Origin: Eleftheria terrae
GTDB lineage: Bacteria; Pseudomonadota; Gammaproteobacteria; Burkholderiales; Burkholderiaceae_C
Reading direction: 5' to 3'
Length of the DNA: 64,000 nt
Assembly: GCF_030419005.1 (NCBI RefSeq)
Contig: NZ_CP106951.1
Span: 1,860,001-1,924,000, forward strand
This document shows positions 1 through 64,000 of the stretch, in pieces. Each line of letters starts with the position of its first letter. The stretch's first letter is position 1. A program made the translations under genes and the position numbers. Below the pieces are notes generated by a model. It saw only the letters and a program-made list of their open reading frames with translations, was not told the DNA's origin and made no database searches.

Positions 1-389
1 GTGTCGACTACTTGCTCCACAAGTTTGTGGAGCAAGTCCCACACCAGGGAGGCTGGCGCACGGTACATCGATCGGAGGTGCACCTCACGCTGGACATGGC
101 CAAGGAGTTGGCGATGGTAGAGCGAACACCGCGCGGTCGGGACGCACGGCGCTACTTCATCGAATGCGAGCGGCGCCTTCGGCAGGAGCAGTCCTCGCCC
201 GTTGCGCCGACGGCGCTCAGCCGCGGACAGCGGCAGGCGATCAATCGGAGAGCTTGGGCGGATGTCGCTGGCGAGGCCTATGCAGCTTTTCATGCAAGGC
301 GGGAGGGGTTGATCCGAGAGGCGGCTGCGCAGCCCGTGGCGCGGCCGGCATACCTGCCGCTTAGCCATCGCCCGAAGTGGGCTCGGTGA
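1..389 (+). CDS. AntA/AntB-type phage antirepressor, C-terminal part (5' end off window)
   Basis: The frame is open from the left edge, so the true start lies outside and the TTG at 12 is not a credible start. The segment with [14 protein letters not shown], then [15 protein letters not shown], is the hallmark of the AntA/AntB antirepressor domain. In that family the protein counteracts the phage repressor or acts as a DNA-binding regulator. About 70 residues of unrelated Arg/Ala-rich C-terminus follow. It ends 11 bases before the next gene, which has its own ribosome-binding site, so the two are probably co-transcribed. The family call is firm; its role in this phage is inferred. Confidence 0.8.
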
Positions 390-400
390 GGAGGGAAGCT

Positions 401-610
401 ATGAAGATCGACACGTACCGGTATCGTTGCCCCCTGGGCAAGCTGCAGCCGCAGACCACCGACCTGGATGCGGTCAAGGAACACGGCTGGCGAGACCAAC
501 GCATTCTCGTCGTGAACGAGGCCGACGAGCGTCTGGACTTTGTCGAGCGCGAGATGGTCCGCCGCATCGGCGAGCGGCTCTACGGCAAGGGAGGCAAGCG
601 CCATGGCTGA
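401..610 (+). CDS. Small phage protein of unknown function (69 aa)
   Basis: The ATG at 401 follows a strong GAGGAGGGA ribosome-binding site at 388-396, which fixes this start over an upstream in-frame GTG. The protein is short, soluble and charged (MKIDTYRYRC at the start, RRIGERLYGKGGKR at the end) and has no recognised domain. The next gene starts inside its last codons (ATG at 603), so they are translationally coupled. That coupling to the DUF6362 gene suggests a shared regulatory or early-to-late role; this is inference. Confidence 0.7.
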   Translation: MKIDTYRYRCPLGKLQPQTTDLDAVKEHGWRDQRILVVNEADERLDFVEREMVRRIGERLYGKGGKRHG

Positions 611-1046
611 GCAGTGGACCGTTGAGGCGGTGGCCACGCGCTTCGCCGATGCTGCAGAGACCTCGCGACGGCTGCCCGCCGTTCGGGTGCAGGGCTACCT
701 CAGCACCTGGCCGCGCGTTGTCCGGGAGCAGTGGGAAGCACTGGGCCGCAGGGATGAGGCACCGGTGCGCTTCCCACCCAGTCCGCAGGACATCGAGCGC
801 CTGCTGCAGGCCATGCAGTGGGTGCAGTGGCTTGAGGTGGAGCAGCGGCACCTGGTGTGGATGCGGGCCCAGCGCTACGGCTGGCAGGAGATCGGCAAGC
901 GCCTGGGCTGCGAGCGGACCACGGCCTGGCGTCGGTGGATGGTGGCCCTCCAGGTCGTGGCCGACCGGCTCAACCAGCAGGCCACAGATGCCAGCGCTCC
1001 TTTGCGCTCCTTTGCGCACCCTGGTGCTCCTGAAATGCGGCTATAG
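603..1046 (+). CDS. DUF6362 family phage protein with C-terminal helix-turn-helix
   Basis: This 147-aa protein starts within the end of the preceding gene (ATG at 603). The N-terminal half carries the family signature TRFADAAETSRRLPAVR followed by GYLSTWPRVV. The C-terminal half contains YGWQEIGKRLGCERTTAWRRW, which has the shape of a sigma-like or MarR-like recognition helix. The family is common in prophages of alpha- and betaproteobacteria and often sits between early genes and the terminase. A role as late-gene transcription regulator is plausible from domain and position but not shown. The last ten codons contain a short TTTGCGCTCC tandem repeat. Confidence 0.82.
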   Translation: MAEQWTVEAVATRFADAAETSRRLPAVRVQGYLSTWPRVVREQWEALGRRDEAPVRFPPSPQDIERLLQAMQWVQWLEVEQRHLVWMRAQRYGWQEIGKRLGCERTTAWRRWMVALQVVADRLNQQATDASAPLRSFAHPGAPEMRL

Positions 1047-1096
1047 CTCCCATGCGCGCCCTCAAGCGCTACTTGAGGTCTGCAACACTTTGGCCG

Positions 1097-1119
1097 TTTT
1101 TGGGTACATTTTTGGGTAC
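1097..1119. repeat. Two tandem TTTTTGGGTAC units
   Basis: Two identical 11-base units (1097-1107 and 1109-1119) are separated by one A, giving a period of 12, close to a DNA helical turn. Phased direct repeats like this can be protein-binding iterons or integrase arm sites. Nothing in the window shows which. Confidence 0.7.
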
Positions 1120-1551
1120 GGTGGCGCAGGGACCAGCAGTAGGGAGTGATCTCCCGGAGCGGAAAGCAGACCTTGGTAGCCAGAGTTACTTTGCGCTCCC
1201 GTCTGCGGTGCCAGGAGTGCCGGCGCTCCCACCTGCGGTGTGGCCGGCGTCTCGGAGTGCAAGACGGCCGGCGTCGTTCTCGGTACAGTTCGAACTGCGA
1301 CTGCAAAAGGACCTGCTGTAGAGCGGCGTGATCCACCTCGGATCGCTGTCGGCCTGCTGTTCAACAGCCCACAGGACAGTTTGTGGGTCCTTCTTTCTGG
1401 GTACCAATGCGGGCGGAAACCGCGCGACGCTTGAATAGCGTCCGGGTGCAAACCCGGTTGGCACAGTTGGCACTCACGCGCCTCCCGCGCGCTACTATCG
1501 ATTTCGTCCTTCCTTTCCTTGCTCCGACCGGCCGTTCACCACGGCCTTCAG

Positions 1552-1594
1552 CGGCCCGACGCCAGTGTGATATTGGCCGGGCCGTCTTCTTTCC
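1552..1594 (+). terminator. Putative Rho-independent terminator
   Basis: CGGCCC at 1552-1557 pairs with GGGCCG at 1579-1584, and GCCA at 1561-1564 pairs with TGGC at 1574-1577. The hairpin is followed by the pyrimidine-rich tail TCTTCTTTCC. The same GC stem plus TCTTCTTT pattern recurs between the D and E head genes, which supports a real terminator or attenuator ahead of the methyltransferase gene. Confidence 0.5.
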
Positions 1595-1677
1595 TCCTGC
1601 TCCCACTGAAGCCGCCACACGGCGCCCACAAGCCGTCACAACCTCTTCGGGGTGGGCCGTCCGTCACCCGACCGCAA

Positions 1678-2937
1678 ATGCCATCGCACAGCTTCTCTCC
1701 TCCGCTCAAGCTCGAACACTGGCCTACGAGCAAGCTCATCGCGTATGCCCGGAATCCGAGAAAAAATGACCACGCGGTCGACCAAATGGCGTCCGTCATC
1801 GCGGAGTTTGGGTTTCGTTTGCCTGTGGTGGCCCGCAGCACTGGCGAACTCGTTGACGGGCACCTTCGCCTAAAGGCCGCGATCAAGCTCGGGCTGGAGC
1901 AGATCCCAGTGGTACTGGCCGATGAGCTGACCGACGCACAGATTCGTGCTTTTCGCTTGCTTGCGAACCGGTCGGCGACCTGGGCGGAGTGGGACGACGA
2001 GCTCCTCCAATTTGAAATGGCCGAGCTGAACGAGGCGGATTTCGACCTGTCGCTCACCGGCTTCGACGCCGATGAGGTGGCGGACATCCTGTCCGAGGAT
2101 GAGGTGGAGCAGGAAGGGCAGACGAACGATGACGCTGTTCCGGAGCAGGAGGCGCGTCCAATCTCCCGCCCGGGTGATGTTTGGCTGATGGGGAAGCACC
2201 GCCTGGTCTGCGGCGATGCAACCAGCGCCGAGGTGTATCAGCTGCTGCTGGGCGATGGCCAGGTTGACATGGTGTTCACGGACCCGCCGTTCAACGTTGC
2301 GTACGGGGATAACGCAATGTTCCGAAAGCGCACTACGGCCCGTCCGATCCTGAACGATGCCCTTGGCGCAGGCTTCCAGCAATTCCTCACCGACGCCCTG
2401 TCGCTGATGGTCCCGCGCTGTCGCGGCGCGATGTACATCGCCATGTCCTCCAGCGAGCTCGACGCGCTGCAGGCCGCCTTCCGAGAGGCAGGCGGTCACT
2501 GGTCCACATTCATCATCTGGGCGAAGAACCGCTTCTCGCTCGGCACCGCGGACTACCAGCGCCAGTTCGAACCGATCCTCTACGGCTGGCCGAGGGGCGC
2601 CAAACGTCACTGGTGCGGGGACCGCGACCAGAGCGACGTCTGGCAGATCGATCGACGAGCAAAGAACGACCTGCACCCCACGATGAAGCCGGTCGAGCTG
2701 GTGGAACGGGCGATCCGCAACTCGAGCAGGCCGGGTGACGTTGTCCTCGACCCATTTGCTGGCTCGGGAACGACCCTGATCGCCGCTGAGAAAACTGGCA
2801 GGGTTGCGCGGGTGATGGAACTGGATGCCAAGTACGCCGACGTGGTTATCCGCCGCTGGCAGGAGTGGACAGAGCAAAGTGCTGTTCGTGAGTCAGATCA
2901 GCAGCCATTTGATGCACTGGCTGCCGTCTCTGTTTGA
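1678..2937 (+). CDS. ParB-nuclease-like domain fused to a DNA (adenine-N6) methyltransferase
   Basis: The protein has 419 aa from the ATG at 1678, where family-like sequence begins; longer upstream extension is repetitive and unlikely. Residues about 10-110 are a ParB/sulfiredoxin-like domain (GFRLPVVARSTGELVDGHLR and a following LADELTDAQIRAF). Residues about 165-400 are a methyltransferase with the catalytic DPPF motif (FTDPPFNVAYGD) before the AdoMet-binding FAGSGTT motif, the beta-class order. This architecture is common in phages and integrative elements. No restriction partner is encoded nearby, so it is probably an orphan methylase protecting or marking phage DNA. Target sequence unknown. 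Confidence 0.88.
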   Translation: MPSHSFSPPLKLEHWPTSKLIAYARNPRKNDHAVDQMASVIAEFGFRLPVVARSTGELVDGHLRLKAAIKLGLEQIPVVLADELTDAQIRAFRLLANRSATWAEWDDELLQFEMAELNEADFDLSLTGFDADEVADILSEDEVEQEGQTNDDAVPEQEARPISRPGDVWLMGKHRLVCGDATSAEVYQLLLGDGQVDMVFTDPPFNVAYGDNAMFRKRTTARPILNDALGAGFQQFLTDALSLMVPRCRGAMYIAMSSSELDALQAAFREAGGHWSTFIIWAKNRFSLGTADYQRQFEPILYGWPRGAKRHWCGDRDQSDVWQIDRRAKNDLHPTMKPVELVERAIRNSSRPGDVVLDPFAGSGTTLIAAEKTGRVARVMELDAKYADVVIRRWQEWTEQSAVRESDQQPFDALAAVSV

Positions 2938-2988
2938 GCGCGGGCGCTTCATGCGGTTGGATCGCAGCGATCGCAATACGAAGAATGA

Positions 2989-3339
2989 ATGATCGTGCCC
3001 GACCTGTCTCAGCAGATCGCCCAACTAACGCGTATCGATCAGAACATCGAGCGGGCACAGGCCCGAATTGCGGAGCTGGAGGACACAGCGAGGACCATTC
3101 CGCAGGGGCACGTCGAGGAGGCGAACAGCAAGACGCTTCTGGCCGCCCTGCGTGCAGCGCGGCTCGTTCTCGAAGAACCGCGCCGATCCATCATCGCGTC
3201 CGGGGCGTTGTGTAGACCGACGGGCGCCGCTACGGCCGGCGGGCACGGATGCCCGGGCGTACAACCGCTGGTGCGCGCTCCGGTACGGCATCGGTACGGG
3301 TCAACGGTTATGGAAAGGACTTGTCATGGCAACCCTTGA
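2989..3339 (+). CDS. Small coiled-coil phage protein, first of a tandem pair
   Basis: This gene encodes 116 aa. Residues 5-68 are helical and charged (RIDQNIERAQARIAELEDTA, then TLLAALRAARLVL). They align with the next gene over the pattern ID/RxIxxAxxxIAELExTAR. From about residue 70 the sequence turns into a low-complexity, Pro/Gly/Arg-rich tail with no match in the neighbour, as if frameshifted after a shared domain of about 68 residues. It overlaps the next start by 14 bases. No function recognised. Confidence 0.55.
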   Translation: MIVPDLSQQIAQLTRIDQNIERAQARIAELEDTARTIPQGHVEEANSKTLLAALRAARLVLEEPRRSIIASGALCRPTGAATAGGHGCPGVQPLVRAPVRHRYGSTVMERTCHGNP

Positions 3340-3631
3340 GCAAGAACTTGAGCACCTGGCAGACGCGGACCGCGACATTGCGAAGGCCGAGCTGCACATT
3401 GCAGAACTGGAGCAGACAGCCCGTCGTCTTGCCGAAACGGGTGGGGACGCGACCTTGACTCATCAACTGCTGGCAACCATGCGCGAGTCGGTCGCGACCT
3501 TCCGGGAGCAGCGTCGCTTGATTGCCGAAACTATCGACGACATGAGGGCTGGCAAGCGTCTGGAGATCGAGGACGCCGCCGCCCGGTTCCCGCCGGGTGA
3601 CCCGACATCGTTCCCGCCCGCCTCGCCTTGA
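3326..3631 (+). CDS. Small coiled-coil phage protein, second of a tandem pair
   Basis: The ATG at 3326 is preceded by GGAAAGGAC. The 101-aa protein has a heptad-like helical core (DADRDIAKAELHIAELEQTA, then QLLATMRESVATFREQRRLI). Short proteins of this shape recur in proteobacterial genomes and prophages without assigned function. Similarity to the preceding gene implies local duplication. A hetero-oligomer is possible but is only inference. Confidence 0.65.
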   Translation: MATLEQELEHLADADRDIAKAELHIAELEQTARRLAETGGDATLTHQLLATMRESVATFREQRRLIAETIDDMRAGKRLEIEDAAARFPPGDPTSFPPASP

Positions 3632-3685
3632 GCAAGGCAGGCCGCGTGCGTTGAGCAGGCAATCGGCCGGCCGATGCCAACGGCA

Positions 3686-4051
3686 CTACTCAACGCGCTC
3701 CTCCTCGAACGCTGCCGCAACAACGAAGCCGGTCAAATAACTGATGCCACGCGGGATGCCGGTGCGGGTGGAGGTTTGCGCACTCACCCGCCACGACTGC
3801 CAGCGGTTCACCGCCGCTGCGACTGCGGCGGCCAAGTCGAGGCCGGTATGGTGGAAGTTGAGGACATCATCCGCAAACTGTCGTCCGTACCGGCTGTCGA
3901 GAAAGGCCCGAACCGACTCAAGCCGTTCGCCGGTCGCTTCGGCGATTCGCGTCATTGCTTCGGGCCAAGCGGCCGACGCTCGCTGGCCCATGGTGCCGAT
4001 GAAACCCGAAGCCTCGTCGTTTGTGCCGGGTAAGCCGTAGTTGGGGTGCAT
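3686..4051 (-). CDS. Minus-strand accessory protein of unknown function (121 aa)
   Basis: The ATG at 4051 (MHPNYGLPGTNDEASG) has GGGAGA upstream on the coding strand and is preferred to the in-frame ATG at 4093. Features are GFIGTMGQRASAAWPEAM and FHHTGLDLAAAVAAAV, an amphipathic helical protein without signal peptide. It is transcribed opposite to the phage late genes, in line with the two minus genes to its right, as an accessory block carried by the element. Confidence 0.6.
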   Translation of the reverse strand: MHPNYGLPGTNDEASGFIGTMGQRASAAWPEAMTRIAEATGERLESVRAFLDSRYGRQFADDVLNFHHTGLDLAAAVAAAVNRWQSWRVSAQTSTRTGIPRGISYLTGFVVAAAFEEERVE

Positions 4052-4148
4052 GCTGTTTTTCTCCCGATGGGTGCGTGCGATGACCTTATTCACGCTCCGA
4101 GCAGGCCGGAAGCCAAGGGGTCTTGGCCTCCAACCTGATACCGATTGA

Positions 4149-4526
4149 TCAACCGAGCCGTGCCACGTAGCGAGCGTAGTCCGCGCCCTCGAAGTTCACA
4201 TACAGGACCGGGCGGTCGGGTGCGACCAGCTCGACGCACACCCAGGCGTTCCAGATCAGGCCGCCCTCGCGGGTCACCCATTCCCTGCGACGCATGAGAT
4301 CGCCGGTGAACTCGTCGTATTCCTCAGCGGTCAGGTGCCGCGTCGAGGTAACGAAGATGCGCTGCGGCTCGCCGCCGCCCACGTCCTCAAGCGTCTGGGG
4401 CTTGCGCGTGAAGGGCAGCCGGATACCCAGTTCGTGCACCGCCACCTCTCTTCCGCACATGAACACCGTGCGTGGGGTGCGGGAGATGCGGATCGTTAGC
4501 TCTTGCAGGGAAACGTGCGTGTCCAT
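4149..4526 (-). CDS. Minus-strand accessory protein of unknown function (125 aa)
   Basis: The ATG at 4526 has the ribosome-binding site GGAAAAGAAG directly upstream, which decides the start. The sequence is compact and acidic (TSTRHLTAEEYDEFTGDLMRR, then GLIWNAWVCVELVAPDRPV) with no transmembrane segment. Genes like this are often seen next to DUF3489 genes in integrative elements, as here. No enzymatic motif recognised. Confidence 0.65.
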   Translation of the reverse strand: MDTHVSLQELTIRISRTPRTVFMCGREVAVHELGIRLPFTRKPQTLEDVGGGEPQRIFVTSTRHLTAEEYDEFTGDLMRRREWVTREGGLIWNAWVCVELVAPDRPVLYVNFEGADYARYVARLG

Positions 4527-4656
4527 GATTCTTCTTTTCCTTGGCGTCATCGAATTGATGCGGGTTGATTCAAAGCCGCCGTGCAGGGTGACGGCGTTCG
4601 GCTGCCGGCAGGTGGCCGATGACTCCCGCCAGGGCCGCGTTGAGCGGCCCTTCGCT

Positions 4657-5229
4657 TCAGGCAGCCAGAACTTCAGTCGTCTCACTCGCACCCGCTTCAA
4701 CGATGCGGTAGACGCGCTTGCCGCCGTCTTCCTTAGCGGAGACCACCTGAAGGCCGAGGCGCTTGCGGAAGGTGCCGGAGAAGGTGCCGCGCACGGTGTG
4801 CGGCAGCCAGCCGGTCAGCGCCTGGATCTCTGCCACCGTGGCGCCGCTGGGGCGGCGCAGCAAGGCAATGACCTGCGCTTGCTTGCTGCCATCACGCGAT
4901 GTGCGCGCTTTGCGCTCGGGTGCCGGTCGAGCGTCGGCCCAGCTGGCTTCGGCGGCCGCCACGTCCGCCTCCAGCGAGCTGTCCCCATCGAGCGCCGCTT
5001 CTTCTTGCGGCGCGGGTCGCTCTTGGCCGATGACCTGATAGCCCGCGTCGGTGACGGCGTGGCGATCCCCTTCCTGGTAGGCCCAGCCGCGGGCCACCAG
5101 GCCTTGCAGCACCTTCGCGCGGGCGCCACCCTTGACGCTGGCGGGGAACCACTCGATGCGGCCTTCGTTGTGCTCGGCCGCGTGGGTCAGGGTCTCGCGC
5201 TGGGTGGCGGTCAGGGTCGTTGCGTTCAT
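4657..5229 (-). CDS. DUF3489 domain-containing protein
   Basis: Two in-frame ATGs exist, at 5238 and 5229. The AAAAGGA ribosome-binding site runs into the first and is well spaced for the second, so 5229 is chosen. The C-terminal third carries the DUF3489 winged-helix pattern QAQVIALLRRPSGATVAEIQ, then TGWLPHTVRGTFSGTFRKRL, then GKRVYRI. An acidic linker of about 45 residues precedes it, and the N-terminus resembles a small winged-helix region. The family is frequent in mobile elements and probably binds DNA. It begins the minus-strand block that faces the terminase genes. Confidence 0.85.
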   Translation of the reverse strand: MNATTLTATQRETLTHAAEHNEGRIEWFPASVKGGARAKVLQGLVARGWAYQEGDRHAVTDAGYQVIGQERPAPQEEAALDGDSSLEADVAAAEASWADARPAPERKARTSRDGSKQAQVIALLRRPSGATVAEIQALTGWLPHTVRGTFSGTFRKRLGLQVVSAKEDGGKRVYRIVEAGASETTEVLAA

Positions 5230-5356
5230 GTTGTTCATCCTTTTGGGTTGGTTGGCGGTCGCTGTGCGACGCCGCTATGAACGCTCTTCTCGGGCCACGC
5301 AGCAACGGAAGAGTTGATGCGAGTTGATTCCGCAGGCCCAGTCCTGCCTGAGCACG

Positions 5357-5878
5357 ATGGGACTTTCAATCCGGGCCTATGCGCGCCACCGCGGCGTCAG
5401 CGACACGGCGGTCCACAAGGCGATCCGCGCGGGCCGCATCACACCGCAGCCGGACGGCACCATCGATGCGGAGAAGGCGGACGCCGAGTGGGCGCAGAAC
5501 ACGGAGGAGCCGCGCGTCGGCACGCGGCAGCAAGCCCCTCGGGTGCAAAGCGACCTGGTGGAGCGCGGCGCTGCGTCAGCGGGTGGTACCTCGCTGCTGC
5601 AGGCCCGCACCGTCAACGAGGTCGTCAAAGCGCAGGCCAACAAGGTCCGGCTGGCCCGCCTCAAGGGCGAGCTGGTGGACCGCTCGCAGGCACTGGCCCA
5701 CGTTTTCAAGCTGGCGCGTGCGGAGCGCGATGCCTGGCTCAACTGGCCCGGCCGGGTCTCGTCCGAGCTGGCGGCCCGGCTCGGCGTGGACCCGCACGAG
5801 ATGCACGTGGCGCTGGAGCGCGCCGTGCGCGAGCAACTGCAAGAGCTGGGCGAGGTCGAGCCACGGCTGGACGGATGA
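5357..5878 (+). CDS. Terminase small subunit (DNA-recognition)
   Basis: The sequence MGLSIRAYARHRGVSDTAVHKAIRAG is a helix-turn-helix that begins many Nu1-type small terminases. In phages this subunit binds the packaging site and presents DNA to the large subunit. The ATG at 5357 fits the domain; a TTG at 5324 behind GGAAGAG would add 11 residues and cannot be excluded. The C-terminal half (ARLKGELVDRSQALAHVFKL) is the helical oligomerisation and large-subunit contact region. Its TGA overlaps the large-subunit start. Confidence 0.85.
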   Translation: MGLSIRAYARHRGVSDTAVHKAIRAGRITPQPDGTIDAEKADAEWAQNTEEPRVGTRQQAPRVQSDLVERGAASAGGTSLLQARTVNEVVKAQANKVRLARLKGELVDRSQALAHVFKLARAERDAWLNWPGRVSSELAARLGVDPHEMHVALERAVREQLQELGEVEPRLDG

Positions 5879-8800
5879 TGGACTTCAACTACGAAGGGGC
5901 GGTCGAGATCGAACGTGCCTGGCGGCAGGGCTTGACGCCGGATCCACTGCTGACGGTCTCCGAATGGGCTGACCAACACCGGGTGCTGTCCAGCAAGGCA
6001 TCCGCGGAGCCCGGACGCTGGCGCACCGCCCGCACGCCCTACCTGCGGGAGATCCTCGACTGCCTCTCGCCGACGTCACCCGTGGAACGCGTGGTGTTCA
6101 TGAAGGGCGCACAGGTCGGTGCCCCGCTGGCGCTCGATACGCCGATTCCCACTCCCGAAGGGTGGAGCACGATGGGTCAGCTGAGCCCCGGCGACTATGT
6201 CCTCGGGGCCGATGGCTGGCCCTGCAAAGTCACGGGCGCCTCGCCAGTGCTCGAAGACCAGCCCTGCTATTGCATCCTCTTCGAGGACGGTCAGACCGTC
6301 GTCTGTGATGCAGCGCATCTCTGGCGCGTGTGGGACTTCACCAATGATGTTCCGCAGGAACGCACGCTGCGAACGGAGCAAATGGTCGGGCGTGTGATGT
6401 TGGGCCGGAGCAAGCGGTTTCGGTTTGCCGTGGACTTGTGCAAGGCGGTGGAGTTGCCCCGCGAACCGTTGCTGATCGATCCCTACGTGCTGGGTGTCTG
6501 GTTGGGCGACGGCAGCAGCACGATGAATCACATCAGCGTGCATGAAGACGATGAGGAGATCGCGCAGCACTTGAACGCCTGCGGCGTCAATGCCATATTC
6601 CGCCTGCCCACCTGGCGCAAGGGGCGCTGCGCCAATGTGATCATCGACCCGACGTACCGGGCCATCGGCGAGGATCAATTGCCCCTGGCTGGCAGCGGTC
6701 GCTCCCGTTTCATGACACATCTGCGGCTGCTGGACTTGCTGGACAACAAGCACATCCCGCAGGCCTACTTGCGCGCTGGGCGCCAGCAGCGCCTGGCCTT
6801 GGTGCAGGGCTTGATGGATACCGACGGCACCATCAGCGCCGACGGTAAGACATGTACCTTCTCCAACGTCGATCGCAACTTGATCGATGGACTCGTCGAG
6901 CTGCTGCGCAGCCTGGGCTACAAACCCAGCGTGTCCAGCCGACCGGGCAGGCTGCATCGAATCCGCGAGCAAGGCTGGACGGCCAGCCAGGAGCATTGGC
7001 GGGTCACCTGGACCGCCTATGCAGAAGAGCCGATGTTTCGGCTCTCGCGCAAGCTTGCCCGCATGCGTTCGATCGACAAGGGGCTGCCCGCCAGGAGCCG
7101 GCGCCGACGTATCGTCGATATCCAGCCGGTGGCCTCGGTACCGGTGCGCTGTATCGCCGTGGACTCGTCCGATCACCTGTTCCTGTGCGGCAAGGGCTGG
7201 ATTCCTACCCACAACACCGAGGCGGGCAGTAATTGGATTGGCTACGTGATCCATCACTCGCCGGGTCCCATGATGGCCGTCTGGCCGACCGTAGAGATGG
7301 CCAAGCGCAACTCCAAGCAGCGCATCGATCCGCTGGTGGAGGAGTCACCGGTGTTGGCCGAGCTGATCGCGCCGGCCCGCAGCCGGGACGCGGGCAACAC
7401 CATCTTGTCCAAGGAGTTCCGCGGCGGCGTGCTGGTGATGACCGGGGCCAACAGCGCGGTGGGCCTGCGTTCGATGCCGGTGCGCTACCTGTTCCTGGAT
7501 GAGGTGGACGGCTATCCGCTGGACGTGGAGGGCGAAGGAGATGCCATCTCGCTGGCCGAGGCCCGCACTCGCACCTTCGCGCGGCGCAAGATCTTCATCG
7601 TCAGCACGCCGACGATTGCCGGAGCCTCGACCATCGAGCGCGAGTACGAAGCGTCGGACCAACGTCGCTACCTCGTGCCGTGCCCGCACTGCGGCCACAG
7701 CCAGTGGCTGCGCTTCGAGCGACTGCGCTGGGAGCGGGAGCGGCCGCACACCGTCGCCTACATCTGCGAGGACTGCGAAGCGCCCATCCCTGAGCACCAC
7801 AAGACGCGGATGCTGGAGCGCGGGCAGTGGCGGGCGACGGTGACGGGTGGCTCGCGGCGGACGGCCGGCTTCCACTTGTCATCGCTGTACAGTCCGATCG
7901 GCTGGCGCTCCTGGCGCGACATTGCTGCCGCCTGGGAGAGCGCCACCGCCAAGGAATCCCGCTCGTCGGCGGCCATCAAGACCTTCAAGAACACGGAGCT
8001 GGGCGAGACGTGGACCGAGGACGGCGAGGCGCCCGACTGGCAGCGCCTGCTAGAGCGGCGCGAGAGCTACCGCCCGGGATCGATCCCCTGGGGCGGCCTG
8101 CTGCTGGTGGCGGGGGCCGACATCCAGAAGGACCGCATCGAGGTGTCGGTCTGGGCCTGGGGCCGGGGCAAGGAATCCTGGTTGATCGAGCACCGCGTGC
8201 TGATGGGCGACACCGGGCGAGCCGATGTGTGGCGCCAGCTCGGCGCGCTGCTGAACGAAACCTGGGCCCACGAGAGTGGGGTGCAGATGCCGCTGGCCAA
8301 GCTGGCCGTGGACACCGGCTTTCAGACGCAGGAGGCCTATGCGTTCGTGCGCGCCTGCCACGACGTCCGGGTGATGGCGGTCAAGGGGGTGCCGACTGGT
8401 GCCGCACTGATCGGGACACCGACCGCGGTGGATGTCACGGCGGCTGGCCGCCGGCTGCGGCGCGGCATCAAGGTCTTTGCGGTGGCAGTGGGCCTCGCCA
8501 AGCAGGAGCTGTACAGCAACCTGCGAAAGGCGCCGAACGTCGATCCGAGCACTGGGGAGATCGCTTATCCGCCCGGCTACGTCCACTTGCCCGCCATGGA
8601 CGCCGAGTACCTGCAGCAGCTGTGCGCCGAGCAACTGGTCACCCGGCGAGACCGCAACGGCTTCCCGGTGCGGGAGTGGCAGAAGATGCGCGAGAGGAAC
8701 GAGGCCCTGGATATCGCGGTCTACGCCCGAGCTGCTGCGGCGGCGTGCGGCTTGGACCGTTTCGAAGAACGCCATTGGCGGGAGCTGGAGCGACCGTTCG

Positions 8801-8958
8801 AGGGCGGGCGGTCCCTGCCACCGCAGTTTTCGCCAAAGCCCGAACCTTCCCAGCTGTTCGCCGCTTCTGCGCCTGACGCCGTTGCGGCCACGGCCTTCGA
8901 CTCCTCAGCGCGCAGAAACACCAGGCGGGTGGTTAAGAGTCGATGGCTCTCGTCCTAG
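5875..8958 (+). CDS. Terminase large subunit (GpA-like packaging ATPase/nuclease) with in-frame intein
   Basis: The precursor has 1027 aa; after removal of the 364-aa intein the mature protein is about 663 aa, close to lambda gpA (641 aa). It pumps DNA into the procapsid and cuts concatemers. N-extein residues 1-83 end at KGAQVGA, and the C-extein resumes at TEAGSNWIGY. Together these rebuild the conserved ATPase motif KGxQVGxTEAG. A Walker-B-like LFLDEVDGYPLD and a zinc-ribbon-like CPHCGH...CEDCE follow, then the C-terminal nuclease half (VAGADIQKDRIEV). The start is the ATG overlapping the small-subunit stop (ATGA at 5875). The frame is open further upstream, but that part overlaps the small subunit and is not coding. 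Confidence 0.95.
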   Translation: MMDFNYEGAVEIERAWRQGLTPDPLLTVSEWADQHRVLSSKASAEPGRWRTARTPYLREILDCLSPTSPVERVVFMKGAQVGAPLALDTPIPTPEGWSTMGQLSPGDYVLGADGWPCKVTGASPVLEDQPCYCILFEDGQTVVCDAAHLWRVWDFTNDVPQERTLRTEQMVGRVMLGRSKRFRFAVDLCKAVELPREPLLIDPYVLGVWLGDGSSTMNHISVHEDDEEIAQHLNACGVNAIFRLPTWRKGRCANVIIDPTYRAIGEDQLPLAGSGRSRFMTHLRLLDLLDNKHIPQAYLRAGRQQRLALVQGLMDTDGTISADGKTCTFSNVDRNLIDGLVELLRSLGYKPSVSSRPGRLHRIREQGWTASQEHWRVTWTAYAEEPMFRLSRKLARMRSIDKGLPARSRRRRIVDIQPVASVPVRCIAVDSSDHLFLCGKGWIPTHNTEAGSNWIGYVIHHSPGPMMAVWPTVEMAKRNSKQRIDPLVEESPVLAELIAPARSRDAGNTILSKEFRGGVLVMTGANSAVGLRSMPVRYLFLDEVDGYPLDVEGEGDAISLAEARTRTFARRKIFIVSTPTIAGASTIEREYEASDQRRYLVPCPHCGHSQWLRFERLRWERERPHTVAYICEDCEAPIPEHHKTRMLERGQWRATVTGGSRRTAGFHLSSLYSPIGWRSWRDIAAAWESATAKESRSSAAIKTFKNTELGETWTEDGEAPDWQRLLERRESYRPGSIPWGGLLLVAGADIQKDRIEVSVWAWGRGKESWLIEHRVLMGDTGRADVWRQLGALLNETWAHESGVQMPLAKLAVDTGFQTQEAYAFVRACHDVRVMAVKGVPTGAALIGTPTAVDVTAAGRRLRRGIKVFAVAVGLAKQELYSNLRKAPNVDPSTGEIAYPPGYVHLPAMDAEYLQQLCAEQLVTRRDRNGFPVREWQKMRERNEALDIAVYARAAAAACGLDRFEERHWRELERPFEGGRSLPPQFSPKPEPSQLFAASAPDAVAATAFDSSARRNTRRVVKSRWLSS
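6124..7215 (+). other. Class 3-type intein with LAGLIDADG homing endonuclease, inside terminase large subunit
   Basis: The intein starts at Pro84 of the precursor (LALDTPIPTPEGW follows) and ends HN before Thr +1. It lacks Cys/Ser/Thr at position 1. It carries the Trp-Cys-Thr triplet described for class 3 inteins: Trp67 in HLW of block B, Cys343 in VRCIAV of block F, and Thr362 in THN of block G. A Thr at +1 also fits that class. Two endonuclease motifs are present, LGVWLGDG at intein residues 123-130 and LMDTDGTIS at 230-238, both with the catalytic Asp, so it may still be a mobile, cutting enzyme. The insertion lies in the most conserved ATPase motif. Confidence 0.92.
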
Positions 8959-9214
8959 CCGTTGGGGATTCAGCGGTCGTAGAGGTAATACCTCGTGACT
9001 GGTGGTGGTAGAGCTCCTTGCGGAAGGCGTTCAGCTGAGAAAGGCTGTTCATGATCCCAGCCAGATCGCGATGCGAAGCCCTCAGGTGAGCCCCAGCGCT
9101 CTGCGCGGCAAGGATGAACTTCAACCGGCTAGTGAGGCGCAGCTCGCCCATCACGATCATCTTCTCCAGCTGATCCGCCATTGATCGTGGAGCTGGCTCC
9201 GTGCCTGCTGTCAT
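8933..9214 (-). CDS. Small minus-strand protein antisense to the terminase end (93 aa)
   Basis: The ATG at 9214 has an excellent GGAGG site 7 bases upstream on the coding strand. The 93 residues look protein-like (MADQLEKMIVMGELRLTSRL, then LSQLNAFRKELYHHQSR), with a helical, Leu-rich pattern. Its 3' end overlaps the last 26 bases of the large terminase on the opposite strand. It fills an otherwise empty gap before gpW and is against the late operon, so it is probably an independently expressed moron. No family recognised. Confidence 0.5.
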   Translation of the reverse strand: MTAGTEPAPRSMADQLEKMIVMGELRLTSRLKFILAAQSAGAHLRASHRDLAGIMNSLSQLNAFRKELYHHQSRGITSTTAESPTARTRAIDS

Positions 9215-9323
9215 CGCTGACCTCCGTCTCAAGGATATGACTCGAATCTAGTCCGCGATGAAGTCGAGCGCCACAAATCATTGCGCTCGCCTGTCACTTC
9301 TTCTCCATCTTCTACCCACCGCT

Positions 9324-9539
9324 ATGTCTATGGCTTACTCCGAGGAGGATTTACGACGCGTACAAGCGGCCCTGGCCAAAGGCGAGCGCCGCGTTAGCTT
9401 CGGCGACAAGACCGTCGAGTACCGCGACGTCGCCGAGTTGCAGACGGCCTTGCGAGAGGTCAAGCGCGACCTGGCCGCCCAAGGGGTGACGGCCCGCCCG
9501 CCCCGGCAGATCCGCGTCACCACCAGCAAGGGCACCTGA
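9324..9539 (+). CDS. gpW-like head-tail joining protein
   Basis: The protein has 71 aa. The pattern AYSEEDLRRVQAALAKGERR, then VSFGDKTVEYRDVAELQTAL, matches the gpW family (short helix, beta hairpin with GxxxVEY, helix). gpW plugs the portal after packaging and is needed for head-tail joining. ATGs at 9324 and 9330 are both possible. The TGA overlaps the portal ATG at 9539, the same arrangement as in lambda. Confidence 0.9.
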   Translation: MSMAYSEEDLRRVQAALAKGERRVSFGDKTVEYRDVAELQTALREVKRDLAAQGVTARPPRQIRVTTSKGT

Positions 9540-11014
9540 TGGGCTGGTTCGCCAAACTCAGGCGTGGCCTGTTCGGTGCAACGCCCACCTACGACGGTGT
9601 CGGCGGTGGCCGCCGAGCTGTCGCCTGGCAGGTCGGCAACCCAGGCGCTGTGGCGGCGCTGGCGTTCACTCAGAACGAGCTGCGCGCCAAGAGCCGTGAC
9701 CTGGTGCGCCGCAACGCATGGGCGGCGGCCGGCACCGAGGCGTTTGTGGCTGCCGCGATCGGCACCGGCATCAAGCCGCAGTCGCTGGTGCTGGATATCC
9801 CGCAGCGCGAGATGATCCAGGCGCTGTGGCGCGACTGGTGCGAGGACGCAGATGCTGGCGGCCTCACCGACTTCTACGGCCTGCAGTCGCTGGCCTGCCG
9901 GGCGATGCTGGAGGGCGGCGAGGCGCTGGTCCGCCTGCGCTACCGCCGGCCGGAGGACCGCCTGCCGGTGGCTCTGCAGATCCAGGTGCTGGAGCCGGAA
10001 CACCTGCCGGCCACGATGAACCTGGAGCTGCTATCGGGCAACGTGGTGCGGGCTGGAATGGAGTTTGATCGGCTGGGCCGGCGCGTGGCCTATCACCTCT
10101 ACCGCTCGCACCCGAACGATGGCGCCTTGGCGCCGATGTCGGGCGTCGGCGGCATGGAGACGGTGCGCATCCCGGCCAGTGAAGTGATCCACCTCTTTCG
10201 TCCGCTGCGGCCGGGCCAGATCCGCGGCGAGCCCTGGCTCGCCCGCGCCCTCGTGAAGCTCCACGAGCTGGATCAGTACGACGACGCCGAGTTGGTGCGC
10301 AAGAAGACGGCGGCCATGTTCGCCGGATTCATCACCCGGGGTGCTCCCGAGGACAACCTGATGGGCGAAGGCGGGCCGGATGCCCACGGCGCGGCGCTCG
10401 CCGGCCTGGAGCCCGGCACCCTGCAGTTCCTGGAGCCAGGCGAGGACATCCGCTTCTCCGCCCCTGCGGACGTGGGCAGCAGCTACGCCGATTTCATGCG
10501 GCAGCAGTTCCGCGCCGTAGCCGCCGCGATGGGCATCACCTACGAGATGTTGACGGGTGACCTGACGCAAGTGAACTACTCCTCCATCCGCGCCGGGCTG
10601 CTGGAGTTCCGCCGTCGCTGCGAAGCGCTGCAGCACGGCGTGATCGTGCACCAGCTGTGCCGGCCGATCTGGCGGGCCTGGATGGCCCAGGCGGTGCTGG
10701 AAGGGGCGCTGGAGCTGCCCGGCTACACGCGGCGCCGCCGACAGTACCAGGCGGTGAAGTGGATCCCGCAAGGCTGGCAGTGGGTGGACCCGAAGAAGGA
10801 GTTCGACGCGATGAACACCGCGATCCGCTCCGGTCTGCTCTCACGCTCCGAGGCGATCTCTGCGTCGGGCTACGACGCCGAGGACGTTGACCGGGAGATT
10901 GCGGCCGACAACGAACGCGCCGACGCGTTAGGGCTGGTTTTCGACTCCGACCCGCGGCACGACCGGCCTGCGGCGGCGACACCGGCACCCGCCGTCCATG
11001 AACAGGACCTCTGA
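9539..11014 (+). CDS. Portal protein, lambda gpB family
   Basis: The protein has 491 aa, the usual size of the lambda portal family. Recognisable stretches are SRDLVRRNAWAAAGTEAFVA near the N-terminus, ASEVIHLFRPLRPGQIRGEP in the middle, and MGITYEMLTGDLTQVNYSSIRAG, the family's most conserved block. The protein forms the dodecameric ring at one capsid vertex through which DNA enters and leaves. It is coupled to gpW upstream by an overlap and is followed at 1 base by the protease gene. Confidence 0.95.
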   Translation: MGWFAKLRRGLFGATPTYDGVGGGRRAVAWQVGNPGAVAALAFTQNELRAKSRDLVRRNAWAAAGTEAFVAAAIGTGIKPQSLVLDIPQREMIQALWRDWCEDADAGGLTDFYGLQSLACRAMLEGGEALVRLRYRRPEDRLPVALQIQVLEPEHLPATMNLELLSGNVVRAGMEFDRLGRRVAYHLYRSHPNDGALAPMSGVGGMETVRIPASEVIHLFRPLRPGQIRGEPWLARALVKLHELDQYDDAELVRKKTAAMFAGFITRGAPEDNLMGEGGPDAHGAALAGLEPGTLQFLEPGEDIRFSAPADVGSSYADFMRQQFRAVAAAMGITYEMLTGDLTQVNYSSIRAGLLEFRRRCEALQHGVIVHQLCRPIWRAWMAQAVLEGALELPGYTRRRRQYQAVKWIPQGWQWVDPKKEFDAMNTAIRSGLLSRSEAISASGYDAEDVDREIAADNERADALGLVFDSDPRHDRPAAATPAPAVHEQDL

Positions 11015-11015
11015 C

Positions 11016-12269
11016 ATGTCACTCCCCTACCTGGCGTCCCGGCTGTACGGGACGCCGCTGCTGATCACCCGATCCAAGCTGGACGTCATCCTGGCGGTGC
11101 TGGGATCGCGCCTGGGATGGCCCAGCGCCGAGGCGCAGCCGGCGCTGCCGGTGCCCCGGACAGCGGCCAGCCCGACCGCCCCCGGCATTGCCTTGATCCC
11201 GATTCACGGCACCCTGGTGCGCCGGTCGATGGGTCTGGAGGCGGCCTCCGGCTTGACGTCCTATGCCGAGATTGGCGCCCGCCTGGACGCTGCGCTGGCC
11301 GACCCCGAAGTCAAAGGCATCCTGCTGGACATCGACTCGCCCGGCGGTGAAGCTGGTGGCGTGTTCGAGCTGGCTCAGCGCATCCGCACGGCCAGCCGGA
11401 GCAAGCCGGTCTGGGCACACGCCAACGATGCGGCCTACTCGGCGGCCTACGCCATCGCCGCAGCGGCCAGCCGGTTGACGCTGTCGCAGACAGCTGGGAT
11501 TGGCTCCATCGGCGTCATTGCGCTGCACGTGGACCAGTCCGCCAAGGATCTGCAGGACGGATTGGCGTACCGCGCGGTCTACGCCGGCCACCACAAGAAC
11601 GACTTCAGCCCGCACCAGCCGCTGACGCCCGAGGCCGCCTCTGCCTTGCAGACCGAGGTCGATCGCCTCTACGCGATCTTCGTCGGCTCCGTGGCGCAAA
11701 TGCGCGGGTTGAGCCAAGACGCCGTGCGGGCGACCGAGGCGCGGCTGCTGTTCGGCCATGGCGGTGTTGACGCTGGCCTGGCCGATGCCGTGCTGAGCCT
11801 GGAAGACGTGCAGGCCGAGTTCGCTGCTCGCCTCGCGGGTCCAACCGTTCTCCTGCCTTCCCCCGCCGCGGTGACGCCGCGGCCTACTTCGCCTTCTCCT
11901 TCTTCCTCACCCACGGAGCACACGATGCACTCCAACGACCTCATGAACCCGCCGGCTGACGCGGTGCCGCCCGCCACTGCTGCTCTGTCGTCGGTAGCTG
12001 CTCCGGTGCCTGCCGCAGCAGCGGCCTATCGCAACGAGGCGCATGCCATTGCCGAGCTGTGTCTGATCGCTGGCGCACCGGAGCGCACCGCCGAATTCCT
12101 CGGTGCCGGCATGACGCAGGACCAGGTGCGTCGGGTGCTGCTCGACGCGCGCGCCAGCCAGCCGGAGATCAGCTCGCGCATCACGGCCGGCGCCGGCACG
12201 AGCGCAGTGGCCGCGCCGGAATCCAGCCCGCTGATGTCAGCCGTCAAGAAACTGATCTCTCGGAGCTGA
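11016..12269 (+). CDS. S49 (ClpP/SppA-type) capsid maturation protease
   Basis: The protein has 417 aa from the ATG at 11016, which is preceded by AGGACC; an in-frame ATG at 10998 lacks a good site. Ser142 in AAYSAAYAIAAAA and Lys194 in GHHKNDFSP are the expected Ser/Lys dyad, and DIDSPGGEAGGVFELA is the oxyanion-hole strand. The enzyme processes portal and scaffold during head assembly. The protease domain ends near residue 285. A Pro/Ser linker leads into a scaffold domain that is also made separately from an internal start. Confidence 0.92.
   Translation: MSLPYLASRLYGTPLLITRSKLDVILAVLGSRLGWPSAEAQPALPVPRTAASPTAPGIALIPIHGTLVRRSMGLEAASGLTSYAEIGARLDAALADPEVKGILLDIDSPGGEAGGVFELAQRIRTASRSKPVWAHANDAAYSAAYAIAAAASRLTLSQTAGIGSIGVIALHVDQSAKDLQDGLAYRAVYAGHHKNDFSPHQPLTPEAASALQTEVDRLYAIFVGSVAQMRGLSQDAVRATEARLLFGHGGVDAGLADAVLSLEDVQAEFAARLAGPTVLLPSPAAVTPRPTSPSPSSSPTEHTMHSNDLMNPPADAVPPATAALSSVAAPVPAAAAAYRNEAHAIAELCLIAGAPERTAEFLGAGMTQDQVRRVLLDARASQPEISSRITAGAGTSAVAAPESSPLMSAVKKLISRS
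11925..12269 (+). CDS. Nested scaffold protein from internal start in protease gene
   Basis: In the same frame as the protease, Met304 (MHSNDLMNPPADAV) is preceded by ACGGAGCACACG, a good ribosome-binding site about 8 bases upstream. This mirrors lambda, where scaffold Nu3 is the C-terminal part of protease C made from an internal start. The product would be 114 aa, Ala-rich and helical, ending SAVKKLISRS. That basic tail is where scaffolds of this type usually contact the capsid protein. The start is well supported by sequence; expression is inferred. Confidence 0.75.
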   Translation: MHSNDLMNPPADAVPPATAALSSVAAPVPAAAAAYRNEAHAIAELCLIAGAPERTAEFLGAGMTQDQVRRVLLDARASQPEISSRITAGAGTSAVAAPESSPLMSAVKKLISRS

Positions 12270-12272
12270 ACC

Positions 12273-12650
12273 GTGCCCGTGCTCCGCGAACCCAACAACC
12301 TGGGCGACCTGCTGAAGTACGAGGCTCCGAACCTGTACTCGCGCGAGACCGCCACCGTGGCCGCCGGCCAGAAACTCGTGCTCGGCGCCGTCGTCGGCCG
12401 GGAGACGGCCACCGGCAAGATCAAGGCGCTGGCCCCTGCCGCCAAGGACGGCACCGAGGCGGCGGAGGCCGTGCTCGCCTTCGACATCGATGCGTCGCAG
12501 GGCGAGCGGGCCGATGCGGTTCTGATCGTGCGCCACGCCGTCTTTGCCCGCGCCGCGCTGGTATGGCCGGCCGGTATCACGCCGGAGCAGCGCTCCGCGG
12601 CCATCGCCCAGCTTGCGGTGCGCGGGCTGGCGGTCCGCGACAGCGCGTGA
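12273..12650 (+). CDS. Head decoration protein D
   Basis: The protein has 125 aa with a GTG start, preceded by CGGAGC. It contains LLKYEAPNLYSRETATVAAG, then LVLGAVVGRETATGKIKAL, which is the beta-tulip decoration protein family (lambda gpD-like) that trims and stabilises the expanded capsid. It lies 3 bases after the protease/scaffold stop and is separated from the capsid gene by a terminator. Confidence 0.9.
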   Translation: MPVLREPNNLGDLLKYEAPNLYSRETATVAAGQKLVLGAVVGRETATGKIKALAPAAKDGTEAAEAVLAFDIDASQGERADAVLIVRHAVFARAALVWPAGITPEQRSAAIAQLAVRGLAVRDSA

Positions 12651-12681
12651 GCGCCTCGCTACCGACGTCTTCCCCTCATCC

Positions 12682-12719
12682 GACCCGCCCGGCGCCACGC
12701 GCCCGGCGGGTCTTCTTTT
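12682..12719 (+). terminator. Rho-independent terminator between genes D and E
   Basis: GACCCGCC at 12682-12689 pairs with GGCGGGTC at 12705-12712, and the stem continues through GGCGC/GCGCC. TTCTTTT follows. Placed inside the head operon, it may act as a partial terminator or a processing site that sets the D to E ratio. Confidence 0.75.
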
Positions 12720-12729
12720 GTGCCATCGC

Positions 12730-13731
12730 ATGCAGAACCCCTTCAACAACCCGGCGTTCTCCACCGCCGCTCTGACGGCGGCCATCAACATCCTGCCCAA
12801 CCGCTACGGCCGGCTGGAGTCGCTCAACCTGATGCCCATCAAGTCGGTGCGGCTGCGCCAGATCCTGATCGAGGAGCGCAACGGCGTGCTCAACCTGCTG
12901 CCGACGCGACCGCCCGGGGCGCCAGGCACGGTCGGCACCCGCGGCAAGCGGGGTATCCGGTCCTTTGTGGTGCCGCACATCCCGCACGACGACGTGGTGC
13001 TGCCTGAGGAGGTCCAAGGGATCCGGGCGTTCGGCAGCGAAACCGAGCTCGAATCGATCGCGGGCGTCATGGCCGGCCACCTGGAGACCATGCGCAACAA
13101 GCACGCCATCACGCTGGAGCACCTGCGCATGGGGGCCCTCAAGGGCGTCATCCTCGACGCCGACGGCTCGGTGCTCTATGACCTCTACCGCGAGTTCGAC
13201 ATCCAGCCCAAGACGATCAGCTTTGGGCTGGAGAACGAGAAGACCAACGTCAAGGCCAAGTGCATCGAGGTGCTGGCCCACATCGAGGAGAACCTGCGGG
13301 GCGAGTTCATGACGGGCGTGCACTGCCTGTGCTCGCCGGAGTTCTTCGCCGCCCTGACGGGCCACGCCACGGTGATCAAGGCCTACGAACGCTGGCAGGA
13401 CGGCGCGGTCCTCATCAACGATGTGCGCCAGGGCTTCCGCTACGGCTCCATCCTGTTCGAGGAATACCGCGGCCAGGCCAGCGACGAACACGGCAACACC
13501 CGGCGCTTCATTGGCGCCGGAGAGGCGCAGGCTTTCCCCATCGGAACGATCAGCACTTTTGCTACCTATGTTGCGCCGGCCGATTTCAATGAGACGGTCA
13601 ACACGCCGGGCCAGCCGCTGTACGCCAAGCAGGAGCCGCGCAAGTTCGATCGGGGCACCGATCTGCACACGCAGAGCAACCCGCTGCCGATGTGCCACCG
13701 GCCGGCCCTGCTGGTGAAGCTGAAGGCCTGA
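12730..13731 (+). CDS. Major capsid protein E
   Basis: The protein has 333 aa, beginning MQNPFNNPAFSTAALTAAIN. The blocks VVPHIPHDDVVLPEEVQGIR and TRRFIGAGEAQAFP are typical of the lambda gpE major capsid family, which has the HK97 fold. The ATG at 12730 follows directly on the D-E terminator and has no strong ribosome-binding site, unusual for the most abundant virion protein. The gene is followed at 1 base by the head-completion gene. Confidence 0.95.
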   Translation: MQNPFNNPAFSTAALTAAINILPNRYGRLESLNLMPIKSVRLRQILIEERNGVLNLLPTRPPGAPGTVGTRGKRGIRSFVVPHIPHDDVVLPEEVQGIRAFGSETELESIAGVMAGHLETMRNKHAITLEHLRMGALKGVILDADGSVLYDLYREFDIQPKTISFGLENEKTNVKAKCIEVLAHIEENLRGEFMTGVHCLCSPEFFAALTGHATVIKAYERWQDGAVLINDVRQGFRYGSILFEEYRGQASDEHGNTRRFIGAGEAQAFPIGTISTFATYVAPADFNETVNTPGQPLYAKQEPRKFDRGTDLHTQSNPLPMCHRPALLVKLKA

Positions 13732-13732
13732 C

Positions 13733-14014
13733 GTGCGGGTCGAAGACCTGTACGACGCCGCCGCGCGATCCGGACTGCTCACGAAGGTGGTCGTGGACGG
13801 ACACCCGGTGCACACCGAGTTCCGATCGCCCGACAACACGGTGCTCGACGGCCTAGCCGTGTCCGCAGACTACGCCATCCGTTACCCCGCCTCCTGGCTC
13901 CCGGACCTTGCTCCTGGGCAGACAATTTATATCGAAGGCGTGGCCTACCGAGTACGGGACAAGCAAGCAATCGGCGACGGCACCGAGCGAAGGGCCACCC
14001 TCTCACGACTATGA
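13733..14014 (+). CDS. Head completion/head-tail attachment protein (gpFII-like)
   Basis: The protein has 93 aa with a GTG start one base after the capsid stop. The segment LPDLAPGQTIYIEGVAYRVRD followed by GDGTERRATLSRL has the compact beta fold pattern of FII-type or head-closure proteins that sit under the portal. Assignment rests on this pattern and on position between capsid and tail genes; the exact counterpart in lambda is not certain. Confidence 0.65.
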   Translation: MRVEDLYDAAARSGLLTKVVVDGHPVHTEFRSPDNTVLDGLAVSADYAIRYPASWLPDLAPGQTIYIEGVAYRVRDKQAIGDGTERRATLSRL

Positions 14015-14045
14015 ACGCAGGGCCCAGTGCGCTGTGCCATCTCCT

Positions 14046-14747
14046 CTACTGAGACGTGCTTTCCTCCTTGGAGCGCTTCGAGGAGGATCCCCTAGCTTGG
14101 GTACAGCTGATGAGATCGAGGAAGCCGCCGAGCTTTGCAGCTGCTTGCTGGTTGCACACAGGGGTGGAAACATACAGCAGCAGATAGTCAGTGAAGCCGC
14201 TCATCACCAACGCCTCGAACACTTTCTGCGCCTTTCCGTCACTGGCTGCCCGTTCGAGGATCTTCTTTATCAGCAGAATCAGATCATTCACGGTCGCAGT
14301 CAGAGTTTTTAGTATAAGTACGTGAGATGGATTCTCCTTTCGGAGAGCCTGCACATGAACCCGGCCGCCGTCTGATTTCTGATTGGCGTCCCTTAGACGT
14401 GCTACCACGCACTGGATCTCCGCGATCAAGTGAACGCAAGCAACCGGAAGCTGGATATTGTGGGTGACCGCGGGCGCCTTCGGTGGCTTCGTCAGAATCT
14501 GCCGGTACTGAGACATCCACTCGATTAAGTAGAGCTGGGTGCCCTCCAAAACATCGAGGGGGACACTGTGGGCCTGATTCTCAGACTCCCTGCGCTTCAC
14601 GGACATGGCGTGCGCTTCCTGCGCCTTCACTATGGCAGCGAGGTCCATCGAGCGGCCGTCTCGTCGCGCAGAGAAGTATTCCTCCTTGAGCACATTTGGG
14701 TCGTCGTCAGGTATCTCTTTTTTCAGCTCCGTAAGAAATAGCGGCAT
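14046..14747 (-). CDS. Minus-strand moron in the head-tail junction (233 aa, unknown)
   Basis: The ATG at 14747 (MPLFLTELKKEIPDDD) has GGAGG 8 bases upstream. Base composition is clearly less GC-rich than the structural genes around it, and it is transcribed against them, so it is an independent acquisition. The protein is helical and soluble: TVNDLILLIKKILERA, then KVFEALVMSGFTDYLLLYV. No signal peptide, enzyme motif or known domain is seen. Lysogen-expressed genes in this position often alter host behaviour or block other phages; that is only inference here. Confidence 0.7.
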   Translation of the reverse strand: MPLFLTELKKEIPDDDPNVLKEEYFSARRDGRSMDLAAIVKAQEAHAMSVKRRESENQAHSVPLDVLEGTQLYLIEWMSQYRQILTKPPKAPAVTHNIQLPVACVHLIAEIQCVVARLRDANQKSDGGRVHVQALRKENPSHVLILKTLTATVNDLILLIKKILERAASDGKAQKVFEALVMSGFTDYLLLYVSTPVCNQQAAAKLGGFLDLISCTQARGSSSKRSKEESTSQ

Positions 14748-15037
14748 GACGGCCTCCGGCGTGTTGCGCAATTCGTCCAGAACGCATTCTTATATTCGCA
14801 CACGCCGCCTGGTGAGCCCTAACCTTAGGTGGCTCGCACCGGCAGCATTCGCTTGAAAAAATCCGCTTCACTGCCTATGGGCCCTGTTGCAGCGACGCTG
14901 CTCCACACCAGCGGGTCAGTCCCCCTCGAACGAGACCGTGATCATCTTCGTGGACGAGTTCTTGGCTTCGCCCGGGCTCAAACACTGTCCTCGACCTTCT
15001 AGGTCCTCTCGCTCACACATCGCCGCCTCTCTGAAGC

Positions 15038-15475
15038 ATGACCTCCGTCCGCGAGCGCCTTCTGCGGGCGGTCCTGGAGCGCCTCCGCGCGGCTGTCGCG
15101 CCGTCGACGGTGCTGCGCTCACCGACGACACCCGTGCACCGTGACAGCAGCGCCGCGCTGCTGCTGTTCCCCGAAACCGACGCCGTCACCGGCCACGCCA
15201 ACGCCCTCATCGACCGCGCCCTGACGTTCCGCCTAGTCGCCGTCGCCCGGGGCAGTCCCGACATCGACAGCGCCTTCGACGTGGCCGACCAGCTTGTCGT
15301 TGCCGCCCACGCCGCCCTGTTCGCCGATGCCAATCTCGGCGGGCTCGCCATCGCCCTGCGCGAGCTCGACAGCGAGTGGGACGCCGAGGACGCGGATGCC
15401 GGCGCCGTCGCGATGCCGGCCCGCTACGAAATCCGCTACCGAACCCATGCCCACGACCTCACCCGATCCGGTTGA
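15038..15475 (+). CDS. Tail terminator/minor tail protein (gpU-position)
   Basis: The protein has 145 aa, MTSVRERLLRAVLERLRAAV at the start. DAVTGHANALIDRALTFRLVAV is the beta-strand core common to tail terminators that cap the tail tube and join it to the head. Position just before the tube gene supports this. The annotation is by pattern and synteny rather than a specific motif. Confidence 0.65.
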   Translation: MTSVRERLLRAVLERLRAAVAPSTVLRSPTTPVHRDSSAALLLFPETDAVTGHANALIDRALTFRLVAVARGSPDIDSAFDVADQLVVAAHAALFADANLGGLAIALRELDSEWDAEDADAGAVAMPARYEIRYRTHAHDLTRSG

Positions 15476-15647
15476 CCGCCGCCGCTTGCGCGAGCTGCGG
15501 CCGGCCGCCGACCTGCGGCACCGCCGCCACCGCCTCCCGAACCCGAAGGAGCTTGACCGGCGCCGCCTGCTGGCACTGGGTCTCACCCAGGCCGCCGAAG
15601 CCCTGGCCGCGACTCCCTCGTCTCCCTACCACCTCGACAGCAATTGA
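15447..15647 (+). CDS. Small Arg-rich phage protein (66 aa)
   Basis: It starts (ATG at 15447) inside the end of the preceding gene and stops 2 bases before the tube protein, so it fits tightly in the operon. The sequence is basic (VDRRRLRELRPAADLRHRRH) with a helical C-terminus (LLALGLTQAAEALAAT). Small genes of this type occur between tail terminator and tube genes in related prophages. Function unknown. Confidence 0.55.
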   Translation: MPTTSPDPVDRRRLRELRPAADLRHRRHRLPNPKELDRRRLLALGLTQAAEALAATPSSPYHLDSN

Positions 15648-15649
15648 CC

Positions 15650-16402
15650 ATGCCCTATTTCTCCGGCCAAGGCCGCGTCTACATCGGCGCCCGCGATACC
15701 GCGGGCCGCCCCTTGGGTCTTGCCTACGTCGGCAACGTCCCCGAACTCAAGGTATCGCTGTCGGTGGAGACCCTGGAGCACCAGGAGTCCTCCAGCGGCC
15801 AGCGCCTCACCGACCTGCAGCTGATCAAGACCAAGAAGGGCGAGTTCTCCTGCACGCTGGAGGAGCTGGTGCCGGTCAATCTGGCCCTGGGCCTGTACGG
15901 CACGACCACGCAGCAAGCCGCGGGCAGCGTGACGGCCGAGGCCCTGCCCAGTCCCGTCACGCCCGGCAGCCTCTACCTGCTGTCCAAGCAGAACGTGTCC
16001 TCGGTAGTGGTCAAGGATTCGTCTTCCACGCCGAAGACGCTGCCCACTGCGCAGTACAGCGTCAACACCAAGCACGGCTCACTGGTGGTCAATGACAAGA
16101 CCGCCGGTGGCCCCTATGTCGAGCCGTTCAAGGTCGACTATGCCTATGGGGCTGCGCAGGTGACCTCGATGTTCACCCAGCCGCTTCCGGAGCGCTGGGT
16201 GCGCTTCGAGGGACTGAACACGGCCGATGGCAATGCGGAGGTCGTCATCGACCTGTACCGAGTCGCGATTAACCCGGCCAAAGAGCTGTCGATGATCACC
16301 GACGAGCTGCTGAAGTTCGAGCTGTCGGGCCAGGTGCTGGCCGACACCCTCAAGCCGGCCGCCGGGGAGCTGGGCATGTTCGGCCGGTTGATCCTGCTAT
16401 GA
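15650..16402 (+). CDS. Tail tube protein (gpV-like)
   Basis: The protein has 250 aa, beginning MPYFSGQGRVYIGARDTAG. VGNVPELKVSLSVETLEHQE and the later FTQPLPERWVRFEGLNTADG are typical of siphovirus tube proteins of this group, in which hexameric rings stack around the tape measure. Its stop overlaps the start of the chaperone gene at ATGA, which ensures coupled expression. Confidence 0.88.
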   Translation: MPYFSGQGRVYIGARDTAGRPLGLAYVGNVPELKVSLSVETLEHQESSSGQRLTDLQLIKTKKGEFSCTLEELVPVNLALGLYGTTTQQAAGSVTAEALPSPVTPGSLYLLSKQNVSSVVVKDSSSTPKTLPTAQYSVNTKHGSLVVNDKTAGGPYVEPFKVDYAYGAAQVTSMFTQPLPERWVRFEGLNTADGNAEVVIDLYRVAINPAKELSMITDELLKFELSGQVLADTLKPAAGELGMFGRLILL

Positions 16403-16800
16403 GCGAGAGCAGAACCACCATGGACCTGGACATCATCTCGCCGCTGGCGGTGACGGTGGACATCGCCGGCGAGCGCCTGGAGATCCGCCCCTTGGTGCTG
16501 GGCGAGCTGCCCGCCGTGCTGAAGGCCGTCCGGCGTTTTGCGTCGCAACTGGCCGCGGAGCCGGATTGGTTGGCGCTGCTGTGCGAGCACGGGGAGGCGC
16601 TGCTACAGACACTCAGCCTGGCGGCACGCCGGCCGCGGGAGTGGATCGACCGCCTCGCTCTCGACGAGGCGCTGGTCCTGGCCGGCGCGGTGTTCGAGGT
16701 GAACGCCGATTTTTTCGTGCGGCGGGTGGCGCCGCGCATCGGCCAGGTGGCACAGGCCATCGGCGGCCGCTTGGCTGGGCCGACGCCATCGCACGGCTGA
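16399..16800 (+). CDS. Tail assembly chaperone, gpG position (DUF6631-like)
   Basis: The protein has 133 aa, beginning at the ATGA overlap with the tube gene. RPLVLGELPAVLKAVRRFAS and the helical RIGQVAQAIGG end are typical of proteins in the gpG position, which coat the tape measure before tube polymerisation. In lambda a -1 frameshift near the end adds the T domain. Here the -1 frame is open beyond this stop and encodes a sensible extension, so the same is expected. Confidence 0.75.
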   Translation: MSESRTTMDLDIISPLAVTVDIAGERLEIRPLVLGELPAVLKAVRRFASQLAAEPDWLALLCEHGEALLQTLSLAARRPREWIDRLALDEALVLAGAVFEVNADFFVRRVAPRIGQVAQAIGGRLAGPTPSHG

Positions 16801-16991
16801 TCAGGGGTGGCCACCGGTATGCCGAGATCCTGGGCTACACCGTGGCCCAGGTGAACGCCTTCCTGGCGGCCGATGCCCGGCTGGAGCACGAGCGGCTCGC
16901 CGCACAGCTCACTGTCACTGCGGTGGCTGCCCAGGGCAGCCGGGACGCCATTCAACAGCTGCAGCGGGAGCTGCAGAAGTACAGCGCATGA
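16776..16991 (+). CDS. gpT-like extension reached by -1 frameshift from the chaperone gene
   Basis: In the -1 frame relative to the chaperone gene, the sequence WADAIARLIRGGHRYAEI, then GYTVAQVNAFLAADARLEHE, forms a helical domain of about 70 residues that continues past the chaperone stop at 16798-16800. No in-frame ATG/GTG with a ribosome-binding site precedes it, so it can hardly be translated alone. Start coordinate is where the extension begins to look protein-like. No classical X-XXY-YYZ heptamer is obvious; the slip probably lies within 16750-16780. Confidence 0.6.
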   Translation, partial: WADAIARLIRGGHRYAEILGYTVAQVNAFLAADARLEHERLAAQLTVTAVAAQGSRDAIQQLQRELQKYSA

Positions 16992-17635
16992 AACTGCAAC
17001 TCGCCGCTGGCGGCCTGCTGAGGCCGGGCGGTTTCGACGCATGGCAGGAGGACTTTCGGCGTTCCCTCCGAACCGACGTGGCTAAGGCCATGCGGGAGAC
17101 CGGTAAGGAGATTGCCGAGACCGTCCGGTCCGAGATGCGGGCCAGCTTCAAGACTGCCAAGCCATCCTTCCTGAAGTCCATGCGCTCCAAGGTCTTCGAC
17201 AGCAAGCCGGACCGCTTGCCCGCGCTTTACATCGGCTCCAAGGTCCCCTGGCTTGGCCTCCACGAGCAGGGTGGCTCCATCCAGGGCCGCATGTTGATCC
17301 CGCTGCTGCCGCAACACCAGCGCTTGGGCCGCAAGGCATTTGCCCGCGTGGTGCGCGACCTGATGGACGCCGGCAACGCGTTTTTCGTCCAGAGGGATGG
17401 GCGCACGATCCTGATGGCGGAGAACCTCTCTGCCAACAGCCGGGCGCTCACCCGCTTTCGGCGCGCCGAGCGGGAACGCAGCGGCGTCAAGAGGCTGAAG
17501 CGGGGACAGGAGATCCCGATCGCTGTGTTCGTGCGGCAAGTTCGCCTGCGGCGCCGCTTCGACCTGACGCGCACGGTGAGCCGCGACTTGCGCCGCTTGG
17601 TCGCGGCCACCGAGAAGGCCTCGACCCCAACCTGA
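16988..17635 (+). CDS. DUF6441 family tail protein
   Basis: The protein has 215 aa, starting at an ATGA overlap with the gpT-like frame. VPWLGLHEQGGSIQGRMLIPLLP and the basic C-terminus fit the DUF6441 family, found between chaperone and tape measure genes in prophages of this group. The central HEQGG pattern resembles minor-tail or tail-completion folds. Structural role inferred from place and family only. Confidence 0.75.
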   Translation: MKLQLAAGGLLRPGGFDAWQEDFRRSLRTDVAKAMRETGKEIAETVRSEMRASFKTAKPSFLKSMRSKVFDSKPDRLPALYIGSKVPWLGLHEQGGSIQGRMLIPLLPQHQRLGRKAFARVVRDLMDAGNAFFVQRDGRTILMAENLSANSRALTRFRRAERERSGVKRLKRGQEIPIAVFVRQVRLRRRFDLTRTVSRDLRRLVAATEKASTPT

Positions 17636-17655
17636 TTTCCTTCCAAGGAAATGTC

Positions 17656-20600
17656 ATGGCTCAAAACCGAGCGCAGATCCTGATCACCGCCGTCGACGAC
17701 ACGCGGCGGGCGTTTCAGACCATACAGTCCAGCCTGGTGCAGCTGCGCGAGCAAGCCGCGCAGGTGGGAGACTCACTGCGAGACGTGGGGGCGGGCATCG
17801 GCGCCGGAGCCGGCGTGCGAGACCTGCAGGCGGCAGCCGCGCAATACGACGCGCTGCAAGGCCGGCTCCAGCGGGCAGCAACCTTCCAGGACGCCTCCCG
17901 TGCCGACGCGCCGCCGCCGGATGTCGCGGGGCGCGACCAGACCGTTCTCACCGAGACGGCAGCACTGCACGCGCGGCTGACAGCGGCAGCGCGCAACGCT
18001 GCCCGGTCGCAGGGCGAAGTGGTGTCCGCGACGGCCGGTATCGGCCAGGCTGCTGCACAGTCGGCCCGTGCCTTGCAGCCGCTGCAGGCCGGGATGGCGC
18101 GCCTGCGAGCAGAAGCCGGCCAGCTCGGCTCGGCTCTCGGGCAAATGGGAGCGGCCCTCGGCATTGGTGCAGGCGTGCGGGAGCTGACGGGGGCGGCCGA
18201 CCAGTACAAGGGGTTGCAGGCTCGCCTGAAGCTGGCGGTGACCTCCCAAGAGGAGTTCAACCATGCCGAGGAAGAGCTGTTCGAGATGGCGCAGCGCAAT
18301 CGGGCGCCGTGGGCGGAAACGGTGTCGCTGTACACCAAGCTCGCACCGACCCTGCAGGCCCTGGGCCGGTCCCAGTCGGAGGCGCTGGACACGACCAACG
18401 CTGTCGGACAGGCCATGGCGTTGTCTGGCAGCTCCGCAGAAGGTGCCTCAGCCGCGCTGATGCAGCTGGGCCAGGCCCTGGGCAGCGGCACGCTGCGCGG
18501 CGACGAGTTCAACTCAGTCATGGACCAGGCCCCGCGGCTGGCGACCGCCATTGCCGCCGGCCTGGGTGTCCCGAAAGACGCGCTGCGCCAACTGGCAGAA
18601 CAGGGCAAGTTGACCTCTGCCGCAGTCATCGATGCCCTGCTCAAGCAGCGGGGCCGGCTCGCTGAGGAGTACGGCAGCCTGCCGGACACGGTGTCGGGGG
18701 CGTTGACCCGCCTGCAGAACGCCTTCCTGCGGGCCTTTGGCAGCCGCGACAGCGCGAGCGGCTGGACCGCTGGGCTGGCGCAAGGGATCCAGCTGCTGGC
18801 CCAGCACATCGGCGGTCTGCTGACACTGGTGGGCATCGGGTTGATGGCGGCGTTCGGGCGGCTGGTGACCTCGATGGTCGCCAGCACGGCGGCGGCCCGC
18901 GGCGAGGCAATCGCCCGCCTCAGCCAACTGCGGGGGCTGGAGGCGGAGGCCATTGCTCGCATGCGGGTCACCGCAGCTGCCCTCGCCCAGGCGCGGGCGC
19001 AAGGCGCCACCTCAGTCGCACTCGCCACGGACTCGGTCCAGGCCCGTAAACAGGCTGGCGCGGCCAGCGCAGCCGTAGCGCAAGCGGCAGCATCGACCGG
19101 TCTGCTCGGCCGGGCTGCGGCGGCGCTGCGGGGCGCCTTCGCGCTCCTGGGCGGTCCCATTGGTATGGTGGTGACGGCGGTCGGCCTGCTTGGCTCTACC
19201 TTGTACACCGCCCGGGACGCAGTGGTCGAGTTCGGCGGCAAGACCGCCTCGATCCGGCAGATCGCCGCCGCCGCCTGGTCGCTGGTGACCGAGAAGGTGC
19301 AGGCGGCCTGGGGCGCCTTGGTGGAGTTGGTCCGCATCAACGACCGCAGCTGGGCGCGTCTGCGCGACACCGTCAACGGTGGCCTCACCCGCCTCGGCAC
19401 CGGACTGCGGGCGCTGGTGAACACGGGAATCGGCGCCTTCACGGCGATCGGCTCGGTGGCGGCCAGGACAGCGGAATTTCTGGTCGAGCGTTTCAGAACC
19501 GCGTTCTCGGACATCGGAGCGCTGACCCGCGCCTTGAAGCAGGACATCGCGGCGGCCTTCGATGGCGATTTCTCCATGAGCGCGATGAAGGGCGAAATCG
19601 ACCGCAACCTGCAGCAGATGCAGAGCTTCGGCGACGAACTCGCCGGCAAGGTACGGGAGGCCTTCGACCGCGACTACGTCGGCGAGGCAGCCCACGCCAT
19701 TGCGGCCCACATCCGACCGGATCCCAAGAAGAAGGACACCTTCGCGGATCCACCGCAGAAAGGCCCACCCCCGCCGCCGAGCGCAGCCGCCCGGCAAGCG
19801 TTGCTGAAGGCGCAGGCGGACGCCGCGTTCCAGTTGCTCAAGGACAGCCTCGAGCGGGAACAGCGGGCGCTGGACCGGGCACTGGAGGACCGCACGATTT
19901 CGATCCGCGGCTATCACGAACGCAAGGCGCGGCTGGAGCAGCAGGAGATTGACGCGGCGATCAACCGCACCAGGCACTCCATCGCCGAACAGCAACGCGC
20001 GGTCAAGGCAGCGGAGAAGCCGGACGATCGCGCCAAGGCGCAGGCCGAGCTGGTCAAGACCAACGCCGACCTGGCGGTGCTGCTGCGCAAGCGAGGCGAC
20101 GTCGCTGTGGCCGCAGCCCGCGCCACGGCGACGGCAGAACGCGAGCTGAGGGAGGAGCTCACCAAGGTGCGAGAGGAACTGCTAGACCTCACACAGACCA
20201 GCACGGCGCAGGACCGGCGTGCGGCGATCGAGGAGCAGTACCGCAAGCTGATGGAGCGGCTGCGCGCTGAGAGCGACAGCGACGGCATGGTAACCCTGGG
20301 CCGCCTCATCAACGTCAAAGCGGCGTCTGCCGACCTGACCACCTATGAACGCGAATTCGACACCACCCTGGCCCGCATGCGCGCGAGCGAGCAGTCCATC
20401 GACCTGCAGCGCCAGGCCGGCCTGCTGACCGAATCCCAGGCGAAGCGGCAAATCCTGGCACTGCACCGGGAGACCGGCACCGCGCTCGATGCCCTGCTGC
20501 CCAAACTCGAAACCACCGCCGCGGCCATCGGCCCGGAGGCAGTCGCCCGGGTGCAAGCATGGAAAAACGAGATCGCTCAAGTGAAGCTCGCGGTCGATGA

Positions 20601-21204
20601 AGTGGCGGTGGCCATCGACGGCAGCATCCGGGACGGCTTCGGGCAGCTGTTCGAGGACATCGGCCTTGGTGCGAAAACCGCCAAGGAGGCCTTCGGCGAC
20701 TTCGCGCGCTCGGTGCTGGCGACCATCCAGCGGATCGCCTCCCAGAAACTCGCGGAGTCGCTGTTCGCCAGTTTGCCCAAAGGAAGCGGCGGGGCGTCGG
20801 GCTTTGCCGGGTTCATCTCCTCGCTCCTCAAGGGCTACGCCTCGGGCGGCTACGTCACAGGCCCCGGCACCTCGACGAGCGATTCCATTCCGGCGCGTCT
20901 GTCTGCCGGGGAGTTTGTCGTGAATGCGGCAGCGGTGCGCCGAGTGGGCGTGGCCTTCCTGCAGTCGATCAATGGCGTGGCGCAGGGACCGGCCTTCAAG
21001 GGGCCGGCACTTGCCTTTGCGGCCGGCGGCCTGGTTCCGGACGTCCAGCCTCGTCAGCAAGCGCCGACCGCTCAGGGCGTGCGCATCGTCAACCTGATCG
21101 ACCCCGCGATGGCGGCCGACTACCTCAACTCGTCCGCAGGCGAGAAAACCATCCTCAACATCCTGCAGCGCAACGCCGGTGCGGTGCGGCAGGTCCTGAC
21201 CTGA
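17656..21204 (+). CDS. Tape measure protein
   Basis: The protein has 1182 aa and the ATG is preceded by AAGGA. Long Ala/Gln-rich helices fill most of the protein. A hydrophobic patch (IGMVVTAVGLLGSTLYTA) near residue 500 is typical of the membrane-inserting part. The N-terminal part contains an imperfect internal duplication: VRDLQAAAAQYDALQGRLQ at residue 54 and VRELTGAADQYKGLQARLK at residue 174. The C-terminus ends with the LPARLSAGEFVV-like pattern (SDSIPARLSAGEFVVNAAAV) seen in many tape measures. Length predicts a tail of roughly 170-180 nm by the usual 1.5 angstrom per residue rule. Confidence 0.95.
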   Translation: MAQNRAQILITAVDDTRRAFQTIQSSLVQLREQAAQVGDSLRDVGAGIGAGAGVRDLQAAAAQYDALQGRLQRAATFQDASRADAPPPDVAGRDQTVLTETAALHARLTAAARNAARSQGEVVSATAGIGQAAAQSARALQPLQAGMARLRAEAGQLGSALGQMGAALGIGAGVRELTGAADQYKGLQARLKLAVTSQEEFNHAEEELFEMAQRNRAPWAETVSLYTKLAPTLQALGRSQSEALDTTNAVGQAMALSGSSAEGASAALMQLGQALGSGTLRGDEFNSVMDQAPRLATAIAAGLGVPKDALRQLAEQGKLTSAAVIDALLKQRGRLAEEYGSLPDTVSGALTRLQNAFLRAFGSRDSASGWTAGLAQGIQLLAQHIGGLLTLVGIGLMAAFGRLVTSMVASTAAARGEAIARLSQLRGLEAEAIARMRVTAAALAQARAQGATSVALATDSVQARKQAGAASAAVAQAAASTGLLGRAAAALRGAFALLGGPIGMVVTAVGLLGSTLYTARDAVVEFGGKTASIRQIAAAAWSLVTEKVQAAWGALVELVRINDRSWARLRDTVNGGLTRLGTGLRALVNTGIGAFTAIGSVAARTAEFLVERFRTAFSDIGALTRALKQDIAAAFDGDFSMSAMKGEIDRNLQQMQSFGDELAGKVREAFDRDYVGEAAHAIAAHIRPDPKKKDTFADPPQKGPPPPPSAAARQALLKAQADAAFQLLKDSLEREQRALDRALEDRTISIRGYHERKARLEQQEIDAAINRTRHSIAEQQRAVKAAEKPDDRAKAQAELVKTNADLAVLLRKRGDVAVAAARATATAERELREELTKVREELLDLTQTSTAQDRRAAIEEQYRKLMERLRAESDSDGMVTLGRLINVKAASADLTTYEREFDTTLARMRASEQSIDLQRQAGLLTESQAKRQILALHRETGTALDALLPKLETTAAAIGPEAVARVQAWKNEIAQVKLAVDEVAVAIDGSIRDGFGQLFEDIGLGAKTAKEAFGDFARSVLATIQRIASQKLAESLFASLPKGSGGASGFAGFISSLLKGYASGGYVTGPGTSTSDSIPARLSAGEFVVNAAAVRRVGVAFLQSINGVAQGPAFKGPALAFAAGGLVPDVQPRQQAPTAQGVRIVNLIDPAMAADYLNSSAGEKTILNILQRNAGAVRQVLT

Positions 21205-21216
21205 AAGAACACCCCC

Positions 21217-22149
21217 ATGGCTTTCGAGACCGGTGTCGCGGCGAACTACCGCGACCTGCTGGAGCGGCTGCGCACTTTCCTCACCAAGCACCCGGCGCTG
21301 CTCGCCGCGAACCAGCAATGGACGGAGCTGCGCTGGGTGTCGGACGCCACCACTCAGGAGCTGCTCCTGCGCGCGCCCGGCCTCGCTGGTGCCGACGAGA
21401 TCTACTGCAGTGTGCGGTCCTACGAGAACCCCACCTCTGGCTACTACATGTGGGACCTCAATGGCGGCATCGGCTTCAGCCCGGCCGACACCTTCTACGC
21501 CCAGCCCGGCACCTTGACCGGCTGGCTGCCGATGATGAGCCTGTGGAACGAGGCGACTCCCTACTGGTTTGTTGCCAACGGCCGCCGGGTGGTGGTCGTG
21601 GCCAAGGTCTCCACGCTCTACCAGGCGGCCTACCTGGGCTTCATCCTGCCCTACGCCACGCCGGGCCAGTACCCCTATCCCTTGCTGATTGGTGGTTCCA
21701 TGACCGGCCAGCGGGGGCGACGGCACAGCATCACCGGGCCGAACCACCGGCATTTTGTGGATCCGGGCGAGGACGCGCAGAACGCCAGCTCGACTGCCAC
21801 CATGCTGCGGGGGCCGGCCGGCGCCTGGCTGCCGTTCCAGAACACCTACAGCTCCACGTCGGAATCCCGATACGACAGCGCCCGGCCCGTTTGGCCCGGC
21901 AGCTACAGCTACCTGAGCGTGTTTCGGGAAGCGCTGGACGGCACCTACGTGCTGATGCCCATCGTGCTGTCGCAAGGCAACTCGCCCAGCGACCACGACC
22001 TGTTTGGCGAATTGGACGGCGTCTACCAGGTCTCCGGCTTCAACAACGCCGCCGGGAACCTCATCCAAGTGAACGGCGTGGACCACCTGGTGGTGCAGAA
22101 CGTGTTTCGCACTTCCGTGAGGGACTACTGGGCCTTGCGCCTGGCCTGA
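21217..22149 (+). CDS. Tail protein of unknown function, first of two paralogues (310 aa)
   Basis: It begins MAFETGVAANYRDLLERLRTFL, contains WTELRWVSDATTQELLLRAPG, and is rich in Trp/Tyr/Gly in the middle (SGYYMWDLNGGIGFSP), which suggests a beta-rich surface protein. The next gene shares the N-terminal frame (MAYQTG..., WQELRWG, LHF). Genes of this pair lie between tape measure and tail-tip genes in related prophages, in the position of minor tail proteins. Possible role in tail tip or host contact; not recognised further. Confidence 0.7.
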   Translation: MAFETGVAANYRDLLERLRTFLTKHPALLAANQQWTELRWVSDATTQELLLRAPGLAGADEIYCSVRSYENPTSGYYMWDLNGGIGFSPADTFYAQPGTLTGWLPMMSLWNEATPYWFVANGRRVVVVAKVSTLYQAAYLGFILPYATPGQYPYPLLIGGSMTGQRGRRHSITGPNHRHFVDPGEDAQNASSTATMLRGPAGAWLPFQNTYSSTSESRYDSARPVWPGSYSYLSVFREALDGTYVLMPIVLSQGNSPSDHDLFGELDGVYQVSGFNNAAGNLIQVNGVDHLVVQNVFRTSVRDYWALRLA

Positions 22150-22157
22150 GGAGCGCA

Positions 22158-23120
22158 ATGGCCTACCAAACTGGAACGGCAGCGGGTCCGACCCAGCTGC
22201 TGGACGCACTGCGGCTGTTCGCTGTTGCCAACGGCTGGCAGGAGCTGCGCTGGGGGCCGTCAGGCCCCGGCCAGCAGCTGTCGCTGCGCAAGGGCGACCT
22301 GATTTTTCACCTGCGCAGCGCGCTCGACGAAGCGCTGCGCTCGGGCTACCAGCGGGTGACCGGCATCTTCCTGCTCGGCTCCGACCAGTTCGATCCGGCC
22401 CAGCCCTGGAACAACCAGCCCGGTACGCCACGCGACCCGTCGAAGCGGATCGAGGCGGTGGGGCTGTACGAGGTCGAAGGGCCGAGCACCTATCACCTGT
22501 TCTCGGCGGAGTCACCACCGCAACTCACGATGGTCGCTGAGGTCGCGCCGGGGGTGTACCACCATCTGGCATTCGGGCAGCTCGTGAAATACGGCAACTA
22601 CCCGGGCGGCGCCTTTGTGTCGGGCGCCTTCGGCTCGTCAGACGCGCTCAACGCCAGCGTCAGCGACTACATCTTCGGGGACACACAGGACCTGCATTTC
22701 GGCCTGCCGTTCAACGACTACAAGTACGCCGGTGGGAACTATGTGCGGGCGGCGGCCGATGGCTTCGACGGCTGGTGGTCGGTCTGCCAGGCGGCGCCCA
22801 TCACCGGCAAGCGCGCCATCTCGATCTGGGAGGAAGGGCCGCGCAGCCCGCGCGAGACCCTGGCCAACTACTGGTGGAGCCGCACGCCGAACACGCTGAA
22901 CGGCATCGCGCCGCTGTTGCCGCTTTATGTTTACCTGGAGCGGCCGGATGGGTTCTTCTCGCCTTTTGGCTACCCAGCCCACTTGCGCTACCTGAACATC
23001 ACGCACCATGCACCCGCGGAGGTGTTTGCGATTGGCCCCGAACAATGGATGGCGTTTCCGGCGCATTCGAAGAACAACAAGTCCGGTGTGCACGGCTACG
23101 CCGTGCGGCTGGAGCGGTGA
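22158..23120 (+). CDS. Tail protein of unknown function, second of two paralogues (320 aa)
   Basis: The ATG at 22158 follows GAGGAG, 8 bases after the preceding stop. MAYQTGTAAGPTQLLDALRLFA, then WQELRWGPSG, parallels the upstream gene, and LHFGLPFNDYKYAGG corresponds to its HRHFVDPG region. C-terminal half is aromatic-rich (YWWSRTPNTLNGIAPLLPLY). The pair probably arose by duplication and divergence within the tail module. Confidence 0.7.
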   Translation: MAYQTGTAAGPTQLLDALRLFAVANGWQELRWGPSGPGQQLSLRKGDLIFHLRSALDEALRSGYQRVTGIFLLGSDQFDPAQPWNNQPGTPRDPSKRIEAVGLYEVEGPSTYHLFSAESPPQLTMVAEVAPGVYHHLAFGQLVKYGNYPGGAFVSGAFGSSDALNASVSDYIFGDTQDLHFGLPFNDYKYAGGNYVRAAADGFDGWWSVCQAAPITGKRAISIWEEGPRSPRETLANYWWSRTPNTLNGIAPLLPLYVYLERPDGFFSPFGYPAHLRYLNITHHAPAEVFAIGPEQWMAFPAHSKNNKSGVHGYAVRLER

Positions 23121-23123
23121 GCG

Positions 23124-24815
23124 ATGGCCGCCTTCGCAGGGATCGTGGCTCCGGGCTCGGCCGTCGGAGAGCCGGTCCACTATGAGCGCGCCAGGGGCAT
23201 CTCCGGCTACCGGCCGGTGCGCTACCCCTTTGCCGCCGCCGACAGCGTTTCGCCCTTGGCGGGTACCAGGGGCGAAGCTCGGCCAATCAGTGAGCCGCAT
23301 CGGCGGCTGGCCGGCGTCCGGGTGCCGTCCTTCGCGGACGACTGGTACCACCGCATCCACCTGCTGCCGCCGCGGATCGACCTTGGCAATGTGATCAGCC
23401 CCATCGAGCGCCGGCTGGAGGTGTGGAATGCGCATCTCCAGGAGCAGACGGTGCTGGCCATCGAGGCCACTGGCGCAGATGGCCTGGTGCTGTCAGGGCC
23501 GCCCGCGCCACCGCTGGCCTTCGGCGCGCTCCAGTCGCGGACGTACAGCTTCTCGGCCAGCCATCGCGGGGCGCCGGTGATCAACGCCCAGTTCGCCTTC
23601 CGGTTCACCGGCGGTGGCGAGATGCGGTTGACCGTCACCGGCCGGCGAGTGGTGGTGTTTGGCATCCGGCCCGACTGGTCCGATGGCCTGACGGAGCGCT
23701 TGGAATGGCTGAGCGAGGTGCTGGAGGCACACGACGGATCCGAGCAGCGCATCCGGCTGCGGCAACTCCCGCGGCGCAGCTTCGAGTACAGCTGGCTCCT
23801 GGATGGGCAGGACGTTCGCCTGCTGGAGCACCTGCTGTTTGCGTGGGGCGCCCGCATCTACTGCCTGCCGGTCTGGACGGACGGCAGTCAACTCTTGCAG
23901 GACGTGGCGGCCGGCGGCCGCGAGCTGGTGGTGCCCAACGCCCCGCACGTCGACTACCACCCGGGTGGCATGGCGGTGCTTTGGCGCTCCGCCGTTGAGA
24001 ACGAGGCCGTGGAGATCGCATCGATCGACGGCGGGGTTCTGACGCTCACCCTGGCGCTGGGCCGGTCCTGGCCGGCCGGCACCCGCGTGCTGCCGGCGCG
24101 GCTCGCCCGCTTGGAAGGAACGACCACCGTCCGGCGGGTGACGGACACGATTGCCAGCGGGCGCAGTCGGTTCACGGTGGAGGACCTGACCGCGGCGGCG
24201 GGGTCGGAAGCGGGATCCGCCTATCGCGGCTACGCGTTGTTGGATTGGCCGCCGGATTGGAGTGAAGAAATTGATGTCAGCTGGCAGCGCAAGCTCACGG
24301 TGATTGACCAGGGCACCGGCACCAGGGGCTTCGACGACGAAGCGGGCGCGCCGCAGGTCGGACGGCGTCTCACGTGGCTGCTGCCAAATCGGCCACACAT
24401 CACTGCGTTCCGCCAGTGGCTGGCCGCCCGGGCGGGCCGCGTGCATCCGTGCTGGCTGCCAACGTTCACCTCGGACTTGCAGGTCAGCCGAGTGGTCGTC
24501 AGCGGCGGCTCGGGCCTGGTGGTGCTCAACACCGGCTACAGCCGTTTTGTAGCGGCCCATCCACAACGCCGCGACCTGGTGCTGCGCACGACAGCTGGCA
24601 CCTTCTTCCGGCGCGTCACGGGCGCAGACGAATTGTCGGTTGAAGAGGAGCTTCTCTCTCTGGATGAGCCGCTGGACGTGACCGTAACCGTCGATCAGGT
24701 GCTGCAGGTCTCCTGGCTAGAACTGGCTCGGCTCGACCAGGACGCGGTCGAGCTGTTTTGGGAGACGGATAGCGTCGTGCGCGTTCAGCTTTCAACCCGA
24801 ACCTTGCCGTCATGA
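23124..24815 (+). CDS. Large minor tail protein (563 aa)
   Basis: The gene lies 3 bases after the preceding one. The protein is beta-rich throughout and Trp/Arg-rich; segments such as RFTVEDLTAAAGSEAG and LLDWPPDWSEEIDVSWQRKL look like tandem beta domains. It has no signal peptide and no coiled coil. Its place directly before the DUF2163 gene corresponds to distal-tail proteins in gene-transfer-agent and lambda-like tails. Assigned as tail structural protein by context. Confidence 0.75.
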   Translation: MAAFAGIVAPGSAVGEPVHYERARGISGYRPVRYPFAAADSVSPLAGTRGEARPISEPHRRLAGVRVPSFADDWYHRIHLLPPRIDLGNVISPIERRLEVWNAHLQEQTVLAIEATGADGLVLSGPPAPPLAFGALQSRTYSFSASHRGAPVINAQFAFRFTGGGEMRLTVTGRRVVVFGIRPDWSDGLTERLEWLSEVLEAHDGSEQRIRLRQLPRRSFEYSWLLDGQDVRLLEHLLFAWGARIYCLPVWTDGSQLLQDVAAGGRELVVPNAPHVDYHPGGMAVLWRSAVENEAVEIASIDGGVLTLTLALGRSWPAGTRVLPARLARLEGTTTVRRVTDTIASGRSRFTVEDLTAAAGSEAGSAYRGYALLDWPPDWSEEIDVSWQRKLTVIDQGTGTRGFDDEAGAPQVGRRLTWLLPNRPHITAFRQWLAARAGRVHPCWLPTFTSDLQVSRVVVSGGSGLVVLNTGYSRFVAAHPQRRDLVLRTTAGTFFRRVTGADELSVEEELLSLDEPLDVTVTVDQVLQVSWLELARLDQDAVELFWETDSVVRVQLSTRTLPS

Positions 24816-25621
24816 ACTACCTCGAGCAAGACCAATCAGCCCACGACGGGCAGCCGCAGGAGCTGTACCGATTCGCACAGGGGCACCGACGCTGGTGCTA
24901 CACCTCAGGCCAAGTGGCCGTCACCTACCAGTCGGAGACCTACGAGCCGGCGCCGATCTCGCGCAGCAATATCGAGCACAGCAACGAGCTGTCGCGCAAT
25001 GCGCTGGAGATCCAGGTGCCGCGGGACCTGCCGCTCGCCGCACTGTTTGTGGCCGCCCCGCCGGAGGGCGTGGTCAGCCTCACGCTGTATCGGCGGCATC
25101 TCGGACCAGGCGGCGACGCCAGCGAGTTCGTCACCTACTGGAAGGGGCGGCTGACGGTGGCGCGCCTGGCCGGCGCGGAGGCCACGCTCAAGTGCGAGCC
25201 GATCGGCTCGTCCTTAAAGCGGCTGGGCCTGCGGGCCCGGTACCAGATCGCCTGCCGTCACGTCCTGTATTCGCCCGCTTGTGGAGTGGCCAAGGATCGG
25301 TTCAGGGTGGAGGGCCAACTTGACCGGATCGCTGGCACCTCGGTCCGGGTCGCTGCGGCGGCGGAGCGGGAGAACGGCTATTTCGTCGGCGGCTACCTAC
25401 AGTGTGCTGTTGGCGCCCGCATGGTGACCGGCCACAGCGGTGGCGAGCTGACCCTCACCGCGCCAGTGGTGGGCCTGCTCCCTGGTGAGCGGGTCCAGCT
25501 CTACGCGGGCTGCGACCACTGGACCACCCACTGCCGCGACCGATTCCAGAACCTGGACAACTTCGGCGGCTTCCCCTTCATCCCCTGGAAGAACCCGTTC
25601 TCGGGCGACGCCATCGTCTGA
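24812..25621 (+). CDS. DUF2163/BR0599 family tail hub protein
   Basis: The protein has 269 aa and overlaps the upstream stop by 4 bases. Family hallmarks are the Cys/His cluster YQIACRHVLYSPACG and, near the end, YAGCDHWTTHCRDRFQNLDNF followed by GFPFIPWKNPF. The paired cysteines may bind metal, as in lambda gpL-like hub proteins that carry an iron-sulfur cluster. It forms part of the tail hub under the tape measure. Confidence 0.9.
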   Translation: MNYLEQDQSAHDGQPQELYRFAQGHRRWCYTSGQVAVTYQSETYEPAPISRSNIEHSNELSRNALEIQVPRDLPLAALFVAAPPEGVVSLTLYRRHLGPGGDASEFVTYWKGRLTVARLAGAEATLKCEPIGSSLKRLGLRARYQIACRHVLYSPACGVAKDRFRVEGQLDRIAGTSVRVAAAAERENGYFVGGYLQCAVGARMVTGHSGGELTLTAPVVGLLPGERVQLYAGCDHWTTHCRDRFQNLDNFGGFPFIPWKNPFSGDAIV

Positions 25622-25627
25622 TTCTCC

Positions 25628-25867
25628 ATGTGGCCTCAACTCATTGCCTGGATCGCAACGACGGTCCTGTCGGCGCTGCTCGCGCCTAAACCCAAATCGC
25701 AGGAAGCGCAGCCGGGCCAGATCGGCGACAAGGACCTGCCCATCGCATCGCAGGACGCGCCCATCCCGGTGCTGTTCGGCACCCGGGTGATCTCCGGCCC
25801 GAACGTCGTCTGGTACGGCGACGTGCAGGTCAAACCCATCAAGAAGAAGGGAGGCGGCAAGAAGTGA
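25628..25867 (+). CDS. Small tail-tip protein (79 aa)
   Basis: One hydrophobic N-terminal helix (WPQLIAWIATTVLSALLA) is followed by a short domain with IPVLFGTRVISGPNVVWYGD and a Lys-rich tail (KPIKKKGGGKK). The N-terminal domain pattern matches the leader region of large tail-tip proteins, here split off as a separate gene two genes upstream of the tip protein. It overlaps the next gene by 4 bases. Confidence 0.75.
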   Translation: MWPQLIAWIATTVLSALLAPKPKSQEAQPGQIGDKDLPIASQDAPIPVLFGTRVISGPNVVWYGDVQVKPIKKKGGGKK

Positions 25868-26076
25868 CGGAGGTGATTGCCAAGCTGGAACACGCCCGGC
25901 AGCTGGGCTACTGCGCCCGCGGCATGCGGCGCTGGTTTGAAGGTCGGGAACGGTCTTGGGCCGAGTTTGTGGAGCACGGCGTGCCGGCGCGCTGGCTGCG
26001 CGAGAGCGGGGACGCCCTGGCGAAGCGGGTCGCTGAGCAGGCAGAGCAGGTGGCAGCAGAGGAGCGTCATCGATGA
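25864..26076 (+). CDS. Small tail-module protein (70 aa)
   Basis: It starts with GTG at the overlap with the previous gene and ends overlapping the tip gene, so it is strictly coupled on both sides. The sequence is helical and has the pattern GYCARGMRRWFEGRERSWAEF seen in small proteins of this exact position in other prophages. No function assigned; possibly a tail-tip assembly chaperone. Confidence 0.7.
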   Translation: MTEVIAKLEHARQLGYCARGMRRWFEGRERSWAEFVEHGVPARWLRESGDALAKRVAEQAEQVAAEERHR

Positions 26077-28271
26077 GTGGCGGCGGCAGCAAGAAGAAGG
26101 TCACCGTCGGCTACTGGTACGGGCTTGGCGCACAGCTGGCGCTGTGCCATGGGCCGGTGGACGCCATCACCGAGATCCGGGTTGGCGAACGAGTCGCTTG
26201 GTCGGGAGAAGCAACGGGCAACACCACGTTGGGGATCCACCAGCCCGGCCTGTTCGGCGGCGAAGAGCGAGAAGGCGGCGTCGATGGCGCGGTCGAAGTG
26301 CTGATGGGTGGCCCCGACCAGGGACGCAATGCCTACCTTCAGGAGCAGCTGGGAGCGGACATCCCGGCGTTTCGCGGCATCGTCTGCCTGGTGCTGCGCC
26401 GCGTGTGGGTCGCAGCGATGAACCCGTACATCAAGCCGTGGTCGGTCCGCGCGCGGCGCATGCCGCGCGGGTGGTACACCTCACATGCGGCGATCGGTGC
26501 CGACGCCAACCCGGCGCACATCGTCCGAGAGTGCTTGACCAACGCCGATTGGGGCATGGGATATCCGGCGGTGGACATGGACGATGCCAGCTTCCGTGCC
26601 GCTGCCGACACACTGTACGCCGAAGGGTTCGGGCTCTCACTGCTGTGGAGCCAGGAAGAGACCATCGAGAGCTTTGTGCTTTCCGTGCTAAAGCACATCG
26701 ACGGTGTGCTCTTCGTGCACCCGCGCACCGGCCTGTTTGTGCTCCAGCTCGCTCGAGCGGGCTATCAGCTGGACCGGCTGCAGGTGTTCGATCCCTCGAG
26801 CGTCCTGCGCATCGAGGAGTTCACCCGACCCTCCTGGGGCGAGACGGTCAACCAGGTGACCGTGGTGTACCGCGATGCGGCCAGCGACAAGGATGCCTCG
26901 GTCACGGTGCAAGACGTGGCGGCGGTGCAGCTCAATGGCGGTGTGGCGGCCACGTCGATCCAGTACCCGGGTATCAGCCATGCAGCGCTGGCCAACCGCG
27001 TGGCGATGCGCGAGCTGAAGCAGCTATCCGCCAGCTTGGCGAAGTGCACTTTCATCGGCAACCGGCAGGCAGCGGGGCTGCAGATCGGGGACGTCATCAA
27101 GCTCGCGTGGCCGCCCTATGGCATCGAACAGCTGCCGATGCGAGTCGTGCGCATTGCCTACGGCGAGCTGACCAACGGTGCCGTCAGGGTCGACTGCGTG
27201 CAGGACGTCTTTGGCTTGCCACAGTCGGTCTACTTGGCGCCGCCGTCGTCCGGCTGGAGGGAGCCGACCAGTGAACCGCAACCCTGCCCGCAGCAGCTGC
27301 TGTTCGAAGTGCCGTACTGGTGGGTGGTGCAGGACCTGACCGGGGAGTCGGACAGCCGGCTCGGCGACATCGACGAGCTGGACGGGCTGGTGGCCGCCTG
27401 CGGCACGCGGCCGAGTGGCGATGCGTTCGGCATTAAGGTGTTCGCACGGCTGTCGGGTGGATTCGAGGAGAAGGGCTCAGGCAGCTTCACGCCATCAGCA
27501 GTCCTGGCGGATGCGCTTCCACAATCAGCCGCCCAGGTTCGAGTGCCACTGGTATGGGCAAGCGATCTCGTGGAGGTGGCGCCGGGCGGCCTGGCTCTGG
27601 TCAACGCCGAGTGGCTCAAAGTCGCTGACGTGGAGGCGGCCTCGCCCGCGGTGGTGCTGGAGCGCGGCTTGTTGGACACCGTTCCAGGCCACCACCCGGC
27701 CGGCAGCCGCCTCTGGTTTGTGGAAGAAGGCCGGCACTACCTGCAGCCGGAGTACGTGGCCGGCGAGACAGTGCGAGCGAAGCTCCTCACCCAGACGCCT
27801 CGCGGCACGCTGCCGGCCAATGTGGCGACCGAAATCCGCCTGCAGCTGAACAAGCGGTTCATCCGGCCCTACTGTCCAGGGCGCCTGCAGGTGAACGGCC
27901 GCGCGTACCCGGTGGCCGTGGCCGGCCCGATCTCGGTGAGCTGGGCGACCCGCAATCGCCGCAGCCAGACCGCCTACCTGGTGCTGCAGGCCGAGGGCAG
28001 CGTGACGCCGGAGGCGGGCCAGACCACCACCGTGCGCTTCTATGGCGAGACCGGCCGGCTGTGCCGAACGATGACCGGCCTCATTGGAGACAGCGTCACT
28101 TGGCCGCTGGCGCAGGAGCTGGCGGATTCTGGCCTGGGGCGGGTCAATGGGCGGCTGCGCATCGAGGTCGAGGCAGCGCGTGACGGCCACACGTCCTGGC
28201 AGCACCACAACATCGAGTTCGAGCGGGCGGGCTACGGCATGCACTACGGCAAGTTCTATGGAGGCGCGTGA
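26073..28271 (+). CDS. Tail-tip/host-specificity protein (732 aa)
   Basis: It begins MSGGGSKKKVTVGYWYGLGAQ, the usual start of the tip protein family in gene-transfer-agent-like and lambda-like phages. RIEEFTRPSWGETVNQVTVV is a conserved block of the ring-forming domain. The C-terminal third is beta-rich (SVTWPLAQELADSGLGRVNG) and is likely the part contacting the host surface. It corresponds functionally to lambda gpJ, though shorter, and is followed by a DUF2793 protein that may extend the fibre. Confidence 0.88.
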   Translation: MSGGGSKKKVTVGYWYGLGAQLALCHGPVDAITEIRVGERVAWSGEATGNTTLGIHQPGLFGGEEREGGVDGAVEVLMGGPDQGRNAYLQEQLGADIPAFRGIVCLVLRRVWVAAMNPYIKPWSVRARRMPRGWYTSHAAIGADANPAHIVRECLTNADWGMGYPAVDMDDASFRAAADTLYAEGFGLSLLWSQEETIESFVLSVLKHIDGVLFVHPRTGLFVLQLARAGYQLDRLQVFDPSSVLRIEEFTRPSWGETVNQVTVVYRDAASDKDASVTVQDVAAVQLNGGVAATSIQYPGISHAALANRVAMRELKQLSASLAKCTFIGNRQAAGLQIGDVIKLAWPPYGIEQLPMRVVRIAYGELTNGAVRVDCVQDVFGLPQSVYLAPPSSGWREPTSEPQPCPQQLLFEVPYWWVVQDLTGESDSRLGDIDELDGLVAACGTRPSGDAFGIKVFARLSGGFEEKGSGSFTPSAVLADALPQSAAQVRVPLVWASDLVEVAPGGLALVNAEWLKVADVEAASPAVVLERGLLDTVPGHHPAGSRLWFVEEGRHYLQPEYVAGETVRAKLLTQTPRGTLPANVATEIRLQLNKRFIRPYCPGRLQVNGRAYPVAVAGPISVSWATRNRRSQTAYLVLQAEGSVTPEAGQTTTVRFYGETGRLCRTMTGLIGDSVTWPLAQELADSGLGRVNGRLRIEVEAARDGHTSWQHHNIEFERAGYGMHYGKFYGGA

Positions 28272-28621
28272 TGCCGATGACCGATCCGAACCTGGGCCTG
28301 AGCTACGGCTGGACCCAGGGTGAGCACAACTGGAATGGCGGCATGGACGCCAATTTGAAGCGGCTGGGCGCGATCCTTGGTCTCTCGGTGAAAGACCGGG
28401 ACCTGGCGGCGCCACCCGTCTCCCCGACCGAGGGCGACCGGTACCTGATTCCTGCGGCCGGCACCGGCGCCTGGGCCGGCAAGGCCGGGCAGATTGCCGT
28501 GCGCATCGGCGCCAGTTGGGAATACCACAGCCCTCGCCCGGGCTGGCTTTGTTTCATCGAGGACGAAAACGTCCTCGCCGTTTGCAAGTCCACCGGCTGG
28601 AGCCCCGGCCTGCCGGTGTGA
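28271..28621 (+). CDS. DUF2793 domain protein, tail fibre-associated
   Basis: The ATG at 28271 overlaps the tip-protein TGA and has GGAGG upstream; a GTG 3 bases earlier is less likely. The protein has 116 aa with SPTEGDRYLIPAAGTGAWAG and GWLCFIEDENVLAVC, the core signature of DUF2793. This domain occurs at the ends of phage tail fibres and in tail-tip associated proteins. Confidence 0.88.
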   Translation: MPMTDPNLGLSYGWTQGEHNWNGGMDANLKRLGAILGLSVKDRDLAAPPVSPTEGDRYLIPAAGTGAWAGKAGQIAVRIGASWEYHSPRPGWLCFIEDENVLAVCKSTGWSPGLPV

Positions 28622-28654
28622 CGCGTCCCCTCGCCTGCCCTTCCCTTCCTGTAC

Positions 28655-28686
28655 ACAACCCGCCCTTGAGGCGGGTTGTTTCGTTC
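28655..28686 (+). terminator. Rho-independent terminator between tail and lysis genes
   Basis: A perfect 10-base stem ACAACCCGCC/GGCGGGTTGT (28655-28664 and 28670-28679) has the loop CTTGA and is followed by TTCGTT. It separates the tail operon from the lysis cassette. Confidence 0.85.
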
Positions 28687-28697
28687 TGGAGATCCAC

Positions 28698-28997
28698 GTG
28701 AGCGATCCGACCAAGCCTTCCCTCGTGAACAACATGCTGGTCCTCAGCAAGGAGGACTTCGACGACCTGCTGGACCGCGCGGCCGAGCGCGGCGCCGAGC
28801 GGGTCCTGGCCCACCTGGGCCTCGAGAACGGCCACGCCGCCCGCGACATCCGAGAACTGCGGGACCTGCTTGAAGCCTGGCGGGATACCCGCCGCACCGC
28901 CTGGCGCACGGCCGTGAAGGTGCTCACCACCGGCCTGCTGGTTGCGCTGCTGATCGGGGCGTCCGTCAAGTTCAACCCCTGGGGAGGCAGCCAATGA
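28698..28997 (+). CDS. DUF6127 family membrane protein of the lysis cassette
   Basis: It has a GTG start behind CTGGAGA and encodes 99 aa. MLVLSKEDFDDLLDRAAERG, then DIRELRDLLEAWRDTRRTAW, are the family's conserved helices, and the C-terminus is a single transmembrane segment (VLTTGLLVALLIGASV). It lies before and overlaps the holin start by 4 bases. The family is typically found next to phage holins; an accessory role in lysis timing is likely but not shown. Confidence 0.82.
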   Translation: MSDPTKPSLVNNMLVLSKEDFDDLLDRAAERGAERVLAHLGLENGHAARDIRELRDLLEAWRDTRRTAWRTAVKVLTTGLLVALLIGASVKFNPWGGSQ

Positions 28998-29476
28998 TCG
29001 AGACGCTGCTGGGCGGCCTGCTCGGTGGCGCTCTCCGGTTGGCACCCGAGCTGCTGAAGTGGCTCGACCGGGCCGGCGAGCGCCGGCACGAGCTCGCCAT
29101 GCAGGACAAGGCACTTGCATTCGAACAGCTGCGCGGTGCACAGCGCATGGCCGAGATCGGCGCAGCGGCCGACGCCGCCTGGGGCGTCGGCGCAATGCAG
29201 GCCTTGAAGGAAGCGGTGGCCGCGCAGGGCCAGCTGTCCGGCGTCAAATGGGCCGACGCGCTGTCTACCAGCGTCCGCCCGGTCATCACCTACACGTTCA
29301 TGGGCCTGTATTGCACCGTCAAGGCCGCCGTGCTCGTGGCTGCATTGAACGCCGGCACAAGTTGGCAGCTGAGCATCCCGCAGATCTGGACCGAGGGGGA
29401 CCAGGCACTGTGGGCCGGCGTGCTGAATTTCTGGTTCATTTCGAGGGCCTGGGAGCGTCGAAATGGCCGGGCGTAA
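28994..29476 (+). CDS. Holin (3-TM type, gene-transfer-agent-like)
   Basis: The protein has 160 aa. A Gly-rich N-terminal hydrophobic stretch (MIETLLGGLLGGALRL), then an amphipathic linker, then VRPVITYTFMGLYCTVKAAV and LWAGVLNFWFISRAWERR make three membrane segments, as in the Holin_3TM family. It permeabilises the inner membrane so the lysozyme reaches the wall. The gene's last 14 bases overlap the start of an HNH endonuclease gene. Confidence 0.85.
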   Translation: MIETLLGGLLGGALRLAPELLKWLDRAGERRHELAMQDKALAFEQLRGAQRMAEIGAAADAAWGVGAMQALKEAVAAQGQLSGVKWADALSTSVRPVITYTFMGLYCTVKAAVLVAALNAGTSWQLSIPQIWTEGDQALWAGVLNFWFISRAWERRNGRA

Positions 29477-29945
29477 GGGGCGGCAGCCCCGACCTCTCGC
29501 CGAGCGTTTCTGGGAAAAAGTGCAGCGGCATGGAGACGACGAGTGCTGGCTCTGGATCGGCTCGATCGACACGCGAGGCTACGGCAGTATCGGAGCGGAC
29601 GGTGGCAAGCCGCTCATGCGCGCACACCGAGTGGCGTATCAACTGGAGGTCGGCCCAATCCCAAAGGGGCTGGTCGTCTGCCATTGCTGCGACAACCGGG
29701 CCTGCGTCAATCCGCGTCACCTCTTCGTCGCAACCCAACGCGAGAACGTACTGGACATGGTGCGTAAAGGGCGCCGCCGTTGGCCCGCGGGTGAGTGTCA
29801 CCCGCGTGCGCGTCTCACCTCCGAACAGGTCTTAGCGATCAGGCGGGACACTCGATCTTCCAGCCAGATTCGTGCTGAGTACAAGATCTCGAAGTCAACG
29901 CTGAGCGATCTTCGACATCGAAAATCGTGGAGGCATCTAACGTGA
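29463..29945 (+). CDS. HNH homing-type endonuclease inside the lysis cassette
   Basis: The protein has 160 aa. DDECWLWIGSIDTRGYGSI, then RAHRVAYQLEVGPIPKGLVV, then CHCCDNRACVNPRHLF is a complete HNH_3 domain with the His/Asn/His core and paired Cys. A C-terminal helix-turn-helix (SEQVLAIRRDTRSSSQIRAE) probably recognises DNA. It overlaps the holin end and its 3' end contains the ribosome-binding site and start of the lysozyme gene, so it is threaded between two lysis genes without separating their translation. Free-standing HNH genes in phages are usually homing endonucleases. Confidence 0.9.
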   Translation: MAGRKGRQPRPLAERFWEKVQRHGDDECWLWIGSIDTRGYGSIGADGGKPLMRAHRVAYQLEVGPIPKGLVVCHCCDNRACVNPRHLFVATQRENVLDMVRKGRRRWPAGECHPRARLTSEQVLAIRRDTRSSSQIRAEYKISKSTLSDLRHRKSWRHLT

Positions 29946-30496
29946 TCCAGGTGCCGCCGCAGGCTGTCGAGCTGGCCAAGCGCTTCGAGGGCTTCCACCG
30001 AGTTCCGACGCAGGACTCCCTTCGCCGCGCCCACCCCTACATCTGCCCTGCTGGATATCACACCATCGGTTTCGGGCATCTGTGCCGACCGGACCACTCG
30101 CCGATCACCGAGGCGGAGGGTGAGGCCTATCTGATGCAGGACCTGGCCCAGGCGCTCCAGGCGACGCTGCGCTACTGCCCAGTCCTCGCCGCCGAGCCGG
30201 CGGGCAGGCTCGCGGCCATCGTCGATTTCACCTTCAACTTAGGCGCGGGACGGCTTCAAACGTCGACCCTGCGCCGTCGGCTCAACGAGCGCGCCTGGCT
30301 GGCTGCGGCGGAGGAGCTGCGCCGCTGGGTCTACGGCGGAGGACGGGTCCTGCCAGGACTGGTGATCCGCCGAGAAGCCGAGGCTCAACTTCTACGCCAT
30401 CGCAGCGGAGTGCTGCCAGGGACCTCGCTGCAAGCTGTGCCGCTACCGCCACGCACCACGTCCGCGGCGCCCCGTGGTGATCTTCTCCATCACTAA
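29942..30496 (+). CDS. Endolysin, GH24 lysozyme
   Basis: The GTG at 29942 sits 8 bases after GGAGG (29929-29933), which decides the start and lies inside the HNH gene. The protein has 184 aa, with Glu16 in AKRFEGF as the catalytic acid and Cys35/Thr41 in YICPAGYHTIGFGH, the E-C-T type of triad of GH24 lysozymes. VDFTFNLGAGRLQTSTLRRRL is the family's second signature. No signal peptide, so release depends on the holin. The last 25 residues are low-complexity and overlap a broken minus-strand regulator. Confidence 0.93.
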   Translation: MIQVPPQAVELAKRFEGFHRVPTQDSLRRAHPYICPAGYHTIGFGHLCRPDHSPITEAEGEAYLMQDLAQALQATLRYCPVLAAEPAGRLAAIVDFTFNLGAGRLQTSTLRRRLNERAWLAAAEELRRWVYGGGRVLPGLVIRREAEAQLLRHRSGVLPGTSLQAVPLPPRTTSAAPRGDLLHH

Positions 30497-30674
30497 GGCG
30501 ACAAGCCGGTCAGAGGGAATATCAACCGCGTCGGCCACCGCGAAAAGCGTTGACACGGTAGTTCCCCAAGATCCCTCGCTCCAACGGGCTGGCCTGATTG
30601 AGATGAAGGCCGGCTCTCAGTGCTAGGTCGATCTGTGTCAGGCCACTCCGTCGCCGCAGCTCATCACAACGCTG
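30470..30674 (-). pseudogene. Broken XRE-type helix-turn-helix regulator
   Basis: On the minus strand, CDELRRRSGLTQIDLALRAG followed by LHLNQASPLERG is a Cro/CI-type helix-turn-helix. A one-base frame change then leads to TTVSTLFAVADAVDIPSD followed by RLVALVMEKITTG, the usual rest of such domains. A stop codon immediately precedes the first part and no start codon is present. It overlaps the lysozyme 3' end. Read as a decayed repressor-like gene; the domain match is by pattern. Confidence 0.5.
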
Positions 30675-30954
30675 TTATGCCGGCATCCAGTTCTACGCCG
30701 GGACGATCGGCAACACCGCAAACGGGCTGATGGCTGCGGCCCGCACGGTGACTGGCGAAAGCGAACTTCCTTCAACCCAACCATGCATGTCCTCCCCCCT
30801 GGATGGGGGGCAACGGTACGCGAATACCGCCTAGACTTGAATGGGGAGCGATTCAGCAGTCGGTTTGCGCTTCCGCATCCTGCTCTGCCGCTCGATCCGC
30901 TTGCATGGTGCGCCCGAGGAGAGCGTGCAGCAGTCGCCAAACTGGAGGTGCATG
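30675..30954. other. Non-coding stretch between prophage end and secreted-protein gene
   Basis: About 280 bases without a convincing gene. It probably contains the promoter of the following gene and possibly the right prophage boundary, but no duplicated attachment core can be recognised without the left end. Confidence 0.4.
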
Positions 30955-31596
30955 ATGGAAACCGGTCACCGTTTGATGCTCGCGCTTGGCATGCTGGCAG
31001 GGTCGGCAGGCCTGTGCGCCAATCCCCTTCCTCCCGGTGGGTCCGTGTGGCTGCCGGACTCCCATCCTCAGATCGTCGGCACTTGGATCGACTCGTCAAG
31101 CGACTCGTTCTACCTGACCGAATACGTGGGCGGAAGCGAGCCTTGGCGAAACCTGAACGGAAGTGTGGAAACGGTGGTGACCCGGTCGACCACCGACAAC
31201 ACGTTGAATTTCTACTGGAGGGTCACGCTCAACTCAGGTTCTGATGTGCCGGCCAACAACTTCTTCTCCTTCTCTGTCGAGAACTTTCTGCATACCGCCT
31301 TTTCCTTTGATGTTGGATGGGTCCCGGACAACGGAGCATCGCTGCAATCGGTCTCGCGCATTGGGACACTCTCTGGCGGCTGCACTTTGCAAGCCGACTG
31401 TGCCGTCTTCGACTTTCCCTCCTATAGCCAGCCATTCAGCGGCACGTCTTGGTTCTTCCTCGACACTGATGCAACCCAATACGATCGGGGAGGCCATGTT
31501 GTGGTCAAGGACGGCATGGCAATTGATTCGCCTCCGGTGATCTCGACGTTCCGGCCAGTGAGCGGCGCCTCAAGCACATCAGTTCCGGCTCGATAG
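30955..31596 (+). CDS. Secreted protein of PEP-CTERM-like family with lost C-terminal signal
   Basis: The start is the second of two adjacent ATGs, 6 bases after GGAGG. The 213-aa protein opens with a signal peptide (METGHRLMLALGMLAGSAGLCA, cleavage likely before NPLPP). Body features NTLNFYWRVTLNSGSDVPAN and SWFFLDTDATQY resemble secreted proteins of Burkholderiales that end in a PEP-CTERM sorting signal. Here the frame stops at VPAR. Directly after, in the next frame, SSMVLAAAG follows and then stops, as expected for a frameshifted and truncated VPEP-type anchor. It is therefore likely functional only as a released protein, or is a pseudogene. Confidence 0.6.
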   Translation: METGHRLMLALGMLAGSAGLCANPLPPGGSVWLPDSHPQIVGTWIDSSSDSFYLTEYVGGSEPWRNLNGSVETVVTRSTTDNTLNFYWRVTLNSGSDVPANNFFSFSVENFLHTAFSFDVGWVPDNGASLQSVSRIGTLSGGCTLQADCAVFDFPSYSQPFSGTSWFFLDTDATQYDRGGHVVVKDGMAIDSPPVISTFRPVSGASSTSVPAR

Positions 31597-31680
31597 CTCC
31601 ATGGTGCTCGCTGCTGCTGGATGACGGCGGCACACACTGCCCGCGCATCGGCGGCAAGGGGAATGGACGGCGGGACTGCT

Positions 31681-32353
31681 TCAGGGCAACGCTTGTGTAC
31701 CCTTCGCAGGGAGCGGCGCCGGGCCTTCTGCGAGACCGCTGGCCGGATACAAGGTCAGCAGGGAACGTGCTTGCTGCGATGGCGCTTCCAGCCACTGTGC
31801 ATAGGCGTTTTCGGAGAGAACCGCCATCATCCGCTTCTCCTCGCCTGGCTTGTGCATCCGCCGCATGAGGGGATGGGCATTGGCGTTGACGATCAGCGCC
31901 GTGAAGGGTGATCAGTTCCTCGCCGTCCTGATCCTTCGGGCGCCACCGCTCCCACAGGCCGGCGATGCCCATCGGAGCCCCGTCGGTACGCCAAAAGCGC
32001 CAGCGCACGTGCTGGCCGCTTTCCCAGTTCGGTTCGAAGAAGCTCTCCATCGGGATGATGCAGCGCTGGCCGCGTTTCCAAGCATCCCGGTAGGAGGCCT
32101 TGCTCTCCACGTCCTCGCTGCGCGCATTGACGGTGGACCACCCAATCTTCGGCGCCTTGGCCCACCACGGCAGCAGGCCCCAGGTCGCGGCGATCGACTG
32201 CAACCCGAGGTCGATGCGCTCGGCATCTCGCCGGACGATCGGCCCCTGATAGCGCGGCCACAGCTCCGGCTTCCAGTCCTCGCTTTGCAGCCCAATGCCA
32301 AACGCAGCGAGCAGCCGCGGATTGCTGCGAACCGGGACGTAGCTCACGCACAT
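31681..32353 (-). pseudogene. SRAP/HMCES (YedK-like) gene with one-base frameshift
   Basis: The protein begins MCVSYVPVRSNPR, keeping the catalytic Cys2 that crosslinks to abasic sites. MESFFEPNW carries the catalytic Glu. After ELIT the frame breaks at a GGG run (31906-31908 on the plus strand). Removing one base restores TALIVNANAHPLMRRMHKPG, containing the conserved His, and the normal end LLTLYPASGLAEGPAPLPA. Intact homologues protect single-strand abasic sites. Either the gene is dead or the sequence has a one-base error. It is divergent from the SOS-controlled imuA. Confidence 0.85.
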
Positions 32354-32486
32354 GTGCTCACCTCACTGAAGATGTGAAATGCTGCGCCGCAACAGCGGCC
32401 AACCCTCTGGCCAGGGAACGCGTGCGGTTCTTCTGGCGATGAGTGTGTAGGCATCGGCCTGACTCGACAAGGACGGGGCGGTGAGA

Positions 32487-32507
32487 TACTGTATATATAA
32501 ACAGGTA
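32487..32507. promoter_or_regulatory. LexA (SOS) operator upstream of imuA
   Basis: CTG at 32489-32491 and CAG at 32502-32504 are separated by ten AT-only bases (TATATATAAA), the exact CTG-N10-CAG LexA pattern. It ends about 6-9 bases before the imuA ATG, so bound LexA would block transcription or translation initiation. The region also lies between divergent SRAP and imuA genes. Confidence 0.9.
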
Positions 32508-32512
32508 TCCGC

Positions 32513-33322
32513 ATGTCTGCCGCCGCTCCCTCTCCCTCACGTGTGCCTGCCGACCGGTGTGCCGAGACCGTTCTGGAATCACTCGATCCAGCGATCGAGT
32601 GTTCACTGTGGCGCGGCACCGAGCTGTCGTGCGGCGAGCAGCGCACTGTGAGTACCGGCTTCGAGGGCCTGGATGCTGAACTACCGGGTCGGGGTTGGCC
32701 CTTGGGCGCGGTGACAGAAATCCTGCAGCCGCAGGCCACTCTGGCGGAATGGCGACTGCTCGGGCCGGGACTGCGCCAGCTGGCGACCGCAGAGCGTCCC
32801 TTGTGGCTGGTGGGGGCGCCCCATGCGCCCTACTGTCCCGGGCTGCGTTTGGCTGGCCTTCCTGAAACCCACTTGATTCGGGTGCGTGTCGACATCCCGG
32901 CTGAGCGGCTGTGGGCAACCGAGCAAGCGGTCAAGGCCGACGGTCTGGGTGCCGTGCTGGCTTGGCTGCCCCAGGTGCGGCCGGCGCAAATCCACCGATT
33001 GCAAGCCTGTGCAGCTCAAGCCGACATGCCCATCTTCTTGATGCGGCCGGAGCTTGCCCTGCGTGATGCTTCTGCAGCGCCACTGCGGCTGGTGGTATCT
33101 CTCGGTGACGCATGGACGTTGCACGTGCAGATCGCAAAGCGCCGCGGCCCAGTTCATGAAGGTCAGTTATCGCTTCCCGCTGTGTCGCCTCAGTTGGCAC
33201 GGCTCGCAGCGGCCCGCTTGCAGTCCATGGGCCATAGTTTCATGGAAAGCCACCGGGTTGCGTCAGCTGCCACTGCTTCTCCTTACCCCGCGCTTGTCAC
33301 CGACCATGCTGTTGCCGAGTGA
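32513..33322 (+). CDS. imuA: Translesion synthesis-associated protein ImuA
   Basis: The protein has 269 aa, RecA/SulA-related. STGFEGLDAELPGRGWPLGAVTEI and GPGLRQLATAERPLWLVGAP are the family's core; as in most ImuA proteins the region lacks a complete Walker A. In Burkholderiales and Pseudomonas imuA is the first gene of an SOS-induced imuA-imuB-dnaE2 mutagenesis cassette, in which ImuA and ImuB help DnaE2 bypass lesions. Here neither imuB nor dnaE2 follows: the next sequence is lysozyme debris. The LexA box is intact, so imuA is probably still SOS-induced but alone. Confidence 0.9.
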   Translation: MSAAAPSPSRVPADRCAETVLESLDPAIECSLWRGTELSCGEQRTVSTGFEGLDAELPGRGWPLGAVTEILQPQATLAEWRLLGPGLRQLATAERPLWLVGAPHAPYCPGLRLAGLPETHLIRVRVDIPAERLWATEQAVKADGLGAVLAWLPQVRPAQIHRLQACAAQADMPIFLMRPELALRDASAAPLRLVVSLGDAWTLHVQIAKRRGPVHEGQLSLPAVSPQLARLAAARLQSMGHSFMESHRVASAATASPYPALVTDHAVAE

Positions 33323-33347
33323 GCCCGGTGCTCAAGGTAGTGTTCCT

Positions 33348-33508
33348 GCCTTCAACCTCCGCTCCGGCCGGCAGCAGACGTCAACGTGTGCGCCGCCGGG
33401 TCAACGAGCGCAAGCAGGCTGGCCGCCGCAGAAGAGTTGCGCTCCTGGGTATATGCCAAGGGACGGGCATTTGCGAGTCTGGTGGCGCGAGGAGATGCCG
33501 ACGCCCGC
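33348..33508 (+). pseudogene. Fragment of a second GH24 lysozyme
   Basis: In three successive frames the sequence reads AFNLRSGRQQTST, then RRRVNER, then RLAAAEELRSWVYAKGRAFASL. Each piece matches in order the middle part of the intact endolysin at 29.9 kb (FNLGAGRLQTST, RRRLNER, WLAAAEELRRWVYGGGRVLPGL). At least two frameshifts separate the pieces and both ends are missing. It shows that another phage lysis gene once lay here, immediately 3' of imuA. Confidence 0.75.
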
Positions 33509-33790
33509 TGGGGTTCTGTCCAGGCGCGGCGCGACCTGTGTCCTCCCCCTCAGCACTCCCGAGCATGCGGCCTTGCCGGATCGCGGTGGGGGCACCTTCC
33601 GCAATGCCGAGAAGGTGGCGGGCTGATCTGTGCGAGAAGGGCTACCCGGGCCGGCCAGGGTCAGTGCGGCGACGCATGGCGGGGTAGAGCCGCAGCGGCC
33701 CTTGACAGCGACTACGGTGCGCTCCTTGGAGCAACCAACATTCGTCTTTGAGCAAACGGACCGATGGCGCCTCGGGATGAGTGGCGGCTG
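33509..33790. other. Non-coding stretch between lysozyme fragment and cotransporter
   Basis: No open frame here resembles a protein. It may be more remains of a phage end. Confidence 0.4.
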
Positions 33791-34879
33791 CTACGTTTCA
33801 GCGGCAGGGCTCAGCCGCGCCTCTGACGGTTTTGGTTCAGGCACCAGCCGCACCAGCATTCGGGCTACGGCACGGGTGCCGCCAATGAATATGAGCGCTC
33901 CGAGCACATTGAACGCGACATGTGCATTGGCGATCTGCTGCGCGGCGTCGTGCGCCGAAGCTCGGGCCAAAGCTGTGAGCGGCTCCAACAGGGCCACCCC
34001 GGCGGCGGCCGTCGTCAGGTTGAAGCCGAGATGGAAGACGCCAGCCCTGATGGCTGCAGCCGACCGGCCGAGGGTGGCCAATAGGGTGTCGGCGCAGGTG
34101 CCGATCTCCGCCCCCAGCATGAGCGCCAAGCCGGCCTCCAGGCCGATGAGTTGCTGGCTGGCCAGGGTGATGACGATGGCCATCATCGCAGAGGAGGACT
34201 GAATCGCCACGGTGGCGGCCGCACCCACCAATACACCCATCACGGGGTCGGAGAAGCCTTTCAGCCAGTGCTTGACCATATCACTTTGGCCCAGTGGCTC
34301 CATCGCATGCCCGATCGTGGTCAGCGCAAACAGAATGGCGCCCATGTAGAAGACCGGCTCGCTCCAGTGAGCACCTCGACGGTGGCGGGTAAGAAATTGA
34401 CCCGCCAGGCCAAGGATCAGAAGCACAGGCGCATAAAGGTCGACATTGAGTGCGAAGACCTGGCTGGAGAAAGTGGTGCCGATGTTGCTACCCAGGATCA
34501 CGGGCAGGCTTTCGGCGAAGCCGATCAGCTGGGCGTCCACGAGTGCGATCACGAGGATGATGGTGGCTGATGACGAATCCAGCACAACGGTCGCCGCTGT
34601 GCCGGAAAGCAGCCCTGCTGCCCGGCGACCCGCGGCTCGCTTCAGCATGGACTTCAACCGGTCGCCCGCGACCTCCTGGAGGCTGATCGCCAGACGGGCA
34701 ATCGCCCACAGAAACAGGGCCAGGCCGGCCGCAAAAGTCGCCCCCATCGCCACCCAGTCCAACTCACCTCCTCGAGTGCTTGCCGCTGCGGCACTGCTGC
34801 TCAAGGGGAGAAGAAGCAGCGAGACGGTCGCACCCACCTGAAGCGCTTGCTGTGCATCTCGATACAGTGGCCTTGTCAT
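33791..34879 (-). CDS. Na+/phosphate cotransporter family protein (NptA-like)
   Basis: The ATG at 34879 (MTRPLYRDAQQALQVG) has GGAGAGGGAG upstream; a longer start would add 22 residues without such a site. The protein has 362 aa and about 8-9 hydrophobic segments. The two inverted-repeat signatures TVVLDSSSATIILVIALV and TVAIQSSSAMMAIVITLA carry the QSSS-type motif of PF02690 transporters (first copy with Asp in place of Gln). VILGSNIGTTFSS and LMLGAEIGTCADTL are the paired GxxIGT motifs. It lies near pstS and so may be one of two phosphate uptake routes here. Confidence 0.9.
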   Translation of the reverse strand: MTRPLYRDAQQALQVGATVSLLLLPLSSSAAAASTRGGELDWVAMGATFAAGLALFLWAIARLAISLQEVAGDRLKSMLKRAAGRRAAGLLSGTAATVVLDSSSATIILVIALVDAQLIGFAESLPVILGSNIGTTFSSQVFALNVDLYAPVLLILGLAGQFLTRHRRGAHWSEPVFYMGAILFALTTIGHAMEPLGQSDMVKHWLKGFSDPVMGVLVGAAATVAIQSSSAMMAIVITLASQQLIGLEAGLALMLGAEIGTCADTLLATLGRSAAAIRAGVFHLGFNLTTAAAGVALLEPLTALARASAHDAAQQIANAHVAFNVLGALIFIGGTRAVARMLVRLVPEPKPSEARLSPAAET

Positions 34880-35337
34880 GATGCGTTGCTCCCTCTCCAA
34901 ATGGTCGCCCAAGGCGGCAACGCTAGAAAGGCCGTGTGACGACATCGCGACAGACTTGGTTCGCCTTGCGGTCTCCTGTGAAGACGCAGAGCAAGCGTTT
35001 GCCTCGTCTGCGCGTCCTCACAGCGCGGTCAGGTGAGCGCAGCAAGGGCTGCGCCTTCGAAAGACTGGCACAGCCCTCGGCGGTGTGGAGGCCGCAGAGA
35101 CGGCGACGCACGGCTGGCTCTTGAAAGGTCACCGGTGCGATCCCTCCTTTCAGCTCATGTTGCTGGCAGCTGCGCGTATGCGCGGAGAGGTCCCTCGGCA
35201 AGGATCACCCGAGGTGCCATTACTGCCAGGCGCTGCCCGGAGCCGAATCACTGGAAAGACGGTATCTCTGCTGCCCACCGACCGAAATGGCTCGAGGCCG
35301 ATGTACAAATGTCATCTGGCATTTGGAGGAGACGAGT
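34880..35337. other. 458-base intergenic stretch
   Basis: Divergent promoter region between the Na/Pi cotransporter and the PilZ gene. Open frames are not protein-like. Nothing further recognised. Confidence 0.5.
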
Positions 35338-35668
35338 TTGAGCATCAACGAGCGCCGTGCGAGCACGCGCAAGCTGTTGCGGGTGCCTGTGGTCTTGCAG
35401 CTATTGTCCGGGGAGCGACTGGAGGGCCGGATGCTGGACGTCAGCGGTGGCGGCCTGAGCGTTACGGTAACAACCGATCCCCGTGTGGGGACGCAGTGCC
35501 GCGTGTTCAATTACCTTGCCGCTCGACGACTCGCGGCATGCAGTCAACTGCCATGCCCCTGTGGTCCACGCCATTCTTCCAAATGAGCTTGGCTTCGATG
35601 TGGGCCTAAAGGTCAATCAGATGCATGCCGATTTTCAGGCGAAATTGGAGAAGTACTTGCGTCAATGA
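35338..35668 (+). pseudogene. PilZ domain gene with one-base frameshift
   Basis: A TTG start follows GGAGGAGA. MSINERRASTRKLLRVPVVL, then GRMLDVSGGGLSV, is the PilZ c-di-GMP-binding pattern (RxxxR near the N-terminus and DxSxxG). At TTCAATTACC (about 35508-35517) one base too many moves the frame. Removing it gives RVFITLPLDDSRHAVNCHAP and the expected end FDVGLKVNQMHADFQAKL. As read, the encoded product would be cut to about 60 native residues plus a random tail. Mutation or sequencing error are both possible. Confidence 0.8.
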
Positions 35669-35715
35669 CGCGGCTATGCGGTCCTTGAAACTGAGTGCTC
35701 AGCAAGGACGTGAAG

Positions 35716-35970
35716 TCACCAGCGATCCGTTGGCTCAAATGGAGATACTTCGACCAATCCGCGTTCGAGCAAACGCTGGATAACCGGTCGCACATCCTCC
35801 GTGCAGAGGCCTAGATCTAGCAGAGGACGCAACTGGGTATAGCCGTTCACCACGCCGAGAAAACGACGCTCTTCCCGGGACAATGAACCGGGCGCCGACA
35901 CGAGGATTCGCTGCCCCAAGACAGTGCGGCGGTAGACCGTTTCATCGGCGAAGGAATCTGACCTATTCAC
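35716..35970 (-). CDS. Small conserved protein of unknown function (84 aa)
   Basis: A GTG start gives MNRSDSFADETVYRRTVLGQ, and ERRFLGVVNGYTQLRPLLDL follows. Proteins of this length and pattern occur singly in Burkholderiales genomes. It has the feel of a small winged-helix-like regulator (two helices then QRLLERGLVEVSP), but no family is assigned. Converges on the PilZ gene. Confidence 0.65.
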   Translation of the reverse strand: MNRSDSFADETVYRRTVLGQRILVSAPGSLSREERRFLGVVNGYTQLRPLLDLGLCTEDVRPVIQRLLERGLVEVSPFEPTDRW

Positions 35971-36171
35971 GTCGAGATCCTGTCATCGATTCGTCACCTG
36001 AAAAGACTAGCAGACGAAAGCGGAAGGCACTGCAATTCCTTTGCTTGTAACGCGGAAGTCCTGCCATCGCATCTCTCGACTGGCCGTCAATTCATGCAGT
36101 TGACACTCTCTTCCCCGATAGTTATTCGCGGCAAGTGAAGTGAATCATCTCGGAGTGCAGGAGCATCGAAC

Positions 36172-36372
36172 ATGCGGGCGGGCATACGGAAAGAATGGGT
36201 CCAGCGGGCGGTGAGTCGCTACCGCGAGCGGCGCCCTTGGCTGGGAGAGCAGGTGGCCACAGAGATCGCCAGCCTGTTGTGGAGAAGTGATGGCTCTGTC
36301 GTCGCACCCGAACAAGCAGTCGACATCCACATCGAACAGTGGGACCAGCTCGTCGAGTCCCTCAGCGCATGA
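36172..36372 (+). CDS. Small protein of unknown function (66 aa)
   Basis: The ATG is preceded by AGGAGC. The sequence MRAGIRKEWVQRAVSRYRER, then QVATEIASLLWRSDG, is charged and helical without transmembrane segment. It precedes another small gene on the same strand. Weakly supported as a gene by ribosome-binding site and composition. Confidence 0.5.
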   Translation: MRAGIRKEWVQRAVSRYRERRPWLGEQVATEIASLLWRSDGSVVAPEQAVDIHIEQWDQLVESLSA

Positions 36373-36477
36373 CGCGGGCTGGAGTGTCCAGCCTATGCCG
36401 GTGTGTTCCAGGTCGCGTTCACCCGCCAGCGATGGGCACTACAGAGCCGCCTCCCGGCGACCACCATCTTGGGGACC

Positions 36478-36720
36478 ATGATGACGCGGGGCCAGTCCAC
36501 CATTCACGTGAAGCTGCCGCCCCCAGTGCTTGGCTGCATCCTGGACCGATTCTGCGCGGCTGCCGGCTTGCGTCCGAGACCTGCGGCATTCATTGAAGAC
36601 GACGAGGGTCGCTTCCATGTGACGCTAGGCCGTCATGCGTTCTGTGGCGAGTTCGATGCCGCTTGCCGGTGGCTCAACGAAGAACTCCGGCGCTTGGGCA
36701 GCGCATGCCCGCGGTGCTAG
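36478..36720 (+). CDS. Small protein of unknown function (80 aa)
   Basis: It begins MMTRGQSTIHVKLPPPVLGC; residues 40-80 (GRFHVTLGRHAFCGEFDAAC) look like a small alpha/beta domain with several Cys and ends CPRC. It is about 100 bases downstream of the preceding small gene and may share its transcript. Not recognised. Confidence 0.5.
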   Translation: MMTRGQSTIHVKLPPPVLGCILDRFCAAAGLRPRPAAFIEDDEGRFHVTLGRHAFCGEFDAACRWLNEELRRLGSACPRC

Positions 36721-36779
36721 GGGCGCCGCGTGTCCGGCACGACGGCAGCTGCCGTGGCCACCATGGTCCGAGAGGCTGT

Positions 36780-37835
36780 CTACCGCAGTACTCCCAACAC
36801 GTCGGAGCCGTCCTGCGGGCGGATCTGCTGAAAACGCTGCAGCACCCGCGCCTGCACGGTCGTGGGCAGGGGCGCAAAACCGGTGCCATCAAGGAGCTTG
36901 TCGCCCTTCATGAAGCTACCGTAGAAGAAGCGCAAGGTGTTGCGCGCTGCTGTAGCTGAAGGCGGCTGTGCGTCCAGTAGCACGTAAGTCGCTTGGGTGA
37001 TGGGCCAGCTCTGCGGGCCGGCTTGATCAAGCAATGAGGGCTCGTTGTCGGTGGCGCTCGCAAAACCCGAAGCCGTTACGGCAGCCCGGAAAGCCGCTGG
37101 AGAGGCATCGACATAGTTGCCCGCACGATTCTGCAATTTCACTGGCCGCAACTGATCCATGTCGACCCTGTCAAACGACGTGTAGCCGATGCCGCCAGGC
37201 GTGTTGCGAATCGCCTTGCTCATGCCGTCGCTGCCTTCGACCCGTATGACCTCACCCGGCCAAGCCGGTTGCAGCGATGGCACCACGGCAGCAGCGAACT
37301 TGGCGGACACCATGCCGAGGTAACGCGTATACGATTCACTGCTGCCGGATGCATCCGCCCGCACGACCCGTCGGATCGGCAGCGCTGGCAGCACGAGGCC
37401 ACGGTTCAGGTCAGCGATGCGGGCATCATTCCAGACCCGGACCTCACCCTGCATGATGGCAGCGAGCACCGGACCGGTCAGCTGCAGACGCTGGCCGCCG
37501 GCAATTTCCAGTTGGACCACAGGAACCAGGCCGCCCACCATGGTCGGGAACTGGATCAGGCGATCCTTGCTCAGCTTCTGGACGTCCAGTGGCGAATCGC
37601 TGGCGCCAAAGTCGATGCGCCGGGCTGCCATCTCGCGCACACCGGCACCTGAACCGGTTGCGGCATAGCTGACGCGTACCCCTGATTCACGCGCAAAAGC
37701 CTCGCCCCACCGGCTGTACACCTTTGCAGGAAAGCTAGCACCCGCGCCGCGGACCTCGGGCTCGGCCGCTGTAGCGCCCATGGTAGAGAGAACGAGGGCG
37801 GCACCGACCCCTAGGAAGGCAAATCTCATATGCAT
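36780..37835 (-). CDS. pstS: Phosphate-binding periplasmic protein PstS
   Basis: The protein has 351 aa with a signal peptide (MRFAFLGVGAALVLSTMGATAA). GAGASFPAKVYSRWGEAF and SYAATGSGAGVREMAARRID, then FGASDSPL, are the phosphate-binding loops of PstS; ADASGSSESYTRYLG supplies the Arg/Ser ligand region. Two ATGs (37835 and 37829) are possible. No pstC, pstA, pstB or phoU lies nearby, so it is either an orphan paralogue feeding a distant transporter or a scavenging binder. No Pho box is recognisable upstream. Confidence 0.9.
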   Translation of the reverse strand: MHMRFAFLGVGAALVLSTMGATAAEPEVRGAGASFPAKVYSRWGEAFARESGVRVSYAATGSGAGVREMAARRIDFGASDSPLDVQKLSKDRLIQFPTMVGGLVPVVQLEIAGGQRLQLTGPVLAAIMQGEVRVWNDARIADLNRGLVLPALPIRRVVRADASGSSESYTRYLGMVSAKFAAAVVPSLQPAWPGEVIRVEGSDGMSKAIRNTPGGIGYTSFDRVDMDQLRPVKLQNRAGNYVDASPAAFRAAVTASGFASATDNEPSLLDQAGPQSWPITQATYVLLDAQPPSATAARNTLRFFYGSFMKGDKLLDGTGFAPLPTTVQARVLQRFQQIRPQDGSDVLGVLR

Positions 37836-38354
37836 TTACTTACTTCACAGCAAAACCGCGCGCATGGTAGCGGTTCCCCTGTGATTCGTCTGTGCGTTCC
37901 TCACGCTCTGACGGGCGCTGCAGTGGGAGCCGGTGCCTAGCGCGCTGGGCACTGCACGGCAGCGGTTGACGTCTACTGAATCGCCCCGGGATGAACTGCC
38001 CCTTGAAGTTGTTCGAGCTTCTAGCGGTCGGTTCAAATGCGGGGCGGTCCCACGAACTCCCGCGGCGACCTTCTTGCCCTGCGGCGATCGGAGCCAGCGG
38101 TGCAAGTGCAAATTCACCGATCCGGAAGCGTCGCGCCGTCGCCCCGCGGCCCGGCCAAGAAGGCGTCACGCGCAACAGCTGACGCATTCAGGCACAACAC
38201 CGCCCGGCAGTCGTCTCAACTCCCCTTCCGCAGGTGGGCGCGGTGTATCTTCACTCGCGGGAGCATCAATGCGCTCCGTCCCGTCTGAGGCAGCAAACCG
38301 AGGTGCTGCAGCCGTGCACAATGCGTGCTGCCTTTTGCCCACTAGGCCATTTCG
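37836..38354. other. 519-base intergenic region between pstS and kup
   Basis: Divergent promoter region. No open frame here reads as a protein and no clear operator (Pho box or similar) is visible. Confidence 0.5.
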
Positions 38355-40232
38355 ATGTCAGATTCGAATACTCACAAAAATCTTGCCGCTCTGACGCTCG
38401 GCGCACTCGGCGTTGTCTACGGGGATATCGGCACGAGCCCCCTGTATGCACTCAAAGAGATATTCCATGCCGGCCATGTCCCGCCCACACCGGACAACAT
38501 CCTCGGCGTCCTGTCACTGATCTTCTGGACGATGACGGTGATCGTCTCGTTGAAGTACGTGCTGCTGATCCTCAGGGCCGACAACAATGGCGAAGGTGGA
38601 CTGATCGCCATGCTCGCCCTCGCGACGACCGCGGTGAAGGACAAGCCACGGTTGCGCGAAGTGCTGCTGCTCGCCGGATTGTTCGGGACGGCGGTGTTCT
38701 ACGGCGACGGGGTCATCACACCCGCAATCTCGGTGTTGTCCGCCGTCGAGGGATTGCAGGTCGTCGCCCCGCCGCTGAAATCCTACGTCTTGCCCGTCAC
38801 CCTGCTGGTGCTCACCGGGCTTTTCGTCGTCCAACGTTTCGGCACCGGTGGCATCGGGCGGTTCTTCGGCCCGGTCACCCTAATGTGGTTCACAGTGTTG
38901 ATTGCGCTCGGCCTGCCCCATGTGCTGAGTGCCCCAGGCGTGCTCAAGGCGCTGAACCCGCTGTACGCGCTGGAGTTCTTCCTGCATTTCAAGGCCACGG
39001 CGTTCGTGGCGCTCGGGGCCGTGATCCTGGTCGTCACCGGCGGCGAAGCGCTCTATGCCGACATGGGCCACTTTGGCAAGCGGCCGATTCGCCTCGCCTG
39101 GTATGGACTGGTGATGCCTGCTCTCGTGGTCAATTACTTCGGACAGGGGGCCCTGCTGTTGCAGCAACCCACTGCGGTGGACAACCCGTTCTACAAGATG
39201 GCGCCGGACTGGGCCGGCGTGCCCTTGGTCATCCTGGCGACGGCGGCCACGGTGATCGCATCGCAGGCATTGATTTCAGCGGCGTTCTCCGTCACGAAGC
39301 AGGCGATCCAGCTCGGCTTTCTGCCGCGGATGCAGGTGCTGCATACGTCCGCCAGTGACGTCGGCCAGATCTACGTGCCGTTCATCAACTGGGGACTGTA
39401 CGTACTGATTGTGCTGGCCGTGGTCCTCTTCGAGACGTCCACCAGCCTCGCCTCCGCGTACGGCATTGCGGTCGCCTTGGACATGACGATCACCACGATC
39501 ATGACCTTCTTTGTGGTCCGCTACGGCTGGCGTTACCCGTTGTGGCTGGCCATCGGTGCGACGGTGTTCTTCTTTGTTATCGACGTCGCGTTTTTCGCCT
39601 CCAACATGCTCAAGCTGTTCCACGGCGGCTGGTTCCCGCTCATGATTGGTGCCGCCATGTTCGCGCTGATGCTGACGTGGAGGGACGGGCGGGAGATCCT
39701 GAGTGAGAAGCTGAGAACGTCTTCCACGGGGTTGAAGGAGTTCCTGGACTCGGTCTTCCTGGGGGAGCCGGTCCGCGTGCCCGGTACAGCCGTCTTCCTT
39801 ACCGCGGAAGAGGACATTGCACCGAATGCGCTGCTGCACAATCTGAAGCACAACCAGGTGCTCCATGCGCAGAACCTATTCGTGACCGTACGGCATCATC
39901 AGGTCCCGGTGGTCGCCCCAGAGCGTCGCCTTGTGATCGAATCGCTGGGCAGGGATTGCTGGAAGCTCGTCCTTCACTTCGGCTTCAAGGAAGAGACGGA
40001 CGTGCCGCAGGCTCTATGCCAGCTTGGTCAGCATGGTGTCGAGCTGGACGAGATGCGAACGTCCTACTTCCTGTCCCGCGAACTGGTGCTTCCCAAGTTC
40101 GGCAACGCAGGGATGGCGATGTGGCGCGAGAAGCTGTTCGCCAACCTCCATCACAACGCGTCCGGGGCTGCTGACTTTCTGTGTCTGCCGCCCAACCGTG
40201 TTGTCGAGGTCGGTGCACAGGTCGAGATCTGA
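38355..40232 (+). CDS. kup: Low-affinity K+ uptake protein Kup
   Basis: The protein has 625 aa. [21 protein letters not shown] is the conserved first transmembrane segment with the GDIGTSP motif, and [20 protein letters not shown] carries the second signature. About 12 transmembrane segments end near residue 440, followed by a soluble domain of about 180 residues, as in E. coli Kup (622 aa). It imports K+ with protons, working at normal or acid pH when K+ is ample. Lies 75 bases upstream of corA. Confidence 0.96.
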
Positions 40233-40307
40233 GGGACCGCCTCTCGCATCGGGTCTCGCCTCCTTCTTTCCAGCCGGAACCCCTCGGGTTCCGTTGAGGG
40301 CTCTTCC

Positions 40308-41282
40308 ATGTTGATCAACTGCGTCGCATATCGTGAGGGAGTCAAGGTTGCCGACATCCCGGTCGAAGCCATCAACGATTACCTGGCGATGCCAGGGCAC
40401 TTTGTGTGGGTGGCGCTGAAGGACCCCGCCCCTGAGGAGTTGCGCCAGATGCAGGATGAGTTCAACCTGCATGACCTGGCGGTCGAGGATGCCGTTCATG
40501 GCCAGCAACGGCCCAAGGTGGAGCAGTACGGCAGCTGCCTTTTTCTGTCGATGCACCTAGTGGGAACGGGCACTGCGGCCGACGCCGATCTTTGCGTTGG
40601 CGAGGTCGCCGTGTTTGCCGGGGCGAACTTCGTGCTGTCGGTGCGGAACCGCAGCACCCTCGACTTCCTGGGAGTGCGTCGCAGGGCCGAGGCCGAACCC
40701 GAACTGCTGCGCCACGGACCCGGGTTCGTCCTCTACGCGCTGATGGACGCGGTAGTCGACCGCTACTTTCCTGTGCTGGACCTCCTGGAAGAGGAGCTGG
40801 AAATGATCGAGGACGACATTTTCGGGAAAGGCAGCGCGAGGGCCAATATCGAACGCTTGTACCGGCTCAAGCGGCGCCTCATGGTGCTACGCCGGGCGGT
40901 CGCCCCGCTGTTGGAAGCGATGAGCGAGCTGCAAGGATCGCGCGTGCCTCCGCTGGTGGCAGGCATGCAAGAGTACTTCCGGGACGTCATGGACCACCTT
41001 GCACGTATCAACGGGTCGATCGACACGATACGCGACACCATCAACACGGCGATCCAGGTGACCCTGTCGATGACGAGCATCGAGGAGAACGTGGTCACCA
41101 AGAGGCTCGCGTCCTGGGCGGCCATCTTTGGCGTGTGGACCGCGCTGGCCGGCGTCTGGGGGATGAACTTCGAGCACATGCCAGAGCTCAAGCTGCAGTA
41201 CGGCTATGCGCTTGCACTCGGGACGATGGCGGCGGCATGCGGGGGCCTGTTCTGGCGCTTCCGACGCGCAGGTTGGCTCTAG
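40308..41282 (+). CDS. corA: CorA-family Mg2+/Co2+ channel
   Basis: The protein has 324 aa with a large soluble N-terminal funnel and two C-terminal transmembrane segments. The pore motif GMN is present in VWGMNFEHMP between them. RLYRLKRRLMVLRRAVAPLL is the long stalk helix. A 7-base-pair hairpin with a 3-base loop (40276-40292) lies about 15 bases before the ATG and could influence translation; no Mg2+ riboswitch is recognisable. Downstream of kup on the same strand. Confidence 0.94.
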   Translation: MLINCVAYREGVKVADIPVEAINDYLAMPGHFVWVALKDPAPEELRQMQDEFNLHDLAVEDAVHGQQRPKVEQYGSCLFLSMHLVGTGTAADADLCVGEVAVFAGANFVLSVRNRSTLDFLGVRRRAEAEPELLRHGPGFVLYALMDAVVDRYFPVLDLLEEELEMIEDDIFGKGSARANIERLYRLKRRLMVLRRAVAPLLEAMSELQGSRVPPLVAGMQEYFRDVMDHLARINGSIDTIRDTINTAIQVTLSMTSIEENVVTKRLASWAAIFGVWTALAGVWGMNFEHMPELKLQYGYALALGTMAAACGGLFWRFRRAGWL

Positions 41283-41616
41283 GGCGACCGTGCAGAGAGA
41301 GGCGGTGGCGACAGGCATCGCACACCTCTGTCAGGCGACGATGCTCTTCAGTCGACGACATTGCAGTCGCTGCCCGACAGCACTGGGCCGCTGACTTCGG
41401 CGCGTCGATGCGCCCCCCCCGGGCCACTCGTAGCCACCTCTCGCGTCCCGGGGAGGGATAGCCCCTGGACGCATGACGAGGCGCCGCCCCACCCCGGGCT
41501 GGGCCGCCACCTGCGCTCGCGTCTTTATACGGCCTTGATGCCGGCGACCTACAAATTGCCGACATCTTTATGCGCGTCTTTCTAGGATTCCCCCATCTTA
41601 GAAGGAGGGCGTCCCG
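41283..41616. other. 334-base region upstream of the kdp operon
   Basis: No gene. The distal part holds repeated CTTTAT elements that probably belong to kdp control. Confidence 0.6.
41520..41586 (+). promoter_or_regulatory. Putative KdpE operator/kdp promoter region
   Basis: Three related elements occur: CGTCTTTATACGG at 41520-41532, CATCTTTATGCGC at 41563-41575 and CGTCTTTCTAGG at 41575-41586. The core A/G-TCTTTAT-A/G-CG resembles the T-rich direct repeats bound by KdpE in E. coli. The last repeat is about 30 bases before the first kdp peptide. KdpD and KdpE are encoded by the same operon, so autoregulation is expected. Assigned by pattern and place. Confidence 0.5.
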
Positions 41617-41712
41617 ATGGATGTCGTTTATGTCGCGCTCGGCGCGGCCTTCTGGCTCCTGTTCGTAGCGATCGCCAGGGGCTGCGCGAAACTGGGAGGA
41701 GCCCAGCCATGA
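41617..41712 (+). CDS. 31-aa membrane peptide preceding kdpF
   Basis: The ATG is preceded by GGAGGGCG. The peptide [20 protein letters not shown] continues with [11 protein letters not shown]: one transmembrane helix and a short basic tail. Its TGA overlaps the kdpF ATG (ATGA at 41709), so it is coupled to the operon. Similar peptides precede kdpF in many proteobacteria, though usually unannotated. A subunit-like or stabilising role beside KdpF is inferred. Confidence 0.75.
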
Positions 41713-41801
41713 CCTCGTTGTACGTCGTCGGCGGCCTCGTTGCGTGTGGGCTGCTGGTCTATCTTGCCGCCGCACTGGTGTTCCCCGAGAGGTTCTCATG
41801 A
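41709..41801 (+). CDS. kdpF: KdpF, small subunit of K+-transporting ATPase
   Basis: A 30-aa single-helix peptide, [20 protein letters not shown], ending VFPERFS. The ending P-E-R-F resembles the usual YALFRPERF-type end of KdpF. It stabilises the KdpABC complex. Overlaps kdpA by 4 bases. Confidence 0.92.
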
Positions 41802-43588
41802 CCGCACACGCGTGGAGCTTGCTCGCCGTTTACGGCGTGCTGCTGGTGCTGCTGGCGGTACCGCTCGGGCACTACATCGCCAAGGCGATGGACGGCCGGC
41901 TGGCGTTCGCCGGCCGCGCCGAAGGTGCGGTCTACCGGCTCTGCGGGATCAGGGCCGACGCCGAGATGGGCTGGCTGCAATATGCCCTGGCCATCCTGTT
42001 GTTCAACGCCCTTGGCCTGCTGGCGCTGTACCTGCTGCAGCGGCTACAGGCCTGGCTACCGCTGAACCCGCAGGGCTTCGGCAACGTCGCGCCCGACTCT
42101 TCGTTCAACACGGCGGTGAGTTTCGTCACCAACACCAATTGGCAGGGCTATGGTGGTGAGTCGACGATGAGCTACCTGACCCAGATGCTGGGCTTGGCGG
42201 TTCAGAACTTCCTGTCGGCCGCGACCGGCGTCGCGGTCGTGGTCGCCTTGATCCGCGGCTTCGTCCGCCACAGTACCAGGGGCATCGGCAACGCCTGGGT
42301 CGATTTGACCCGGGCGACCCTGTGGATCCTGCTGCCCCTGTCTTTTGTACTCGCCCTGTTCCTGGTGCAGCAAGGGGTGGTGCAGAACTTCGAGGCCTAC
42401 AAGGAAGTCCACACCATCGAGGCCAACAGCTACGAGGCGCCCCAGCTTGACGCGGCGGGCCAGCCGGTCCAGGGCGGCCGCGGCGAGCGGTTGACGGCAG
42501 TGCATCGCCTGGACAAGCAGACCCTGCCGATGGGGCCGGCGGCCTCGCAGGTCGCGATCAAGCTGCTAGGGACCAATGGCGGGGGGTTCTTCAACGCGAA
42601 CGCCGCCCACCCGTACGAGAACCCGACGGCGCTGTCCAATCTGGCGCAAATGCTGGCCATCTTCCTGATCCCGGCCGCCCTGTGCTTCACCTTCGGGCGC
42701 ATGGTGCAGGACCGGCGGCAGGGCTGGACGGTGTTTGCCGCCATGGCGGTGATGTGGGTCGCTGGCGCCCTCGCCGCCACCCACTTCGAGCAGCAGGGCA
42801 ATCCGCAGTTCGCGACGCTGGGCGTCGACCAGACAGCCGCCGGCACGCAGGCCGGCGGCAATATGGAAGGCAAGGAAGTCCGTTTCGGCATCGCTGACAC
42901 TGCGCTGTTTGCCACCATCACGACCGCCGCCTCCTGCGGCGCCGTCAACGGCATGCACGACTCGTTCACCCCGCTGGGCGGTATGGTGCCCCTGATCAAC
43001 ATGCAGCTGGGTGAGGTCGTGTTTGGCGGTGTCGGAACGGGCTTGTACGGCATGCTGACCTTTGCGATCCTGGCTGTGTTCATTGCCGGCTTGATGATCG
43101 GTCGCACGCCCGAGTACCTGGGCAAAAAGATCGAAGCCTACGAAATGAAGATGGCCTCGCTGGCCATCCTCGTCACGCCGCTGATCGTGCTGGCAGGCAC
43201 CGCGGTCGCCGTGACCAGCGACGCCGGCCAAGCCACGCTCGGCAACCCGGGCGCCCACGGATTCTCGGAGATCCTGTATGCCCTCACCTCGGCCGGCAAC
43301 AACAACGGCAGCGCCTTCGGTGGCCTCGGCGCCAACACGCCCTTCTACAACACCCTGCTGGCCCTCGCCATGTGGTTTGGCCGCTTCGGCGTGATTGTGC
43401 CGGTGCTGGCCATTGCCGGCGGGCTGGCCGCCAAAAAGCGGGTGGCGGCCACCAGCGGCACGATGCCGACGCACGGTGCCCTGTTCGTGGGGCTGCTCGT
43501 GGGAACTGTGCTGCTTGTCGGCCTGCTGAACTACGTGCCGGCGCTGGCACTGGGTCCCGTCATCGAGCACCTGGTGCTTTGGAAATAG
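41798..43588 (+). CDS. kdpA: K+-transporting ATPase, potassium-binding subunit KdpA
   Basis: The protein has 596 aa. The four selectivity-filter-like loops are visible: [59 protein letters not shown] and [20 protein letters not shown]. KdpA belongs to the superfamily of K+ transporters and forms the channel through which K+ reaches the pump. About 10 transmembrane segments. Coupled to kdpF upstream and followed by kdpB after 16 bases. Confidence 0.97.
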
Positions 43589-43604
43589 GGACGCGGAGAA
43601 TCAC

Positions 43605-45704
43605 ATGACTCGCAAGACCTTTACGCTGTTCGACCCGCTGCTGGTCCGCCAGGCGATCGTCGAATCGTTCACCAAGCTCGACCCTCGCGTGCAATGGCGC
43701 AATCCGGTGATGTTCGTCGTCTATGTTGGCAGCGTCTTTACCACCGGGCTGTTTCTGCACGCGCTCGGCGGCCACGGCGATGCGCCGGCCGGCTTTGTCC
43801 TCGCGATCGCGCTTTGGCTCTGGTTCACTGTCCTTTTCGCGAACTTCGCCGAGGCGATGGCCGAGGGCCGCAGCAAGGCCCAAGCGGCGTCGCTGCGCAG
43901 CCTGAAGCAGCAAACTTGGGCCAAGCTGCTGGACGAGCCGCGCCATGGGGCGCCATGGCACCCCATCGAATCGAATGAGTTGAAGAAGGGAAGCGTCGTG
44001 CTCGTGGTGGCCGGCGATGTCATCCCGGCGGACGGCGAGGTGATCGAAGGCGTGGCCTCGGTTGACGAGAGTGCCATCACCGGGGAGTCTGCGCCGGTGA
44101 TCCGCGAGAGCGGTGGCGACTTCTCCGCCGTCACTGGCGGCACGCGCGTTCTGTCCGACTGGATCGTCATGCGGGTGACGGCCAACCCCGGCGAAACCTT
44201 TGTCGACCGCATGATCGCGATGGTCGAGAACGCCAAGCGCCAGAAGACGCCCAACGAGATCGCGCTGACCATCCTGCTCGTGGCCCTGACCCTTGTGTTC
44301 CTTGCCGTCACCGTCACGCTGCTGCCGTACTCGCTGTTCGCAGTCGATATGGTGCAGGCAGGCGCGCCGGTCAGCGTGGCGGTGCTGGTCGCGCTGCTGG
44401 TGTGCCTGATCCCCACCACCATCGCCGGCCTGTTGTCAGCCATCGGCGTCGCCGGCATGAGTCGCATGATGCAGGCCAACGTGATCGCCACCTCCGGCCG
44501 CGCGGTAGAAGCTGCGGGCGACGTGGACGTGTTGCTGCTCGACAAGACCGGCACCATCACGCTGGGCAACCGCCATGCGTCCGCGTTCCTGCCGGCACCG
44601 GGCGTGACGGAGGGCGCACTGGCCGATGCGGCGCAACTGGCGTCGCTGGCCGACGAGACCCCGGAAGGCCGCAGCATCGTCGTGCTGGCCAAGCAGAAGT
44701 ACAACCTGCGTGAGCGCGACATCCAGGCATTGGATGCGCACTTCGTGCACTTTTCGGCCCAGACACGCATGAGCGGGGTCGATTTGCCGAGAGCGGAGCC
44801 GGGCGACACGGAGGCTGCCCAGGTGCGCCAGGTGCGCAAGGGCGCGGCGGATGCGATCCGCCGCCACGTCGAGGCACAAGGCGGCCGCTTTCCGGCTCCG
44901 GTGTTGGCCGTGGTGGACGACGTGTCCCGCCGCGGCAGCACACCGCTGGTGGTGGCGGACGGCATTCGGGTGATGGGCGTCATCGAGCTGAAGGACGTCG
45001 TCAAGGGCGGCATCAAGGAGCGCTTCGCCGAGTTGCGCCGCATGGGCATCAAAACTGTCATGGTCACCGGCGACAACCGGCTCACCGCCGCGGCGATCGC
45101 CGCCGAGGCCGGCGTGGACGACTTCCTGGCCGAGGCCACGCCCGAGCAGAAGCTGGCGCTGATTCGCCAGCACCAGGCCGAGGGCCGGCTGGTTGCGATG
45201 ACCGGCGACGGCACCAACGACGCACCCGCGCTCGCGCAGGCCGATGTGGCGGTGGCCATGAACTCCGGCACGCAGGCCGCTAAGGAGGCCGGCAACATGG
45301 TGGATCTCGACAGCAATCCCACCAAGCTGATCGAGGTGGTCGAGACCGGCAAACAGATGTTGATGACACGCGGCTCGCTCACAACCTTCAGTATCGCGAA
45401 CGACATCGCGAAGTACTTCGCCATCATCCCGGCGGCCTTTGTCGCGACCTACCCGCAGCTTGGTGCGCTGAACGTGATGCAGCTGGCCAGCCCCCGGTCG
45501 GCCATCTTGTCGGCCGTGATCTTCAATGCGCTGATCATCGTCTTCCTCATTCCGTTGGCCTTGAAGGGCGTGTCTTACCGACCCCTGGGAGCCGCCACGC
45601 TGCTGCGGCGGAACCTGCTGATCTACGGGCTGGGTGGTGTGATCGTGCCCTTCATCGGGATCAAGGCCATCGACTGGGTGCTCAGCACCGCGGGCCTCGT
45701 CTGA
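43605..45704 (+). CDS. kdpB: K+-transporting P-type ATPase, catalytic subunit KdpB
   Basis: The protein has 699 aa. The phosphorylated Asp313 lies in [31 protein letters not shown] is the TGES dephosphorylation motif, and [20 protein letters not shown] is the hinge motif. ATP hydrolysis here drives K+ uptake through KdpA. Seven transmembrane segments, as in the family. The start codon is preceded by GCGGAGAATCAC. Confidence 0.97.
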
Positions 45705-45717
45705 CCGGAGCAATGAC

Positions 45718-46296
45718 ATGACCAGCCAACTTCGTCCCGCCCTGAGCCTGTTTGCCGTATTGACGGTCATGACCGGCGTCGTCTATCCGCTGGCCGTGAC
45801 CAGTATCGCGCGCCTGGCGTTTCCCGAGCAGGCCCAAGGCAGCCTGGTGGTCCGGGACGGCAAGCCGGTGGGCTCCTCGCTGATCGGCCAGAGTTTCACC
45901 GACGCGAAGTACTTCTGGGGTCGCCCGTCGGCCACCGCGCCGATGCCCTACAACGCCAGTGCCTCCACCGGCTCCAACCAGGGGCCGCTGAACCCGGCGC
46001 TGGTGGACGGCGTGCAGAAGCGGGTCGGAGCGCTGAAGGCCGCCGACCCCGGCAACACAGCCCCGGTGCCGGTGGACCTCGTCACCGCTTCGGGCAGCGG
46101 CCTAGATCCGCACATCAGCGTGGCCGCTGCCCAGTACCAGACCGCACGGGTGGCCCGGGTGCGGGGGCTGGCACCCGAGGTGGTGGCGTCGCTGATCGCC
46201 CGGCACACCGAGGGCCGCTTGTGGGGCGTACTCGGCGAAGTGCGTGTGAACGTGCTGGCCCTGAATCTCGCCCTTGATCAAACGGCTCGTCCTTGA
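45718..46296 (+). CDS. kdpC: K+-transporting ATPase subunit KdpC
   Basis: The protein has 192 aa with one N-terminal transmembrane helix ([20 protein letters not shown]). [20 protein letters not shown] and [20 protein letters not shown] are the family's signatures. KdpC sits between KdpA and KdpB and raises ATP affinity. Starts 13 bases after kdpB. Confidence 0.96.
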
Positions 46297-46342
46297 AGCC
46301 GTGCGTCCGGCCTTCAGGGTGGCTCTGAAATAATTCTTCCGC

Positions 46343-49054
46343 ATGACCGACAGCCGCCCCGACCCGGATCAATTGCTCGCGCGTATTCAGGAGGAGGCGG
46401 CGCACGCCGGCCGAGGCCGCCTGAAGATCTTTTTCGGCGCCTGCGCGGGCGTCGGCAAGACCTACGCGATGCTGCTGGGCGCCCGTGAACAGCACCGGCA
46501 GGGGGTCGAGGTGGCGATCGGCGTGGTCGAGACGCATGGCCGTGCGGAGACCCGGTCACTGGTTGATGGATTGGATCGGCTCCCGATGAAGGAGGTGGCT
46601 TACCGGGACAAGACGCTGCAGGAGTTCGATCTTGATGGCGCGCTCGCCCGCAAGCCACGGCTGCTCCTGCTAGACGAGCTGGCGCACTCCAACGTGCCTG
46701 GCTCCCGCCATCCCAAGCGCTGGCAGGACGTGGAGGAACTGCTGAAGGCCGGTATCGACGTCTGGTCGACGATGAACGTGCAGCACCTCGAGAGCCTGAA
46801 CGACGTGGTCAGCGGCATCACCGGCATCCGCGTCTGGGAGACGGTGCCCGACCGCGTGTTCGACGAGGCCGACGAGGTGGTGATCGTCGACCTGCCACCC
46901 GACGACCTGCTGCAGCGGCTCCGGGAAGGCAAGGTCTACCTGCCACAGCAGGCCGCCACGGCGGTGCGCAACTTCTTCCGCAAGGGCAACCTGATTGCCC
47001 TACGCGAACTCGCGCTGCGCCGCACGGCCGATCGGGTGGACGACGAGATGCTGCAGTACCGTCGCACCCGGGCGGTCGCGCCGGTGTGGCAGACGCGCGA
47101 GTCGCTGCTGCTGGGCATCGGCCCGGATGAACGCTCCGAGAAGCTGGTGCGTGCCACCGCCCGGATGGCAGCGCAGCTCGGCGTGCCCTGGCACTGTGTT
47201 TACGTCGAAACGCCGAAGCTACAGCGCCTGCCCGACATGGCGCGCCAGCGCATTCTGCGCGTTCTGAAGCTGGCGCAAGACGCTGGCGCGTCCACCGCCA
47301 CGCTGGCCGGCGGCTCGCTAGCGTCCGTGATCGTGAAGTACGCACATGAGCACAACCTGTCGCGCGTCGTGCTCGGCCGCGACACGGGTCGCTGGGTGCC
47401 TCCGTGGCGCACCACGCTGGCGGGGGCGGTCGGGGCGATGGGCCGCGATCTGGACGTGATCCAGATCGCGCTGCCGGCGGGCCCAGGGGGCAAGCCGCAG
47501 CCATTCGGAACCGGGCCAACGATGCAGGGAGAAACGCTGCCCAAGCAGAACGTCTGGCCGCCATATGCCTGGAGCGCTGTCGTCTGCGCGGCCGTCGCGT
47601 TGCTGGCCGCGCCGCTGCATTCAGTGTTGGACTTGGCCAATATCGTCATGATCTTCCTGCTGGCCGAGGTGTTTGTGGCAGTGCGCTTCGGCCGGGGGCC
47701 GGCGGTGATGGCCGCCTTCCTCAGCGTCGCCGCATTTGACTTTTTCTACGTCCCGCCGCGCTTCACCTTCAGTGTCCACGACGCGCAGTACCTGCTCACA
47801 TTCGCCGTGATGCTGGCCGTCGCGTTGGTCATCGCGCAGCTCACGGCTGGCCTGAAGTTCCAGGCCCAGGTGGCCAACCTGCGTGAAGAGCGCGTGCGGG
47901 CACTGTACGAGCTGTCGCGCGACTTGTCCGCTGCGCTGATGACTGAGCAGGTGGCAGAGATCGCTGCGAGATTCTTGCAGTCGGAGTTCGGCGCACGTGT
48001 CGCAGTCATGGTGGCCGACCCAGAGGACAGGATTGGCGCCCCCGTCCCGGCGGCGGACCTGCCGGCCAACGTGGATCCCAGCATTGCGCAGTGGGCCTTC
48101 AACCATGCCGAGGCGGCGGGATACGGCACCCACACGCTTCCAGCTGCACCGATCCTGTACCTGCCGTTGAAGGCACCGATGCGCATGCGCGGAGTACTCG
48201 CGATAGAACCACGCCATCCGGCGCGCCCGGCGGGCCCGGAACAGCGTCGCCTGCTCGACACCTGCGCTTCGCTCCTGGCCATGTCGCTGGAGCGCATTCA
48301 CTATGTGGAGGTCGCGCAGGCCACCACCGTGCAGATGGAGTCGGAGCGGCTTCGCAACTCACTCCTGTCGGCGATCTCGCACGATCTGCGCACGCCGCTG
48401 GCCGCGCTGGTGGGTATGGCCGATTCCCTCGCGATGACGCAACCGCCGCCGCAAGGCCGGCAAGCCGAGCTCGCCGAAGCCATGCGCCAGGCGGCGCTGC
48501 GCATGAACTCGCTGGTGAACAACCTGCTGGATATGGCACGACTGCAGTCCGGCACGGTCATTCTTAACCGGCAGTGGGTGCCACTCGAAGAGGTGATCGG
48601 CAGTTCCCTGAAGGCCATGGCCGGCACGCTGGAGCCAGGACGGGTGCGGGTGGTGCTGCCAGACGACCTGCCCCTGCTGCACCTGGACGCCAGCCTGTTC
48701 GAGCGCGTGCTATGCAATTTGCTCGAGAACGCCGTGAAGTACACGCCTGACGGGAGTCCGATTGAGATTGGCGCCGACGTGGACAGCCATCGCGTCAGAA
48801 TGATGGTGGACGATCACGGGCCGGGATTGCCCCGGCACCGGGAGGAATCGATGTTCCAGATGTTCGAGCGAGGGCGCAAAGAAAGCGCGACGCCCGGCGT
48901 TGGGTTGGGGCTGGCGATTTGTCGCGCGATCGTCGAGGCCCATGGCGGCACCATCAGCGGCCAGACACGGGCGGGCCGCGGCGCGCGATTCACCGTCGAG
49001 TTGCCGCGCGGCGAGCCGCCTCAGATGGAGACGGCTGAAGGGGAAACAGGTTAG
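46343..49054 (+). CDS. kdpD: Sensor histidine kinase KdpD
   Basis: The protein has 903 aa. The N-terminal KdpD domain holds a P-loop (FFGACAGVGKTYAM) and the following LDELAHSNVPGSRHPKRWQD. A universal-stress-like domain follows (residues about 250-370). Then come four short transmembrane segments (about 400-500, with FDFFYVPPRFTFSV between), a GAF-like region, and the kinase core with the phosphorylated His in SAISHDLRTPLAAL. GVGLGLAICRAIVEAHGG is the ATP lid. It senses low K+ and salt stress and controls KdpE. Confidence 0.96.
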   Translation: MTDSRPDPDQLLARIQEEAAHAGRGRLKIFFGACAGVGKTYAMLLGAREQHRQGVEVAIGVVETHGRAETRSLVDGLDRLPMKEVAYRDKTLQEFDLDGALARKPRLLLLDELAHSNVPGSRHPKRWQDVEELLKAGIDVWSTMNVQHLESLNDVVSGITGIRVWETVPDRVFDEADEVVIVDLPPDDLLQRLREGKVYLPQQAATAVRNFFRKGNLIALRELALRRTADRVDDEMLQYRRTRAVAPVWQTRESLLLGIGPDERSEKLVRATARMAAQLGVPWHCVYVETPKLQRLPDMARQRILRVLKLAQDAGASTATLAGGSLASVIVKYAHEHNLSRVVLGRDTGRWVPPWRTTLAGAVGAMGRDLDVIQIALPAGPGGKPQPFGTGPTMQGETLPKQNVWPPYAWSAVVCAAVALLAAPLHSVLDLANIVMIFLLAEVFVAVRFGRGPAVMAAFLSVAAFDFFYVPPRFTFSVHDAQYLLTFAVMLAVALVIAQLTAGLKFQAQVANLREERVRALYELSRDLSAALMTEQVAEIAARFLQSEFGARVAVMVADPEDRIGAPVPAADLPANVDPSIAQWAFNHAEAAGYGTHTLPAAPILYLPLKAPMRMRGVLAIEPRHPARPAGPEQRRLLDTCASLLAMSLERIHYVEVAQATTVQMESERLRNSLLSAISHDLRTPLAALVGMADSLAMTQPPPQGRQAELAEAMRQAALRMNSLVNNLLDMARLQSGTVILNRQWVPLEEVIGSSLKAMAGTLEPGRVRVVLPDDLPLLHLDASLFERVLCNLLENAVKYTPDGSPIEIGADVDSHRVRMMVDDHGPGLPRHREESMFQMFERGRKESATPGVGLGLAICRAIVEAHGGTISGQTRAGRGARFTVELPRGEPPQMETAEGETG

Positions 49055-49064
49055 GAGACGATGC

Positions 49065-49757
49065 ATGAGCGAGCCAACACCCCGTGTGCTGGTGGTTGAG
49101 GACGAGACCGAGATCCGCCGGTTCGTCTGCCTTTCCCTTGAGCGGGAGGGCTTCGAGGTCTACCAAGCCGACGGCGTACAACGGGGGCTGATCGAGGCGG
49201 GCTCGCGCAGGCCGGAGATGATTGTGCTTGACCTTGGTCTGCCTGACGGCGACGGCGTGGAGCTGATCCGTGACCTGCGAGGGTGGTCGGATACTCCGGT
49301 GCTGGTCCTGTCAGCCCGCACCGATGAAGGCGACAAGATCGCCGCCCTGGACGCAGGGGCGGACGACTACTTGGTCAAGCCCTTTGGGGTCGGCGAGTTG
49401 CTGGCGCGTGTCCGCGCGCACCTGCGCCGCCGCGCCACCGCCGGGCGCGACAACGGCGCGACCATCGAGTTCGCGGACGTCAAGATCGATCTGGCGCGCC
49501 GAACTGTGGCGCGGGCCGGAGAGAACCTGCACCTCACCCCAATCGAATACCGCCTGCTCACGCATCTGGCTGGGCATCCGCACTGTGTCTTGACGCACCA
49601 CCAGCTGCTGAAGTCAGTTTGGGGGCCTAGCCACGTCAGGGATACCCATTACCTCCGTGTCTACATGGGCCAGCTGCGAAAGAAGGTCGAAGTCGACCCG
49701 GCCGCACCCCGTCACCTCGTCACGGAGACAGGCATTGGCTACCGGTTCGTGCCTTAA
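49065..49757 (+). CDS. kdpE: Response regulator KdpE (OmpR family)
   Basis: The protein has 230 aa; the ATG at 49065 follows TTAGGAGACG and is preferred to the out-of-frame ATG at 49061. The receiver domain has LVVEDETEIRRF, the phospho-acceptor Asp in IVLDLGLPDGDGV, and Lys in YLVKPFGVGEL. The C-terminal winged helix contains LTPIEYRLLTHLAGHPHCVL and DTHYLRVYMGQLRKKVE. Starts 10 bases after kdpD. It activates the operon from sites upstream of 41.6 kb. Confidence 0.97.
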   Translation: MSEPTPRVLVVEDETEIRRFVCLSLEREGFEVYQADGVQRGLIEAGSRRPEMIVLDLGLPDGDGVELIRDLRGWSDTPVLVLSARTDEGDKIAALDAGADDYLVKPFGVGELLARVRAHLRRRATAGRDNGATIEFADVKIDLARRTVARAGENLHLTPIEYRLLTHLAGHPHCVLTHHQLLKSVWGPSHVRDTHYLRVYMGQLRKKVEVDPAAPRHLVTETGIGYRFVP

Positions 49758-49949
49758 AGACATCTTGATCGATCGTCAAGACGAAGCGTCCCGCCACGAC
49801 CCTCACCGAGTCTGCAGATCGACCTTCAAACCGGTGTTCATCATTTTTCTCCTGCAGTCGAACACAGGCAACTGGCGAATCGGCCGCCCCCCCGCAGGAG
49901 CTTGAGAGGAAGGTTTGCCTTGGCCCTCTTTTCGTGCACCAGAACACAA

Positions 49950-49982
49950 CGCCCAACGGTTCTCCGTTGGGCGTTTTGCTTT
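49950..49982 (+). terminator. Strong Rho-independent terminator downstream of kdpE
   Basis: CGCCCAACGG (49950-49959) pairs perfectly with CCGTTGGGCG (49964-49973), loop TTCT, then TTTTGCTTT. It lies nearly 200 bases beyond kdpE, so either the kdp transcript has a long 3' end or a small RNA ends here. Confidence 0.85.
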
Positions 49983-50017
49983 GGGCGAATCCCGCAACGG
50001 CGCGGGGTTCGGGGGCA

Positions 50018-50131
50018 TTCTGCGTAGGCCACGCCTGCACCCTGCCCTGCCGTTTTTGGCTCGTTTCGACTCTCCTTTCCTCTCTCTTCTCTAAAAAGTA
50101 GGGCGACTTTTTCCGGTTGGCCTACGCAGAA
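50018..50131. repeat. 14-base perfect inverted repeat, 86 bases apart
   Basis: TTCTGCGTAGGCCA at 50018-50031 and its exact reverse complement TGGCCTACGCAGAA at 50118-50131 bracket an 86-base AT/GC mixed spacer with its own 7-base hairpin. Such a unit could be the remains of a small non-autonomous mobile element, or a structured RNA. Confidence 0.7.
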
Positions 50132-50475
50132 GTGCTTTGCTGACGCGGACTTACGCGAGGGTCGAGTAGAGCGGTTTTCCAGGGTCTTGGTGTAGCGAGC
50201 CGCGTCCTCCTTGACCGCTGCGGGCTTCGGATCGGCCGCCTCTCCGCGGAAGAACACCGGTGCGTCTTGATCTGTACCGCTACGATGCACCGATCGCGCG
50301 TGCCGGCAGCCGACGTCGGCTCGTGTCCGTTATAACCGGTGCTATAGCGGAAACCGGCGCAACGCTTCAAGCGTCGCACCACTGCTTCGGGCCGTCATTG
50401 ACTCACCGGGACAGCACGCGTTAAGCCGGGCCGGGCGCGAGTAGCAGCCAACTGCCGACGCCACAGACGCAATGC

Positions 50476-51294
50476 TCAGAATTGCGGATAGTCCATGAAA
50501 AGCGCACCCTTCTGAGCAGGCTTAACGCTATACAAAAAGGGAGGTGGAATCTTTGGCTGATCCAAGCACTCGTCCACTGAAACAAAGCTGGCAGCATTCA
50601 CCGTGCTTTTTGCGAACATCGGCTTGAACTCGAGGTTCTTCATCTTGCCAACAGCACCCTCCCTGTCCCATATCTGCGCGGCGAGTTGTTCGGTGACCAC
50701 ACGTGATGCGATCAACGCACTTTCCCTGCTGATTGTGCCGATTGCAATATGAAATCCCACCAGATTAGATATTAAATCTTCCTGACTGTAACTACTATCG
50801 CCAGTTAATATACTTTGAGGGAAGCTACCCTGCATTCTTTCGAAACCATGGCTGACCTCCATGTAAATAGCCAAGGCGACTGACTTTTTTTGCTCCAAGG
50901 TCAATCCTTGGCGAATTAGGTAGGCACCTCCCGCGCTTCTTGAAAATCGGCGAGGCCCAAATTTCTTGTGCATGCTTTGCTTGTATTCAAGCTTAAAGCC
51001 TCTTGCGCCGTCTCTAAAAGTAATAAATTTCCGATTTTTCTCAATCAGCTCAGACGGCACGTTCAATTTCGATAGAACTGCGCGGGGTGCGGCCAAAGCT
51101 AAAGCGGCACTTGGGTTGATCTTGACGGCATCAATGATGTAGGCGTCATCCCCACCTGCAAGCATATTCCTCCACAGCTCTGCCGGCCCGCTCGGATTCA
51201 TGTGCCCTAAATCAAGCCAACCCAAATTGCATGTGTATGCCAGCCGGGACTCTCCCCCCGGCTGTTTAGAGAAAATATCAGCTCTCGTTGTCAT
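50476..51294 (-). CDS. AT-rich accessory protein of unknown function (272 aa)
   Basis: The ATG at 51294 has GGAG about 10 bases upstream; a TTG at 51327 is less likely. The protein is soluble. A striking block LAYTCNLGWLDLGHMNP near the N-terminus with Cys, Asp and His, and later SQEDLISNLVGFHIAIG with Glu, Asp and His, suggest a metal site or hydrolase centre. The latter part VWDREGAVGKMKN-like (AQIWDREGAVGKMKNLEF) is well conserved in look. Less GC-rich than its surroundings, so probably acquired. Same strand as two coupled genes; a toxin or effector accessory is possible. Confidence 0.65.
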   Translation of the reverse strand: MTTRADIFSKQPGGESRLAYTCNLGWLDLGHMNPSGPAELWRNMLAGGDDAYIIDAVKINPSAALALAAPRAVLSKLNVPSELIEKNRKFITFRDGARGFKLEYKQSMHKKFGPRRFSRSAGGAYLIRQGLTLEQKKSVALAIYMEVSHGFERMQGSFPQSILTGDSSYSQEDLISNLVGFHIAIGTISRESALIASRVVTEQLAAQIWDREGAVGKMKNLEFKPMFAKSTVNAASFVSVDECLDQPKIPPPFLYSVKPAQKGALFMDYPQF

Positions 51295-51333
51295 GTCCCA
51301 GGTCTCCCACGATCCCCCATCATGCAATTCTGT

Positions 51334-51837
51334 TCAGTCATAATGAACCAGTTTGATCCAAAAGCTCTTTTTTGCCGCGTCGCCAAGCAATATCAGATAT
51401 CCTTCATCGTGCGAATCGATCAGCAGCTTTTTCGCCTTCACAACTTCCGCCCCCGGAACATAGAAGCCGACATACAGGTTGGCGGCCACTTCATCACGGG
51501 AAGAAGCGTTTTGCTTTTCAATATACCTAACATATTTTGCCCAAAACAATTCTTCCTTTCCGGGCGGGATTATGCAGGACAGTTCAGAAGAAGCGGGCTT
51601 ATTCCCATCTCCTGCCGTCCCAAAAAACGTAGCCTTGTCGAGACAACCATCATCAGGTGCACCTCTTATAAAAGATGATAGTCCCATGAAATAGGCAAAC
51701 GAATTTTTCTCCGGGTAATAATTTTCCTCTGAGAAAACAACGACGGCAAAAATCACCCAAAGAACGATCGGTATCACTAATGCAGCGCCAATCGCGCCGG
51801 CAATCAAAGCGGTCTTCTTCAAAATTTCACCTAGCAA
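51334..51837 (-). CDS. Membrane-anchored protein in AT-rich cluster (167 aa)
   Basis: The TTG start at 51837 overlaps the stop of the previous small gene, so it is translationally coupled. One N-terminal transmembrane segment (ALIAGAIGAALVIPIVLWVI) is followed by a periplasm-side domain of about 130 residues with conserved-looking Cys pairs (DDGCLDKATFFG, SELSCIIPPGKEE). This arrangement, a small gene coupled to a membrane protein, is common for toxin-immunity pairs, but no family is recognised. Confidence 0.65.
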   Translation of the reverse strand: MLGEILKKTALIAGAIGAALVIPIVLWVIFAVVVFSEENYYPEKNSFAYFMGLSSFIRGAPDDGCLDKATFFGTAGDGNKPASSELSCIIPPGKEELFWAKYVRYIEKQNASSRDEVAANLYVGFYVPGAEVVKAKKLLIDSHDEGYLILLGDAAKKSFWIKLVHYD

Positions 51838-52085
51838 CCATAATTCGTCTCGTCAATCACGCCGCTTGCCAGATAGGCTCGCAAAGCATAACCCTTCTCA
51901 ATCATCGTGCGAATGTCCCGGAGAGCTTTGTTGCGAAAGCTGGTCCACGAGTAGCTTGCCGCCACCAACGTTGACACATGCATCCTGTACGCAAGCGCGC
52001 GACTTCGCAACGTCGTCACCGTTGCCCTCTCCCCGCGACGGCTCCGCAAAATCGTCGGTGTGCCCGGCATTACCGTCGGTGTCAT
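51831..52085 (-). CDS. Possible 3' end of a lost larger gene (84 codons)
   Basis: From about codon 30 the sequence looks protein-like and AT-richer: MHVSTLVAASYSWTSFRNKA, then IRTMIEKGYALRAYLASGVI, ending NYGC. Codons before that are GC-rich and coincide with the end of the KAP-partner gene in another frame. It ends in overlap with the membrane-protein start, as a real upstream gene would. Most likely the tail of a larger gene whose front was replaced when the KAP module arrived. Confidence 0.4.
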   Translation of the reverse strand: MTPTVMPGTPTILRSRRGERATVTTLRSRALAYRMHVSTLVAASYSWTSFRNKALRDIRTMIEKGYALRAYLASGVIDETNYGC

Positions 52086-53037
52086 CCGTTCGAAGTTGCG
52101 CAGCGCCGTTCTCCGCTACCCTCAGCCAATCCGGCTCCCTCAGCAGGGCAGCATCGACCCCTGCGCGGAGCAGACGCTGCCGAAGGTGCATCAGCGAATG
52201 CACGGCGCGGAACTGCGGCTCGACGCTGATGGTGGCCGCCCATGCAGCTCGAAACAACGCGGGCCGCTCCCGGGCGAATGCCGCCAACTTCACCATGTTG
52301 GTTCCGCCGCGGAAGACAGCGTTGGTCAACCGCAGGTAGTCGAACGCATTGTCCGCAATGATTCGGGCGGCGGCCCGGTCCTCCACTGTTGTGGATCGCT
52401 CCAGCAACTCCAATAGGCGAGATTGATGTGGCTCCTGGTACAGGGGAGAAGCCGGCGAGTCCAATAACCAGACAAAGCGCCCGCCGTCCTCCTCCTGGGT
52501 CGCGGCGACGGCCGCAACCCTGTACGGTTGCTCAAAGAACTGCAGGGCCGCATGGACCACGGCCGGCGTCAGCCGTAGCCGCACCTCACGCAACCAAACC
52601 GATTCAACCTGGGAGCATTCATGTGCGACGTTGAGAGCGTTGAGCCACTCCTGCATGCCGGTGTCGAAGAACAACGCTACCCTATCGCCGCAACGTTGCG
52701 CGGCTTCGAGCGACAAGCGGTGCTCTCGATCACGGATCGCCGGCTCAGCGTCGTTCCTACGGAAGTCAAGCCAGGTGCGGCAGATGCCCAGCAAGCGCGT
52801 CGACGACCGCAAGGAGCGGGTGGCGGCGACAATCTCCGGAATTGCGCATTCAAGCCATAGGTGCTCCAGAAGCGTCAGCGTCTCCTGTGCCTCTTGCAGA
52901 CAACGCTCGAAGTCAGCGCGGGCACGCTTCTGGCCGGCGGATTCGAGCCGTGTGCCGTACTCTTCCAGGGCGCAGGCGACGATTTCGTCAGCTGCCGCTT
53001 GCCGACCGGCACCGCTGCGGCGGTCTCCTTCAGCCAC
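51898..53037 (-). CDS. Unknown partner protein of KAP NTPase (379 aa)
   Basis: A GTG start lies 6 bases after the KAP stop, so it is an operon. The protein is helical, with many Arg/Leu/Glu (ECAIPEIVAATRSLRSSTRL, LRLTPAVVHAALQFFEQPYR), and no known domain, transmembrane segment or catalytic motif. The last 60 residues are Asp/Gly/Ser-rich (DDTDGNAGHTDDFAEPSRGE) and overlap another gene in a different frame. That suggests the native C-terminus was truncated at an insertion joint near 52.05 kb. A regulator or effector of the NTPase is inferred from linkage. Confidence 0.65.
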   Translation of the reverse strand: MAEGDRRSGAGRQAAADEIVACALEEYGTRLESAGQKRARADFERCLQEAQETLTLLEHLWLECAIPEIVAATRSLRSSTRLLGICRTWLDFRRNDAEPAIRDREHRLSLEAAQRCGDRVALFFDTGMQEWLNALNVAHECSQVESVWLREVRLRLTPAVVHAALQFFEQPYRVAAVAATQEEDGGRFVWLLDSPASPLYQEPHQSRLLELLERSTTVEDRAAARIIADNAFDYLRLTNAVFRGGTNMVKLAAFARERPALFRAAWAATISVEPQFRAVHSLMHLRQRLLRAGVDAALLREPDWLRVAENGAAQLRTDDTDGNAGHTDDFAEPSRGEGNGDDVAKSRACVQDACVNVGGGKLLVDQLSQQSSPGHSHDD

Positions 53038-53043
53038 TTCGGC

Positions 53044-54393
53044 TTAGATCCTCGCATCATCGCGCAGCTCCCACCAATCGTGCGCCATGGCACGATACTC
53101 GTGCCAGGTCAGCGATGGTTCCTGAACGGTCAACTGCATTTCGTAGTCGATTTTCGCTTTTGAGTGGCCATGGCGCGCTGCTAGTAGCGCGCCGATGGCT
53201 TGCCTCAGCCAGCGCCGTGTCTCGTTGCTCATCGCTTCCTCAGCGTCAGTGATGGCGGCCTCGACGTCAGTCCACATGGCGCTCCGGCGTCCTTCGGCAA
53301 TCCGCAGCGCGGCGCCCTCTTCCCCCAGTAGCCGCGTCTCGACGAGGGCGGCCGTCTTCGGCGCCGCGACTTGCAGCATCCTCTGCAAAACGATTGCCCG
53401 CCAGGCCAACTCGTCCGCATCATGTCGGCCAGCTGCCTCGCGCAAGACCCGGACGGTGCGCACGACGAGTTTCGCTTGCCGCGGATTTGCAGGGAACAGC
53501 GGTGCGACTGATTGGCGCACCTCCGATGGGATGAATGGACAGCACTCGGAGAGCGCCTTCAGGGCCAACCGGGTAATTTGCTCGGGACGGGGCGCCGGCA
53601 GTGTGAAGGGGACGTCCACCACCTTCTCGAGGAACTGCTCTGCAGCCTCCCCAAAGGCCACGGAGTAGGCGCCGAGCGCGCTGCCCACCATCACCTTGTC
53701 GAACGCCAACACGAAGGCGAAGTCCCGCCAACCAAGCAATTCGCGCAGCGTGAGAAGCGTCTTGGGCACCACGTGCGGATCGGCGCGATCCAAGTCGTCG
53801 ATGAACACAACTAGCCGACGGCCGCCGAGCGACTGATGCAGTTCCGCCAGATCCTTTTCCGTGAACGACAGCCAGCCGCCCGCCATACCGGCGACAATGG
53901 CAGCGACCGTTGCGACGCTTGAGACGACCGTGCCCGTCGTGGTCCCGACTTGTTCGGCCGCTTTCGCTGCCTGCTCCAGCACGACCCGCCCTTTGGCCGC
54001 CAACGCTTGCGCCCGTGGTTTCGCCCAGGCCTTGACGGACGGGGGTACACCATCACGCTGTAGCTGCTCCAGCAGTTCGCCGTGGAACTGGGCGATCACG
54101 CCGCTTTCCCCGGTTGCGCGCCAGGCTGAGAACCGCACAACGAGGTGCCCATCGTCCTGCGCCATCGATTCCAGGAAGTTCAGAACGCTGGTTTTGCCCG
54201 TGCCCCATGGGCCGTAGACGCCGAGACGAGTGGACCACCCTTTCGGCGTCTCCTTGATGGTGCGGCAGATGGACAAAGCAAAGCCCCATCGGTCCAGATC
54301 GTCTTCCTCACGCCGGCGCACGTCGGCATCGTGTCCTCCCACGTGCAGCGTCGGTTCGGTTTTTGGTGACGTACCAGCAGTGCTGTGTCGCAT
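53044..54393 (-). CDS. KAP family P-loop NTPase
   Basis: The protein has 449 aa. Walker A GPWGTGKTS at residues 61-69 and Walker B LVVFIDDLDRADP at 194-206 are both intact. A hydrophobic pair of helices (TVVSSVATVAAIVAGMAGGW) between them is the membrane insertion typical of KAP NTPases. LFPANPRQAKLVVRTVRVLR resembles the sensor region. KAP NTPases occur in several phage-defence modules (for example QatA) and near signalling complexes. Here the only linked gene is a 379-aa unknown. Bordered by IS elements upstream and an AT-rich cluster downstream. Confidence 0.88.
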   Translation of the reverse strand: MRHSTAGTSPKTEPTLHVGGHDADVRRREEDDLDRWGFALSICRTIKETPKGWSTRLGVYGPWGTGKTSVLNFLESMAQDDGHLVVRFSAWRATGESGVIAQFHGELLEQLQRDGVPPSVKAWAKPRAQALAAKGRVVLEQAAKAAEQVGTTTGTVVSSVATVAAIVAGMAGGWLSFTEKDLAELHQSLGGRRLVVFIDDLDRADPHVVPKTLLTLRELLGWRDFAFVLAFDKVMVGSALGAYSVAFGEAAEQFLEKVVDVPFTLPAPRPEQITRLALKALSECCPFIPSEVRQSVAPLFPANPRQAKLVVRTVRVLREAAGRHDADELAWRAIVLQRMLQVAAPKTAALVETRLLGEEGAALRIAEGRRSAMWTDVEAAITDAEEAMSNETRRWLRQAIGALLAARHGHSKAKIDYEMQLTVQEPSLTWHEYRAMAHDWWELRDDARI

Positions 54394-54437
54394 CCCGAGC
54401 GCTGCAGGACCATCCGGTCTAGATCCTTGATTCTTAA

Positions 54438-55792
54438 CAGGCTGCTGAAATACTGCGCTGAAGCACCTACCTCGACCCGCGAGCTGATGGAGTTTCGGTA
54501 GCTGCCGTCGCGAGGAGTGTCAGAAGGGCCATTTCCAAGCTGGTTCGCCCCTGTGGAGGGCCGAGTTGCGCACCTGCGCTGCTCATCTGGCGCCTTGCAG
54601 ACGGACCTGTCCCAGCGAGCGCATGCGCACCAAGTTGTAGGCCGCCATGTTCAGCACGAACAACTGGTCCACCTTCTTGAGTCCGCGCACCATCACCTGC
54701 CGGATCGAGCCGATGGTCTTGGCCCACCCGAAGGCCTGCTCGATGCGCTTGCGGCATTGCATCGACAACGCGTACCCGTCGGTCTGGGCGATCTCATCGG
54801 GCACCGCCGAGCGACGCCCCGACTTGTTCTGCGCCACATGAGGCTCGACCTTGAGCTGCTGCAATTCGGCGATGAACTGCGCCGCGTCGTAGCCCTTCTC
54901 TGCACCCAGCGTGATCTCTGCCTCAGGGTTGACCTGCCGGGCATCGTTGATCATGGCCCGGGCCGCCGCGCGCTCGGCATAGCCGTTTGCCTGAGTGACC
55001 ACGGCATTGACGATCAGGCCGTGCCGGTTGTCCATCAGTGTGTGGCCCATGAAGCGCATCTCGCTGGCAGTCTTGCCCTTGCGATACAGGCGGCTGTCTG
55101 GATCGGTCTTCGATTCGTGCGTGTCGTTGCTGCGCGGCTGGCCCCGGAAGTCGCTGCCATCGTTGCTGCTGCCACCGCCCGCGTCGTCGTCGTCACCGGG
55201 CTTCTTGGGCACAAAGCTCTAGTGGCTGGCCCACGCCTGGATCAGCGTGCCGTCCACACTGAAGTGTTCCTTGGACAGCCAGTTCTTGCGCTCGGCTTGC
55301 GCCAGCACTTCGTTGAAGAACGCGACCACCGCATCGTGCTCGATCAAGCGCTGTCGGTTCTTGCTGAATACCGTGGGCACCCACACGTTGTCGTCCATCG
55401 ATAGGCCGATGAACCAGCGAAACAGCAAGTTGTATTGCACTTGCTCCATCAGCAGTCGCTCCGAGCGCACCGAGTACAGCACCTGCAGCAACATCGCCCG
55501 TAGCAGCTTCTGCGGGGCGATGCTCGGACGCCCGCCCTTGGCGCCGTCCTCATACATGTCGGCGAACATGTCTTCAAGCTGGATCAACGCGTCGTTGACC
55601 ATCGCGCGTATCGCCCGCAGCGGATGCGTGGCCGGCACGAAGTCGTCCAGCTTCTTGACGCTGAACAGGCTCTCGGTGAAGGTGTCGGGACCGCGCATAG
55701 GTGGCAACAAGATTCAGGTTCAGCTGCTGGGTGACACTGTGCCGCATCTCCGCCAGGATGCGCTGCCGACGGCGAGGTATTTCAGCAGCCTG
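54438..55792 (-). mobile_element. IS5-family insertion sequence (defective)
   Basis: Inverted ends CAGGCTGCTGAAATAC at 54438-54453 and its complement at 55777-55792 enclose 1355 bases with one transposase gene. The right end abuts CTAG, a typical IS5 target, within an IS3 transposase gene. The left flank (TTAA) does not repeat it, so target duplication is lost and flanking DNA has been rearranged since insertion. Confidence 0.85.
54583..55698 (-). pseudogene. IS5-family transposase with in-frame stop
   Basis: MRGPDTFTESLFSVKKLDDF, then LLRAMLLQVLYSVRSERLLM, HFSVDGTLIQAWASH, the in-frame TAG at 55219-55221, and the continuation SFVPKKPGDDDDAGGGS through EITLGAEKGYDAAQFIAELQ to VDQLFVLNMAAYNLVRMR. 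The catalytic DDE parts (DGT, GAEKGYD) are on both sides of the stop. Translation would be cut in two, so the element is probably inactive unless the stop is read through. Confidence 0.88.
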
Positions 55793-56266
55793 CTAGAGGC
55801 TTTGGCCGACCTCGATCGCCAGGCACTCCCGCGTGTACAAGTCGACGAAGGTCAGCATGCGCAGCTTGCGGCCATCGAACAGCGCATCGGCGACGAAGTC
55901 CATGCTCCCGATTTCGTTGATGGCGTGCGCCAGCTGCTTGGGCTGCCGCAACTTCGCCGCCTTGTTGCACCGAGGCCGCTTCAGCCTCAGCGACAGGCCT
56001 TCCTCACGATACAACTGGTACACCCGCTTGAGGTTGTCGGGGTGGCCTTCGGGGCGAAGCATCACGTGCACACGTCGATAGCCGTAGTGCACGCGCGTCC
56101 CGGTGATGTCCTTGATGCGCATCTTCAGCACCGCGTCGTCCTTCTTGACCGGCCGGTACAGGTACGTCGACGCCACCATCTTCTCCATGCGCAACGCGTT
56201 TCGCTGGCTACAGCCGAAACACCGCATCAAGTCGGGCACCAATGTCCGCCGCAGCGAAGGCCTCAA
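55793..56266 (-). pseudogene. IS3-family transposase OrfB, cut by the IS5 insertion
   Basis: KMRIKDITGTRVHYGYRRVH-like text (LKMRIKDITGTRVHYGYRRV), then LYREEGLSLRLKRPRCNKAA and SMDFVADALFDGRKLRMLTF with the first catalytic Asp, ending EVGQSL at the IS5 right end. The remaining catalytic Asp and Glu are lost. The missing rest is not found on the far side of the IS5. Confidence 0.82.
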
Positions 56267-56528
56267 ACTTCTTTGCCACGATGTGCTGCAGCATCGCTTT
56301 GTCCAGGATCAGGTCTGCCACGATCTGCTTGAGATTGCGGTTCTCTTCCTCCAGCTGGCGCATCCGGCGCGGCTCCGATGGGCCCACGCCACCGTACTTC
56401 TTGCGCCACACATAGAACGTCGCGTCGCTGATGCCCATCTTGTGGCACACCTCATCGACTCAGGTCCCCAGTTCAGCCTGCTTCAGCGCGTACGCGATCT
56501 GCTCATCGGTGAACTTGCTCTTCGTCAT
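56208..56528 (-). pseudogene. IS3-family OrfA with in-frame stop
   Basis: It starts at the ATG at 56528 (MTKSKFTDEQIAYALKQAEL), has a TGA at 56460-56462, and continues VDEVCHKMGISDATFYVWRK, then MRQLEEENRNLKQIVADLIL. This is the helix-turn-helix plus leucine-zipper subunit. It overlaps OrfB as usual for the frameshift-expressed pair of the family. Confidence 0.82.
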
Positions 56529-56726
56529 GGCACGCTCTCCTGGCCCGTCCTCGGGGCTCCCTCTCGCCGGGATGCCTGCTACCGAACGGTTCGAAAGTTG
56601 GCGACAGGGTAAAAACAGCGACAACGTGACATCGTCAAGACAGGCGACGCGCCTTTGCTACACGCGGCTCAACGCCGGCGGCCTTTAATGGTGCAATGCG
56701 ACCTGAAGTTGCCGAAGAAGGATCGC

Positions 56727-57173
56727 ATGCACCCCCTCCAACTCGAACGTTTCCTGCACGCTCACATTCCGCTCGCCAAGGCCATGGAAGTATCGGTCTG
56801 CGCCGTCGCTGAAGACAAGGTGCTCCTCTCCGCACCACTGCGGCCCAACATCAACCATCACCAGACCGTGTTCGGCGGCAGTGCCTGCGCCGTGGCGATC
56901 CTTGCGGGCTGGTCTCTGGTGCACACCCGCCTTCACGCTGAGGGCGTGGCCCATGACCTCGTGATCCACCGCAATGCGATGACGTATCGCAGCCCCATCA
57001 CGGATGACTTCACGGCTTGTGCGTCGCTGCCCGCACCTGAGGCGTGGGAGGCGTTCCGTGAGCGCCTGGCACGCCGAGGCAAGGCACGCATCGAGGTCGT
57101 GTCCCAGCTGGAGCAGGGTGGCCGGGCGGCGGCGTCACTGAGCGGTGAGTTTGTGGCGCTCGCCGCTCGCTGA
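56727..57173 (+). CDS. Hotdog thioesterase-like (YiiD C-terminal domain) protein
   Basis: The ATG at 56727 has AAGGA 6-7 bases upstream; an earlier ATG at 56688 lacks a site. The 148-aa protein contains PNINHHQTVFGGSACAVAIL and IHRNAMTYRSPITDDFTACA, the pattern of the YiiD_C/thioesterase hotdog fold. Predicted to hydrolyse acyl-CoA or a related thioester; substrate unknown. It lies between two IS3 remnants and was probably left intact by chance. Confidence 0.85.
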   Translation: MHPLQLERFLHAHIPLAKAMEVSVCAVAEDKVLLSAPLRPNINHHQTVFGGSACAVAILAGWSLVHTRLHAEGVAHDLVIHRNAMTYRSPITDDFTACASLPAPEAWEAFRERLARRGKARIEVVSQLEQGGRAAASLSGEFVALAAR

Positions 57174-57265
57174 GGCAGGTGTCAGTGGCACTCTCGCTTG
57201 CTCCATCACGTCGGCCAGGTGTGAAGGTTCGGCCAAACCACATCTGCAGCTGCGCTGCCCCGGAA

Positions 57266-57990
57266 TCAGCAGCGCTCAGCTTCAGGCTGCAAAGGTTCGA
57301 TCGAAACTGATGGGTGATCACCGCTGCAGCCTGCAAGCAGGCGGCAGCAAGTGGCGAACGCAGAGGGAGGCAGGTAGCGCAAGCTGATGTGGCCGCGGTG
57401 ATGGTTGTAGTCCTGTGGTGAGTTGTCGATGACGCTGCGCATGTGGCTCAGGCTGGCGAACCAGCGCTGCGACAGGCACTCGTCCCGGAACCGCCTGTTG
57501 GAGCTTTCGATGCAGGCGTTCTGCACCGGCTTACCGGGTTGGATGAAGCGCAACTCGACGCCTTTGCGTGCCGCCCAGTCCTGCATGGCCCGGCCCGGCA
57601 ACTCGGGCCCGTTGTCGGTCCGGATGACCTTGGGCAGCCCGCGCCCGGCCCTGATCTGGTCAAGGACGTGTGTCACGTACAAGGCGGAAATCGGGGTGTC
57701 CGCGGCAATCTGGGCCACTTACTCGCCGCAGTCGTCGGCCACGGTGAGCGCATCGCCCTCCAGCATCGAGTCCGCCCGCAGCTTCTTCAGCTTGGAGTTC
57801 TCTGCGCTCCAGCGCCTTCAGTCGCTGGGCATCCGACACGTTCATGCCGCCAAACTTCGCCTTCCAGGCGTGGTGGCCCGGCTCGCTGAAGCCGTGCTTG
57901 CGGCACAACTCCTTCACTGGCGTCCTCGCATCAGCTTCCCGCAGGAACCCGATGATCTGGTCCTCCGTGTATCGCTTCTTCGAGGTTCAA
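57266..57990 (-). pseudogene. Deleted IS3-family element (OrfA-OrfB fusion remnant)
   Basis: The 5' side reads KKRYTEDQIIGFLREADART, then GFSEPGHHAWKAKFGGMNVS, a typical OrfA whose ATG is gone. An extra base near 57815 shifts its frame, after which ALTVADDCGE and a stop appear. Following without a gap is the C-terminal half of OrfB (VAQIAADTPISALYVTHVLD, IRTDNGPELPGRAMQDWAAR, RFRDECLSQRWFASLSHMRS). The middle of the element is deleted. Confidence 0.85.
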
Positions 57991-58081
57991 ACTCCTTCTC
58001 GGTGATCGAACTCTAGAGCCTCATGCTGCTGTTCTCCGGAAGGAGCGCACGCGGACGTACGCTCCTTCCGCGGCCGATCAG

Positions 58082-59929
58082 TCAATGACTTGGCAAGGTG
58101 TAAGTCAAAATTAACTCCGGTCCCTGCGTGCCGATGCCAGACCAGTCGAGGAACGTATCGTCTCCCGCTCCGTCCGTGGCCCGCTGGAAGCCCAGGCGCA
58201 GCTGTGTGCGGCCCGTGCGGTTCACCTGAACGACGGGCACCGCGCCGTAGGCCACGCCTCTGAAGCTGCCAGCCGGGTCGCTCATGAGACCCACGCCGGC
58301 CGCGTCGCCGCGCGCCTTGAAGTCGTCATTGGCAAGGGCTGTAGAGCCGCCGAAGACCCGTGCGGCGTCGATTGACAAGCCACCCAGCGCGGAAAACGGG
58401 CTACGGCCAGCGGCGGCCTGCTTCTTCAGCAACAGGCTGGCGGGCGCGTCGGCCAGTACCGCGTCGGCCGGCAGCACGGTGGCAGACGTGTCGAAGGAGA
58501 GGATCGACTTGTATTGTGTGTTGCCCGCGGCGTCGCCGGTCCGCAGTGGCAACCCGGGCGTGACCTTGCCGCCTTTGCCGCTGCCCGCGCCTGATTCCAC
58601 GATCCAGCCGCTTTCGGTGTTGACGTAGTCAATGCCGGTGATGGTCGCCACGCGCGGGTCGTCAATGAGCTCCATGCCGTGATCCTGGTTGTGCACCGCC
58701 ATGCACAGGTGGTTGTCACCCCAGTAGTACACGAAGGACAGATGCTGGGTGGTAGGCGCCGGCACGTAGTGCCGATCGTCCAGACTTTCCATGAAACGCA
58801 GTGTGTTGTTGTTGTCGCCGCGCCAGCAAGGCTCTCTTTTCGGATAGTTGACCGCCCACTGCGCCGCCCCGAAAGGTTTGTTGTTCGAGATCGCGAGGTT
58901 CATGAGCGCATAGAACACGTCCGCGTCCGGGCTCGGGTCGGTGAACTTGAGGTCGAAGAGCGCCGTATCACCCGACTGAAAGTAGAACGCGCCCGAGACC
59001 ACGTCCACGAACGGGTTGGGGAACTCCACCGACGGCGTCGGATACCACGGTGCAATGTCGACCTGCGACGGCTGGAACTTGGGGTTGCGGTGCCACACCC
59101 AGGCCTCCCAGGTGAAGATCAGGTTGTGCAGCCCCCGCTGGTTCACGTAGTAGTCGGCCACCTCCTTCCACAATTCACGGAACTCGGCGCTGCTCTTGCG
59201 GGCGAAGTAGTACTTCTCGGTGTTGAACTCCGCGAACGGGCGGAACACCACGGGAATCGGCTTGCCATCAGCTGTCTTGAGCGCGAGCAGGCCGTCCGCG
59301 ATGGTGTCGACGTCGTCCCAGAAGTTCCTGACCGGCGATCCAAGCGGTGCGCCCGCCAAGTGCTTGCGCGACAGGGAGGCCAGGGAGCCGTCGAGATCGG
59401 TAAAGGAACGCCCCTGCTTCTGTGCCCACGGATTTCGGGGCGTGGCCGTGATCGAGACGACCGGGCGATAGATGTTGTACACCTCAATCAGGCGCTGATT
59501 GATCTGCTGAATGACGGCCTTGTCGAGCGTGTAGATGCCTTGCTCATTGTTGGCGTCATAGCGTCCCCCGATCATGCGCGGATAGGCATGCCGAGACGGC
59601 GTCTGACTGTCGATGCGGTAAGTCGCCATATCGAAGGCAGGCGACGATTCGCCCAGGTCCGCGGGCCCACCCAGGTGTTGGCCCAGGATCAGGCTGGAAT
59701 TGACCTTCGTCGTGCGGCTCTTGATGAAGCCATAGAGACTTCGGGTCTCTTCGGTGGCAGCGGGGTCGCTGATCTTGCTGTGGGATCCGTCATTGGGAAC
59801 CACGCGGTCCGTGGCATGGCTGGCCGGCGCGATGGCACAGGTCACAGCGAAAGCGATGGTGGCGCACCATGCGTTCAAACCCCGCCCCTGTGGCGCAGCG
59901 CCGAGCGGCCGCCTGAGGTGAAAAGTCAT
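58082..59929 (-). CDS. Secreted GH26-like protein with C-terminal adhesion-type domain
   Basis: The ATG at 59929 has GGGACAAGAG upstream. The 615-aa protein has a signal peptide (WCATIAFAVTCAIAPASHA). Residues 60-430 have the GH26 mannanase-like barrel: SLILGQHLGGPADLG, RMIGGRYD, VVFRPFAEFNTEKYYF with acid/base Glu234, and FTWEAWVWHRNPKF. Where GH26 enzymes show the nucleophile in a strand like KPxxxAEWG, this protein has NKPFGAAQWAV, with Gln357. Residues 480-615 (YKSILSFDTSATVLPADAVL) resemble a DNRLRE-like beta-sandwich. Likely a sugar-binding protein rather than an active enzyme, by inference. Confidence 0.82.
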   Translation of the reverse strand: MTFHLRRPLGAAPQGRGLNAWCATIAFAVTCAIAPASHATDRVVPNDGSHSKISDPAATEETRSLYGFIKSRTTKVNSSLILGQHLGGPADLGESSPAFDMATYRIDSQTPSRHAYPRMIGGRYDANNEQGIYTLDKAVIQQINQRLIEVYNIYRPVVSITATPRNPWAQKQGRSFTDLDGSLASLSRKHLAGAPLGSPVRNFWDDVDTIADGLLALKTADGKPIPVVFRPFAEFNTEKYYFARKSSAEFRELWKEVADYYVNQRGLHNLIFTWEAWVWHRNPKFQPSQVDIAPWYPTPSVEFPNPFVDVVSGAFYFQSGDTALFDLKFTDPSPDADVFYALMNLAISNNKPFGAAQWAVNYPKREPCWRGDNNNTLRFMESLDDRHYVPAPTTQHLSFVYYWGDNHLCMAVHNQDHGMELIDDPRVATITGIDYVNTESGWIVESGAGSGKGGKVTPGLPLRTGDAAGNTQYKSILSFDTSATVLPADAVLADAPASLLLKKQAAAGRSPFSALGGLSIDAARVFGGSTALANDDFKARGDAAGVGLMSDPAGSFRGVAYGAVPVVQVNRTGRTQLRLGFQRATDGAGDDTFLDWSGIGTQGPELILTYTLPSH

Positions 59930-60510
59930 TCTCTTGTCCCCGTGTTGTTGTAGAGGCCAATATCGTGCCGGTGGTTTGTAAACGCACGGTGAAGCTAGGC
60001 TGGACGAATGCGTGAGCGATTGTGAAACGGCCCCGCGCGGTGCGAGGATTGCGATCAGCACCGAGGTGGGAGGGAGGCGAACTTCGCGCACCCTGGAAAC
60101 GAAGACCGGGTGGATACCAGAGGACGACATCGGCCTGGCTGCGATGTGCAATGGCTGGCAGGAACACAGGCGTCTGAAACCTCAACCTGGCGTGGAAGTT
60201 CCCGCTTCCTCGATTCGACATTCTCGGAAGACATTTCAGGACAAGCACTTGCACCTGCGTCGAAGAGAGCGGCCGCGCTTCGTCTTGGAGGAGCAGACAC
60301 CGAGGAAACCCGAATCTCCACGGCGACCTGCGATCCGGGAACGTTGGCCTGGGGCGGTCCAGTTTCGTCATGGCAAGGTTCGCTTGAAGGGTGGCGCCCG
60401 GGACACCGACCTCCGAAAGACGTTCAACGATGTCGATTTTGGGGGGCCTCGAACGTCGAGTCAGTGTCAGAGACCCTCAACGAGCCATTCAGCACAGGAG
60501 GAATCGGCCA
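59930..60510. other. 581-base intergenic region
   Basis: Divergent promoter region between the GH26-like gene and the GST gene. Open frames are Arg/Ser-rich shadows. Nothing else recognised. Confidence 0.5.
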
Positions 60511-61167
60511 ATGACCCCCACCATCACCGCTTTTGAACGGTCCCCTGATCGCGGCAGGGGACTCGCGCGGGACATGCGCGTTCGCTGGGCCCTTGAAGAA
60601 GTGAAGCAAGCTTACGCGGTTCGACTGGTTTCCTTCGCTGCGATGAAAGAGCCGGCGCATCGCGCGCTTCATCCTTTCGGGCAGATTCCGACGTATGAAG
60701 AAGGCGACCTGGTCCTGTTTGAGTCGGGGGCCATCGTGCTCCACATCGCTGAGCGCCATGCAGGCCTGCTGCCAGACGATGCACATGCGCGGGCCCGCGC
60801 GATCGCGTGGATGTTTGCCGCGCTCAACACGGTGGAGCCGCCAATCCTTGACCTTCAAACCGCCAGGCTCCTGGAGGCTGACAGGAGCTGGTGCGAACAG
60901 CGCCTGCCGCTCGTCGAGGATCGCATTCGCGTCCGGCTGGGTGAGCTGTCCGATCGCCTCGGCGATGCCGACTGGCTCGACGGTGAGTTCAGCGCGGGCG
61001 ATCTGATGATGGTGTCGGTGCTGCTCAGGTTGAAAGCCTCGGGCTTGCTTGACGCCTATCCCAGGCTTTCCGCCTATGTTGCCCGCGGCGAAGGGCGAGC
61101 AGCCTACCAGAGTGCCTTCGCCGCTCAACTGGCGGTCTTCACTGAGTGGTCGCAGAAGGGCGGATGA
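60511..61167 (+). CDS. Glutathione S-transferase family protein
   Basis: The ATG follows AGGAGGAATC. The 218-aa protein has a thioredoxin-like N-terminal domain (MRVRWALEEVKQAYAVRLVS, LHPFGQIPTYEEGDLVLFES, with the cis-Pro and Glu-Ser glutathione contacts) and a helical C-terminal domain (WLDGEFSAGDLMMVSVLLRL with the N-capping Ser-Asp). Active-site Ser/Cys expected near residues 10-15 is unclear. Detoxification or reductase function is likely; substrate unknown. Confidence 0.9.
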   Translation: MTPTITAFERSPDRGRGLARDMRVRWALEEVKQAYAVRLVSFAAMKEPAHRALHPFGQIPTYEEGDLVLFESGAIVLHIAERHAGLLPDDAHARARAIAWMFAALNTVEPPILDLQTARLLEADRSWCEQRLPLVEDRIRVRLGELSDRLGDADWLDGEFSAGDLMMVSVLLRLKASGLLDAYPRLSAYVARGEGRAAYQSAFAAQLAVFTEWSQKGG

Positions 61168-61369
61168 GATCCACCTCCCCGTTCCTGCCGCTGGCTCCGC
61201 TCGTGTGACGAAGAGAGCGGTCGGGTAGCTTCTTGCACGAGCCGCTGCGCCGGGACAGCGGACAGCCGGCTAACAACCGACGCGGGTGGAGGATCGAAGA
61301 TCGAGCGCTTGCGGCTCTTCATGACCCCTTCCCGAAGATCCGAACCATTCGATGGCCTGGCAGGCCGGG

Positions 61370-61640
61370 TTACCGTCGACGTTGAGTGACGCCAGCGAAC
61401 CGCACGCAAGCGATGGCCCCGACCAGGGCGATCGTCGAGCGCGTGGAGCAGCGCTTCGGCAAGAGGCTGCCATGCCTCGTCAACGACACGGCCTACGGCA
61501 CAGCGGGAATGCTGTCCTGGATCGTCCGGCAGGAAGGAATTGCGCGCATGGGCCATGCATCGGACAAGACGCAGCGCCAAGACGGGACGCAGCCGGTGAA
61601 GGAATCGTTTGGCACGCAGGGGCCGGCCGGTGCCCCTGCC
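61370..61640 (+). pseudogene. IS1182-type transposase fragment
   Basis: VTVDVE is followed after a frame change by TPANRTQAMAPTRAIVERVE, then CLVNDTAYGTAGMLSWIVRQ and GHASDKTQRQDGT. DTAYGT is the second catalytic Asp region of this transposase family. Both ends are missing and the frame is broken at least once. Confidence 0.7.
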
Positions 61641-61737
61641 CCCAGGCAGTTGCCCTTCGCTGCCAGCACCACCAGTTCACGCAAGACTCGATACGCGACG
61701 GTCTTCCGATTGATAGCCGCGTCCGGCAATGCCCTTA

Positions 61738-62083
61738 TCAGTTGCCCACCAGCTCTATCCGAACCTTGACCGGGCCCCGCACGGCAAGCGGGCGGGCGTC
61801 GCCTTCGGTACGGCCCAGTTTCACAAGCCCACGCGAGTAATCGAAGTCACGGTAGAAGATCGCCAGATTGCCCCAGGGCGCGGGCCGTCGCGTTGTCGAG
61901 CAGGGTGGCGGCCAGCACTTTCCCATCCAGGGTCAGTTCGAATCTTCATCCTGCCTGCCTCCTTGTGCACGGGTACGTTCGCAGGGTGCGCGGTAGGGCC
62001 GTGGTTCCGCGCAGCAGCGGGGGCCACCGCGGTGACGCAAGCCATGTCAGGGCAAGCGCCGTCGTTAGCAAGGGTTGCTTCAT
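61738..62083 (-). pseudogene. Secreted cyclophilin-like fold protein, frameshifted and internally deleted
   Basis: It starts MKQPLLTTALALTWLA (signal peptide). After a frame change comes CVTAVAPAAARNHGPTAHPA and KEAGRMKIR, then in a third frame LTLDGKVLAATLLDNATAR. Directly joined to that, lacking the usual 40-odd middle residues, is PWGNLAIFYRDFDYSRGLVK, ending VKVRIELVGN. The end pattern is that of the cyclophilin-like domain (PF18050 type). Several frameshifts and a deletion make it inactive. Confidence 0.7.
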
Positions 62084-62214
62084 GGGCACTCCGGGGCCAA
62101 GGGCGTGCAGTCCTCGCTCCTTCAGGGTGCGCGCCGAGTGGCAGCCACTGCAGCCCCGCTGACCGCGACGCCGGTGAGCACGACAGCCCCGTCCGCCAGC
62201 ACGGCTCGCGGCCT

Positions 62215-62370
62215 TCAAGGCCGAGCCGATCGCTTAGCGCTGTCCCCGTTCACCCGCTCGAGCGCCTTGCGCACGCGCCTTGTGGCGTCGGGCTGGCCAC
62301 GCTGCCCCAGCACGTCGGCGAAATGGCGCAGCTGCTCGGCGCTCAACCCGACGTTCAGGCTGATGCGGGC
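62215..62370 (-). pseudogene. Fragment resembling carboxymuconolactone decarboxylase C-terminus
   Basis: ARISLNVGLSAEQLRHFADV, then LGQRGQPDATRRVRKALERV, has the helix pattern of the C-terminal part of this alkylhydroperoxidase-like family. The N-terminal catalytic part (Cys-x-x-Cys-type) is missing; upstream sequence is low-complexity. Confidence 0.45.
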
Positions 62371-62382
62371 ATAGCCACCGGG

Positions 62383-62694
62383 TTGGGCCTCGTTTCGGCC
62401 TTTCCGTTGCCCCGTTTTGCGACCGCGGCGCTTGCGCAGGAGTATCGGCAACTGACGGTGGGGCGTGACGGTCTTCCCGACAGTCTCACGGCGTTCGAGG
62501 GATTTTTTTACGGCTCAACCGTCATGAGCGCCCTGGTGATGAGTGGGGCTCAGACACGCGATGAACTGGTGGCTTGGCTGAACACCCACCCGCTGGATGT
62601 CGGAGGGCTCGGGGTGATGTTCGATCAGCAGCGGGTGGGTTTCAGGCATCTGCAAGTGGTCTACAAGAGCAACAACGGGCCACTGCGGGCCTGA
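62383..62694 (+). pseudogene. C-terminal fragment of ABC transporter substrate-binding protein
   Basis: FATAALAQEYRQLTVGRDGL, then SLTAFEGFFYGSTVMSALVM and DVGGLGVMFDQQRVGFRHLQ, ends at a normal stop. This is the end of a branched-chain amino acid or related binding protein (Peripla_BP_6 type). The front two thirds are absent; the open frame upstream is not protein-like. Confidence 0.7.
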
Positions 62695-62850
62695 CCCACC
62701 GGGGAGCGTCCAAGCTGGCGGAGGAGTGCCGCCGCGCGGGCGTTGCTATGCTCCCGGGTAGGCGGCAGGGGTGTCGAATGGAGACCCCCCGACCGCTGGA
62801 GAGCGACCTTTGGGAACGCCATGAAGGCAGCCCATTGAAACAAGACCAAG

Positions 62851-63132
62851 ATGTCCTCAACAAGAATTTGCGACGAGCTCCTGTTCATCATCAAGATGGA
62901 ACTGGCAAGAGGCAATGAACTCGCTACCGGGCCGGAAGTGGCGAACTGGCCAAGGCAGGGTTCGGTATTCGCCAGCCTGAAGTCCGATCTCGCCATGAGC
63001 GGCTATTCCGTCCCCTCTGGTGTGCGCCATTCCATTTGCACCGACTTGCATTACGGTTGGCATGACGAGTGCCATTGCGAGATCCACGGCGACCTTCTGG
63101 TCGCCGGCACCACACATCCACCGGGAAGCTAG
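62851..63132 (+). CDS. Small conserved-looking protein (93 aa)
   Basis: It starts MSSTRICDELLFIIKMELAR, then NELATGPEVANWPRQGSVFA, and HSICTDLHYGWHDECHCEIH with a cluster of His and Cys that may bind metal. Less GC-rich and more protein-like than the flanking sequence. No domain assigned. It seems one of few intact genes at this end. Confidence 0.6.
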   Translation: MSSTRICDELLFIIKMELARGNELATGPEVANWPRQGSVFASLKSDLAMSGYSVPSGVRHSICTDLHYGWHDECHCEIHGDLLVAGTTHPPGS

Positions 63133-63685
63133 CGACCCGGCAGTGAGGGCGGCCGGTCCAAGCTGTGTCGCCGCCCCGATCATCCACGGGCCCCGCGCTT
63201 CTGGCCATCTGCCCGGCTCCCATGGCGGGGTAACGCAGGTGTCCTACCCGTTACGGCCGGATGCACTCGCTAGGGCGCACAGCAGTGCCGATGGCGGGCT
63301 TGCATCTCGACGAACATCGGTCGCCGATGGCGACCTCGCCTGCAAGACGCCTGCGCCTGCAGCAGTCATGTCCACCGAGGTCGCGCTTGCTGGCGATGCG
63401 CTCAGGATTGGCAGCGGCCGGCGCCTTGCACGGATCAGCCGCGCAGCACGGCCCACCCGCCAACGCAGATGCCCCCGGCTCCGGTGCTGCCGCCACGGGA
63501 AGCACCGCGGACGAGGCAGGTTCGGCGCCAGCACGACCGCGCGGCCGGGAGCGTGAGACGGATCTTCCACCGCATCATCGCCAGTGAACCGCGGGCCCGT
63601 CATGGCCGTCGTCAGCCGGCCCTCCCTACAGAACAGAAGCAGCGCGCCTCACCGGCGCAGCAAGTCGTTCATGGCGATACCGCCA
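63133..63685. other. 553-base stretch without a credible gene
   Basis: Open frames here on both strands are Arg/Ala/Ser-rich and lack ribosome-binding sites. Probably decayed sequence. Confidence 0.45.
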
Positions 63686-63913
63686 TCACGCTTCATTCAG
63701 CCGGACCGACATTCGCACGTCGCCAGGCACCCATCTGGCGCAAGCCGCGCGAAGGCCTCGCCGCCTTCGTCCTTTGACGCCGCTGCTTTCATGCTTTTGT
63801 CTTCCTCGGGACTCAATACTGCGTACCAGATCGCTCACCGCATCGCCAGCCCCCAGCTCCCTGAACCAGCCCTGCAGCTGCTGTCGCCGGTCTTGCGCAA
63901 TGTCGTGGAGCAT
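63686..63913 (-). CDS. Possible gene fragment reading in from the right edge
   Basis: The minus strand reads CEAIAAEQAGLLRFFARKRR (without start), then MLHDIAQDRRQQLQGWFREL and GDAVSDLVRSIESRG. The helical text looks protein-like, but a stop precedes it at about 63.99 kb and the C-terminus is Arg-rich. Could be a small gene from the ATG at 63913 or a fragment. Low certainty. Confidence 0.3.
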   Translation of the reverse strand: MLHDIAQDRRQQLQGWFRELGAGDAVSDLVRSIESRGRQKHESSGVKGRRRRGLRAACARWVPGDVRMSVRLNEA

Positions 63914-64000
63914 CGGAAGATGGCGCCGCTTCCGGGCGAAGAAGCGAAGCAGTCCCGCCTGCTCTGCAGCGATCGCTTCACAGGTGCACTGTCAAAACCT

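Follow-up and report, generated by a model that had tools for sequence, protein, structure and literature searches.

A class 3 intein with a LAGLIDADG endonuclease domain in the P-loop of a gpA-type prophage terminase of Eleftheria terrae, with signs of recent spread

The window analyzed here, a stretch of 64,000 nucleotides, corresponds to positions 1,860,001-1,924,000 of contig 2 of the 7.03-Mb Eleftheria terrae genome. A phage module for packaging and head formation starts at position 5324 and consists of genes for the small terminase subunit, the large terminase subunit, the portal, the head maturation protease, and the major head protein, followed by tail genes. The large subunit belongs to the lambda gpA type, as it has both the GpA ATPase and GpA nuclease domains and its gene adjoins those for the small subunit, portal, protease, and major head protein. 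The reading frame of this gene contains an insert that follows residue 83 of the host protein and separates two exteins (Table 1). A sequence search of the PDB with the C-extein returned no match.

Table 1. Features of the intein-bearing terminase gene and its surroundings (positions in the window)
Feature	Position	Strand	Basis or remark
Terminase small subunit gene	5324..5878	+	Upstream neighbor; PHROG 57, E 1.2e-34
Terminase large subunit precursor, lambda gpA type, with intein	5875..8958	+	GpA_ATPase E 4.1e-97, GpA_nuclease E 1.7e-98 (Pfam)
N-extein, 83 residues, last residues P-loop KGAQVGA	5875..6123	+	Adjoins C-extein in intein-free relatives
Likely exchange tract, flanks plus intein	6076..7469	+	Three-prophage site counts
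Intein, class 3	6124..7215	+	364 residues; translation without stop, first residue Pro, last residues THN
His65, block B histidine	6316..6318	+	Aligns with His65 of the MchDnaB1 Cys-His-Thr triad
Trp67, block B:12 of WCT triplet	6322..6324	+	Alignment
Asp129, acidic residue of first LAGLIDADG motif	6508..6510	+	Aligns with PI-SceI residue 218
Asp234, acidic residue of second LAGLIDADG motif	6823..6825	+	Aligns with PI-SceI residue 326
Cys343, block F:4, predicted first nucleophile	7150..7152	+	Alignment
Thr362, block G:5 of WCT triplet	7207..7209	+	Alignment
His363-Asn364, C-terminal splice residues	7210..7215	+	Translation, alignment
Thr+1, acceptor nucleophile and P-loop Thr	7216..7218	+	Translation, empty sites
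C-extein, remaining ATPase domain and nuclease domain	7216..8955	+	Pfam, sibling comparison

The boundaries of the insert, 6123/6124 and 7215/7216, follow from an intein-free terminase gene elsewhere in the genome, the DNA of which aligns to the window until 6123 and resumes at 7215 (an overlap of one base), with nothing between. The initial annotation had placed the intein correctly to the base, and the translation confirms the Pro1, Trp67, Cys343, Thr362, and Thr+1 that it had named. It had also proposed that the terminase ATPase motif is split, and this is borne out, the flanks KGAQVGA/TEAG being the P-loop. Intein-free distant relatives read AGGQVGK/TECG (L060) and AGAQVGK/TECG (L070) at this site, which is the usual split between GK and T, and Thr occupies position +1 in all 16 empty sites displayed from the window's and related genomes; the junction display and the terminase tree described below leave out 6 of the 25 terminase rows (L062-L065, L071, and L074). 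According to the part of PMC5050341 consulted, the position between the P-loop Lys and Thr is a classic intein insertion site. Because the insert sits in the P-loop, the unspliced terminase would be expected to be inactive. A standard nucleophile aligned to intein position 1, which the initial annotation had singled out as speaking against its class 3 reading, was considered and is ruled out: since the empty sibling sets the boundary, residue 1 cannot be Cys, Ser, or Thr, and it is Pro.

Class 3 inteins are defined in the consulted part of PMC5222942 by a triplet of Trp at B:12, Cys at F:4, and Thr at G:5, together with Ser or Thr at +1. The insert has W67, C343, T362, and Thr+1 and lacks Cys, Ser, or Thr at residue 1. 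A search for the closest relatives, a check that the initial annotation had proposed, identified as the best solved matches by phmmer the class 3 DnaB inteins of Mycobacterium chimaera (E 2.8e-28) and M. smegmatis (E 1e-27). In a 25-row alignment, which comprises the query entered twice and 23 other sequences, residues H65, W67, D129, D232, D234, C343, T362, H363, and N364 are invariant. Pro1 is present in 20/20 rows of a closer set that includes the window and that was obtained from 22 rows by dropping L020 (frame change) and L040 (stop), while seven further relatives have Pro (two, L083 and L084), Ala (three), Arg (one), or Cys (one). The AlphaFold model of the intein (pLDDT 88) superposes on the M. 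smegmatis structure 6bs8 at 1.1 Å over 125 residues, displaying the HINT fold. Signature and fold thus support the class 3 reading of the initial annotation, with the insert being a full-length intein that is predicted to splice through Cys343. It is highly unlikely that the insert departs from the class 3 route, with another residue as the nucleophile or with cleavage only. The triplet may accompany a standard nucleophile, as at least one relative (L081) has it together with Cys1, but the constancy of Pro1 in the closer set, the boundary fixed by the empty sibling, and the fit of the model to the solved class 3 inteins at 1.1 to 1.6 Å all argue against such a departure.

In the terminase insert of Acidovorax phage ACF1 (L081, 460-1512), which carries Cys1 with the Trp-Cys-Thr triplet, Asn replaces the first LAGLIDADG acid, so that class 1 and class 3 marks are mixed. 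On a viral contig (L043), about 300 bases separate two class 3-like inteins, at 1098-2072 and 2373-3323, with THN/T and THN/S ends.

The intein also matches the Pfam families LAGLIDADG_3 and Hom_end above cut-off. Its model superposes over the whole length on PI-SceI, the yeast VMA1 intein, with which it shares about 20% identity; PI-SceI is a class 1 intein with Cys1. The Pfam matches and the alignment with PI-SceI place two LAGLIDADG helices, each with a terminal acidic residue, and the claim that both endonuclease motifs keep their acids holds for D129 and D234. Their counterparts in PI-SceI, residues 218 and 326, are presumably its catalytic acids.

Terminase sequences occur at four places in the genome: the window, C2:3008391, C2:3103233, and C4:346602. 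Three related prophages lie on contig 2 (window 1-33,000, L046-L049, and L076-L079), and a decayed fourth piece lies on contig 4 (L080). The second prophage (C2:3008391) carries an intein 97% identical to that of the window. The third (C2:3103233) has an intein-free terminase that is open over 732 residues with both Pfam domains whole, and the piece at C4:346602, which matches residues 1 to 267 of the 580-residue C-extein, is intein-free with an internal stop. Over most aligned stretches, the prophage regions involving the window are about 90 to 95% identical, with 70 to 86% in some, and the second and third prophages are 84 to 92% identical over the longer stretches. Over the 42 bases around the insertion site, the second prophage matches the window exactly, and the empty sibling differs from the window at 7, compared with about 6% gene-wide. 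Selection for a changed target and co-conversion explain these site differences equally well. Elsewhere in the window, a 1.36-kb stretch (54435-55796), perhaps an insertion sequence, is 98.8% identical to one near the second prophage.

The split between the inteins of the window and the second prophage is much younger than that between the surrounding genes. The dS between the two prophages is 0.035 in the intein versus 0.332 and 0.242 in the N- and C-exteins, respectively, a seven- to ninefold difference, and synonymous differences number 9/262 in the intein versus about 92/435 around it (Fisher p 5e-12). Among 843 stretches of 1,092 bases scanned between these two prophages, the best starts at 6426 and is 98.2% identical, against a mean of 91.8%. 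Site counts among the three prophages delimit a likely exchange tract, in the flanks of which no site pairs the window with the empty sibling, 19 pair it with the intein-bearing one, and 6 set the two siblings against the window. The 3' end of the tract is not sharp, as sites shared by the window and the second prophage still lead by 27 to 12 at 7516-8115; sites shared with the empty sibling prevail at 5355-5554, at 5755-5954, and from 8116 on. The tract limits were chosen after inspection of the data, as were the 13 pairs compared below.

A terminase tree of 33 rows, from which loci that were partial or seemed to be duplicates were kept out, puts the window together with the empty sibling (99/92) and calls for no fewer than five changes of intein state; L083 was left out because its frame runs only 18 residues beyond the intein. 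The intein tree pairs L035 with L039 (95/97), unlike the terminase tree, and does not place the window's intein firmly among the others. Near-identical inteins in more divergent genes were also found among L027, L028, and L029 and in L016/L031, such pairs being present among viral contigs that cluster with prophages of alphaproteobacteria. Among the 13 pairs, 5 show a strong contrast between intein and surroundings, 3 of which lie among L027-L029, are not independent, and have identical N-exteins; 3 pairs show a weaker contrast, and 5 show none or the reverse (e.g., L017/L021 and L016/L033). The endonuclease part has a dN/dS of 0.12 to G002, a genome grouped in the same genus, and of 0.225 between the window and the second prophage, the latter on 14 differences only. 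This purifying selection on the endonuclease part speaks for recent function. In the N-terminal splicing part, the window and the second prophage differ by 5 nonsynonymous changes and 1 synonymous change, a ratio that gives no sign of constraint, albeit on six differences only.

The near-identical copy in the second prophage and the insert-free copy in the third suggest that the intein spread recently. Recent homing fits the transfer data, and the endonuclease is the likely cause, although not the sole possible one because patches of 98 to 99.7% identity that carry no intein, lying between other prophage pairs, also arise by ordinary recombination. Where the initial annotation suggested that the intein may still be mobile, the data support signs of past mobility. 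A less probable but serious alternative is that the intein splices while its endonuclease is dead or unable to cut today and that ordinary recombination between related prophages produced the near-identical copies. Mosaic exchange is evidently common here, the intact empty allele persists on the same contig with its altered site, and two intein relatives are broken by a frame change (L020) or a stop (L040). However, both acidic residues are kept in all 25 alignment rows (in the distant L081, the first is Asn), and the low dN/dS likewise argues against a dead endonuclease. The identity peak lies on the intein itself, its state changed repeatedly on the terminase tree, and a like pattern recurs in some pairs of another phage group, all of which weigh against ordinary recombination as the cause.

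A bolder reading, which we regard as improbable, is that an invasion is in progress within one cell, the intein having passed with its near flanks between two prophages while the third remains an intact empty target. If so, homing may occur between resident prophages or upon their induction. Our literature search on inteins in polylysogens or prophages found nothing. In any case, one genome unites two donors, the inteins of which are near-identical, with an intact empty allele (about 93% identity), which makes it a natural experiment in which target choice, co-conversion, and empty-site protection are testable without guessing the target.

Taken together, the insert is very probably a class 3 intein that carries a LAGLIDADG homing endonuclease and interrupts the P-loop of a gpA-type phage terminase. 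We infer that it splices, that it cuts, and that homing caused the transfer; of these steps, present-day cutting is the least certain. On this model, the precursor would fold so that the HINT domain holds both extein ends, and Cys343, which His65 and Thr362 would activate and Trp67 would position, would attack the Ala-Pro bond before residue 1. The N-extein would be transferred to Thr+1, after which Asn364 would cyclize, and joining of the exteins to KGAQVGATEAG would yield an active packaging motor. The endonuclease domain may recognize intein-free terminase genes of related phages and cut near the P-loop codons, and repair would then copy the intein and its near flanks into the cut gene. Splicing might in addition act as a switch that controls DNA packaging, for example, through the redox state of Cys343, so that the intein would be more than a selfish insert. 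The consulted part of PMC6195587 presents a DnaB intein from mycobacteria as a sensor of oxidative stress, and a P-loop insertion should block ATP binding until spliced. We nevertheless consider such a switch very unlikely: intact intein-free terminases exist, so splicing control is not required, as illustrated by the sibling prophage and the 16 intein-free sites.

Relatives of the intein were found in 750/50,697 phage records, with 544 covering at least 80% of its length, and in 39/72,556 plasmid records. Of the 60 phage matches listed, 21 carry a terminase annotation. Eleven of 100 related genomes have a match, which is close in only two, the window's own and G002; the intein locus of G002 (L003) lies letter for letter within a locus of Aquabacterium sp. 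A7-Y (L015). The initial annotation had called a terminase intein of this class uncommon, a claim that fails because relatives occur in these 750 phage records and class 3 terminase inteins of mycobacteriophages are published, as seen in the part of PMC5050341 consulted. There is good support for the insert being an ordinary class 3 intein, here with a gpA-type terminase as its host, and one among many known phage inteins. A limited literature search found no description of class 3 inteins at the P-loop site of gpA-type terminases, and the present comparison documents them at one fixed site in the gpA-type terminases of several proteobacterial groups.

The nearest known counterparts are gpA-type terminase inteins of Ramlibacter, alphaproteobacteria, viral contigs, and Endozoicomonas (L016-L021, L027-L042, and L083, including some duplicates and the broken L020 and L040), which have 363 to 367 residues and about 60 to 64% identity. 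Their insertion point is that of the window, A/T in the 13 displayed or G/T in L083, with Pro1 and the WCT triplet where intact. Their hosts differ from that of the window. In Ramlibacter, the exteins are 74 to 86% identical to those of the window, whereas the inteins are only 60 to 61% identical. The alphaproteobacterial group has values of about 58 to 71% for exteins and 61 to 64% for inteins, with the L030 extein at 75% over a 76-residue piece and the frame-shifted L020 in two pieces at 64 and 55%. The breaks in these close relatives fall within L020 4001-5099 (frame change) and L040 4001-5098 (stop). From position 4102, the Endozoicomonas plasmid-like record L083 carries a 60% identical intein at the site seen in the window, and its terminase frame ends 18 residues after the intein, through sequencing error or decay. 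Two Ruegeria contigs (L025 and L026, the same two being L044 and L045 in the viral collection) begin inside the intein at residue 344, as if assembly had broken at repeated intein copies.

The solved class 3 DnaB inteins MsmDnaB1 (6bs8) and MchDnaB1 (6rix and 6riy) share the WCT triplet, the His65/Trp67 numbering, the THN end, and the HINT fold with the window's intein. The active site of the M. chimaera intein is given as Cys124-His65-Thr143 with Trp67 in the consulted part of PMC7664689. In contrast to the window's intein, these chains have 139 to 146 residues, lack an endonuclease, and reside in a helicase; identity over the splicing domain is 43 to 45%. The mycobacteriophage class 3 terminase inteins (TerL1-c, -d, and -e, including those of Bethlehem gp10 and Gaia gp2) are hosted, as here, by a terminase ATPase domain, and terminase is the commonest intein host in these phages (PMC5050341, consulted in part, here and below). 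Five of the five mycobacteriophage terminase inteins assayed spliced, and two of two cut the intein-free allele; among the class 3 members, Bethlehem TerL1-c and Gaia TerL1-e both splice and TerL1-c cuts. The Gaia intein is 37.7% identical to the window's over the full length and shares its signature residues. The TerL1 hosts are of the Terminase_1 type, whereas the window's host is of the gpA type. In addition, TerL1-c and -d are inserted in a helix whose function is unknown and TerL1-e in Walker B, whereas the intein of the window interrupts the P-loop, as do TerL1-a and -b.
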